Part shown: piece after piece, positions 1 through 35,758 of the stretch
Layout of the letters: every line of letters begins with the position of its first letter
Numbering within the stretch: the stretch's first letter is position 1
Origin: a virus
Length of the DNA: 35,758 bases
Virus record (IMG/VR): IMGVR_UViG_3300009163_000093
Location: 1 to 35,758 of that record
Strand: one strand, 5' to 3'
The notes under the pieces: generated by a model
What the model was told of the DNA's origin: nothing
Database searches by the model: none
Seen by the model: only the letters and a program-made list of their open reading frames with translations
Position numbers and translations under genes: made by a program

Positions 1-708
1 ATGAAGCCTGAAAAACGCTCAGAAATTGGCAAGAAGGCTAGAGATTTTACAATCAATCATTGCTCAATTGAGGTTGTCTGCAAGCAGTTAGAAGAAATGT
101 TTGACAACGCGCCTTTCGTAGAAGATTGGAACATTCAGGAAAGAGTCAAAAATCCAAACTATCAGCCTACAAATATTAAAGACAATGCAGAATGGATCAT
201 CGACTTGTATAAAAACATTCTTGGTGAGACAGTTGACTGCAACCACCAAGGATGCTTGCACTGGATTGATCGACTCAAGTCAGACCTCAATAGAGAACAA
301 GTATTAAATCATTTCAAAAATACAGCAGCCACAATCGAACCAAAGGCAATTGATATTGGAGACGTTTTAGGCAAAGATGACGAAGGCAAAAGAATCGCGG
401 TTGTTATGCCTCAATCTGCTGGCGATGTATTAATGGTTAACGCCTTGCTAGAAAACTTGCAGGAGCTTTATCCAGATCATAATATTTATTTTATTACATT
501 GCCGCAGTTTTTTGAGATTGTTGATGAGCATCCGTGCGTTCACAAGGTATTGCCATACTCTCCAATCTTTGATAATCTATTGTTCTTAGAAGGCCAAGGA
601 GAACACAAAGGATATTTTGAATTGGCATTTTTGCCGTTCGTTGGCACTCAACGCCATTTTACTTATCAACACAATGGAAAAGATAAATCACAACTATGTC
701 TCATCTGA
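1..708 (+). CDS. Glycosyltransferase, partial at 5' end (GT tail + DUF4214-like + N-terminal half of GT9 domain)
   Basis: The frame is open at the window edge, so the gene probably starts upstream. Residues 1-40 (KARDFTINHCSIEVVCKQLE) look like the C-terminal helix of a GT-B family 4-type glycosyltransferase. Residues about 60-110 (WIIDLYKNILGE ... WIDRLKSDLNREQVLNHF) resemble a DUF4214-type helical linker found in multidomain phage and bacterial glycosyltransferases. From about residue 130 a Rossmann-like start (RIAVVMPQSAGDVLMVNALL) is typical of heptosyltransferase-family (GT9) N-domains. The protein stops at 708 just where GT9 proteins continue, and the next frame carries the missing half. 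Inferred role: sugar transfer to a surface or virion glycan. Family is recognised by pattern only; acceptor unknown. Confidence 0.7.
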   Translation: MKPEKRSEIGKKARDFTINHCSIEVVCKQLEEMFDNAPFVEDWNIQERVKNPNYQPTNIKDNAEWIIDLYKNILGETVDCNHQGCLHWIDRLKSDLNREQVLNHFKNTAATIEPKAIDIGDVLGKDDEGKRIAVVMPQSAGDVLMVNALLENLQELYPDHNIYFITLPQFFEIVDEHPCVHKVLPYSPIFDNLLFLEGQGEHKGYFELAFLPFVGTQRHFTYQHNGKDKSQLCLI

Positions 709-1859
709 TTGAAGAATACGCTAAAAATTTAGGAGTTAAAATTGGCAAGCCAATTTTCCAAACTCATTACATGCCCATTGTTGACGATAAATACATCACA
801 GTGCATGTTGATAATAAAATTGATTCTAAATTTTATGAATTCTTTCCAGAAGTCATAGAGCTTTTAAAAAATCTCTTGCACCCATTGGGATATAAAATCT
901 ATCAAATTGGTGGCGGAGAAGACCCACAATTGCCGCTTGTTGACAAATCTTTCCTTGGTTTTTCAAGGAAACAGACATCATACATTGTTAAAAATTCAAG
1001 CCTTCACTTGGGCATTGATAGCTTCCCAATTCATCAAGCGAGTGTTTTTGATGTTCCAATTGTTGCTCTTTATTCTCACATTTATCCAAGCCATGCTAAT
1101 CCATACTGGAACACTCCGAGTAAGGTTAGGATTTTAGAAGCAGATCGAAATGGACGTAAACCAAGCTACAACTATCACGAAAAGCCGAAATCAATCAATA
1201 CAATTAAGCCAGAAGATATTGTTAAAAATGTTTGTGAATTACTAAAAATTCCATACACCAAAAGCATTAACACTAAATTCATTGGAGAGTCTTACTCTCA
1301 GGCCGTTATAGAAGTCGTTCCTAACTTTTACGGTTTCGCAGAAGAACTAAAAAACAGGCTTATTAATATTAGAATGGATTATTTTCATAATGAAAATAAT
1401 TTGCTGGCTTGGTGCTCGAACTATGCTTGCCACATTATTTCTGCGAAACCAATTAATGTGCAACTCCTATCCAATTGCAAAAACAATATCAAAAAAATTA
1501 CTTTTGATATAGAAAATACAACTGATTTCAGCAACGAATATCTTGAATCTATCAAAAATCTTGGGCTAGATATTTCATGCAGCACAAAAAACAAAGATCA
1601 GATTTCTGAAATTAGAAATTTTTACTTTGATTTTAGAGTTGAACTTGACGAACCTTCAAATCAAGAAAATATTAAAAATCTTTCCGAAATTGCAAACTTG
1701 AAATTTTTGACCAAAAAAGATATTTTTTCAAACGGCAAACGTTATGCTTCTAAAGCTCATGCTGATTTAGACAAAGTTTTTGTTGACAGAGCTTCTGATG
1801 TGATCTATAATGAGTCTTTCTGGACAGACCTAGATCACTATTTTATTTATGAATCCTAA
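696..1859 (+). CDS. GT9-like glycosyltransferase C-terminal half with an extra C-terminal domain
   Basis: It overlaps the preceding frame by 13 nt. Residues 1-185 read as the second Rossmann domain of a heptosyltransferase-like GT9 enzyme: GYKIYQIGGGEDPQ, then SSLHLGIDSFPIHQASVFD and VPIVALYSHIYPSHANPYW, the nucleotide-sugar side of the fold. The last ~200 residues are not recognised. The N-domain lies in the upstream frame. One extra A in the AAA run at 685-687 would fuse the two frames into one continuous enzyme (…DKITTMSHLIEE…). So this is either a frameshifted or split gene, a sequence error, or two coupled subunits. The next gene starts 11 nt inside its end. Confidence 0.65.
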   Translation: MSHLIEEYAKNLGVKIGKPIFQTHYMPIVDDKYITVHVDNKIDSKFYEFFPEVIELLKNLLHPLGYKIYQIGGGEDPQLPLVDKSFLGFSRKQTSYIVKNSSLHLGIDSFPIHQASVFDVPIVALYSHIYPSHANPYWNTPSKVRILEADRNGRKPSYNYHEKPKSINTIKPEDIVKNVCELLKIPYTKSINTKFIGESYSQAVIEVVPNFYGFAEELKNRLINIRMDYFHNENNLLAWCSNYACHIISAKPINVQLLSNCKNNIKKITFDIENTTDFSNEYLESIKNLGLDISCSTKNKDQISEIRNFYFDFRVELDEPSNQENIKNLSEIANLKFLTKKDIFSNGKRYASKAHADLDKVFVDRASDVIYNESFWTDLDHYFIYES

Positions 1860-2583
1860 CAAATACAAGCGTAACGAACTCGGCCTCATTGACGGGGTTG
1901 AATATAAATTCAACGAAGACGGCTCAATTAACTGGCGAGCGATGATTAAGCCAGAGCATTTGTATCCTAACAAGGAATGGTTTGAAACTCGCAAACTTCA
2001 AGTGCCAGACTCTATTGAAGGTCTTGGAGATCACCAGCTTCTTGTTAAGTTGGCTGGTATCAAAGAGTTGGCAAGACTCAGAGGCTTCCTTGACGTTCAA
2101 TTTAAAATTGAAACAATTTCCTCTCATTACGCCACAGCAGTTTGCTGCATTAGTTGGATGCCAAATTATGAAAGCGACGGCAATGCTCAAACATTTACTA
2201 GCACAGCAAACGCAACCTCTGAGAATTGTTCAGGATTTGGCATTAAGTTTTTGGAACCTATTGCTGAAAATCGCGCTTTTGTTCGCTCTGTTCGCAATTA
2301 TCTTAATATTCATATTGTTGGTGACGATGAAATTGATAAGTCTAAAAATAAAGTCGCTTACGAAGAGAGTGAGTCAATCGTTCAATCGCTAACGCCACAG
2401 AGCGCTCTCAAAAACTCTGCCAAACAAAATCTTGGCTGCGAAGATTTTGAAGCTTTCAAAAAGCATTTGAGAAAGCTTTGGAAAGACGAAACATACAAGA
2501 ATGAAGAAGCTGCAAATTGGAATTCTTTTGAAGACATTCCTATCAAAGAAAGCCGCAAACTTCTTTCGATTGTATCTAAATGA
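1849..2583 (+). CDS. Conserved phage protein of unknown function
   Basis: A 244-aa soluble protein that starts inside the end of the GT9 gene and overlaps the next gene by ATGA. The central part has a conserved look: LARLRGFLDVQFKIETIS, then SHYATAVCCISWMPN, then an Arg/Asn-rich stretch (APIAENRAF-like, here EPIAENRAFVRSVRNYLNI) and IVGDDEID. I recall similar proteins in large phages. The basic ENRAFVRSVRN segment recalls single-strand-annealing (Rad52/Erf-type) recombinases, but this is only a resemblance. No membrane segment or signal peptide. The C-terminal 60 residues are charged and helical. Confidence 0.6.
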   Translation: MNPNKYKRNELGLIDGVEYKFNEDGSINWRAMIKPEHLYPNKEWFETRKLQVPDSIEGLGDHQLLVKLAGIKELARLRGFLDVQFKIETISSHYATAVCCISWMPNYESDGNAQTFTSTANATSENCSGFGIKFLEPIAENRAFVRSVRNYLNIHIVGDDEIDKSKNKVAYEESESIVQSLTPQSALKNSAKQNLGCEDFEAFKKHLRKLWKDETYKNEEAANWNSFEDIPIKESRKLLSIVSK

Positions 2584-3035
2584 TTAAAAAGGTCACATCT
2601 GGCCAAGAGTTTGAAAAAGCTTTTAGAGATTTAGAAGCTCTTTTTAAAGAGGAAAACACCAAATATGGTCACGCATATTTAGCTATTAATCCTAACTCTG
2701 TTATTGATTCTTTTGCACACTCAACAATGTTAAATAGCAGCATTTATTGCTGGGCAAATTTTGAAAATGGTCTTGTAGATGGGATGATTATGTTTACGGA
2801 TAGCATACATCCATTTTTAAATCAAAGAATATTTTCAGAATGTTTTTGGATTAGTAAAAATCCTAAAAAATCATTCGCCTTATATAATAAAGCTATTAAA
2901 TTTGCAAAAAGCAAAGGAATCGAATACATTAATATGAACTGTGTCGAAAACTATCCCAATTCTGAAAAATTAAAGAAAATTTATCAAAAGATGGGATTTA
3001 AAAAAGATACTGAATCGTATATTAAAAAAATATGA
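2580..3035 (+). CDS. GNAT-family N-acetyltransferase
   Basis: A 151-aa protein with the GNAT layout. A central beta strand (FSECFWISKNPKKSFALYNK) is followed by the alpha helix AIKFAKSKGIEYINMNCVE, and the C-terminal motif is LKKIYQKMGFKKDTESYI. KxGF with a trailing strand is the usual C-terminal signature of acetyl-CoA-dependent N-acetyltransferases. The pyrophosphate-binding loop is degenerate, so the activity is uncertain. It overlaps the upstream gene by ATGA and the downstream gene by 4 nt, so the three are translationally coupled. Substrate unknown. Confidence 0.7.
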   Translation: MIKKVTSGQEFEKAFRDLEALFKEENTKYGHAYLAINPNSVIDSFAHSTMLNSSIYCWANFENGLVDGMIMFTDSIHPFLNQRIFSECFWISKNPKKSFALYNKAIKFAKSKGIEYINMNCVENYPNSEKLKKIYQKMGFKKDTESYIKKI

Positions 3036-3241
3036 GAAAAACAATCGCAAAACAGCTAAGAGCAATCACTAATCCCAAAGACAACTCGATCAACAAAAGA
3101 GTTTACAAGCGCTTAAAGAAGCAGTATAATAAGGTTCCGCATTATGCACGAAGAGACTTCATCGAAGCAACCAAACAATTCTACGAATTGGTCGAAAAAC
3201 AATCTGGGAAGCCTATGGCTCAAGCAGGGGAAGGGCAATAA
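3032..3241 (+). CDS. Small basic hypothetical protein
   Basis: A 69-aa, very basic protein (KQLRAITNPKDNSINKRVYK, then RLKKQYNKVPHYARRDF), with no membrane segment. It begins with a 4-nt overlap of the acetyltransferase gene. Its last ~98 nt are shared, in another frame, with the next small gene. Function unknown; the charge would suit nucleic-acid binding, but that is inference. Confidence 0.55.
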   Translation: MRKTIAKQLRAITNPKDNSINKRVYKRLKKQYNKVPHYARRDFIEATKQFYELVEKQSGKPMAQAGEGQ

Positions 3242-3389
3242 ATACCTTTCTGGGAAGGTAACTCTACAGGGACCGAATGGGGAAATTATTACTCAAAACG
3301 TCATTGTATTCAAAAACAAATACAAAGAAAAAGATAATCAGCCAGATTATTTGATCTTTAAGCCGTTCAATCACCAAGAAGATAATTGA
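3144..3389 (+). CDS. Small conserved phage protein (NLGxLW…KYLSGKV…VFKNK type)
   Basis: An 81-aa protein whose C-terminal 55 residues (SKNNLGSLWLKQ, GKGNKYLSGKVTLQGPNGE, VIVFKNKYKEKDNQPDY) match a small beta-rich family I recall from many phages. The N-terminal 30 residues are read from DNA that also codes for the basic protein upstream, a ~98-nt dual-coding overlap. An internal start cannot be excluded, but no in-frame ATG follows. The 3' end overlaps the end of the convergent tail-fibre gene by 19 nt. Confidence 0.6.
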   Translation: MHEETSSKQPNNSTNWSKNNLGSLWLKQGKGNKYLSGKVTLQGPNGEIITQNVIVFKNKYKEKDNQPDYLIFKPFNHQEDN

Positions 3390-5254
3390 ACCCTTCCCCA
3401 CTTGTTTGTTCCAGTAGCAGCATACAAATAAGTTCCACTAAAAGATACGTCGCCCTTTCTGCCGTTAGATGAAGCGGTTAGAGGGGGCGAAACGTATCTT
3501 ATATAATTTTGGTCAATGTTTCCGCTGATTTCTTCATAAGGAAGAATAGTTTTCCACTGTCCAGACTTTACTAAGTAAAGATTTTGTCCATAACTTCCTG
3601 TTTGATAAATTAAAGCTCCATCATAATTAGGTTGAGACTGTGGCGAATCTAAACCAGTAAAGAAATTACCCGTTCTTCCTTCAAAAGAAAGAGTCGGTGG
3701 AATAGCGTTTGTGTAAAATAATTGCTGAGTAGGCTGAAATAAATAACCACTTGTTTCAGCATTAAAAATATAACCAGCGCCAAAATCATCATTTGGTATG
3801 AATTTATAGTAAATAAATTGATTAGTTGGGACTTCTCCAGCGAAAACAGAAAAATCTTGAGAAGATGCGTTTTCTAAAAAATTTATGGTTTTTAATAAAC
3901 CAAAGCCAGAAACAGAATGCTGCTCTCCAGTATTTGCGCCAGTATAAACGTCAAGCGATCTAACAATATAGTTCTCTACAGAATCAGTGTCGAAGTTAAC
4001 TGTAAAATTAACCTGCCCACTTAAAGGGCTATTTATTAATTGACTAATTCCAGTTATTTCTTGGATCAAGATTGGTGAGCCACTAGAAGGAGGGATGTTG
4101 AAAATCAAAGTTTCATTATTACCGTTAATGGAATAGTTTCCAGAAACCTCTTCAAAGCCGTCAATAAATGCCCTATAATTTGTTGACAAGAATCCAGTAT
4201 TGCCTGTCGATTCAACAATACTTAAGAAAAATCCGCTTGGCAAGCTAAAGAAATTAACTTCTGGAGTTGGGTTAGTGAATTTTATCTCATATTCGCTTGG
4301 AGAAATCAAGCTTCCTCCAGAATATGCATTATAAAAATTTCCACTATTTACATAACCAGTCACCGCAAAACCAGAAACATCTCCAGTTGGAAAATACTGC
4401 CAATTTAAAACTTCAGAAAGACCAGAGGTTAAACCAGTAATGAATGGATTAACATGTCCTGGAATGCTAAATCCAGTTAGAATACCATTTCCAGTATAAG
4501 ACCAAGATGTCAATACTTGATCAACTATTCCAGTTACTTGAGAAGAGTAATAATCTTCTACAGTTACAGAATCAATATTCGCTGGCAAATGATAAATTGT
4601 TGATAAAACAGAGTTCTCAACACCTCTGTTTTTTACGTTAAACAATAAAGAATAATATCTTTCTCCAGAAGTTGAATTAAAAAGCTCAGCGTTTTTTTCT
4701 TTGGTAAAATTAAAAGATAAGCTTCTTTGATCTGTGGCAAAATTTTCTGCTACAATATAAGGCTCTGATGTTGAAGGCCAAGCTCCTGTTGATAACAAAG
4801 AAACCCGATAAGAAAAGTCATAAATTGAAAACCCTTGATTTTGAGCAAGATCAATATCGCTTGTAATTTCATTATCATAAATATCTTTATATTGAAAATT
4901 AAAAGTAGAGTCTTTAAATTTTGAATAATAAAAACTAACTCCAGTTCCTACTGAACTTTCAGAAGGATAAAAACCAATTTCTATTGGAATAGGTGGAGGA
5001 GTGAATGGAGTTATGGGAGGAGTCCAAGGCGGAGGAGCAGGCGTTGGTGATGGCGGTGGCGTTGGAGGAGCAGTAGGTGTAGGCGTAGGCGTAGGCGCTG
5101 GTGTTGGCGCTGGTGTCGGCGGCGATGTCGGCGGCGATGTCGGTGGCGATGTCGGCGGCGATGTCGGTGGCGATGTCGGTGGCGATGTCGGCGGAGGCGG
5201 CGGAGGCGGAGGCGGAGGCGGAGGAGGCGGAGGCGCTGGTGTAGGTGTAGCCAT
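3371..5254 (-). CDS. Tail fibre / receptor-binding protein with proline-rich N-terminal linker
   Basis: A 627-aa protein and the last gene of the tail-tip operon, starting 1 nt after the J-like gene. Residues 4-90 are almost only Pro, Thr, Ser and Ala (runs of Pro, then TSPP repeats, then PAPT/PTPT). This is a rigid linker, probably anchoring the fibre to the tip. The rest is Gly/Ser/Thr/Asn-rich beta structure with many short 'tG' turns. It ends in a module (NGRKGDVSFSGTYLYAATG, TNKWGRVQLSSW) that I recall from C-termini of phage structural proteins. Inferred role: adhesion to host surface glycan. Confidence 0.75.
   Translation of the reverse strand: MATPTPAPPPPPPPPPPPPPPPTSPPTSPPTSPPTSPPTSPPTSPPTPAPTPAPTPTPTPTAPPTPPPSPTPAPPPWTPPITPFTPPPIPIEIGFYPSESSVGTGVSFYYSKFKDSTFNFQYKDIYDNEITSDIDLAQNQGFSIYDFSYRVSLLSTGAWPSTSEPYIVAENFATDQRSLSFNFTKEKNAELFNSTSGERYYSLLFNVKNRGVENSVLSTIYHLPANIDSVTVEDYYSSQVTGIVDQVLTSWSYTGNGILTGFSIPGHVNPFITGLTSGLSEVLNWQYFPTGDVSGFAVTGYVNSGNFYNAYSGGSLISPSEYEIKFTNPTPEVNFFSLPSGFFLSIVESTGNTGFLSTNYRAFIDGFEEVSGNYSINGNNETLIFNIPPSSGSPILIQEITGISQLINSPLSGQVNFTVNFDTDSVENYIVRSLDVYTGANTGEQHSVSGFGLLKTINFLENASSQDFSVFAGEVPTNQFIYYKFIPNDDFGAGYIFNAETSGYLFQPTQQLFYTNAIPPTLSFEGRTGNFFTGLDSPQSQPNYDGALIYQTGSYGQNLYLVKSGQWKTILPYEEISGNIDQNYIRYVSPPLTASSNGRKGDVSFSGTYLYAATGTNKWGRVQLSSW
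5031..5250. repeat. Low-complexity tandem repeats encoding the Pro/Ser/Thr linker
   Basis: A GC-rich block of short repeats. On the + strand, units like GGCGATGTCGGTGGC are repeated at 5110-5190 and GGCGGA units follow. On the coding (minus) strand they read as PTSPPTSPP and poly-Pro. Such repeats change length easily by slippage. The block stands out against AT-rich flanks. Confidence 0.85.
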
Positions 5255-5255
5255 A

Positions 5256-8200
5256 TTATCTACTTATTACAAACCCCTGAATAATTCCATTGTTTCTCAC
5301 AGGGGCAGTATAAGAAAGCACAGTTGTTGTTGAAGAAGAAGTGGCAGATATTGGGTTTGGATAAGAGCCAGTATTTCGCGCAGTTACTTTTAAGGTGAAT
5401 CTGCCAACCTCAGTTTGATCTTCAAAAATTGCAGATGTGCCAGTTACAATTTGTTTGATGCTTCTATATTTTGGAGTAATCAATTCAACATTGTAGGAGT
5501 TTGCATCTGCAACACTTGTCCATTGTCCAGATAAATCAACCGTATCAAATTGTAAATCCCAATTTCCAGTTGCAAATGCCAAAATTCTAGGGAATTTAAG
5601 TTCGTATTGGAATTTATTTTCTAATGTAACTGCATTTCCTTCGCTTACATTAGTGTTTCTTGCAGATGGGAAATCAGAAAAGAAATCTTGCATTAATCCT
5701 GTTTCGCCTTTTTCAATCTCGCTAAATTTTCCAGTATCAAATTTTGAAGCAATAATTTCGTACTCGTTTAAGTTTAATTCTTTGATGGATTGAATTTTGT
5801 AAATTTGCTGCTTTGTATTAGCAATTGTGATTGAACATGGTGAGCCAACCCGAATATCTTGAAATAGTGGGTAACCAGAACATCCAGTATCAATAAAGAA
5901 GTTTGAACCGTAACTAAGCGATGGAGAAACTTGCCTTCCCGTGCTTTGGAAGGTCACTCTCATCGGTAAATCTGTTTGATAAATTTCAGAGATGTTTAAT
6001 TTACTAGGGGATTTTGCCAAGTTATAAAAGTCTTCCGACTGAAGTTTTCCCGTTGGAATTAAAACTGAAATCTCTCCCGTTAGCCCAGAAGAGCTAAAAT
6101 CAGACGATCTAAGAGAAACATTAGTGTAAATAGAATTAGTAACTGGATCAACATTTAAAACTCGGCCAACATGTCTCTTAAGTGTTTTTACTTCATCATT
6201 AATAGCAACTAAATCTCCTGGGCGACAGAGCAATGTTTCTAATCCTCCGACAAAAGCTACATTTTCGTCTTCATTGATTGTTGAATAAATAATATGTTCG
6301 CCAAGTCTTTTAGCATGCGCTCTGCTTGTAATGCCAAAAGTTTGAGCAGTTGTTCTTAAAATACCGCGAGCTTTAATGTCATCAGTGTCTTCAATATATT
6401 CTATTTTCTGCTTGAATAAATCGTCGCGATCCAAATAAGTAACTTCAATCACATTGTATTGTGAATCTCTACGCTCATTAGAGTAATTAAACATACTATC
6501 CTTCACATTTGCATTGTTGAAGAAAGCCATAATTGGCTTTAACCTATCATTCGTAAAGTTAATTTCAGAGTTTGTATAGAACATGTTTCCTCTGAAACAA
6601 GCAATCAGAGACTTGATTGAATCAAATACATTTGTTTTATCAGCAATCACTCCATTAAAAGCATATCTAGGCTCCAAGCCTCCATCTGCTGAAGAAACAC
6701 CAGCAAATACGCCGTTTGAGTCAACAGCATCGCAGTAACGCCCAATCTTGTAAAGTTCCCAATAGTTAACCTCAGATGGAGAAATAAAATTACCCAATCC
6801 ATATCTACGACTAATTAAAATATCAAATAAGACCCAAACAGGATTATCTGTCCAAGCTAGTTTAAACGTTCCATCCCAATTACCTCTATAAATTATTTTT
6901 TGATCGTCTAACGAACTCAAACTATTAAAAGATGCAATGTTTGATCTAGATATATATCTTTTATCTTGGCCATTAGATTTTAAAGGAAAATAATTGCTTG
7001 GAACAAAAACCTTTTTAAATCTCGCGTCATAGCTGCGAGATGGAATGTTCTGTAGCGATCTAGCATCTAATTTCAATCCACAAATAACAGAATTCGGATA
7101 AGAAAATGGAACATTAATAATTTCAGTAATTTTTTGCAAATAAATTTCGCGTCTGATCAGGGAAGAGTAAGATTCGTATGTTAAGCGGTAAGCTCTTACA
7201 AATCGCGTTTTGCCGACTTGGCTTGTTGGAACGGTAATTGGTTGAGCTATATTTTCGCTTCCTAAAATAAAGCGACTATACTGTTGAATAGATTGTGCAT
7301 TTTCTTCTCTACCAATGTCAATATAAACAGATGAGCTAACTAACCCTCTAATTTGATATTTTCTCTGCAAAGAAATTTCTTCTGTTCCGTCTAAATTTTG
7401 GTATCCAGCTTCCACAATAAGTTCAATTACAGAAGGAATTGATGAGCCAGCGCTAGTTGTTTCAATTGATCCATCAGATTTTAATAAAGTTAAATCACCT
7501 CGATGCGCAGTATCGTTTAATGCGTTAACATTTAACGTTATAAAAACTTGATCCACATTTGGATTCAAGATAACATGCGTAATTCTTGAAGAAGGTTCGT
7601 AAATATATTTTGTATAATTTTTATTCCAATCGCTAAAGCTGTCGATAGATGTTGTTGTTTTTCTTGTATCGTCACTTCCTTCCAGATCGAAAGCCTTGTC
7701 GAGCAAAACTCGACAAAACACAGGAAATACTTGAAGATAGGAATTTGGACTGTACGATGGATCAAATTGATCAGCAGAAGTGATGTAAGTAACACCATTA
7801 TTTAAAAATGGATACGTGAATGGGTTTCCAGCAGGCGACGTATACTGGAAAGTATAATACCTATCAAAAATTTTAGTATTTTTGTCGAAACGTACTAATT
7901 CTATTGCTGTATAATAAGGATAATAAGGCATAATAGACTCAAAAGTTGCGGTAATAATATTATTTAAAATAGTAATATTTTTGAATTTACGCCAATTGGC
8001 AGATTCTCCATAATTATTTATGGAAGACACATTTTGATTAAATTCAGCATCATCTCTAAACAAATATGTATGTAAATTTTTACAAGCAGCGTATTCTTCT
8101 TTAGAAAGAAAAGACCCCCCGATGACAACATCAGAATCAGATATTAATCCACTTCTTGATGCTTCGTTATTTTGATTATATCTTGTATCTGCTTGATTAA

Positions 8201-9320
8201 AATCTCTGTTTAACAAAGTTAATACTGGTTGACCTTTTTGGAATGGGCCTCTTAATTTTACTCCATAATTAGTAGTTAAATAAGTTTTATTAAATAAGCT
8301 TAACGGTTTCTGTAAATCTTCTCCATTTCTAGTCTCTAAAGAAGCGTTAGCGTAATTGAATTTTGCAAATGTTTTTAATATTTTTGCGCTTTTAACTTCC
8401 TTAATGACTGCATCAATACCATTTTGTAACAAGAAACCATTTCTTTTGTACAAGAAAATATAAAAATCTCCACTAAGATAAGTAACATTATTTTTTTGAG
8501 AAAAATACACTAAATTTATAGCTTTTTTTGACGACAATATTTTTTTATTTTGAAGCTCAGTTGATTCTAAATTTAAATAAACTTGATTATAAATATCATT
8601 TTCAAATTTAAATAGATCGTCTGTTGAGTAAGAATAATTAGAATCTATCAAAATATCAAAAGATATTTTAATAGAAGAAAATGGATATTCATCAGCTAAA
8701 TTATCAGGGTAATCTGATAAAAGATAAGACTGAACTTCTCTTTCGGACGAGAAATTAAATTGAGAATTTAAAATCCTCAATTGTTTAAAGATAGGAGTCT
8801 GTTGATTACTAGAGTTTAAAGAGTAATCATTATTTATTTTTGATAAAGTATTAAAAATACTACTAGAAATATCATTTCTTGAAGCTAAAAAAGAAAAACT
8901 AATTCCATTTCCATTATTTCCCACAAAAGATGACACATTAGACGCTAATGTTTCTAAGAAAAATCCATTATTATAAAATCTATTATTAAATGCTTCTCGT
9001 ATGAAACTTAAATCATATTGAGATTGAATCTCAGAAGAATTTTCATCAACTGGTTGTCTAATAACGACATCTTCCAGATATATACTCTCAAACAATCCAA
9101 GATTCTCCACATATTTTCCATTTGGATTAACGAATCCATCAATCTCTCCATCAGATATTAAATCAACACTTTCTGAATAATCATAAGATGATATTGCTTG
9201 TAAGTCTCCGAGCCTTGGAGGAGTAAGCGTAGGCGGGGCTGGAGGAGGAGGGGAAGAAGACCCACCTCCGCCACCAGCGCCAATAATTCCTTTAATATTT
9301 TTTTTAGAAAAATGACTCAT
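5256..9320 (-). CDS. Tail tip / central tail fibre protein, lambda J-like
   Basis: A 1354-aa protein in the position of lambda gpJ, which forms the tail tip and contacts the receptor. It starts with a Gly/Pro/Ser linker (GAGGGGGSSSPPPPAPP), then the J-type opening: LQAISSYDYSESVDLISDGE, IDGFVNPNGKYVEN and ESIYLEDVVI. The middle includes a segment common to J homologues (GNWDGTFKLAWTDNPVWVLF … ISRRYGLG), the tip hub region. The C-terminus (QFDTVDLSGQWTSVADANSY, then VGRFTLKVTARN) reads as a fibronectin type III-like domain. Its start overlaps the I-like gene by 17 nt. About 200 residues longer than lambda J. Confidence 0.9.
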   Translation of the reverse strand: MSHFSKKNIKGIIGAGGGGGSSSPPPPAPPTLTPPRLGDLQAISSYDYSESVDLISDGEIDGFVNPNGKYVENLGLFESIYLEDVVIRQPVDENSSEIQSQYDLSFIREAFNNRFYNNGFFLETLASNVSSFVGNNGNGISFSFLASRNDISSSIFNTLSKINNDYSLNSSNQQTPIFKQLRILNSQFNFSSEREVQSYLLSDYPDNLADEYPFSSIKISFDILIDSNYSYSTDDLFKFENDIYNQVYLNLESTELQNKKILSSKKAINLVYFSQKNNVTYLSGDFYIFLYKRNGFLLQNGIDAVIKEVKSAKILKTFAKFNYANASLETRNGEDLQKPLSLFNKTYLTTNYGVKLRGPFQKGQPVLTLLNRDFNQADTRYNQNNEASRSGLISDSDVVIGGSFLSKEEYAACKNLHTYLFRDDAEFNQNVSSINNYGESANWRKFKNITILNNIITATFESIMPYYPYYTAIELVRFDKNTKIFDRYYTFQYTSPAGNPFTYPFLNNGVTYITSADQFDPSYSPNSYLQVFPVFCRVLLDKAFDLEGSDDTRKTTTSIDSFSDWNKNYTKYIYEPSSRITHVILNPNVDQVFITLNVNALNDTAHRGDLTLLKSDGSIETTSAGSSIPSVIELIVEAGYQNLDGTEEISLQRKYQIRGLVSSSVYIDIGREENAQSIQQYSRFILGSENIAQPITVPTSQVGKTRFVRAYRLTYESYSSLIRREIYLQKITEIINVPFSYPNSVICGLKLDARSLQNIPSRSYDARFKKVFVPSNYFPLKSNGQDKRYISRSNIASFNSLSSLDDQKIIYRGNWDGTFKLAWTDNPVWVLFDILISRRYGLGNFISPSEVNYWELYKIGRYCDAVDSNGVFAGVSSADGGLEPRYAFNGVIADKTNVFDSIKSLIACFRGNMFYTNSEINFTNDRLKPIMAFFNNANVKDSMFNYSNERRDSQYNVIEVTYLDRDDLFKQKIEYIEDTDDIKARGILRTTAQTFGITSRAHAKRLGEHIIYSTINEDENVAFVGGLETLLCRPGDLVAINDEVKTLKRHVGRVLNVDPVTNSIYTNVSLRSSDFSSSGLTGEISVLIPTGKLQSEDFYNLAKSPSKLNISEIYQTDLPMRVTFQSTGRQVSPSLSYGSNFFIDTGCSGYPLFQDIRVGSPCSITIANTKQQIYKIQSIKELNLNEYEIIASKFDTGKFSEIEKGETGLMQDFFSDFPSARNTNVSEGNAVTLENKFQYELKFPRILAFATGNWDLQFDTVDLSGQWTSVADANSYNVELITPKYRSIKQIVTGTSAIFEDQTEVGRFTLKVTARNTGSYPNPISATSSSTTTVLSYTAPVRNNGIIQGFVISR

Positions 9321-9933
9321 TATATGCTGGATTACTTAGTGTTGAATCTGGAGAATCAATTATAGCTACTTGGTTTCCTGATTTTTTTGATGTTGAATTT
9401 AAAAACTCATCTGTTAGCGTCAGTGTCAATGGAAAAGATTTGACTGTGCTTTGAATAACATAAGAACCTATTTTTAATCTTCCATAAGCCAAAGGTACTG
9501 GATTACCTTGTTCTGCTATATTTTCTCTATTTGAGAAAGCTAGAGATTTAGAAGATGCGCTAGAATTTGATTCTGCTCCAGGGATTTGTGGATATTTCTG
9601 TTTTCCAGCCTGAACGTAGGAATATACCGCTGAAGCAACAGCGACAATTAATGATGCTATTGCAAAACCAATTGGTCCAGCACCTAATATTGTTGGAACA
9701 AAATCTATTTTTTTTATTTTATTTTTTTTATTATACGAACTGCCATGAAGCCATTGATCGTCAATTACTATAGAATAAACAATATTATTATTTAATAAAT
9801 CTTTTAAATCTTTTGTGAAATCTTCGTAATTAGCTTCTAATGCACGAACAATATCTTTAGGTTCTTTAATAGAAAATTTATGCAATTTTCCATATTTTTG
9901 CCCTAAAATACCATGTAAATGAATTTCTGTCAT
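9304..9933 (-). CDS. Tail assembly protein, lambda I-like
   Basis: A 209-aa protein between the K-like and J-like genes, as in lambda. The N-terminus (MTEIHLHGILGQKYGKLHKF, SIKEPKDIVRALEANY) is the ubiquitin-like start of the phage tail assembly protein I family. A glycine-rich hydrophobic stretch (LGAGPIGFAIASLIVAVASA) follows at about 83-105. The C-terminal half contains NPVPLAYGRLKIGSYVIQ, also usual for the family. It is needed for tail-tip assembly in lambda; the exact role is not settled. It overlaps K by ATGA. Confidence 0.85.
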   Translation of the reverse strand: MTEIHLHGILGQKYGKLHKFSIKEPKDIVRALEANYEDFTKDLKDLLNNNIVYSIVIDDQWLHGSSYNKKNKIKKIDFVPTILGAGPIGFAIASLIVAVASAVYSYVQAGKQKYPQIPGAESNSSASSKSLAFSNRENIAEQGNPVPLAYGRLKIGSYVIQSTVKSFPLTLTLTDEFLNSTSKKSGNQVAIIDSPDSTLSNPAYNESFF

Positions 9934-10334
9934 AAATAACCTTTTACCTTCTTTAGGGTATTTACATCTACTTCGTGATTATTTGGCTCATAAATAGCAA
10001 ATTTCTTCGTGTTCAAAGAGTAAACAATAGATGGAAGACATGTAGCTTTGGCATTAGCAACGTCCATTGTTGAAAATGATTCGTCACCAACAATATGAGA
10101 ATGCAGTAATGCAATAAACTCATGTTCGTTTTTGAATTTTAAATAATCAAGAGGATCAACGCAAAAAAAGTCTTTTGGATTCGGAGAACGATTGCTGACA
10201 AATTGAGCAACATAGTCTTTATCTTTTTTACCAATAAAGCCGCAACACTCTAGAGAAAAATATCTATCACAGTGCTCGCGAATAGATTCAAGAAGCTTTT
10301 TAAAACTTTTATTTTTTAAGATAGGATTGTCCAT
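9930..10334 (-). CDS. JAMM/MPN metalloprotease tail protein, lambda K-like (N-terminal domain only)
   Basis: A 134-aa protein with a complete JAB1/MPN+ motif: Glu29, then His78-Ser-His80, Ser88 and Asp91 (HSH-x7-S-x2-D), the Zn-binding set of JAMM peptidases. Lambda K joins this domain to an NlpC/P60 domain. Here only the JAMM half is present, as in many siphophages. An in-frame ATG at 10367 would add 11 residues but lies 59 nt inside the L-like gene. I chose the ATG at 10334 because it gives a shorter overlap and a natural start (MDNPILKN). It acts in tail-tip assembly or, less likely, in cell entry. Confidence 0.85.
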   Translation of the reverse strand: MDNPILKNKSFKKLLESIREHCDRYFSLECCGFIGKKDKDYVAQFVSNRSPNPKDFFCVDPLDYLKFKNEHEFIALLHSHIVGDESFSTMDVANAKATCLPSIVYSLNTKKFAIYEPNNHEVDVNTLKKVKGYL

Positions 10335-11325
10335 ACTGATAGTTATCCGTGGCTGGGAAGCCTCCAAAAGGTAAATAAAATGTTGTTAAATTGGCTGTTT
10401 GTGCGCTGGGAACAGGATTGTAAACTGAACCAGTTACAGTAGAAGAACCAGAGATTCCACTATAAAAAATTGATTGATTATAAAATCTTTTTTTGCATGA
10501 GCCAATAGACTTGGAACATCCGTCTTTTTCCCAAGGCACGTTGTCTAATCCAGGCATATTATTTTCAGAAGAAAGATGCCTCTCCGTGCAAACATACCAA
10601 GTTCTAAAAGGGTCTTTTGGTGTTGAAACATACACAATAGTTCCCGCATTATAAGTAATTCCATAGCGCCACTCATTGTTTGTGCTCTGAAAGTTAAAAG
10701 AGCCTGTTGGAACGTAAGTGAATGGAGAATCATCTTCTTGACAAACGGGTGCGCCAAAATAATGACATCCCAAACCACGATATTGCCAATAGCAATATCT
10801 TCCCATAACTAAGCGGCCAGGAATAGAAAAGTTTTCCAAATCAAACGGAGCAGTCAATTCAAACTCTACAAGAGACTTGTTTTCCTGAGTTTTTTGAGAA
10901 ATTACATAAGAGTCGCGAGAAATTTCTGAATTTGAGTCTGCGATTCCATAGGGATTAATTCCTCCCTCAAAATTTACGTCATCAATATACTTGACAAAAA
11001 TTTTAGTTCTTTCCAGCTTGGCAAATTTAAAATCATTTTTTCGACGCAAGATTTGGCTAATCATCAATTGCTCATTGCTGATTCTAATTTTTGGGCGGTT
11101 AATCCTATTGAAAATATTTGATTCAAAATCCTCAACTTCAACAGCCAAAGGCACATAAGCAATATTGTTAAAAACAATTTTTCCTTCTAAACCATTAGAG
11201 CAAGGATGGAATGGAAAGAAAGAGTCAGGCTCATTAACCGTATCATAATAGATTTTATAAAACTCTAATACGGCTGTTGGTTCTAAATCAAGTAGGTCTT
11301 TAGAAACTTTATTGTTAATGGGCAT
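10309..11325 (-). CDS. Minor tail protein, lambda L-like (Fe-S type)
   Basis: A 338-aa protein and the first gene of the tail-tip operon here. The N-terminal half reads as a beta-rich tail module (DLLDLEPTAVLEFYKI). The C-terminal half carries the cysteine pattern of the phage minor tail L family: CYWQYRGLGCHYFGAPVC, a later YVC, then DGCSKSIGSCKKRF, and the closing LPFGGFPATDN. Lambda L binds an iron-sulfur cluster through four such cysteines. An L-K-I-J order supports the call. Its start codon shares the palindrome CATG (11323-11326) with the divergent gene on the + strand. Confidence 0.85.
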   Translation of the reverse strand: MPINNKVSKDLLDLEPTAVLEFYKIYYDTVNEPDSFFPFHPCSNGLEGKIVFNNIAYVPLAVEVEDFESNIFNRINRPKIRISNEQLMISQILRRKNDFKFAKLERTKIFVKYIDDVNFEGGINPYGIADSNSEISRDSYVISQKTQENKSLVEFELTAPFDLENFSIPGRLVMGRYCYWQYRGLGCHYFGAPVCQEDDSPFTYVPTGSFNFQSTNNEWRYGITYNAGTIVYVSTPKDPFRTWYVCTERHLSSENNMPGLDNVPWEKDGCSKSIGSCKKRFYNQSIFYSGISGSSTVTGSVYNPVPSAQTANLTTFYLPFGGFPATDNYQYGQSYLKK

Positions 11326-11848
11326 GACTACAAATAATAACTATTTAAACTATAAATTACACGAATTTTTTGGAGATGAAGAACAAAGCCGACAGCTTAA
11401 ACTGCTTTACTACGAGTTCTTTGATCGTTCTCGACCTTTGGACTTTAAAAGCCGCACTTTGTCATCTCGAACAAGTAAATACGAACAGCATTTTAAATAC
11501 TTGACAGAACAAACTAAAATATTTTTTGCGTCCGTTAATGGCTCTTTATTGGGATTTATTTGCTTCGATCTTGACAAAAAAACTCTTGAAATACCAAACG
11601 GCGCTATTGAAATCATAAATCCTTCAAAAACTTGCGAATTTGTTTTTGCAGCATCAAGAAACTTTGATCGAAATTTAACATCCAAAGCTGCCTTGGCAAT
11701 TTTTAACTTGATTAAGACCAAATATGATGTAGAATACATAGCTGGAAATGTGCGAAGAAAATATAAAAAAGAAAAATTCATTGCAATTTCTAAAAAACTT
11801 TTTAATTTTAAATTTTTAGAAGATTTCGCATATTATGAGATACCGTAA
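11324..11848 (+). CDS. GNAT-like acetyltransferase, divergent from the tail operon
   Basis: A 174-aa protein. The ATG at 11324 is preferred (MTTNNNYLNY) because upstream in-frame starts (TTG 11312, ATG 11318) run deeper into the divergent tail gene. The order of elements (TKIFFASVNGSLLGFICFDL, then TCEFVFAASRNFDRNLTSKA, then LAIFNLIKTKYDVEYIAGNV, and a C-terminal KLFNFKFLEDFAYYEI) fits a GNAT fold with a weak acetyl-CoA loop. No catalytic residue can be named. It overlaps the nuclease gene by 14 nt. Confidence 0.5.
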   Translation: MTTNNNYLNYKLHEFFGDEEQSRQLKLLYYEFFDRSRPLDFKSRTLSSRTSKYEQHFKYLTEQTKIFFASVNGSLLGFICFDLDKKTLEIPNGAIEIINPSKTCEFVFAASRNFDRNLTSKAALAIFNLIKTKYDVEYIAGNVRRKYKKEKFIAISKKLFNFKFLEDFAYYEIP

Positions 11849-12353
11849 TCGTTTCGACAGAACAGGAGAGTGTTCCGAGAAAGGACACGACGCAGAAAGC
11901 TTGTTTACTTCAATCGCGGAAAAACAAGGTTGGAAAGCTATTCAAGCGGATCGCAAGCAGCAACTCTCTCACATTGATGTGTTTCTCTCAAAAGAAGGCT
12001 ATCCAATTTACTCAATAGACATTAAAGCAAGAAAAAAAATCAAAAGAAGCGATTCTGAGACAAGCGATGATTTAATTTGGGTTGAGTTTTTAAATGTCGC
12101 AGGCAATGCTGGATGGTTAATTGGAGCCGCAGAATTCATTGCTTTTGAAAGAGAGAATGATTTTATCATGGTTAATCGCTCTGCCCTATGGAAGCTTTGC
12201 CTCAAGTTAGTTGACCAAGATAGCCGCGTAGATGCGTCAAAAAACGCTCTCTACAAGATATATCAGCGCAAGGGTCGCAAAGACGAGATTTCAATCATTA
12301 AGTTCTCTGATATTTTTGATAACTTAAAATTTAAAGTTTGGCCAAAATGCTAG
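11835..12353 (+). CDS. PD-(D/E)xK-type nuclease-like protein
   Basis: A 172-aa protein. The segment KQQLSHIDVFLSKEGYPIYS followed by IDIKARKKIKR has the layout of a PD-(D/E)xK core: an Asp at the end of one strand, then D-x-K on the next, preceded by a helix with a Glu (HDAESLFTSIAEKQGW). The later aromatic-rich part (LIWVEFLNVAGNAGWLIGAA) continues the sheet. I infer an endonuclease-like fold; target and activity unknown. Coupled by overlap with genes on both sides. Confidence 0.6.
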   Translation: MRYRNRFDRTGECSEKGHDAESLFTSIAEKQGWKAIQADRKQQLSHIDVFLSKEGYPIYSIDIKARKKIKRSDSETSDDLIWVEFLNVAGNAGWLIGAAEFIAFERENDFIMVNRSALWKLCLKLVDQDSRVDASKNALYKIYQRKGRKDEISIIKFSDIFDNLKFKVWPKC

Positions 12354-13003
12354 AGTTTGCACCATGCATTCATAAATGGATTTGGAGCGTTATTTTTATT
12401 CGTATTCCTAAAAACGCCAGCACTTCTATTTATTCTCATCTTGGTGATCTTAATTTAATTAAGAAGCATGAGAAAATTTTTAATGACGCTCTTTTTAAAA
12501 ATAAACTTTATAAAAAGTGGTTTTCTCCAACGCATGCCAAACCAAATGAAATTTATGGTATTTTTGGTAACTTAGTTAAAAATTACATGTCATTTGCTAT
12601 TGTGAGAAATCCTTTTGATCGAGCAGTGTCCATGTTTCAATTTGCCAAAGAAAATAAGCTTGGAGATTTATATAATCATTCTAGCGATATTGTTTTTGAA
12701 GATTTTTGCGAAATTATGGAAGAAAATCACGCGAACAACACAAAAGACTTTATTGGCATTCATCAACAAGTTGAATGGCTCAACGGATCATTTCAACCAA
12801 ACTTTATTTTGCGTTTTGAAAATCTTAAAAATGATTTTAAAGAAATGCTTGACGCTTGCGAAATAAAACACATCACTGCTGATATTCCTCACGAAAATTC
12901 AAGCAAAAGATCAGATTATAAAGATTATTACAATTCTAAAACCAAAAAGATAATTGAAAAAATTTTTGAAAAAGACGTTGACACTTTCAAATATACATAT
13001 TAA
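12347..13003 (+). CDS. Sulfotransferase family protein
   Basis: A 218-aa protein (ATG at 12347; an in-frame TTG lies 9 nt earlier). Near the N-terminus IFIRIPKNASTSIYSHL is the 5'-phosphosulfate-binding loop of PAPS-dependent sulfotransferases (PKNASTS). FAIVRNPFDRAVSMF some 60 residues later is the 3'-phosphate-binding motif (RNPFDR). FILRFENLKNDF fits the usual later strand. This is the carbohydrate/Golgi-type sulfotransferase group, so a sugar is the likely acceptor. Its neighbour two genes on is a glycosyltransferase, which supports modification of a glycan. Confidence 0.85.
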   Translation: MLEFAPCIHKWIWSVIFIRIPKNASTSIYSHLGDLNLIKKHEKIFNDALFKNKLYKKWFSPTHAKPNEIYGIFGNLVKNYMSFAIVRNPFDRAVSMFQFAKENKLGDLYNHSSDIVFEDFCEIMEENHANNTKDFIGIHQQVEWLNGSFQPNFILRFENLKNDFKEMLDACEIKHITADIPHENSSKRSDYKDYYNSKTKKIIEKIFEKDVDTFKYTY

Positions 13004-13006
13004 GTT
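12978..13006 (+). promoter_or_regulatory. Promoter TTGACA-N17-TAAGTT, 5 nt before ATG
   Basis: TTGACA at 12978-12983 and TAAGTT at 13001-13006, in the 3' end of the sulfotransferase gene. The ATG at 13012 follows after 5 nt, so transcription would start at the start codon. The -10 is weak; the call rests on the geometry shared with other genes here. Confidence 0.45.
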
Positions 13007-13011
13007 ATAAC

Positions 13012-13260
13012 ATGACTGGAAAAATTAAAATAATTGGGGCAAACAACAAATCCCACTTGGATTGGATGGAAAAAGAATTCGAAAATTGCAGCATCTCTTT
13101 TGATGGAAACACTCTGCATTATGTGAAAGTTCCTGATCGCGGAGAATTTCCATTTGAAATTTACAAGACGCTCTTGATTGAGGATCGCTTTATCATTGAA
13201 GGCTATGCTCACATTGATGATTCTTTAGGCCGTTTAGCAATTGAATTCTTTCCTCTATGA
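13012..13260 (+). CDS. Small hypothetical protein
   Basis: An 82-aa soluble protein (GKIKIIGANNKSHLDWMEKE … FPFEIYKTLLIEDRFIIEGY), predicted alpha/beta by its alternating pattern. Not recognised. It overlaps the glycosyltransferase by ATGA, so the two are co-translated. A possible leaderless promoter lies directly upstream. Confidence 0.6.
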   Translation: MTGKIKIIGANNKSHLDWMEKEFENCSISFDGNTLHYVKVPDRGEFPFEIYKTLLIEDRFIIEGYAHIDDSLGRLAIEFFPL

Positions 13261-14180
13261 AATACTTAATCATTGATTCTCACAAGGGTTCAATAAAAGA
13301 ACCTCAAAACTTGCACTGGTTAAACGCCAAAAAGATCAAAGACTTCTTGATTCAAAGTGGTCATGAGGCAGACCTCATCTGGAGCTACCCAACAGTTAAT
13401 GACAGCATTAAAAGTGGCTATGATCGAATCATTTTTAATCATGCAAGCCATTATTCTTACGTTGACTATGCTTGGCTAAAAGCTAGTCCAGAAGCCAAAC
13501 TGTTTCACATCACCAACGAATATAATCTTGGCGAACCAAGAGCATTATGGATGGCTGTTAAAGAAGGTCGTCGATATGAAGTTATCGCCAATCATAGCCC
13601 AAACATCTCTAAAATTGTGGAGAAATATGTGGACAATTGGCACTTTATTAATTTAAATGCATTAATTTTTGACCCAAAAGAAGTAAAAAGTGAAAAATCA
13701 GGCTGCATTTATTACGGTTCTTTTCGTAAAAATCGTGAACCGTCCTTTCGTAAATACTTAAAGGGCAAAGTAACCGTTTCAACACATCAAAAAAATCGTG
13801 AAAAATTTAACACAATTGGAGTCAGCGGGCCATTTATTGACCGCATCAACTGGTCAAAAGAAGGACTCTCTAATTTCCAGACTAGCCTCTACATTGAGGA
13901 TGAAATTAACCACCACAACTATAATGGTTTGGCTAACCGATTCTACGAAGCTCTCAATTATAATGTTCTTACTCTATTTGACTATAGCTGTAAAAATACC
14001 ATTGCCTTGTCTGGTTATCACGTACCTGATTATTGCATCATTGATAATGAAAAAGAATTAGTTGGGAAAACCCAGTTCCTTCTTTCTGAAATTAAAAGCT
14101 ATTATCTAAACAGTTGGAAAGAAAAAGCGCTAGAAGAATCAAAAGAAGCCTTGACAAAAATCCTTACTATTGTAGAATAG
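13257..14180 (+). CDS. Glycosyltransferase-like protein (GT-B, CgeB/DUF-type)
   Basis: A 307-aa protein. The N-terminal domain (KYLIIDSHKGSIKEPQN … IKDFLIQSGHEADLIW) looks like a GT-B Rossmann half. The C-terminal part contains GCIYYGSFRKNREPSFRKYL and then EDEINHHNYNGLANRFYEAL with NVLTLFDYSC. This is the layout of the nucleotide-sugar site in CgeB-like glycosyltransferases, where the Glu in RFYEAL contacts the donor. Probably acts with the upstream sulfotransferase. The promoter of the next transcript lies inside its last 30 nt. Confidence 0.65.
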   Translation: MKYLIIDSHKGSIKEPQNLHWLNAKKIKDFLIQSGHEADLIWSYPTVNDSIKSGYDRIIFNHASHYSYVDYAWLKASPEAKLFHITNEYNLGEPRALWMAVKEGRRYEVIANHSPNISKIVEKYVDNWHFINLNALIFDPKEVKSEKSGCIYYGSFRKNREPSFRKYLKGKVTVSTHQKNREKFNTIGVSGPFIDRINWSKEGLSNFQTSLYIEDEINHHNYNGLANRFYEALNYNVLTLFDYSCKNTIALSGYHVPDYCIIDNEKELVGKTQFLLSEIKSYYLNSWKEKALEESKEALTKILTIVE

Positions 14181-14184
14181 TAAG
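14151..14184 (+). promoter_or_regulatory. Promoter with palindromic operator over the -10
   Basis: TTGACA (14151-14156), 16-nt spacer, TAGAAT (14173-14178). A perfect inverted repeat with 9-bp arms, CTTACTATT (14163-14171) and AATAGTAAG (14176-14184), spaced by GTAG, covers the spacer end and the -10. It is the natural place for a repressor. The 5' leader before the ATG at 14230 is about 45 nt, unlike the leaderless promoters elsewhere. Confidence 0.75.
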
Positions 14185-14229
14185 CACCACAGCAAACACA
14201 AACAAAACAAATAAATAAAAAAAATCCCT

Positions 14230-14481
14230 ATGAGCAATACTCTTGCCAAGGCAATTGAAAAAAGCAAGCCAGAACAGATTGACCTCTGTTGGGCAGTCTT
14301 AAAGTATAAGGAAATCGGCGTTCTTCGAAAGATCAAAGCTCTCTGTTCAGCATTTGGCTTGAACTTGGAGCAGGTAACTTCCGAGCTACCAAAAGACGAG
14401 AATGAACGCATCATTGACTGGGAAACTCGTCACATGATTCACGATTCCCTTATCAAAATGAGCACAAGCAACAAGCAATAA
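14230..14481 (+). CDS. Small hypothetical protein, first gene of a regulated operon
   Basis: An 83-aa mostly helical protein (KAIEKSKPEQIDLCWAVLKY, then LRKIKALCSAFGLNLEQVTS). The second half could be a helix-turn-helix-like bundle, but I see no sure motif. It is first after the promoter with the palindrome, so self-regulation is possible. An A-rich stretch (AAATAAATAAAAAAAA) precedes the start instead of a Shine-Dalgarno. Confidence 0.6.
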   Translation: MSNTLAKAIEKSKPEQIDLCWAVLKYKEIGVLRKIKALCSAFGLNLEQVTSELPKDENERIIDWETRHMIHDSLIKMSTSNKQ

Positions 14482-14492
14482 CGAACAATAAC

Positions 14493-14690
14493 ATGCAAAA
14501 GAAATCAGGTATTAAGTGGTATTCAGTTTATAATCAAAAAGGCGAACATCAAGCTTCTTACGATCAGTATTTCACTGATGCGTATGTTTGGGCTATGGAT
14601 TGCGCTAAGCACATTGGCGGCTACATCTGTGAGTGTGAGGCTGGTCAAGAGGAAAAGACCATTTTTAACGCGCTTAAAAAGCATTCGTGA
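14493..14690 (+). CDS. Small hypothetical protein
   Basis: A 65-aa protein (KKSGIKWYSVYNQKGEHQAS, YFTDAYVWAMDCAKHIGGYI). Aromatic-rich, no membrane segment. Its stop overlaps the GTG start of the next gene. Not recognised. Confidence 0.55.
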   Translation: MQKKSGIKWYSVYNQKGEHQASYDQYFTDAYVWAMDCAKHIGGYICECEAGQEEKTIFNALKKHS

Positions 14691-14935
14691 AAATACTGGA
14701 TGCAATTCCTTTGTTATTGCAGCTTGGGGTCGAATACCTCAAGCTGCGTAATAAATCTTTTCTTTTTGATGTTCTAGAGAAGTTTGACTCTAGAATTGAT
14801 AAACTCTCAAGCGAGAGAGACAAGGTAAGAAACATTCCAAACTCGCAAGCTCAAAAGAAAGCTGACAACCTAAACGAAGAAATTATTGAAGAGCAGCAAA
14901 AAATGCACTCTTTCTTAGCAGATTTCAAAAAATGA
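14687..14935 (+). CDS. Small protein with hydrophobic N-terminus and coiled coil
   Basis: An 82-aa protein with a GTG start in a GTGA overlap. Residues 3-20 are hydrophobic (ILDAIPLLLQLGVEYLKL) and the rest is a charged coiled coil (KFDSRIDKLSSERDKV … LNEEIIEEQQKMHSFL). It is coupled by ATGA to a lipoprotein gene. That pairing recalls an inner-membrane/outer-membrane spanin pair, but the hydrophobic part is short for a membrane span, so this is only a possibility. Confidence 0.55.
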   Translation: MKILDAIPLLLQLGVEYLKLRNKSFLFDVLEKFDSRIDKLSSERDKVRNIPNSQAQKKADNLNEEIIEEQQKMHSFLADFKK

Positions 14936-15168
14936 AAAAGTTAACTATTATTCTACTTGCTTGTGGCTGTTGCCAAACAAAACCCATTCCCGATAGCCAA
15001 TTTAACCAGCAACCTCCAGAATTATTTCTGCCCCCAAAGTCTGTTGTGATTACAACAGAAGGCAAATACGTCAGCGGAGATGTCACTGAAATCTGGCATT
15101 CTCACAAAAAATACTCCGTTCTTCAAGACGAGGTTTCTAAATTTAGACCACACAATTCCAATCAATGA
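14932..15168 (+). CDS. Small lipoprotein (possible outer-membrane spanin)
   Basis: A 78-aa protein with a short signal peptide MKKLTIILLACGCC; LLAC is a lipobox with Cys at 11 as the lipidated residue. The mature part starts Gln/Pro-rich (DSQFNQQPPELFLPPK), as in many Rz1-like spanins. A lipobox suggests a diderm host. It overlaps genes on both sides by 4 nt. Confidence 0.6.
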   Translation: MKKLTIILLACGCCQTKPIPDSQFNQQPPELFLPPKSVVITTEGKYVSGDVTEIWHSHKKYSVLQDEVSKFRPHNSNQ

Positions 15169-15752
15169 GCGAATTCAAAGAACAAGAGCTTTCCGATTGG
15201 GGAAATAGCCAAAGCTGGAATGATTTTTTTATTCAATTTAATGATTATCTAAGATCGTTAGCTTACTGCTATAAGTTGCCTTCACAGGACGTTGATGACG
15301 TTGTGCAAGAAGTGTTTGTTTCAATGGCAAACCACTTCAAAGAAAACAAGTTCGACTCTGCCAAAGGCAAGATTCATTCTTGGGTAACAACATTTGCCAA
15401 GTGGCGCATGGTGGACATTGTTCGGCGCAATCAAAGAAAAAACAAGCAAATCACCAGCGGCGATGATCTTTTGATGGAAATGCAGCCTGATGAAAAACAG
15501 GATTTTGATGCTTCGCAAGAAAAATCTTATCAGAGAGAGCTTCTCATGCAAGCTTTTGAAAATCTAGGCAGAGATCATAAAAGCAAAGACTATATGATTT
15601 TTTATGATTTGCACTTTAATGATTTAAAAAATGAAAATCTAATGCATAAATACAAGATCAATTCTAGCGCTATTTATATTGCCAAACATAGAATGATTAA
15701 AAAAATCAAAGAAGAAATTAATCATATTCTTTGTTCGCAGCCTAATTATTAA
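15165..15752 (+). CDS. RNA polymerase sigma factor, ECF (sigma70 region 2/4) type
   Basis: A 195-aa protein. Region 2: SWNDFFIQFNDYLRSLAY, then DVDDVVQEVFVSMANHFK and KIHSWVTTFAKWRMVDIVRR, the core-binding and -10 recognition helices of ECF sigma factors. Region 4 is weaker: LMHKYKINSSAIYIAKHRMI reads as the helix-turn-helix for the -35. The SW..FF..Y opening and DxxDxVQEVF are typical of ECF proteins of Planctomycetes/Verrucomicrobia type. Inferred role: redirecting host RNA polymerase to a set of phage genes. Last gene of its operon; a new promoter follows at once. Confidence 0.8.
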   Translation: MSEFKEQELSDWGNSQSWNDFFIQFNDYLRSLAYCYKLPSQDVDDVVQEVFVSMANHFKENKFDSAKGKIHSWVTTFAKWRMVDIVRRNQRKNKQITSGDDLLMEMQPDEKQDFDASQEKSYQRELLMQAFENLGRDHKSKDYMIFYDLHFNDLKNENLMHKYKINSSAIYIAKHRMIKKIKEEINHILCSQPNY

Positions 15753-15760
15753 ATCTTGTC

Positions 15761-15788
15761 TTGACAAGGAGCAGCAGAGTGGTATTGT
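15761..15788 (+). promoter_or_regulatory. Leaderless-type promoter of uvdE
   Basis: TTGACA (15761-15766), 16-nt spacer, TATTGT (15783-15788), then 5 nt to the ATG at 15794. The start of transcription would fall on the start codon. Confidence 0.75.
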
Positions 15789-15793
15789 AAACC

Positions 15794-16708
15794 ATGAACC
15801 TATCACTTTGCTGTATCTCAAAAACACTATCTGACAACGGACAGAGCTTTCGCTCTATGACTTACACGCAGTTTACCAAGCTGCCTCGTAACGTTGCTAT
15901 ACAAGAGCTTTCCGAGCGAATCTTGCATAATTTCAAGATGACACTCAATACTATTTGTTTTTGCCAACTGAATAATATTCAAGGCTATCGCCTCTCGTCT
16001 TCTCTTGCTCCAGTTCTAACACATAAAGATGTGTTGCTTCGCATTGCAGACTTGCCTAATTACGCAAGCATTGTTGCTGTTTGCAATTCAATCAAGCAGT
16101 CGCTCTCTTCTCATCCGATTCGTTTGTCAGCGCACCCAAGCGAATACATCACGCTATCTTCCAGCAATCAAGACTGCATCGACAACAGCATTCTTGACCT
16201 ACAGCAGCATGCAGAGGTTTTTGACCTGCTTGATTTGCCGCAAGACTATCGTTCGCCTCTTAACATACATGTAAGACAGGAAACATCAGAGCCTCAAAAA
16301 CTTGCTGATAAAGTTTTGAGTGTTTATGATTCTCTTCCCGACAATATTCGTCAACGTCTTGTGCTCGAAAACAATGACAATGCCAAAGGTGTTTGGGGCA
16401 TCAAGAATCTTATCAAGTACTTTTATAATTCGCGCAAGATTCCTGTCACTTATGATTCATTGCATCATAGTATTTTGCACGACGATTTGACTGCCGAAGA
16501 AGCCTTCAATCTTGCTTACGAGACTTGGCCTGTTACGCCCATCTTCCATTACAGCGAGGGCATTGACGGCACTCGCAAACATGCTGACATGCCAGTTTCA
16601 ATTCCTAATAGTTTTGGCCGCGATGTTTATTGGGATACAGAATTAAAATTTAAAGATTTAGCTATTTTTCGCATTCGCGAGTTGACAAAGGAAAAAATCT
16701 CTGCATAA
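15794..16708 (+). CDS. uvdE: UV damage endonuclease (UVDE family)
   Basis: A 304-aa TIM-barrel endonuclease that nicks DNA 5' of UV photoproducts. Family landmarks in order: YTQFTKLPRNVAIQELSERI with LHNF, NIQGYRLSSSLAPVL, the metal-site strand IRLSAHPSEYITLSS, SILDLQQHAEVFDLL, LVLENNDN (Glu/Asn ligands), VTYDSLHHSILHDD (in place of the usual D-xHH) and IFHYSEG near the end. The length matches the family. The gene has its own promoter whose -10 ends 5 nt before the ATG. Repair of the phage genome is the likely role. Confidence 0.9.
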   Translation: MNLSLCCISKTLSDNGQSFRSMTYTQFTKLPRNVAIQELSERILHNFKMTLNTICFCQLNNIQGYRLSSSLAPVLTHKDVLLRIADLPNYASIVAVCNSIKQSLSSHPIRLSAHPSEYITLSSSNQDCIDNSILDLQQHAEVFDLLDLPQDYRSPLNIHVRQETSEPQKLADKVLSVYDSLPDNIRQRLVLENNDNAKGVWGIKNLIKYFYNSRKIPVTYDSLHHSILHDDLTAEEAFNLAYETWPVTPIFHYSEGIDGTRKHADMPVSIPNSFGRDVYWDTELKFKDLAIFRIRELTKEKISA

Positions 16709-16709
16709 T
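16682..16709 (+). promoter_or_regulatory. Leaderless-type promoter inside the end of uvdE
   Basis: TTGACA (16682-16687), 16-nt spacer, CATAAT (16704-16709), then 6 nt to the ATG at 16716. Confidence 0.65.
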
Positions 16710-16715
16710 ACAAAT

Positions 16716-17300
16716 ATGAATAAAGACCTCTGGTATAAAAAGCCCCGCAGCCTCGAATGGAATCCACGCGATGACACTGTAGGCTGGAGTGCTTGGAAAA
16801 AGCAAACAAAGAAAGATTATCCAATCCAATACTTCTTTCGAGAGGATGTGCGCCTGTATTTTAGCATCATGTGGCGCAGAATTAAAGATTTTAAATATAA
16901 GATTCAATGCTTCTTCTTTCCTAAGCATCAAGAAATTCGTAAAGCAATTCCCCGCACTTGGGCTGACATTACTAGTCTTGTTGTTGATGTTAATTTTGCA
17001 ATGATTCTCAGCTTTAAGAAAGAGGCTGATGAGTCTTTTGTTAATTGGGATGGAACGCCGCAGCATCGTGAATTCAAGAACTGGCTTGATTCCGCCGCTC
17101 ACTGGATCAAAGAAGGCAGGCCGAACTGCGAAGCTCAAAAAGACGCTTGTTACCCACCACATCCATTGCCTCCAGAAATGAAGGGTTGGACTTATGATCA
17201 ATTGTATAGTAATGTGAATCAAATGGATAAACTCATTAGCGAGACTGATTCCAACATCCTCAAGCAGATGGTTGAGTATCGCGACTACATGTGGACATAA
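16716..17300 (+). CDS. Conserved phage hypothetical protein
   Basis: A 194-aa, Trp-rich protein. Distinctive parts are PKHQEIRKAIPRTWADITSL, then VVDVNFAMILSFKKEADESF and HREFKNWLDSAAHWIKEGRP. I recall this family as common in large phages but without a function. No transmembrane segment strong enough to call. It has its own leaderless-type promoter. Confidence 0.65.
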   Translation: MNKDLWYKKPRSLEWNPRDDTVGWSAWKKQTKKDYPIQYFFREDVRLYFSIMWRRIKDFKYKIQCFFFPKHQEIRKAIPRTWADITSLVVDVNFAMILSFKKEADESFVNWDGTPQHREFKNWLDSAAHWIKEGRPNCEAQKDACYPPHPLPPEMKGWTYDQLYSNVNQMDKLISETDSNILKQMVEYRDYMWT

Positions 17301-17302
17301 TT

Positions 17303-17563
17303 ATGGAAAATCAAAAATGTACCTGTAAATCGTGTACAATTACATTACCTTTGCGAGTCAAGATCAAAAACTTGTTGACAGATGAACAAGATAAGGTTAA
17401 TTTTGATAATCTCCTAAGTGACCTAATGGTTGCAGAAACCGATGCAGTTTATTGGAAAGACAAATATTATGGCACATGGCCAAGCGATACTGTGGAAGAT
17501 ATTCAACATCACATTGAAAGACTACAAGCTCGCATAAAAGAATTACAGAATGAAAATCAATAA
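17303..17563 (+). CDS. Small hypothetical protein with CxCxxC motif
   Basis: An 86-aa protein. The ATG at 17303 (MENQKCTCKSCTI) is chosen over the upstream in-frame GTG. A Cys cluster at residues 6-11 (CTCKSC) may bind metal. The C-terminal third is coiled coil (VEDIQHHIERLQARIKELQN). It overlaps the next small gene by 14 nt. Confidence 0.55.
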   Translation: MENQKCTCKSCTITLPLRVKIKNLLTDEQDKVNFDNLLSDLMVAETDAVYWKDKYYGTWPSDTVEDIQHHIERLQARIKELQNENQ

Positions 17564-17708
17564 AGAAAAACTCTACAAACTCTACATGAAAGAGGTGGAG
17601 GCTATTTGTGAAGTTTGTGATTGGAAAACTAATTTCAGTGCAGAAGAATGCGTTAACATTGTCTCATATCTTTTAGAACAAAACTCCGAATTAATAAATT
17701 ATGAATAA
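17550..17708 (+). CDS. Small hypothetical protein, 52 aa
   Basis: An open frame MKINKEKLYKLYMKEVEAIC … EVCDWKTNFSAEECVNIVSY that bridges the two neighbours, overlapping 14 nt upstream and 8 nt into thyX. Codon use and tight packing support it. Function unknown. Confidence 0.5.
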   Translation: MKINKEKLYKLYMKEVEAICEVCDWKTNFSAEECVNIVSYLLEQNSELINYE

Positions 17709-18381
17709 CAAAGTAGAACTTTTAGGCGTTTATGGATCAGATGAAATTCATGCTTGCTCTGCATGGACAAGCACCAGTAGAGACATCACAGATGAAAAGC
17801 GCGAACGTATTCCTAAACTATTAAAAATGCTTGCAGATGCAGGACATCATACACCTTTTGAAAAAAGCAGTCTTCACTTTCTTGTGGATTGCGACATTGC
17901 TAGCCATATCCATTTGCTCAAGCATCGTATTGGTGTTTCAATCAATGGTGAGAGTGCTCGGTATAAAGAACTGAAAGAAGATAAGTTTTATATTCCTGAT
18001 GATTGGGTTGCATTGGATGAAGCAGATGAAGATGGATGTGCAGGCAACTCACATGAGTCTATCAGTGTATATAGTTGGGCTGATGTTCTCAAAGAATACA
18101 CAGAAGAGGGCAATAGACTTTATCATCAATGTTTGAAAGAGCTTGAACCTGTTCTTGGACGCAAACGTGCCAAAGAAAGCGCTCGCTTCTTCAAGACATA
18201 CAACAGTCAGATTCAGGCTGACGTAATGTTTAACTGGAGAAGCTTTTGCCACTTCTTAGAACTTCGCAACAAGCCAGAAGCACAGAAAGAGATTCGCGAT
18301 ATTGCTGCCACTATGCTCGACCTCGTTAAAAACATTGAAGGCAATCCCTTCAAATACACACTTGACGCTTTTGGATATTAA
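17701..18381 (+). CDS. thyX: FAD-dependent thymidylate synthase (ThyX)
   Basis: A 226-aa protein of normal length for ThyX, which makes dTMP from dUMP with methylene-tetrahydrofolate, NADPH and FAD. The ThyX motif RHRxxSxNxxSxR appears as KHRIGVSINGESAR (residues 74-87), with Lys in place of the first Arg. An earlier GHHTPFEKSSLHF and a C-terminal NWRSFCHFLELRNKPEAQKE, IRDIAATML complete the family pattern. Supports thymidine supply for phage DNA. Its 3' end holds the promoter of the phosphatase gene. Confidence 0.92.
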   Translation: MNNKVELLGVYGSDEIHACSAWTSTSRDITDEKRERIPKLLKMLADAGHHTPFEKSSLHFLVDCDIASHIHLLKHRIGVSINGESARYKELKEDKFYIPDDWVALDEADEDGCAGNSHESISVYSWADVLKEYTEEGNRLYHQCLKELEPVLGRKRAKESARFFKTYNSQIQADVMFNWRSFCHFLELRNKPEAQKEIRDIAATMLDLVKNIEGNPFKYTLDAFGY

Positions 18382-18389
18382 GCTATATT
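18362..18389 (+). promoter_or_regulatory. Leaderless-type promoter in the end of thyX
   Basis: TTGACG (18362-18367), 16-nt spacer, TATATT (18384-18389), then 5 nt to the ATG at 18395. Confidence 0.72.
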
Positions 18390-18394
18390 AGATC

Positions 18395-18829
18395 ATGAAC
18401 ACAGTTAATCACTTCACAGACTTCGCCAATGCAGAGAAATACGCCAAAAATTATGATGCCATCATTTCTCTTGGACATTTTCTTCCAGAACAATTTCGCG
18501 AAGGTAAAAAATATTTGTTTTTAGATTTTGGGGACGAAACATTTATTTCTGTTGCAGTTGATCCCGAAAATGCAAAATATGCGCCCACCGAAGGGCACGT
18601 TCGTCAAATTATTGAGTTTGTACGTGAGCTTATTCCCATTGATAAGCTACTAATTCATTGCTTTGCGGGTTACAGCAGAAGCCCTGCTGCTGTTTTAATT
18701 GCAAAATGTGAGCGAGATGGTAAAACTTTTCATCAAGCAAAAGATGAACTCAAAGATGCTAGAATTCCAGACAAGCTGAAACCTCATCCAAATGATATTA
18801 TGCTGCATCAATATCTAATGATTAGATAA
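18395..18829 (+). CDS. Dual-specificity / tyrosine phosphatase-like protein
   Basis: A 144-aa protein with the Cys-based phosphatase loop HCFAGYSRSPAA: nucleophile Cys89 and Arg95 (HCx5RS). A possible general acid is Asp among residues 44-56. The length fits a small DSP domain. It could remove phosphate from host proteins, RNA 5' ends or glycans; the substrate is not clear. Transcribed from its own leaderless-type promoter and followed after 1 nt by the next gene. Confidence 0.8.
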   Translation: MNTVNHFTDFANAEKYAKNYDAIISLGHFLPEQFREGKKYLFLDFGDETFISVAVDPENAKYAPTEGHVRQIIEFVRELIPIDKLLIHCFAGYSRSPAAVLIAKCERDGKTFHQAKDELKDARIPDKLKPHPNDIMLHQYLMIR

Positions 18830-18830
18830 T

Positions 18831-19322
18831 ATGAAACTAAAAGGCTGGACGAACAACAAACAGATTGTCGCATCTGTCGCTCGCTATGACTACATTACAG
18901 TAGGAGAGGGAGCAGACTATATCATGGCTGATGGTGGTCAGCCTAATATTGGAGATTCAGAACCTTATGGTAGATTTTGGGGAGTAAAAATTTGGTTTGA
19001 GGTTCCACAAACTTTTGCAGAACTCTATAATGATTGGAGAAAAAGTCATAGAGAACCAAGAAAATATGGTGTTTGGAATTATAATGAAGTAAAAATTCTA
19101 AGCCCCGAAGAAATCCCAAACACTGAAAGTTTTGAGTGGCAAGCTGAAAATACTATTTGGGGAACATTTGGAATCAATGGAGATAAACCAATATCTTTTG
19201 TTATGCTTAAAGACTGCTCATGCGAGCACTTAAAAAAGATCAAAGAATTGTGCGAAAAAAGATCAGACAAATTATTTCTAAAAATAGTAAATTTTTGGCT
19301 CGATCAAAAGTGTAAAGAGTAG
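18831..19322 (+). CDS. Hypothetical protein
   Basis: A 163-aa protein (GWTNNKQIVASVARYDYITV, then YGRFWGVKIWFEVPQTFAEL), beta-rich first half and helical end with a CSCEHLKKIKELCE Cys cluster. Not recognised. It sits 1 nt after the phosphatase and 1 nt before the holin-like gene, so all three are one transcript. Confidence 0.6.
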   Translation: MKLKGWTNNKQIVASVARYDYITVGEGADYIMADGGQPNIGDSEPYGRFWGVKIWFEVPQTFAELYNDWRKSHREPRKYGVWNYNEVKILSPEEIPNTESFEWQAENTIWGTFGINGDKPISFVMLKDCSCEHLKKIKELCEKRSDKLFLKIVNFWLDQKCKE

Positions 19323-19323
19323 T

Positions 19324-19503
19324 ATGATTACTTGGATTCTCACTCATCAACTTGATCTTGTTCACGCTGTTACTGCTGTTGTCGCAGCAGCTTCCGCTAT
19401 TGCTGCACTCACACCTACTCCCAAAGACAACAATTGGGTTGGCAAACTCTACAAGATTGTGGATTGGCTAGCTCTCAATGTTGGCAAGGCCAAAGATAAA
19501 TAA
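19324..19503 (+). CDS. Small membrane protein, holin-like
   Basis: A 59-aa protein: MITWILTHQLDLVHAVTAVV, then AAASAIAALTPTPKDNNWVG and KLYKIVDWLALNVGKAKDK. One hydrophobic Ala/Val-rich segment (about 12-30) precedes a TPTPKD turn and an amphipathic helix. This pattern I know from short phage proteins annotated as putative holins. Last gene before a strong terminator. Membrane placement is likely; holin function is inference. Confidence 0.6.
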   Translation: MITWILTHQLDLVHAVTAVVAAASAIAALTPTPKDNNWVGKLYKIVDWLALNVGKAKDK

Positions 19504-19511
19504 TACCCCTC

Positions 19512-20210
19512 TTATAGACTTCGGTTTGTAGGACGCAGGGCGGCTCTATTTGGAGCCGCCCTTGCATTTTTATCATTTTTATTAAAGAGTTCGAAATATT
19601 TTTCCGATAACCCTTCAAACTTACCAAGGATTTTTTGCGGGAAATTTCTATAAAAACATTTACTATAAATATTTACGCTTTTAGAAATCCACTTGCGCGA
19701 ATAAGCCATATACAAGTAGGAAAACATGTAAGCATTAGCAGACTGAGCGTAATTTTCTGGCGAAATAATGTGCGACCATCTCTTTTTTATTTTTTTAATG
19801 GACCGTCTTTCGCAGTCAGACTCAAGAGAGATCACAGATTTGGCGCTCTCTGTTGGGTCTTTAATATTTTTTGTTTTCGATAGCCAATCAAAAAAATAAG
19901 TTATATTGCGGGAAACTTTTGGATCGTGCCAATCTGATTGGTGATTGAGCCACTGGTCAAAATGAGAATCCTCATGAACAAGAATAGCAATCACCCATTT
20001 CAAAGGGATGTTGATTGCAATTGCAAGCTCTTTATGAGAGTCGGAAAAGAAACCGCCGCAACTTCCACTACCAGAATACACCTTGCACCCACTCGACACG
20101 CGAAATTTGACTTGGTGTTTTTTACATTTTTCGCTGATTTCTTGAAAATAGTCTTGAACATCTTTTGGAAAAGAGTTTAAAATAGAGCGAGCTTTCTTAT
20201 CTATTTTCAC
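19512..20210 (-). CDS. Putative zinc metallopeptidase-like protein
   Basis: A 232-aa protein with GTG start. AILVHEDSHFDQW has an HExxH motif (HEDSH) and LESDCERRSIKKIKKRW, about 55 residues later, gives a plausible third ligand Glu. YAQSANAYMFSYLYMAYSRK follows as in a phage family I recall. No signal peptide. The last ~20 residues (ARAAPNRAALRPTNRSL) are read through the terminator hairpin of the opposite transcript, so the original C-terminus may have been shorter. Peptidase activity is inferred from the motif only. Confidence 0.65.
   Translation of the reverse strand: MKIDKKARSILNSFPKDVQDYFQEISEKCKKHQVKFRVSSGCKVYSGSGSCGGFFSDSHKELAIAINIPLKWVIAILVHEDSHFDQWLNHQSDWHDPKVSRNITYFFDWLSKTKNIKDPTESAKSVISLESDCERRSIKKIKKRWSHIISPENYAQSANAYMFSYLYMAYSRKWISKSVNIYSKCFYRNFPQKILGKFEGLSEKYFELFNKNDKNARAAPNRAALRPTNRSL
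19538..19580 (+). terminator. Rho-independent terminator after the holin-like gene
   Basis: Perfect 9-bp stem GGGCGGCTC (19538-19546) with GAGCCGCCC (19553-19561), 6-nt loop, followed by T-rich DNA (TTGCATTTTTATCATTTTT). It lies within the 3' end of the convergent minus-strand gene. Confidence 0.85.
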
Positions 20211-20236
20211 AGTAATACTTACACCTTGAGCATCGT

Positions 20237-21055
20237 ATGTTTAATATGAAAAAGACTAGCTTTGACGATTCTTGGAAGTTTTGGATTTGGGATAATGTTC
20301 GTAGAGGTTCTCAAAAACGAGAATTAGCACAGATTTTACTTGAAAAAGGCTTTGATGAAAACTTGATTATCACAGAATTCTCCATGCCAGACATTCTTGA
20401 AAAAATTAAAGACGCGCCCCCTGCTCTTGAAATCGAGAATTTAACAACTAAATTTGGCGCAGAAAAGCTGTCTGATAAATTAAATATCTTTAAAATCAAA
20501 AACGCCTTAACAGAAGACCAGTGCGTTCGCATGATTCAAGTCATCAGGAATCGCTGTCAAAAGTCTTCTGTGATTGACTATGACAATGAAGGCAGTAAGA
20601 TTTCTGACTTTCGCACAAGCTCGACTGCTCATTTGTTTCGCAAGTCTGATCCTGTGATTGATGAAATCGAAGATGCGGTTTCAAAAATCATTAATATTCC
20701 AGAAAAATACAGCGAACAAATTCAGGGCCAATACTATAAAGTTGGCGAAGAATTTAAACCTCATTTTGATTCTTTCTTTCCTTTGACAGAACAACAAAAA
20801 CGAGAGTTGGAACTGTATGGAAACCGCACTTGGACTGCCATGATCTACTTGAATGATACTCCCAAGGGTGGACACACTAAATTCACAGAAATAGATTTAG
20901 AAACAAAACCCGAAACTGGCACAATGATTTTGTGGCAAAACACCAAAGACGGTTCTAACATTCCCGAATCAAAGCATTGGGGCATGCCAGTTGAAGAGGG
21001 CGAAAAGTTTATTTTGACAAAATGGTTTCGCGAAAAACCTTATCAAAACATTTGA
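20237..21055 (+). CDS. 2-oxoglutarate/Fe(II)-dependent oxygenase (prolyl 4-hydroxylase-like)
   Basis: A 272-aa protein (ATG at 20237; ATG 20246 is an alternative). The C-terminal 180 residues are a P4H-type double-stranded beta-helix: FRTSSTAHL, QYYKVGEEFKPHFDSF with Fe ligands His176 and Asp178, WTAMIYLNDTPKGGHTKF, GTMILWQNT, and the distal ligand His247 (SKHWGMPVEEGEKFILTKW) with Lys262 for 2-oxoglutarate. The N-terminal 85 residues are a separate helical part (KRELAQILLEKGFDENLI). Substrate unknown; protein or nucleic-acid hydroxylation is possible. Its stop overlaps the -35 of the next promoter. Confidence 0.88.
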   Translation: MFNMKKTSFDDSWKFWIWDNVRRGSQKRELAQILLEKGFDENLIITEFSMPDILEKIKDAPPALEIENLTTKFGAEKLSDKLNIFKIKNALTEDQCVRMIQVIRNRCQKSSVIDYDNEGSKISDFRTSSTAHLFRKSDPVIDEIEDAVSKIINIPEKYSEQIQGQYYKVGEEFKPHFDSFFPLTEQQKRELELYGNRTWTAMIYLNDTPKGGHTKFTEIDLETKPETGTMILWQNTKDGSNIPESKHWGMPVEEGEKFILTKWFREKPYQNI

Positions 21056-21079
21056 CTCTCTCTAAAAGAAAGCTACATT
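21052..21079 (+). promoter_or_regulatory. Leaderless-type promoter
   Basis: TTGACT (21052-21057), 16-nt spacer, TACATT (21074-21079), then 5 nt to the ATG at 21085 of a 28-codon frame. Confidence 0.65.
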
Positions 21080-21084
21080 AAAGA

Positions 21085-21171
21085 ATGGACACCATCATCT
21101 GTTTTATCATCATGTTAATTGCTGCTCTTTCTGTTAAAGAACCATTTTTTACAACTATTTTTAAACGATAA
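21085..21171 (+). CDS. Membrane micropeptide, 28 aa
   Basis: MDTIICFIIMLIAALSVKEP and eight more residues (FFTTIFKR). One short hydrophobic helix with a basic end. It stands exactly 5 nt behind a promoter and 1 nt before the next start, which supports translation. Function unknown. Confidence 0.5.
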   Translation: MDTIICFIIMLIAALSVKEPFFTTIFKR

Positions 21172-21172
21172 A

Positions 21173-21328
21173 ATGAGACGCGCTGTTTATACTGGCAAAA
21201 ACGAAAGAGACATTAATTACGGCCAAACTGGTTGGCTAGATGAAACAAACGAAATCTTCATTCCAGACGGAACAAAAGACCACTATAGCATTTCAGTTAC
21301 AATTTCTAATTTCTATTTTATAGATTAA
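21173..21328 (+). CDS. Small hypothetical protein, 51 aa
   Basis: Starts at the ATG at 21173 (MRRAVYTGKNERDINYGQTG). In-frame upstream codons run through the micropeptide in another frame and are unlikely to be used. The pattern YTGKNERDINYGQTGWLDE suggests a small SH3-like beta barrel, common for phage accessory proteins, but I cannot name it. 1 nt separates it from the next gene. Confidence 0.5.
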   Translation: MRRAVYTGKNERDINYGQTGWLDETNEIFIPDGTKDHYSISVTISNFYFID

Positions 21329-21329
21329 T

Positions 21330-21530
21330 ATGGACGAACAAATACTCAAAGACCAAATCAGTCAATTACAAACCGATCTCGAAATCATGAGAAAGAAAAA
21401 GGAATACTATGAACAATTTTATTCTCCTTGCTTAGGCATTTATAATGGTCGCGTTGCAATGAGTCATGATGCTATCATTAACAACATTGAAAAGATCGAA
21501 AAGCTTCTTCGTGAACCAAACTTTAACTAA
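21330..21530 (+). CDS. Small coiled-coil hypothetical protein
   Basis: A 66-aa protein. LKDQISQLQTDLEIMRKKKE is coiled coil, then YYEQFYSPCLGIYNGRVA and a short helix (IINNIEKIEKLL). Not recognised. Confidence 0.5.
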   Translation: MDEQILKDQISQLQTDLEIMRKKKEYYEQFYSPCLGIYNGRVAMSHDAIINNIEKIEKLLREPNFN

Positions 21531-21538
21531 TAAAAAAA

Positions 21539-22099
21539 ATGGGCCTTTTTGACACTATCATTTTTAACAAATCCGTTATTCAAGGAACGGACCCCAAAGT
21601 TGACAAATATTTAACCCTTTTGGGTGAAAACGAACTTGGTTGGCAAACCAAAGATTTTGACTGTTCATTGTCAAATTTCTTTATTGAAGAAGGTAAGCTT
21701 TTTGAGGAGAAAGTCGAAAAAAGATGGGTTGAGGAAAACGGCCCTTTTGGAGGCTTCTTGGAACCGATTTCAAAAGAAAAAATTCCATACAATAAAACCT
21801 GCACAATTAATACTTACGACTCTTTACAGTCCGAAACAGTTGATATTTGGATTGAAATGGATTTTGTATTTATTGATGGAGTTTTGCAAAAAACCTCTCT
21901 AGTAAAATATGAAGAGACGAATTCGGCAGAAAGATTAGAGCGCTTAGCAAAATTTCAAAAAAAACTATCAGAATCCATTAAATTTGGAAAAACCTTTAGG
22001 GGTAAAATGCAAAGAGCTTTTGGCAAATTTTTAGGTCGAGTCTCACGCAAGATTATTAATCTTGGTAATTACATTCAAGGAATTTCATTTAAATTTTAA
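21539..22099 (+). CDS. Hypothetical protein
   Basis: A 186-aa protein. Start preceded by an A-rich run (TAATAAAAAAA) with no Shine-Dalgarno. N-terminus GLFDTIIFNKSVIQGTDPKV. The middle is beta-rich (WIEMDFVFIDGVLQKTSLVK) and the C-terminus is basic and helical (FGKTFRGKMQRAFGKFLG). No known family recognised. One nt before the next gene. Confidence 0.55.
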   Translation: MGLFDTIIFNKSVIQGTDPKVDKYLTLLGENELGWQTKDFDCSLSNFFIEEGKLFEEKVEKRWVEENGPFGGFLEPISKEKIPYNKTCTINTYDSLQSETVDIWIEMDFVFIDGVLQKTSLVKYEETNSAERLERLAKFQKKLSESIKFGKTFRGKMQRAFGKFLGRVSRKIINLGNYIQGISFKF

Positions 22100-22100
22100 T

Positions 22101-22697
22101 ATGGAAGATTTCTCAACACGCCTAATGAATAAATATCCAAGCTTGTTTTACAAGAACGAGCTTGGAGAAACAGAATGCCCATGTGGAATTTGGGTTCCTC
22201 AAGGCTGGGAGAAAATCGTTGATGATCTTTGTGGCGCAATTAAGGACTACTTAACCGTCACATATCGCACAGAAAAAGAGATCATTTCTAAAAAATACTA
22301 CACTTGGCATTACTTATACTTGTTCCTTAGCAGAATTCATCCTTGGCTCATGAAGCATTTTCCAAAGCTAAAAGCCATCGAACTAAATAAATCATTTTGT
22401 AAACTTCTTCGTAATGTTTTTGGCAGAGCGAATAAATATACAAAATGGAAAAAAATCTATCCGCCACAGGTAAAAATTGACCAAATCAAAGAAAAATTTG
22501 CAGAACTTCGTTTCTATTTTTCTGGCGGCGACAGAGAAATCCAAGGGATGATTAGTTTCGCCGAATATCTTTGCAAAAAAACTTGCGAAGTTTCTGGCGA
22601 AGAAGGCGAGGTTTGCGTGAGAGGTTCTTGGTATAAAACCTTATCACCCAACGTTCTTGGGCAGCAGCCCTATCAAGGTTATAAAACAGTTAAATAA
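22101..22697 (+). CDS. Conserved phage hypothetical protein with C-terminal Cys motif
   Basis: A 198-aa protein starting at 22101 (MEDFSTRLMNKYPSLFY), 1 nt after the previous stop. The C-terminal half (QIKEKFAELRFYFSGGDREI, then ISFAEYLCKKTCEVSGEEG and VRGSWYKTLSPN) matches a phage family with the pattern 'EKF..LRFY.SGGD…AE..C..TCE.CG', which often ends in a zinc-like knuckle. Here the second CxxC is reduced to TCEVSG, so metal binding may be lost. Confidence 0.6.
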   Translation: MEDFSTRLMNKYPSLFYKNELGETECPCGIWVPQGWEKIVDDLCGAIKDYLTVTYRTEKEIISKKYYTWHYLYLFLSRIHPWLMKHFPKLKAIELNKSFCKLLRNVFGRANKYTKWKKIYPPQVKIDQIKEKFAELRFYFSGGDREIQGMISFAEYLCKKTCEVSGEEGEVCVRGSWYKTLSPNVLGQQPYQGYKTVK

Positions 22698-22706
22698 ATA
22701 AAAAAA

Positions 22707-23069
22707 ATGTCAGCAGGTAAAGGATCAACACTACGCAAAGGCGCAAATCTTCCCTCTTATTGGGAAAACTACGATAAAATTTTTTCTAAAACAAAAAAAA
22801 CAATTACCTCTCCTATGAAAATCATTAAAACAGATCGTTGCACATCTCATGGCTGGACTTTTGATGGCAAAGACTTGCAAGAAATCTCCGCAGAACAGCA
22901 GGAACAGATTTTTGTCTTTCTATGCCTTAGGCTTAACGAACAAATCAAAAATGGTTGTCGCTCGCTTACCGATTTGGTTGAAGTGTTTCCATACGATGAA
23001 TTTGAAAGCGACGAATATCCATGCAATCAATGTGGAGACTATGTATCAACAACCACTTGGAAGATTTAA
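22707..23069 (+). CDS. Hypothetical protein
   Basis: A 120-aa protein (SAGKGSTLRKGANLPSYWEN, then YDKIFSK). The C-terminus ends in YPCNQCGDYVSTTTWKI, a single CxxC that may be half of a zinc site. Start follows an A-rich leader (AAATAAATAAAAAAA). The GKGSxxR start is shared by many small phage proteins; function unknown. Confidence 0.6.
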   Translation: MSAGKGSTLRKGANLPSYWENYDKIFSKTKKTITSPMKIIKTDRCTSHGWTFDGKDLQEISAEQQEQIFVFLCLRLNEQIKNGCRSLTDLVEVFPYDEFESDEYPCNQCGDYVSTTTWKI

Positions 23070-23077
23070 AACAATCT

Positions 23078-23509
23078 ATGATTAAAGACGTTGCCATTCC
23101 AAGCGATATTATTCAATCTGCACTTAAAGTTTCCACTTATGTTAAAATGCAGGGCTGGAATGGAGATTGGCGTATTGCTGATATTTGCTCCTGCGAAGCT
23201 CTTGAGTCTCTCAAGAAAGAAGTGCATCAATGGAAATCCAATCATGACAATCAAGTAAAATTAAAAAGCATTTTAATTGATCGTCCAGACATCAAAGACC
23301 GAGCAAACCGCATGTCAAAATTCATTAAAGAGAGCACAGAGTTAAAAACAAAACTAAAAGAACTAATTTCATCTTACGAAGGTGATTTGGTAGAGTGGGA
23401 AGATGGTTATACATTTGTTGAAAATGAGGTTGACTTTTACATGCAAAAGGGTAAAATGAGCAAGTTAGAAGACATCATAAACGAACTCAAACAATTACTC
23501 GCCCCATGA
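23078..23509 (+). CDS. Hypothetical coiled-coil protein
   Basis: A 143-aa protein starting at 23078 (MIKDVAIPSDIIQSALKV). MQGWNGDWRIADICSCEALE precedes a long helical region (LKKEVHQWKSNHDNQVKLKS, then ESTELKTKLKELISSYEGDL). Overlaps the next gene by ATGA. Not recognised. Confidence 0.55.
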   Translation: MIKDVAIPSDIIQSALKVSTYVKMQGWNGDWRIADICSCEALESLKKEVHQWKSNHDNQVKLKSILIDRPDIKDRANRMSKFIKESTELKTKLKELISSYEGDLVEWEDGYTFVENEVDFYMQKGKMSKLEDIINELKQLLAP

Positions 23510-23898
23510 ATGCTCTCACACGAATTTCTCACAAAACTCAACTCTATAAAAAAGTCGGCAAAAAATACATCGAACACAACGATCCTTGGGCGCTAGATGG
23601 ATTGCAGGATGGCTGGTGGCTTATAAAAGTAGCTCCTGGTTCTAAAACAATTCGTTCTATTGTTTATCCCCACAAAGCTGAAATTCTTGCTGCTGCAAAA
23701 GATAAACAAGATGAGGTTATGGATATTATTCGTGAAGCTAGTGAAGCTAAGCCCAAAGAAGGAGTTCCAATGAGTGAACAAGCTCGCAAGGATTGGCAGT
23801 GGTTTATTGACAAACACGGCAAAGAATTTAATACAATTTATTACCCATCTTTTCAAGAAAACGCTGAAAAGATTGTTGAAGCTCTTTTAACTAAATAA
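23506..23898 (+). CDS. Hypothetical protein
   Basis: A 130-aa protein. ALTRISHKTQLYKKVGKKYI, then WALDGLQDGWWLIKVAPGSK and TIRSIVYPHKAEILAAAKDK. The 'W.LDGL..GWWLV.V.PG..' part is a pattern I have seen in phage proteins of unknown function. The C-terminal half is helical. Coupled to the gene before it by ATGA. Confidence 0.55.
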   Translation: MNALTRISHKTQLYKKVGKKYIEHNDPWALDGLQDGWWLIKVAPGSKTIRSIVYPHKAEILAAAKDKQDEVMDIIREASEAKPKEGVPMSEQARKDWQWFIDKHGKEFNTIYYPSFQENAEKIVEALLTK

Positions 23899-23905
23899 AA
23901 AATAA

Positions 23906-24118
23906 ATGAAACTCGTTCCAGAAGCTCAATACTTATTTAATCAAGTCATGGAACGCTTGGATTATCCAACGCATTCTATGTACGAAGAGCCAGTTCCTTT
24001 TAGCTGCGAACAAAAATACCACATTCTTCGCTATCTAACAAACATGCTAGAAACAGAAGAAGAAAAGCTATACAAGAAAATGGCCGAAACATTCTCCACA
24101 GGAATTAAAAGTCTATAA
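23906..24118 (+). CDS. Small hypothetical protein
   Basis: A 70-aa, helical, soluble protein (MKLVPEAQYLFNQVMERLDY). Start preceded by TAAAAAATAA. Two nt separate it from the next start. Not recognised. Confidence 0.5.
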   Translation: MKLVPEAQYLFNQVMERLDYPTHSMYEEPVPFSCEQKYHILRYLTNMLETEEEKLYKKMAETFSTGIKSL

Positions 24119-24120
24119 TT

Positions 24121-24438
24121 ATGGAATATTCAGAAACAGTCACAATCGAACGCAATTACTACTTTGATATAAATGGTCAAAAAGTGCCAAACGAAGAAGA
24201 CATGCTTGCTTTTCTCTTGGAAAATGGTGTCTTATTTTCTGGCAATGATTATGGAGATGGCACTATAAACCTTTACATCAACGTCAACGATTATTTTGCA
24301 CTTGGGTCTGATGCAGAAAGTTTGCCAAGCTGTGATGTTGCGAAACTATTTGACATGTATAGGGAAAGTGGATATGATGGTGTCGCACAATATGTAGCAG
24401 ATAAAAGAGGAGTTCCAAATAAACATTGGAGAGAATAA
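24121..24438 (+). CDS. Hypothetical protein
   Basis: A 105-aa acidic protein (MEYSETVTIERNYYFDINGQ, then KVPNEEDMLAFLLENGVLFS and NLYINVNDYFALGSDAESLP). 'NDYFALGSDAE' resembles small phage proteins with a 'NDxFxWGxADAE' motif. Function unknown; no membrane segment. Confidence 0.55.
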   Translation: MEYSETVTIERNYYFDINGQKVPNEEDMLAFLLENGVLFSGNDYGDGTINLYINVNDYFALGSDAESLPSCDVAKLFDMYRESGYDGVAQYVADKRGVPNKHWRE

Positions 24439-24441
24439 TTT

Positions 24442-24735
24442 ATGAAAAACAAAGACATAGAAGACATTGTTGTTAAAGCTCTTGAAGAATACTCAAGCAA
24501 GCAAGACAAATGGAATGCCAACATTGAAACAGTCACCAAAGAAGCTTTTGCAGAACTAAGGCTAAAAGGCATACGTGAAATGGCAGCTAAAAGAACAGAA
24601 GGTCAGTTCGATAATCTCAATCAAGAACTAAGGCAACACCAAAACGCTATTGACAATCTGAGAGGATACATTACATTCTTGGAGAGCAAAATCTCTAAAC
24701 TAGAGAATGAACTTGACGAACATGAAAGTTATTAA
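24442..24735 (+). CDS. Coiled-coil hypothetical protein
   Basis: A 97-aa protein. The C-terminal half is a clear coiled coil (FDNLNQELRQHQNAIDNLRG, then FLESKISKLENELDEHESY). The N-terminus is charged and helical. No further clue. Confidence 0.5.
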   Translation: MKNKDIEDIVVKALEEYSSKQDKWNANIETVTKEAFAELRLKGIREMAAKRTEGQFDNLNQELRQHQNAIDNLRGYITFLESKISKLENELDEHESY

Positions 24736-24737
24736 AA

Positions 24738-24878
24738 ATGAACACATTACTAGTATTAGCTATTGAAATCCCTGATTGGCTCTTTTGTGGTCCATATTGG
24801 GGTGGTTTTTTTACAGCAACTGTACTTGGAGTAGCATTGTTCCTACATGGAATGTCAAACTTTGATCCGTTCGGATAA
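24738..24878 (+). CDS. Membrane micropeptide, 46 aa
   Basis: MNTLLVLAIEIPDWLFCGPY, then WGGFFTATVLGVALFLHGMS and NFDPFG. One or two membrane helices. Linked to the next gene by TAATG. Function unknown; too little to call it a holin or an exclusion peptide. Confidence 0.5.
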   Translation: MNTLLVLAIEIPDWLFCGPYWGGFFTATVLGVALFLHGMSNFDPFG

Positions 24879-25222
24879 TGAGTGAGGAAGATAAGATTTA
24901 TGAATATCTTGTTGCTAACAGCAAGATAAAACGAACTCCAAAAGCAATTATGACAGAAGAAGAATTTAAAACAAAATACAAATACCGAAGCTGGGAATGG
25001 CCTAGCGTCGGCGATAAAGTTCGTTTTGAAAACGCCAAAGGAATATTCTACCCGCACTACACCAACATCATTCAATTCGCCAAAGACAACTTAAAGGTTG
25101 GCGAAACTTATACTGTTCGTAATTGCGAAGTTTACAGTTCATGGTGCGCTGTATGGTTAGATGAAATTGAAGGCGATCATTTCTTTCACCTCTCAATGTT
25201 TGAATGGCCAATTAAAGAGTAA
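24878..25222 (+). CDS. Hypothetical protein
   Basis: A 114-aa protein. Acidic start MSEEDKIYEYLVANSKIK, then WPSVGDKVRFENAKGIFYPH and LKVGETYTVRNCEVYSSWCA with EGDHFFHLSMFEWP. The second half resembles small SH3-like beta barrels ('G..Y.V.....SSW..V.L....G..F....F'), common in phage accessory proteins. TAATG coupling to the gene before it. Confidence 0.6.
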   Translation: MSEEDKIYEYLVANSKIKRTPKAIMTEEEFKTKYKYRSWEWPSVGDKVRFENAKGIFYPHYTNIIQFAKDNLKVGETYTVRNCEVYSSWCAVWLDEIEGDHFFHLSMFEWPIKE

Positions 25223-25238
25223 AAATTCTGAAAAATAA

Positions 25239-25307
25239 ATGAATAGAGAAATTAAATTTTTTAAGTGTAAATATCTATATGAAATGTTCATGTGGATTCT
25301 GTACTGA
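25239..25307 (+). pseudogene. 5' remnant of the YopX-like gene, cut off by the HNH gene
   Basis: A short open frame (MNREIKF, then unrelated FKCKYLYEMFMWILY) starts behind an A-rich leader. MNREIKF is the usual opening of YopX-family proteins and matches RELKF of the intact copy at 25760-25774 in the same phase, with different codons (AGAGAAATTAAATTT versus AGAGAATTAAAATTC). The homology stops after codon 7, where the HNH insert begins. Confidence 0.55.
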
Positions 25308-25788
25308 AAATAAAAAATCTTGGAGTAATCATTTAAGATTTGGATGCCCCAAAAGTGATAGGAGAAGCGATCAAAAATGTAAATATTGTAATTCTTTAAA
25401 GCCTAAAAGAAAGCCTTCTGAGCAAGGTTTATTTTGTAATAAAATATGTTATGGCAATTGGAGAAGTGAAAATTTAAAAGGGTCACTTGCGCCAAATTAT
25501 GTTCATGGAACATGTCGAGAAAATCTTCTTTTTAGAGCATCAAGAGAGTATAAACGATGGCGTGAACAAGTTTTTAAACGAGATGGGTTCCAGTGTGTTT
25601 TATGTGGTTCTCAAAAAGGAGGCACATTAGAAGCGGATCATATTAAAGATTTCGCTTTATATCCAGAACTAAGACTAGAGCTTTCTAATGGAAGAACTCT
25701 ATGTAAAGAATGTCACAAAAAAACAGAAAATTATGGAAATAAAAAATCAAATTCAAAAAAGAGAATTAAAATTCCGCATCTGGGATAA
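25279..25788 (+). CDS. HNH endonuclease
   Basis: A 169-aa protein with two Cys clusters. N-terminal C-x-C/C-x2-C groups (CSCGFC, KCKYCNSLKPKRK, FCNKICYGNW) form a zinc-ribbon-like part. The HNH core is RDGFQCVLCGSQKGGTLEAD, HIKDFALYPELRLELSNGRT and LCKECHKKT: DH pair, Asn, and CxxC…CxxCH. This is the free-standing HNH homing type. It sits between a 5' remnant and the body of the YopX-like gene, and its last 56 nt are shared with the new start of that gene. Confidence 0.85.
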   Translation: MKCSCGFCTENKKSWSNHLRFGCPKSDRRSDQKCKYCNSLKPKRKPSEQGLFCNKICYGNWRSENLKGSLAPNYVHGTCRENLLFRASREYKRWREQVFKRDGFQCVLCGSQKGGTLEADHIKDFALYPELRLELSNGRTLCKECHKKTENYGNKKSNSKKRIKIPHLG

Positions 25789-26167
25789 AAAGAATAAAAA
25801 GTGGATTTATGAATGGGATGCTTCACATAAACGCTTAGCAATCTCTTTGGTGGGTCTAGTTTATCATGGCGGTTATGATGATGTTTTGCCAGAAAATGAT
25901 TATGTTATCCAGCAATACACTGGATTGAAAGATAAAAATGGAACTCCCATTTTCGAAGGTGATCTGATTCAATATAACCAGAACAGTAATTATGACGGAA
26001 TGAATTTTGAAGTTATTTGGTCAGATGCTTCTTTTGGCTGGGTGCTTAAATCCAAGACAGGTGATTATTTAACCAACCAAATTACACCCAATGGTCCTAG
26101 ATATAATTTTTTAGAAATTATTAGTAATGTTTGCGAAAACCCTGAATTAATTAAAAACAATGAGTAA
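25733..26167 (+). CDS. YopX family protein
   Basis: A 144-aa protein beginning inside the HNH gene (ATG 25733, MEIKNQIQKRELKFRIWD). Family signature: RELKFRIWDKKNKKWIYEW, then NDYVIQQYTGLKDKNGTPIF, EGDLIQYNQNS and VIWSDASFGWVLKSK with a closing NPELI. YopX proteins are common in phages of many hosts; their role is unknown. The first ~9 residues derive from HNH 3' DNA, a new start created by the insertion. Overlaps the next gene by 8 nt. Confidence 0.85.
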   Translation: MEIKNQIQKRELKFRIWDKKNKKWIYEWDASHKRLAISLVGLVYHGGYDDVLPENDYVIQQYTGLKDKNGTPIFEGDLIQYNQNSNYDGMNFEVIWSDASFGWVLKSKTGDYLTNQITPNGPRYNFLEIISNVCENPELIKNNE

Positions 26168-26618
26168 ACAAGACTATAATGATGGACTAGATACTGCTAC
26201 AAGTATTGTTGAGGAGATGCTTGGAGGAACAGCAGAAGGTGAAACAATTATTTGTGGGATTGAATCAAGCAAAAAGAATATTAGCGAAGAAATTAGACCA
26301 CTAATCTGCGACCCAAAAAATTATCCAGAAGACGCTCTTCAATCTCAAATTGATAGCGAAGAATCCCCATACTGCGCCAAATGCGGTAGCTGCGGTGAAA
26401 CAGGTTGCTGCCCTCCAATCAACTGCGAAGCAGTGGTTTGTAAATACGGCGAAATTAATTTAAAAGATTATAATTGCTTCCAAGATCAATGGGCAGTGAT
26501 GTATAATGCTTTGAAAATCATTGCTGAGGAGTGTGGTGGTGGTAAAATTGGCGACTACGCCAAAGAAACCCTAAATGAAGTTGACAAATTGTGGGATAAA
26601 CTCTATAGTAAAGAATGA
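26160..26618 (+). CDS. Cys-rich hypothetical protein
   Basis: A 152-aa acidic protein. A compact cysteine cluster in the middle (CAKCGSCGETGCCPPINCEA) could bind zinc or an iron-sulfur cluster. The flanks are helical (YNDGLDTATSIVEEMLGGTA, then MYNALKIIAEECGGGKIGDY). Its 3' end carries the promoter of the next gene. Not recognised. Confidence 0.55.
   Translation: MSKQDYNDGLDTATSIVEEMLGGTAEGETIICGIESSKKNISEEIRPLICDPKNYPEDALQSQIDSEESPYCAKCGSCGETGCCPPINCEAVVCKYGEINLKDYNCFQDQWAVMYNALKIIAEECGGGKIGDYAKETLNEVDKLWDKLYSKE
26581..26609 (+). promoter_or_regulatory. Leaderless-type promoter
   Basis: TTGACA (26581-26586), 17-nt spacer, TATAGT (26604-26609), then 5 nt to the ATG at 26615. Confidence 0.7.
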
Positions 26619-26818
26619 AATTCGAATTAACAGATAACGAATTACAAATGTATCATGCTAAAATAAAAGTTTGGCAAGAAAAACTTGAGGAACACATGAG
26701 TCTCACTCCTTGGCATTTGCCAGAAATTGAAGAACGATATGGCTCATCAAACTACATCGTATTAAAAATAAAAGAGTTCAACGAAAAACATCCATTTCCA
26801 AAATTAATTGAATTATGA
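26615..26818 (+). CDS. Small hypothetical protein
   Basis: A 67-aa protein (KFELTDNELQMYHAKIKVWQ, then EKLEEHMSLTPWHLPEIEER). Soluble and mostly helical. ATGA overlap with the macro-domain gene; both would come from the promoter in front. Confidence 0.55.
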   Translation: MKFELTDNELQMYHAKIKVWQEKLEEHMSLTPWHLPEIEERYGSSNYIVLKIKEFNEKHPFPKLIEL

Positions 26819-27327
26819 TCACAACAATCAATAAAGACATCCTTACAGTAGATAAAGGAGTCATTGTTCACTCTGTTAATTGCATTGGTGCAGTTGGCGG
26901 ATTGGCTGGTGCAATTGGGCGCAAATGGCCTGTTAATGCAGGAGAATATCGCTCTCATGTCAGAAGTCAAAATTACCCTATTATGTTGTTGGGTAGTGTG
27001 TTTGAAGTGAATGTTGCGCATAACGTTATTGTTGCTAATCTCTTTGGCCAATACAATATTGGAACGAGCAAACAACAGACAGAATACGCTGCACTCATTG
27101 CAGGATTTAAAAGCATTGCTAATACCTACTTTGTTGGAAATGATACTGAAACAATTGATGATGGCGTTTTTGGTATCAACGAGCATCCAATTGTTCTCAC
27201 AGATATTTACGTTCCATATAAAATTGGCTGTGGCTTAGGTGGTGCTGATTGGGAAACGGTGCAAGACATTATCCATCAAATCTTTGAAAACAATCATAAA
27301 AACGTCTATATTTGCAAACATGAATAA
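26815..27327 (+). CDS. Macro-domain protein (ADP-ribose binding/hydrolase-like)
   Basis: A 170-aa single-domain protein. Family features in order: an N-terminal strand and INKDIL (usual GDI); GVIVHSVNCIGAVGGLAGAI, where the Asn-Cys and Gly-rich loop hold the distal ribose; VANLFGQYNIGTSKQQTEY; and YKIGCGLGGADWETVQDIIH, the phosphate-binding loop. Such proteins remove ADP-ribose from proteins, RNA or DNA, or hydrolyse Appr-1''-p. In a phage it could counter ADP-ribosylating or NAD-based host defence; this is inference. Its end overlaps the next gene by 8 nt. Confidence 0.8.
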   Translation: MITTINKDILTVDKGVIVHSVNCIGAVGGLAGAIGRKWPVNAGEYRSHVRSQNYPIMLLGSVFEVNVAHNVIVANLFGQYNIGTSKQQTEYAALIAGFKSIANTYFVGNDTETIDDGVFGINEHPIVLTDIYVPYKIGCGLGGADWETVQDIIHQIFENNHKNVYICKHE

Positions 27328-27559
27328 AACTCTACCATGCGCCTGCCACAGCGAAGAACTTCATCTCGAATGGGACGAAGAATTTAACCAACTAAATATT
27401 TCAATATGGGAACCTTATGGTACACATAGGTTTAGTTTTTGGCATCGTTTGCGCCACTGCTGGAAAATTCTCAAAACAGGAATCCCCTATGGCGATCAAG
27501 TTTTGCTTGACAAACAATCAATCAATAGTATGATTAATTTCTTGAAACAAATTCTATGA
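27320..27559 (+). CDS. Conserved small phage protein
   Basis: A 79-aa protein starting at 27320 (MNKTLPCACHSEELHLEWDE). FSFWHRLRHCWKILKTGIPY with GDQVLLDKQSI matches a small family frequent in phages ('W..RLRHCWKVLKTGKPY.D.VIL'). The upstream in-frame region is only macro-gene DNA. Function unknown. ATGA overlap with the next gene. Confidence 0.6.
   Translation: MNKTLPCACHSEELHLEWDEEFNQLNISIWEPYGTHRFSFWHRLRHCWKILKTGIPYGDQVLLDKQSINSMINFLKQIL
27507..27534 (+). promoter_or_regulatory. Possible internal promoter
   Basis: TTGACA (27507-27512), 16-nt spacer, TATGAT (27529-27534), inside the 27320-27559 gene. It stands 21 nt before the ATG at 27556, so it would not be leaderless. Sequence match only. 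Confidence 0.35.
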
Positions 27560-27744
27560 ATTCATCCACGCCAACCATAATCGCTGCTTTGCAAATTTTA
27601 GCGCGAGATATAGAAACAGAAGACGGCATTGTTAGCACTTGCTTGCTTGAAGCAGCAGATCGCTTGCACGAATTGTCACAACAGCTAGAAGACGCTCACC
27701 AACTTAATCGAGATATTTTTGAAATTCTTTATGGACAAGAGTAA
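27556..27744 (+). CDS. Small conserved phage protein
   Basis: A 62-aa helical protein: IIAALQILARDIETEDGIVS, then TCLLEAADRLHELSQQLEDA. 'LARDI..EDG.....L.EAADRL.EL' is widespread among small phage proteins without known role. Overlaps both neighbours. Confidence 0.6.
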   Translation: MNSSTPTIIAALQILARDIETEDGIVSTCLLEAADRLHELSQQLEDAHQLNRDIFEILYGQE

Positions 27745-27940
27745 AATTGAAATCGCAAAAACTCTTGCAGAGGCTCACTTGGAGTCTATTTTTGACAAGT
27801 ATTTAGTGATTGGTTTTCATGCTGAAAGAGGCGATGACATAATTTGCAACTGCACTGACGAGCAGCTTGCATTATTGCTCCAATTATTCAATCAAAGAAT
27901 CCTGCAAACGCAGAAACCCGATGACCCATCAATTAACTGA
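27731..27940 (+). CDS. Small hypothetical protein
   Basis: A 69-aa protein from the ATG at 27731 (MDKSKIEIAKTLAEAHLESI). Soluble, with a Cys pair (DIICNCTDEQ). Overlaps the preceding gene by 14 nt and the following micropeptide by 20 nt. Confidence 0.5.
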   Translation: MDKSKIEIAKTLAEAHLESIFDKYLVIGFHAERGDDIICNCTDEQLALLLQLFNQRILQTQKPDDPSIN

Positions 27941-28019
27941 TTTCCAATTGTTTTTGTTGTTTTTGGCAATTGTTGGTGTTTTCTTTGGAATTAAAATCAT
28001 ACTATCAAATCATGAATAA
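27921..28019 (+). CDS. Membrane micropeptide, 32 aa
   Basis: MTHQLTDFQLFLLFLAIVGV, then FFGIKIILSNHE. A single strong membrane helix. Overlaps genes on both sides, including ATGAATAA with the next start, so it looks like a real coupled frame. Function unknown. Confidence 0.5.
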   Translation: MTHQLTDFQLFLLFLAIVGVFFGIKIILSNHE

Positions 28020-28209
28020 AACACAAAAACTGGCAATTAAAAACTCAATTAAAACTCTTCAAGAAGTTGTTGCAGGTCCAACAATGGCAGAGCTTTTGGT
28101 TGAGAGTTTCCTCACAGACGCTTTTCCAGAAATCGCGGCAGAACTTCAAGAACCTGAACCCGAAAACAAAAACCAACTCAAATTCAACTTTGTCCTTGAC
28201 AATCCCTAA
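28012..28209 (+). CDS. Small hypothetical protein
   Basis: A 65-aa protein from the ATG at 28012 (MNKTQKLAIKNSIKTLQEVV). Helical start and a Pro/Glu-rich end (LQEPEPENKNQLKFN). The promoter of the next gene lies in its last codons. Confidence 0.5.
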   Translation: MNKTQKLAIKNSIKTLQEVVAGPTMAELLVESFLTDAFPEIAAELQEPEPENKNQLKFNFVLDNP

Positions 28210-28223
28210 AACCCTAATATAAT
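28196..28223 (+). promoter_or_regulatory. Strong leaderless-type promoter
   Basis: TTGACA (28196-28201), 16-nt spacer, perfect TATAAT (28218-28223), then 6 nt to the ATG at 28230. The best match of the shared pattern. Confidence 0.85.
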
Positions 28224-28229
28224 AAACAC

Positions 28230-28598
28230 ATGAAATCAACCCTCACACTAGACAATAAAGAATACAAAATTAATCTCAACAAGCTCATCCAACTTGGCCT
28301 TATTGAAGAAACTGATGCTGACGTTGACAGCGAGCCAGACCTCGATGAGAAGATCGAAAATATTCAAGCTGGAGATGTCTTCCAGACTGAATTTAATTCA
28401 GTTCTAATCATTGAATGCAATTACTCAGACTACTCAGACAACCTGTATCAAATTGCTGGTCTTGATGGTTTGAAAGTTTACTCTGATTTTAAAGGTCCTA
28501 TTGATGCTGACAGTATGATTTATTTCTTGAATGAAGACGGCTACAAGTTTGTCAAGAATATCAATTACGATATTCACGAACTTATTAAAGTAGTATAA
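28230..28598 (+). CDS. Acidic hypothetical protein
   Basis: A 122-aa, strongly acidic protein (STLTLDNKEYKINLNKLIQL, then EETDADVDSEPDLDEKIEN). The second half is beta-rich (FNSVLIIECNYSDYSDNLYQ). It has the strongest leaderless-type promoter of the window, so it is probably highly expressed. The charge could suit a DNA-mimic, but this is a guess. Followed by a structured non-coding stretch. Confidence 0.6.
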   Translation: MKSTLTLDNKEYKINLNKLIQLGLIEETDADVDSEPDLDEKIENIQAGDVFQTEFNSVLIIECNYSDYSDNLYQIAGLDGLKVYSDFKGPIDADSMIYFLNEDGYKFVKNINYDIHELIKVV

Positions 28599-28610
28599 AA
28601 CTCTTTAGTT

Positions 28611-28690
28611 AATTTTCGAGATTGCGAGTCAGCCTCCGATTCTATACAGTGATTCTCGACTGTGATAGGAGATAAAGCAGACCGCTCACT
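28611..28690 (+). ncRNA. Putative structured RNA with a pseudoknot (unknown family)
   Basis: A 113-nt gap between genes holds a stem CTAT/CAGT (28642-28645, 28647-28650) with ACTG/ATAG (28659-28662, 28665-28668), extended outward by CTC (28634-28636) with GAG (28669-28671). The hairpin loop contains TCTCG (28654-28658), complementary to CGAGA at 28617-28621, which gives an H-type pseudoknot. Base composition is less AT-rich than the flanks. No riboswitch or ribozyme family recognised. It could be the leader of the next gene or a separate RNA. Confidence 0.5.
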
Positions 28691-28711
28691 AATTTTAAAT
28701 CTAAAAATTTT

Positions 28712-28912
28712 ATGAATCTTCAATTTTTAATTAAAACTTTGGAAATTTCTGTCGCAAAAAATGGCGACAAAACACCATTAACTATTGGACATTTATTAAA
28801 CATCTGCAAAATGGCAGAAAAAAGAAAAGAAAAACTTGAATTTTTAGAACATGAATATCATTTTTCTATTTTAAAAGACATGGACCCAATGGGTCAAGAA
28901 GGATTATTTTAG
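28712..28912 (+). CDS. Small hypothetical protein between two structured non-coding stretches
   Basis: A 66-aa helical protein (MNLQFLIKTLEISVAKNGDK, then TPLTIGHLLNICKMAEKRKE). Not recognised. Its last codons contain an inverted repeat GACCC-AAT-GGGTC (28883-28895), possibly a control site for the RNA downstream. Confidence 0.5.
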   Translation: MNLQFLIKTLEISVAKNGDKTPLTIGHLLNICKMAEKRKEKLEFLEHEYHFSILKDMDPMGQEGLF

Positions 28913-28920
28913 TAATTAAA

Positions 28921-29098
28921 ATTTGAAGGAATGTTGGCCTAGAAGCAGCCATCATCTAAGGAGTAGGAATACAGGCCAAGCCGACAAACTGTAGAAACAT
29001 GTGAGGTCGCTATTTAATTATGTTTTGATTTGGTTCGGGGAGGACAATAAAGCGATTGACTGTAAACGGCCTTTTGGCGTAAAAGCACACCTTCACCA
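28921..29098 (+). ncRNA. Putative RNA carrying a mimic of the 23S rRNA GTPase-associated centre
   Basis: A non-coding stretch of about 230 nt before rIIA. Positions 28931-28959 match E. coli 23S rRNA 1057-1085 (helix 43 of the GTPase-associated centre) at 27 of 29 sites. The match continues with gaps to 28971 through the helix 44 loop. The equivalents of A1067 (28941) and A1095 (28968) are kept. The two sites equivalent to U1082 and A1086 have changed to C and G, as a kept pair would. Further 3', CGAC (28982-28985) pairs with GTCG (29006-29009) and TCGCT (29007-29011) with AGCGA (29051-29055) as alternatives. A hairpin ACG-CC-TTTT-GG-CGT lies near 29066-29080. The comparison is from memory of the rRNA sequence. 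I do not know a described phage RNA like this. Confidence 0.6.
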
Positions 29099-29107
29099 TT
29101 TTTCTCA

Positions 29108-29137
29108 TTGACAAACACTCTTTTGCACGCATATTAA
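29108..29137 (+). promoter_or_regulatory. Promoter of rIIA, leaderless type
   Basis: TTGACA (29108-29113), 18-nt spacer, TATTAA (29132-29137), then 6 nt to the ATG at 29144. It lies after the RNA region, so rIIA has its own start and the RNA is not merely its leader. Confidence 0.7.
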
Positions 29138-29143
29138 CTCACA

Positions 29144-31084
29144 ATGAAAACACAAACACTTGCTAACCCACTCATCACTTCTGAAAACATGTCTTCTTCC
29201 GTCATGGGAATGGACGCTAAAGGTTCAGAAATGGCATCTTATTATCTTCGCGACAAGATTTACAGCGACAAAGTTCAAGCCGTTGTGCGCGAATACGCTT
29301 GCAATGCTCTTGACGAGCATAAAAAACACAAGATTGAGAAAGCAGTAGAGATTGGCATTCGTAATGAAGGAGACTCAAGCATCTTTTTTGTTCGCGATTT
29401 TGCCAAGGGTTTGAGCGAGCATGATATTCGCAATGTGTTTGGCATGTATTTCCGCAGCACAAAGAGCGGCGATAATGAACAAATCGGTGGTTTTGGCATT
29501 GGTTCCAAAGCAGCGCACTGCTACACTGATACTTTCTATATCAAAAGCTACCACAATGGCGTTTGCACGCTTTATGCTTGTGCATTGGGCGGCGGAAACA
29601 GTGGCGTTCCTGTTGGTCACATCTTGAAAGTGAGTGAAGATGCCACTCAAGAGACTGGCTTGGAAGTTTATTTGGAAATTAAATCCTCTTCGGACATTAA
29701 CAATTTTAAACAAAAAGGCCTTCATTTTGTAGAATATTGCTCAGCCAATATTGTTTTTGAAGATTGGAGCGCACGCATTGAAGCAATGAAGCCGCTGTCG
29801 CAAATTGAAAAAAATGGTTTCACTTTCAGATTCTTCGAAAAATCAGGAAACGTCTTCGAACCAAACAATTTTCACATTAAGATGGGCAATGTGACTTATA
29901 AAAATTGCCGCATTGATTCGTTCTTAAAAACACCCTTTCTCAAAGAAGGGATTATATTGTGTGTTGATGTTCCGATTGGAACTATGAGTTTGCCAATCTC
30001 GCGTGAGAATTTCGAAAACACTGCTAGCAACAATCGTGTTATTGGCGCTATTGAAGCAGCAGTTGTCGAAGCTGCTCAAGAAGAAATCAAGGCTGTCAAG
30101 CCAATGTCTTTAGAAGAGTTAATCAAAGACCGAAACAATGTTTTCGTTGAAAGCGAACATTTTCAATCTCATAAAAAGAACGCTTATAAAGATATTTATC
30201 CTTTTGTGCAAGGTGTTTCTGTTATTGGCAGCGCAACAGATTTTGAAAAGTTCAAAAACAAACCAGTCTGCGCCATCATCAAATCTCGCAGAACTCTCGA
30301 ATATTGGAGAGAGAAGTTTAGCTCTTTCGCTATTAAAAATGGCAAAAAATACTATCTAATCTGCTCAAAGGATTTGGAAGAATGCGATACGAAAAAGATT
30401 AATGAAATCTTTGAAACGCGCAATGTAAAAAGCAGCATCTTTGGTTTGCCAAAAACTGAAAGAAGCAAAGCCAATCCATCTATGGAAACTCCTTTCTCTG
30501 TTTCCTTGAAAGAAACATCAGGCAACTATAGAAACCTTCACTTGGATGCTTTGGGCGTTTATAATTATATTTGCAGCATGCATAATAATTTGGCATCCGT
30601 CAGCAACATTGCACAAGCTAAGCAAAACATTAGTGAAATGACTTTTGATTCTTTGCGAAAACTCAATGCGTTTACGGTTAAAAAGTCCAATTCAAACTCT
30701 TGCTGCACCACCACAGTTGTTCGCGGTGCAAACATGCACAAGAATCTAATCTCCCTTGGTTTTCTTGATGTAGATAGTGAAGAATATAAAAATAAGCATG
30801 AACAAGTGGCTCAACTTGAGAATGAAAAAAGAAACATTGCCCAAAACATCAGCAATCTTAGAAAGCAATTTTTGAGCGTTGATGTCATTGATGCCTTGGC
30901 TAAAAAAGCAGAGCGTAATGCTAAATTTAGCGTCAAAGCAAACTGTGTATTTGATAAGATCAGAAAAGAAACTTCTATTCGCGGCAAAATTATGGAAACC
31001 ATGCATGATAGCGGCTCATTTTACTACTCGAAAAGCCCTCGCATTTCTCGCAAAGAACTTCGCACCATTCTTCGCCTTAAATAA
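29144..31084 (+). CDS. rIIA: rIIA-like protein with GHKL (Hsp90-type) ATPase domain
   Basis: A 646-aa protein. The N-terminus is a Bergerat-fold ATPase: N-box REYACNALDEHKK (residues 49-61) with the catalytic Glu50/Asn54 positions, G1 box RDFAKGLS (84-91) and G2 box GGFGIGSKAAH (115-125). This is the pattern of T4 rIIA, a membrane-associated protein that protects T4 against RexAB exclusion and affects lysis timing. The middle and C-terminal parts are diverged, with a coiled coil (NEKRNIAQNISNLRKQF) at about 565-585 and a basic C-terminus. Read with the rIIB homologue downstream. T4 rIIA is about 725 aa. Confidence 0.85.
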   Translation: MKTQTLANPLITSENMSSSVMGMDAKGSEMASYYLRDKIYSDKVQAVVREYACNALDEHKKHKIEKAVEIGIRNEGDSSIFFVRDFAKGLSEHDIRNVFGMYFRSTKSGDNEQIGGFGIGSKAAHCYTDTFYIKSYHNGVCTLYACALGGGNSGVPVGHILKVSEDATQETGLEVYLEIKSSSDINNFKQKGLHFVEYCSANIVFEDWSARIEAMKPLSQIEKNGFTFRFFEKSGNVFEPNNFHIKMGNVTYKNCRIDSFLKTPFLKEGIILCVDVPIGTMSLPISRENFENTASNNRVIGAIEAAVVEAAQEEIKAVKPMSLEELIKDRNNVFVESEHFQSHKKNAYKDIYPFVQGVSVIGSATDFEKFKNKPVCAIIKSRRTLEYWREKFSSFAIKNGKKYYLICSKDLEECDTKKINEIFETRNVKSSIFGLPKTERSKANPSMETPFSVSLKETSGNYRNLHLDALGVYNYICSMHNNLASVSNIAQAKQNISEMTFDSLRKLNAFTVKKSNSNSCCTTTVVRGANMHKNLISLGFLDVDSEEYKNKHEQVAQLENEKRNIAQNISNLRKQFLSVDVIDALAKKAERNAKFSVKANCVFDKIRKETSIRGKIMETMHDSGSFYYSKSPRISRKELRTILRLK

Positions 31085-31087
31085 TCC

Positions 31088-31115
31088 TTGACAAACCCAC
31101 AACCCAAACTATAAC
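31088..31115 (+). promoter_or_regulatory. Orphan promoter directly next to the inverted HNH gene
   Basis: TTGACA (31088-31093), 16-nt spacer, TATAAC (31110-31115). The next base begins the stop codon of the minus-strand HNH gene, and no ATG follows as it does at the other promoters. It would now make antisense RNA to the HNH gene, or read through toward rIIB. Confidence 0.65.
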
Positions 31116-31832
31116 TTAAATTGCTGCCCCTTTTTTAAGATTATCATCTGCCCAAAGAGGTTGAAGATTTAAATAATGATTAGCTTCCCACGGATTATTT
31201 GAGTTTTTAACGAACCAGTTTAAGGGTATTTTATGGTCAATGTGCCATTCTCCATGATTATCCCAAGTCATACCCTCTTTCCACAGAGATTCTATGTGTG
31301 ACTTGAATTGTTCTAAAGAGCAGCCAAGATATTCTAATGAGCGTAATTTTTTATCTTTTTTAACTGCATTAGTTACTCTGTGAATTCCGTTTCTAACAAG
31401 ATTAGCCAATCTAAAAAGCAAATCATTTTTATATCTTTTCTTTGTTGATTTTATAACGTTTTGGACGTGCTTTTCTTTGTTTTTCTTTCTCCATTCTGTA
31501 GATACTTCATTCATCTTTTCAGAATTTTTATAATAGTATTTTCTTTTATAGGCTTTAGCTTTATCTTTATTATTTTCCACCCATTGATTATTATATAATT
31601 TAATTTTATCTTTATTATTTACCGCCCATTGTTTTTTACAAGCTTTTGATTTACCTTTGTTATTTTCAAGCCACTTTTTATTATATTGAATTTTCTTTTC
31701 AATATTTTGATTATACCAGTCTTTATTAATTTTATTAACACAACATTTGCAACGAGCCAAAGGTTTGCCATTACGAACGTGAAAATCGTTTACATTTTTT
31801 TCTTCCTTGCATAATAAACAGATTTTCTTCAT
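31116..31832 (-). CDS. HNH endonuclease with repeated basic linker
   Basis: A 238-aa protein. Zinc-ribbon start (ICLLCKEEKNVNDFH … RCKCCVNK). Then about five tandem ~15-residue repeats of the type K-W-x2-NNKxK (WLENNKGK, WAVNNKDK, WVENNKDK, YYKNSEK, WRKKNKEK), probably a DNA-gripping linker. The C-terminal HNH-like core is EWHIDHKIPLNWF … NHYLNLQPLWADDNLKKG. Such proteins act as phage homing endonucleases. It is inverted between rIIA and rIIB, with the 3' end abutting a promoter, which fits a mobile insertion. Confidence 0.85.
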   Translation of the reverse strand: MKKICLLCKEEKNVNDFHVRNGKPLARCKCCVNKINKDWYNQNIEKKIQYNKKWLENNKGKSKACKKQWAVNNKDKIKLYNNQWVENNKDKAKAYKRKYYYKNSEKMNEVSTEWRKKNKEKHVQNVIKSTKKRYKNDLLFRLANLVRNGIHRVTNAVKKDKKLRSLEYLGCSLEQFKSHIESLWKEGMTWDNHGEWHIDHKIPLNWFVKNSNNPWEANHYLNLQPLWADDNLKKGAAI

Positions 31833-31860
31833 ATAGAAAATTACACATAAAAAACAATGA

Positions 31861-31874
31861 TTTCTAATTAGAAA
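31861..31874. other. Perfect 14-nt palindrome between HNH and rIIB promoter
   Basis: TTTCTAATTAGAAA, five bases upstream of the rIIB -35 and 29 bases upstream of the HNH start codon. It is placed where one protein could control both divergent genes. Confidence 0.5.
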
Positions 31875-31878
31875 ACAC

Positions 31879-31907
31879 TTGACGACATCTCATTTCTCCT
31901 GTATTGT
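31879..31907 (+). promoter_or_regulatory. Promoter of rIIB with a normal leader
   Basis: TTGACG (31879-31884), 17-nt spacer, TATTGT (31902-31907). The ATG at 31944 is 36 nt further, so this mRNA has a leader of about 30 nt with no clear Shine-Dalgarno. The leader contains a TATAACCTCAAA piece similar to TATAACTTAAAT at 31110. Confidence 0.65.
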
Positions 31908-31943
31908 ATCATATAACCTCAAAATCCAAAACCAATAACTAAA

Positions 31944-32936
31944 ATGAATTATATCATTAACAACGCAGGCATTGTCCTATTCATCGACAACAAGCCCATC
32001 AAATTCGAGAAGGGTTCCAATCAATACGCCAAAATCATTGAGGCATTTGACCTTCCCGAAAGCCAGCAAGAAGCTGCAATTCGTAAAGCACTCGAAAAGA
32101 CCGCTGAGCGTGTTGAAAAGAATGGATTTAAAATCTCTCCAGAAGAGGTTCTCTACAAGGGCGAAACTCTTCCAAAAGCTCTTGCAGACAAGGTGCGATC
32201 CATTCATCGTGAAGGTTTGCCGCTCAATTTGTTTGAGAAGTTTTGGCAAAACCTTCAAGACAATCCTTCTGCCTCTTCTGTAAACGAACTCTATGAATTC
32301 CTTGCTTACAAGGAACTCCCCATCACTGATGATGGCTGTTTCCTTGCTTACAAGGGCTTGGAAAACGATTTCTGGAGCATCAGTGGCAACAAGGCAACCA
32401 AGGTTGTTAAAGGCATTGTAGATGAACGTGGCCGTATTCTCAACACTGTTGGCGCAGAGATTGAAGTGAAACGTCGCGATGTTGACGACAATCGCGATCA
32501 CCACTGTTCATTTGGTCTTCATGTTGGCAGTCTCGACTATGCTCGCGACTTTGCTCATGGTTCTGTTGTGGTGGTCAAGGTGAATCCAAAGGACGTTGTG
32601 AGCGTTCCAAAGGACTACTCTTGCCAAAAGTGCCGAGTTTCAGCTTACAAGGTTGTTTCTGTGTTTGAGCAGGAAATCAAAGCTCCTGTTGTTGACGAAA
32701 GCAATGAACCTTTGCAGAACGAAACTGTTCAGAGTCGCTGTGATTTTTTGGATCGTATTGATAAGTATCTTGAGGGCGTAAAGAAGAAAGGTTACTCCTC
32801 TGTGACTGTTCGCAAAATTCAGAACAGCTTCTCTCCTGAATACCCTTCAAAGAATCGAGTATTGGAAGCGCTTGATGATCTTGGATACTTCTGGGTCGAA
32901 GGAGATGAAGGACTAGAGATTGACTTGGAAGACTAA
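31944..32936 (+). CDS. rIIB: rIIB-like protein
   Basis: A 330-aa protein. The central region follows T4 rIIB: LYEFLAYKELPITDDGCFLA, YKGLENDFWS, a DVDDNRDHHCSFGLHVGSLD segment (H-x-C-S-x-G-L-H-V) and VVVVKVNPKDVVSVPKDYSC with QKCRVSAYKVV. T4 rIIB works with rIIA at the membrane. The N-terminal 110 residues are helical and not shared. A C-terminal extension (DFLDRIDKYLEGVKKKGYSS … RKIQNSF) may be a small helix-turn-helix-like unit. A strong terminator ends the unit. Confidence 0.85.
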   Translation: MNYIINNAGIVLFIDNKPIKFEKGSNQYAKIIEAFDLPESQQEAAIRKALEKTAERVEKNGFKISPEEVLYKGETLPKALADKVRSIHREGLPLNLFEKFWQNLQDNPSASSVNELYEFLAYKELPITDDGCFLAYKGLENDFWSISGNKATKVVKGIVDERGRILNTVGAEIEVKRRDVDDNRDHHCSFGLHVGSLDYARDFAHGSVVVVKVNPKDVVSVPKDYSCQKCRVSAYKVVSVFEQEIKAPVVDESNEPLQNETVQSRCDFLDRIDKYLEGVKKKGYSSVTVRKIQNSFSPEYPSKNRVLEALDDLGYFWVEGDEGLEIDLED

Positions 32937-32965
32937 TCGCAGTCTTTTAAATCAAAAAAAATTAG

Positions 32966-32996
32966 GGAGCCAAGTTTAACGCTTGGCTCCTTTTTT
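32966..32996 (+). terminator. Rho-independent terminator after rIIB
   Basis: 9-bp stem GGAGCCAAG (32966-32974) with CTTGGCTCC (32982-32990), 7-nt loop, then six T (32991-32996). An A-rich run on the other side could let it work in both directions. Confidence 0.92.
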
Positions 32997-33033
32997 GCGT
33001 TCATCTTGTCGGCGACTAGTGTATATAATTGAT

Positions 33034-33309
33034 ATGGCACTTTCTTCGGCTCCACAAACATATCAAGGCATGGCTATTGGAGCATTTGGTTCAACTATTA
33101 TTACTGGCACAGACGTTTTCACTGGAAATTGGGGAGCTATCAGAAGCTTAGACTCAGGTTTTATTTTTAACGCTGGAACTAAAACATCAAATATAGAAAA
33201 TGATTCCTATTTTAACGGCAAAACTTTCACTGTTCCCTCTGAAATTGTTGGTAACTTTACTGGAATTCAATTATCAAGTGGTTCATGTATTGCTATTAAA
33301 GCTGTTTAA
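33034..33309 (+). CDS. Small structural-type protein
   Basis: A 91-aa protein from the ATG at 33034 (MALSSAPQTYQGMAIGAFGS). Earlier in-frame codons run through the terminator and are rejected. Ala/Gly/Ser/Thr-rich beta pattern (TTIITGTDVF-like, SIIEN, GIQLSSGSCIAIKAV) as in small phage decoration or tail-tip-linked proteins. A TATAAT (33024-33029) stands 4 nt before the start, again leaderless-like, but no good -35 is seen. Three nt before the fibre gene. Confidence 0.6.
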   Translation: MALSSAPQTYQGMAIGAFGSTIITGTDVFTGNWGAIRSLDSGFIFNAGTKTSNIENDSYFNGKTFTVPSEIVGNFTGIQLSSGSCIAIKAV

Positions 33310-33312
33310 AAA

Positions 33313-34170
33313 ATGATTAAAATAGGCCCAGGACTAGGATCAATGTATTTTTCTGGTAGAAAAAGTGGTGCGCCAGCATTTGTTGGGCCGCTGGATGCTC
33401 TTGTTGGGCAGGGTGCAACCGTTGCTAGGGCGTATTCGCAACGCAGGCTACTTACATCCTACACGGGAGCCGCAGACATCCTTCGAGGCGATGGCACAGG
33501 TTCGCCAGAGGCTACAATCAACTACCTCGCAAGCGGTGATTACGATTTGACCGCCGCAGAAGCGGCACGAGTGGCTGGCGGCGGATCGCAAGCCTTTAGA
33601 AAAACTTGGTATGACCAGACTGGCAACAGTGATGCCACACAAGGAACCGCAGCCAAACAGCCGTTTTTCACGACAAGCGTAAGAGCCAAGGGTGCTATTG
33701 GCGGCATTGATAGCCCCGATTGCTACTTGTCATTTAGCGGAAGCATCGCGCAGCCGTTTTTTATCTACGCTATTGTCACCTTTACGTCAGCAGGGGCTAA
33801 CCGCTACGTTGTAGGAGGCACATCTACCGCAGCTACCTATTTGCGATGTGGAAGTCTAGCCACTTTGACCGCAAATTATGGAGCCAGTCTTGTAAGTGTC
33901 GGAGGCGCAGATAGCGCCGATTCATTAGCTCTACTCGGTAATGGTGGATCGAGTAAACTTTACAACAACGGAACCATTGTTGTGTCTGGAAATGCTGGTT
34001 CATCCTTGATGCCATCATCTTCGCGCATCGGCTCTGGTGGAACAGGTCTTTCATCTTGGTTTACGGATGCGGAAAACACTATTTCGGAACTGATTATTTT
34101 TACAGGTGATCCCACGCTTCTTGCTGGGTGGAGTGACTTTGAAACTGCCGCGAGGGCTTACTACGCATGA
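33313..34170 (+). CDS. Tail fibre / adhesin with arabinofuranosidase-B-like (LamG-type) domain
   Basis: A 285-aa protein. The first ~20 codons are AT-rich phage-type DNA (MIKIGPGLGSMYFSGRKSG), then composition turns GC-rich. The body has the pattern of the ArabFuran-catalytic/concanavalin-type domains of phage fibres: ARAYSQRRLLTSYTGAADIL, TWYDQTGNSDATQGTAAKQP, and the closing ISELIIFTGDPTLLAG. Receptor or glycan binding is the likely role; catalysis is not shown. The GC-rich block seems to be a replaced module. Confidence 0.7.
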   Translation: MIKIGPGLGSMYFSGRKSGAPAFVGPLDALVGQGATVARAYSQRRLLTSYTGAADILRGDGTGSPEATINYLASGDYDLTAAEAARVAGGGSQAFRKTWYDQTGNSDATQGTAAKQPFFTTSVRAKGAIGGIDSPDCYLSFSGSIAQPFFIYAIVTFTSAGANRYVVGGTSTAATYLRCGSLATLTANYGASLVSVGGADSADSLALLGNGGSSKLYNNGTIVVSGNAGSSLMPSSSRIGSGGTGLSSWFTDAENTISELIIFTGDPTLLAGWSDFETAARAYYA

Positions 34171-34520
34171 TCCGCTACATTCCATCCTCTGCTGCCGAAG
34201 AGTTGAGCCGTGCGCTTTACGCCTTGGCCCGACCACTGACCATCCGCCAAGAAGGCGATACCGAGTTTATGTTTGGCTGGATAGATGATGCGAACAACCA
34301 ACGCTGGATCGAAGTGCATGACGATTTTTCCATCGTTGTCCACCCCGACGCCGAACTCGGCCCCATCGCGGACATCCTGCAACCGTGGATCGACGCAGGG
34401 AAACTACCGCCCGACACCAACACGCAACTCGCCGCAGTCATCGAGTCCAAGAGGGGCAATGCACGGAACTGGAGCGCAGGGAAAATTTTTAGATGTAGAT
34501 TTAAGTCCTACAGCAAATAG
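34167..34520 (+). CDS. GC-rich small protein, C-terminally altered at a recombination junction
   Basis: A 117-aa protein in ATGA overlap with the adhesin (MIRYIPSSAAEELSRALYAL). It looks like a small fibre partner or chaperone. The first ~105 residues (to about 34482) are GC-rich; the last dozen (KIFRCRFKSYSK) are an out-of-frame reading of the AT-rich fibre remnant that follows. So the imported cassette ends inside this gene and the natural C-terminus is lost. Function unknown. Confidence 0.5.
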   Translation: MIRYIPSSAAEELSRALYALARPLTIRQEGDTEFMFGWIDDANNQRWIEVHDDFSIVVHPDAELGPIADILQPWIDAGKLPPDTNTQLAAVIESKRGNARNWSAGKIFRCRFKSYSK

Positions 34521-34965
34521 CAATAATAGACCATTCTTTGTTCTTGCAGTGGTTAATGTGGCTACTTCGTCATCAATAAGGGTTTTGCTTGGTAATGCAC
34601 TTAACTCTACTTATTACATTCGCCAGAGTTCAGTTTCTTTTCAAAGTGCTTGGCCAATATCTTTAGCGAATTATATCAATATCGGAGGGATTGGAAAAAA
34701 GACTCTTGGAGCTTGGGTTAACTTTGCGTCTTCTACTAACTATCTTGACGGGGTATATCAGACAGAAGGAGATACTGGAAGTGATAGCCTTGAGGGCTTT
34801 TTGTCAATCAGTCGGATCGGAAGAGGTAGTTCAAGCGCCACGGGTTGGTTTAATACCGCCAATCAAGCTATCTCAGAGTTTATAGTATTCAATAACGACC
34901 CAACATTGCTTCCAGGTTGGCCAGCATTTATAGCTGCTCAGAACGCACACTTTGGTATTGCATGA
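34486..34965 (+). pseudogene. C-terminal remnant of the original tail fibre gene
   Basis: AT-rich coding sequence in the same phase as 33313 but cut off from it by a stop at 34168. It reads FLDVDLSPTANSNNRPFFVL … and ends FNTANQAISEFIVFNNDPTL, LPGWPAFIAAQNAHFG. This is homologous in order and sequence to the second half of the adhesin upstream (ISELIIFTGDPTLLAGWSDF). No good start codon exists after the junction, although an open frame reaches back to 34285 through the neighbouring GC-rich gene. Most likely the displaced end of the native fibre gene. Confidence 0.65.
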
Positions 34966-34981
34966 GAAATCCCGCCCTTTT

Positions 34982-35758
34982 TTATCGTATTGAAACTCCC
35001 GTAAATCTAAAACCATTGTCAAACGGCCTGATAAACAATCCCGTGGGCTGATTTAAAATGCTGATTTTACGATTAAATTCTCTAACAAGGTGGTCGCGAT
35101 AGTCTGCTCTGTTTGCGCCAGAATTTGAAACAAACAATCCAGTCACATTAGCTCTATAAGTTTGCCAAGCTCCAGAGCCAGTTGCGTAGCTTGAATGGAT
35201 GTCTGCTTTTAGAATGTTAGGATTAGTGTAAGATGGTGCGGGAGATGGACAATCAGAGAGTGAACCTATGCCATCAAAATAGAGATATGTACTGGTGCTA
35301 TAAATAAAATATCCATTATAAAGTGTTGTTTGGCAAATATCCGCATAGGCAATATCAGAACTTGAAAAAGAAGCTTGATTTGTGTAAATCGTTAAAGAAC
35401 CACCGCTGCAATCTGTTCCAACATGAGCGTAAGAAGCCCCAAACACAGTAGGCGCACCAATATTATTACAATAATAAATGGTTCCGTTATAAACGAAATA
35501 GCCAGTATAAGGCATTGTTGTGGATGAATCTAAATAAGCATTGCATAAATCACTAAAAGAGGCGCAGGTTGTATAAAGTGTTAAGGGACTACCATTACAG
35601 TCTGATCCAAGGTAAGAATAAACCGTTGGTGGCGGCGGCGTTGGTGGCGGCGTTGGTGGCGGCGTTGGTGGCGGCGGCGTTGGAGCAGATGTACGAGACG
35701 TGGTAGGTGGAGGCGAATTTGCAGTAGGACAAGCAGTAGAATAAGCAGTAGAATAAGA
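34982..35758 (-). CDS. Proline-rich adhesin with Cys/Tyr-rich repeats, partial at the window end
   Basis: The frame stays open on the minus strand to the last base of the window, so the start lies beyond it. From the window end inward: STAYSTAYSTACPTA repeats, a Pro/Thr linker (SPPPTTSRTSAPTPPPP and PPPT repeats), then two copies of a ~60-residue unit. Copy 1 runs YSYLGSDCNGSPLTLYTTCA to GYFVYNGTIYYCNNIG; copy 2 runs YAHVGTDCSGGSLTIYTNQA to GYFIYSTSTYLYFDGIG. A basic C-terminal part ends in TGVSIR. The linker is like that of the fibre at 3371-5254. Inferred role: tail fibre or surface adhesin. Confidence 0.65.
   Translation of the reverse strand, partial: SYSTAYSTACPTANSPPPTTSRTSAPTPPPPTPPPTPPPTPPPPTVYSYLGSDCNGSPLTLYTTCASFSDLCNAYLDSSTTMPYTGYFVYNGTIYYCNNIGAPTVFGASYAHVGTDCSGGSLTIYTNQASFSSSDIAYADICQTTLYNGYFIYSTSTYLYFDGIGSLSDCPSPAPSYTNPNILKADIHSSYATGSGAWQTYRANVTGLFVSNSGANRADYRDHLVREFNRKISILNQPTGLFIRPFDNGFRFTGVSIR
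35629..35756. repeat. Tandem short repeats in the partial adhesin
   Basis: GGTGGCGGCGTT units (about 35629-35685) encode the Pro/Thr linker on the minus strand. GCAGTAGAATAA-type units at the window edge encode STAY repeats. Confidence 0.75.

Follow-up and report, generated by a model that had tools for sequence, protein, structure and literature searches.

Phage RNAs resembling the GTPase-associated centre of 23S rRNA occur in a widespread family near tRNA genes

The L11-binding domain of the 23S rRNA GTPase-associated centre (GAC) is an autonomously folding 58-nt fragment (E. coli 1051–1108) to which uL11 and thiostrepton bind. uL11 is an abundant protein and is needed for the activation of RelA. 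Mimicry of rRNA was previously known mainly in the leaders of ribosomal-protein mRNAs, where autoregulatory elements of the L1, L10 and S15 types bind a ribosomal protein in this way. Other RNAs resemble the one described here in their setting: the structured phage RNAs GOLLD and ROOL often lie near tRNAs, and T4 rnaC and rnaD, which are small, stable and non-coding, belong to a phage tRNA cluster. The RNA described here shares rRNA mimicry with the leaders but is phage-borne, lies near tRNAs and has no ribosomal-protein gene or conserved gene downstream. GOLLD and ROOL are far larger, and neither gave an Rfam match in the window or in 20 family loci. T4 rnaC and rnaD were rejected as homologues, as there was no covariance-model match in locus L201 and no GAC motif in the rnaC and rnaD sequences. 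Phages carry, close to their tRNAs, a separate RNA version of the factor-docking site of the ribosome, in which the tertiary contacts are conserved.

The window, meaning the whole stretch of DNA analysed, is a viral record of 35,758 bases with genes including tail fibre J, minor tail, rIIA and rIIB-like genes; ARAGORN and Rfam found no tRNA or tmRNA in it. In the non-coding stretch before rIIA (28913–29143), the first-pass annotation had noticed a copy of helix 43 in which 28931–28959 equals E. coli 23S 1057–1085 at 27 of 29 positions. The count was right, and the differences from both E. coli and Salmonella were C for U1065 and C for U1082. Over 28931–28962 there were three differences from 23S in 32 nt (BLASTN, 90.6% identity, E 3e-5), and this 32-mer matched once in the window versus 0.00 times expected in shuffled sequence. 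The bases contacted by thiostrepton and factors, A1067 and A1095, are both A in the window, as had been stated; the former was correctly placed at 28941, but the latter lies at 29081, outside the segment 28931–28971 to which it had been assigned. The same annotation had described a small module of 41 nt whose flanks were not obviously rRNA-like, which was found to be incorrect on both points. A second rRNA-like module, including a perfect 19-mer of the family motif (29073–29091), lies 110 nt downstream of the helix 43 module, and the outer flanks pair as helix 42. The feature extends over ~172 nt, and its ends are predicted to fold into a complete GAC, consisting of helix 42, helix 43 and the tip of helix 44, around an insert of 108 nt (Table 1).

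Table 1. Elements of the GAC-like RNA in the window, with the E. coli 23S rRNA positions to which they correspond
Feature	Coordinates	Strand	Evidence
Whole RNA, minimal extent (helix 42 to helix 42)	28924..29095	+	Both conserved modules and closing helix; 157 non-redundant relatives; covariation
Helix 42, 5′ strand TGAAGG (1050–1055)	28924..28929	+	Six Watson-Crick pairs with 29090–29095
A1056 equivalent, base-triple partner	28930	+	1056/1082/1086 are A/C/G in the window
Helix 43 (1057–1081); A1067 equivalent at 28941	28931..28955	+	Match to 23S; pairs 1057–1081 and 1058–1080 covary
Junction and helix 44, 5′ strand (1082–1090); A1088 equivalent at 28962	28956..28964	+	U1060–A1088 conserved; G1087 invariant
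Insert domain splitting helix 44 between 1090 and 1091, with AGG/CCT closing it	28965..29072	+	Same site in all members; closing helix covaries
TTTG linker, family-specific, absent from 23S rRNA	29073..29076	+	TTT in 96/96 members, then G in 93 and A in 3
Helix 44 tip and 3′ strand (1091–1103); A1095 equivalent at 29081	29077..29089	+	GCGTA(R)(N)AGCACA nearly invariant
Helix 42, 3′ strand CCTTCA (1104–1109)	29090..29095	+	Pairs with 28924–28929; covariation

The Rfam LSU model, which had been suggested as a check, gave no match at its gathering threshold or at E ≤ 10; this result is not diagnostic, because the 108-nt insert splits the domain. On thermodynamic folding the window RNA was not unusually stable (z +2.5), and helix 43 was missing from the minimum-energy fold of this RNA alone, so the case for the RNA rests on comparative data. 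A search for a sigma-70 promoter or a terminator near the RNA on the + strand gave nothing above chance. Elsewhere in the window, a second intergenic segment (28612–28690, z –1.5) contains a strong hairpin, CTAT-ACAGT...ACTGT-ATAG, inside a longer pairing; the segment, almost unchanged in L326, which is the nearest relative of the window phage, is possibly another small RNA.

When 23S rRNA was compared by BLAST with the first 31 fetched loci and the window, true 23S DNA was found in only two records (L020 and L028). In the others ~30–37 nt aligned per copy, and 23S sequence did not continue on either side of the element. Side-by-side comparison of loci revealed a second conserved module, TTTGGCGTARNAGCACAC, located 80–394 nt after the first. 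It corresponds to the tip of helix 44 (23S GCGUAAUAGCUCAC). After it comes the strand complementary to the bases immediately preceding helix 43; together they form helix 42. At least 236 viral contig stretches (111, 68 and 57) contained this distal motif, versus ~4 expected by chance, an estimate derived from a random 15-mer that gave 29 matches in viral contigs. A search of 84,980 genomes of bacteria and archaea gave 35 matches to it, 16 of them with the first module upstream. Altogether, both modules were found at 220 loci, 157 of them non-redundant. Isolated phages are among the carriers (pf16, UNO-G1W1, Astolliot, Serratia BF and XacN1), and the other named ones are XbC2, XaC1, GAP32, CBB, six Erwinia SNUABM phages, Kaldavass, Milchi, Aeromonas 4_4572 and probably also Vibrio 2.275.O. 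The bacterial copy that was most closely inspected, in the cultured strain Flintibacter muris DSM 110149, lies in a prophage and adjoins phage tail-fibre and RNA-ligase genes. In some phages two copies at different sites were apparent (G046, with L098 and L213; G052; G034; G058).

Compared with the ribosomal GAC, the phage RNAs are alike in helices 42, 43 and 44, the U1060–A1088 contact, the covarying triple 1056/1082/1086, A1067 and A1095. They differ in being free-standing genes with an insert of 25–441 nt between 1090 and 1091 and a TTT(G/A) linker, in having A1101, which gives a U1090–A1101 pair, in a relaxed A1067, and in a helix 42 that ends after ~5–14 bp. Since the insertion point, the TTT linker and A1101 are common to all members, sequence comparison indicates that the family, widespread in phages, has a single origin. 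Rfam 15 detected only tRNAs in 20 family loci and had no family matching the RNA. No published description was found in open PMC papers, the range of the search, in agreement with the first-pass annotation, which knew of no such phage RNA.

Covariation was analysed in 40 diverse members with the inserts trimmed to 8+8 nt. Paired cells amounted to 88.5%, versus 66.2% for shuffled and 33–51% for slid alignments; 17 of 25 pairs showed changes on both sides, and the covariation score was 0.559 versus 0.140 (shuffled) and 0.10–0.15 (slid). RNAalifold, run unguided, recovered helices 42 and 43 and the insert helix. Across the family, both sides changed in 8 of 9 pairs of helix 42, and all five pairs of the helix closing the insert covaried. 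The C1082/G1086 combination of the window, which had been proposed as a compensatory change, proved real and was accompanied by A1056. The main states of the 1056/1082/1086 triple were G.U.A (63), A.C.G (35, the window type), A.U.A (17) and G.A.U (16), and their mutual information was reached by none of 5000 shuffles. The U1060–A1088 contact was T–A in 96 of 96 members. Positions 1055, 1059, 1072, 1085, 1087, 1091–1094, 1098–1100 and 1102–1104 were 99.5–100% conserved, A1095 was conserved at 99% and A1067 at 82%, and the helix 44 tip was the most conserved part of the RNA. Because the alignment, with its inserts trimmed, was centred on the motif, full conservation of a column is in part a product of the search patterns (TTTGGCGTARNAGCACAC and the helix 43 core). 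The exact pattern that fetched most loci does not include the covarying positions of helix 42, of the insert helix or of 1056–1058/1080–1086. The fold is under selection rather than a product of chance, as had been claimed. The same covariation refutes the view that the element is a non-functional rRNA relic, an assembly contaminant or an attachment-site copy of host 23S DNA. True 23S DNA in two records is in line with such an origin, but the fixed insert and linker and the existence of >150 independent elements also oppose it, leaving it with a negligible probability. Contamination with true 23S was confined to those two records, and recent copying of host 23S was rejected, since the copies in bacterial genomes diverge from the 23S present in each of those genomes.

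The element, in the non-coding DNA before rIIA, had originally been viewed as part of a phage transcript, with mRNA regulation as one possible role. A GAC mimic in the 5′ UTR of rIIA or of another gene, exerting control via uL11 binding, would fit the same-strand position of the window RNA, 49 nt upstream of rIIA, and rRNA-mimicking ribosomal-protein leaders are well known (PMC10931766). Yet the neighbouring proteins were unrelated between loci, which disfavours a cis-acting leader: the largest family among 568 neighbouring proteins occurred at 3 loci, and the commonest family among 145 neighbours, HNH endonuclease, numbered 5. The nearest tRNA within 1.5 kb was on the strand of the RNA in 94 of 94 cases. 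Most carriers are large phages with many tRNA genes: such genes were present in 48 of 50 large carriers (1285 matches in ~11.1 Mb) versus 2 of 29 random viral records (2 matches in ~0.69 Mb), the latter being smaller viruses, which makes size a confounder; 75 of the 204 motif carriers listed were contigs of >100 kb, versus 1 of 29 random contigs. L326, whose rIIA is 96% identical to that of the window, has neither the GAC RNA nor the small ORF before it. At the corresponding slot (L326:2844–2953) it has a tRNA-like gene whose variable arm is long; this gene scored 39.5 bits with the Rfam tRNA model and went undetected by ARAGORN. The leader reading is therefore already largely refuted, and we consider it highly improbable. 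Because of the tRNA strand agreement, the variable neighbours and the tRNA in the slot of the relative, the RNA is classed from its sequence context as an RNA gene acting in trans and not as a leader of rIIA, and it behaves as an accessory RNA-gene cassette interchangeable with a tRNA. Conservation in relatives, which had been named as a check, gave a divided answer: covarying homologues were widespread, but the RNA was absent from the closest relative although the flanks were conserved. This absence reflects accessory cassette exchange, not chance. Near individual copies, several suggestive genes were seen: an RNA kinase-phosphatase-ligase (L170, 2522–4714), a PHROG RNA-binding protein (L175, 2070–3593), a 2′-5′ RNA ligase (L027, 1833–2483), and an L12-CTD-like small protein and a Macro-domain gene (L088, 3398–3604 and 6055–6504).

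We regard it as probable that these RNAs form an undescribed, widespread class of trans-acting phage RNAs that rebuild the 23S centre off the ribosome, capture host uL11 or GAC-directed factors, and reprogramme translation, stringent signalling or defence. A more specific proposal, which we put forward tentatively as somewhat short of an even chance, is that the RNA acts as a GAC decoy away from the ribosome, binding host uL11 and altering translation control. The RNA would be expressed as a stable RNA and act in trans as a stand-in for the GAC, and its retained 58-nt unit (1051–1108) would bind uL11, as the conserved fold suggests. Host uL11 is the presumed ligand because the L11-fold residues are conserved, A1067 is relaxed, and the carriers checked encode no uL11 (0 of 50). 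The invariance of 1072, 1085 and 1087 together with the relaxed A1067 would favour the L11-fold surface over the factor loop; it was reported that RelA-bound tRNA stacks on A1067 (PMC5829649). Newly made uL11 might be taken up, or a small RNA–uL11 particle might form and engage factors that recognise the site. As a result, translation and RelA-dependent stringent signalling might be altered during infection, alongside tRNAs that sustain phage translation. Against a uL11 decoy, titration of this abundant protein needs a highly expressed RNA, and the RNA is missing from the phage most closely related to that of the window. If true, the proposal would help explain the role of RNA genes in tRNA-rich phages and provide natural, evolution-tested uL11-binding RNAs.

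The main rival to a uL11 decoy is a toxin decoy, in which the RNA soaks up effectors of the host or of competitors that attack the GAC, such as Tre23-like ADP-ribosyltransferases; we judge it rather unlikely. Phage tRNAs offset tRNA-cleaving defences, which offers an analogy in these tRNA-rich carriers, and the helix 44 tip is the part of the RNA that is most conserved. A toxin directed at this site exists (PMC8636562; PMC9990079): Tre23, which blocks the GAC, has helix 44 of 23S rRNA as its target for ADP-ribosylation (PMC8636562). RNA-repair genes were found near some copies (kinase-phosphatase-RNA ligase, in the Flintibacter prophage; 2′-5′ RNA ligase, in XacN1; RNA_ligase and RtcB matches among neighbours), and Macro-domain genes in 13 of 50 carriers, the only set searched, three of them within 4 kb of the RNA. 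However, the association with neighbouring genes is weak and uncontrolled, and the attacked element alone would suffice for such a decoy, whereas the entire L11-fold is retained. We know of no GAC-directed toxin that serves as a phage defence. Either binding of uL11 or blocking of GAC-targeting toxins would constitute a new route by which phages control or protect translation.

The insert probably has a second function that is specific to the lineage. A further rival reading is a scaffold, in which the GAC part docks as a handle on uL11, the stalk or translation GTPases and delivers to them the insert, as the effector, or an insert-bound protein. In its favour, every member has an insert at one fixed site, and the helix that closes it covaries. 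Genes resembling the bL12 C-terminal domain were found in 9 of 50 carriers, a frequency known from carriers alone with no control set. A 3′ element of the insert, consisting of CACCCC, a hairpin with a GNRA or UMAC-like tetraloop, and GGTAAGG, was common to sub-families amounting to 35 of 157 members. But the inserts are very diverse in sequence as well as in length, and a scaffold role is considered distinctly unlikely. The CACCCC-tetraloop-GGTAAGG element, as in L023, L025, L048 and L139, looks like a conserved sub-domain. A second insert was observed in helix 43 near 1078, after which the GAC sequence resumes, in L091, L094, L109, L115, L128, L130, L133, L038, L060, L068, L090 and L114.
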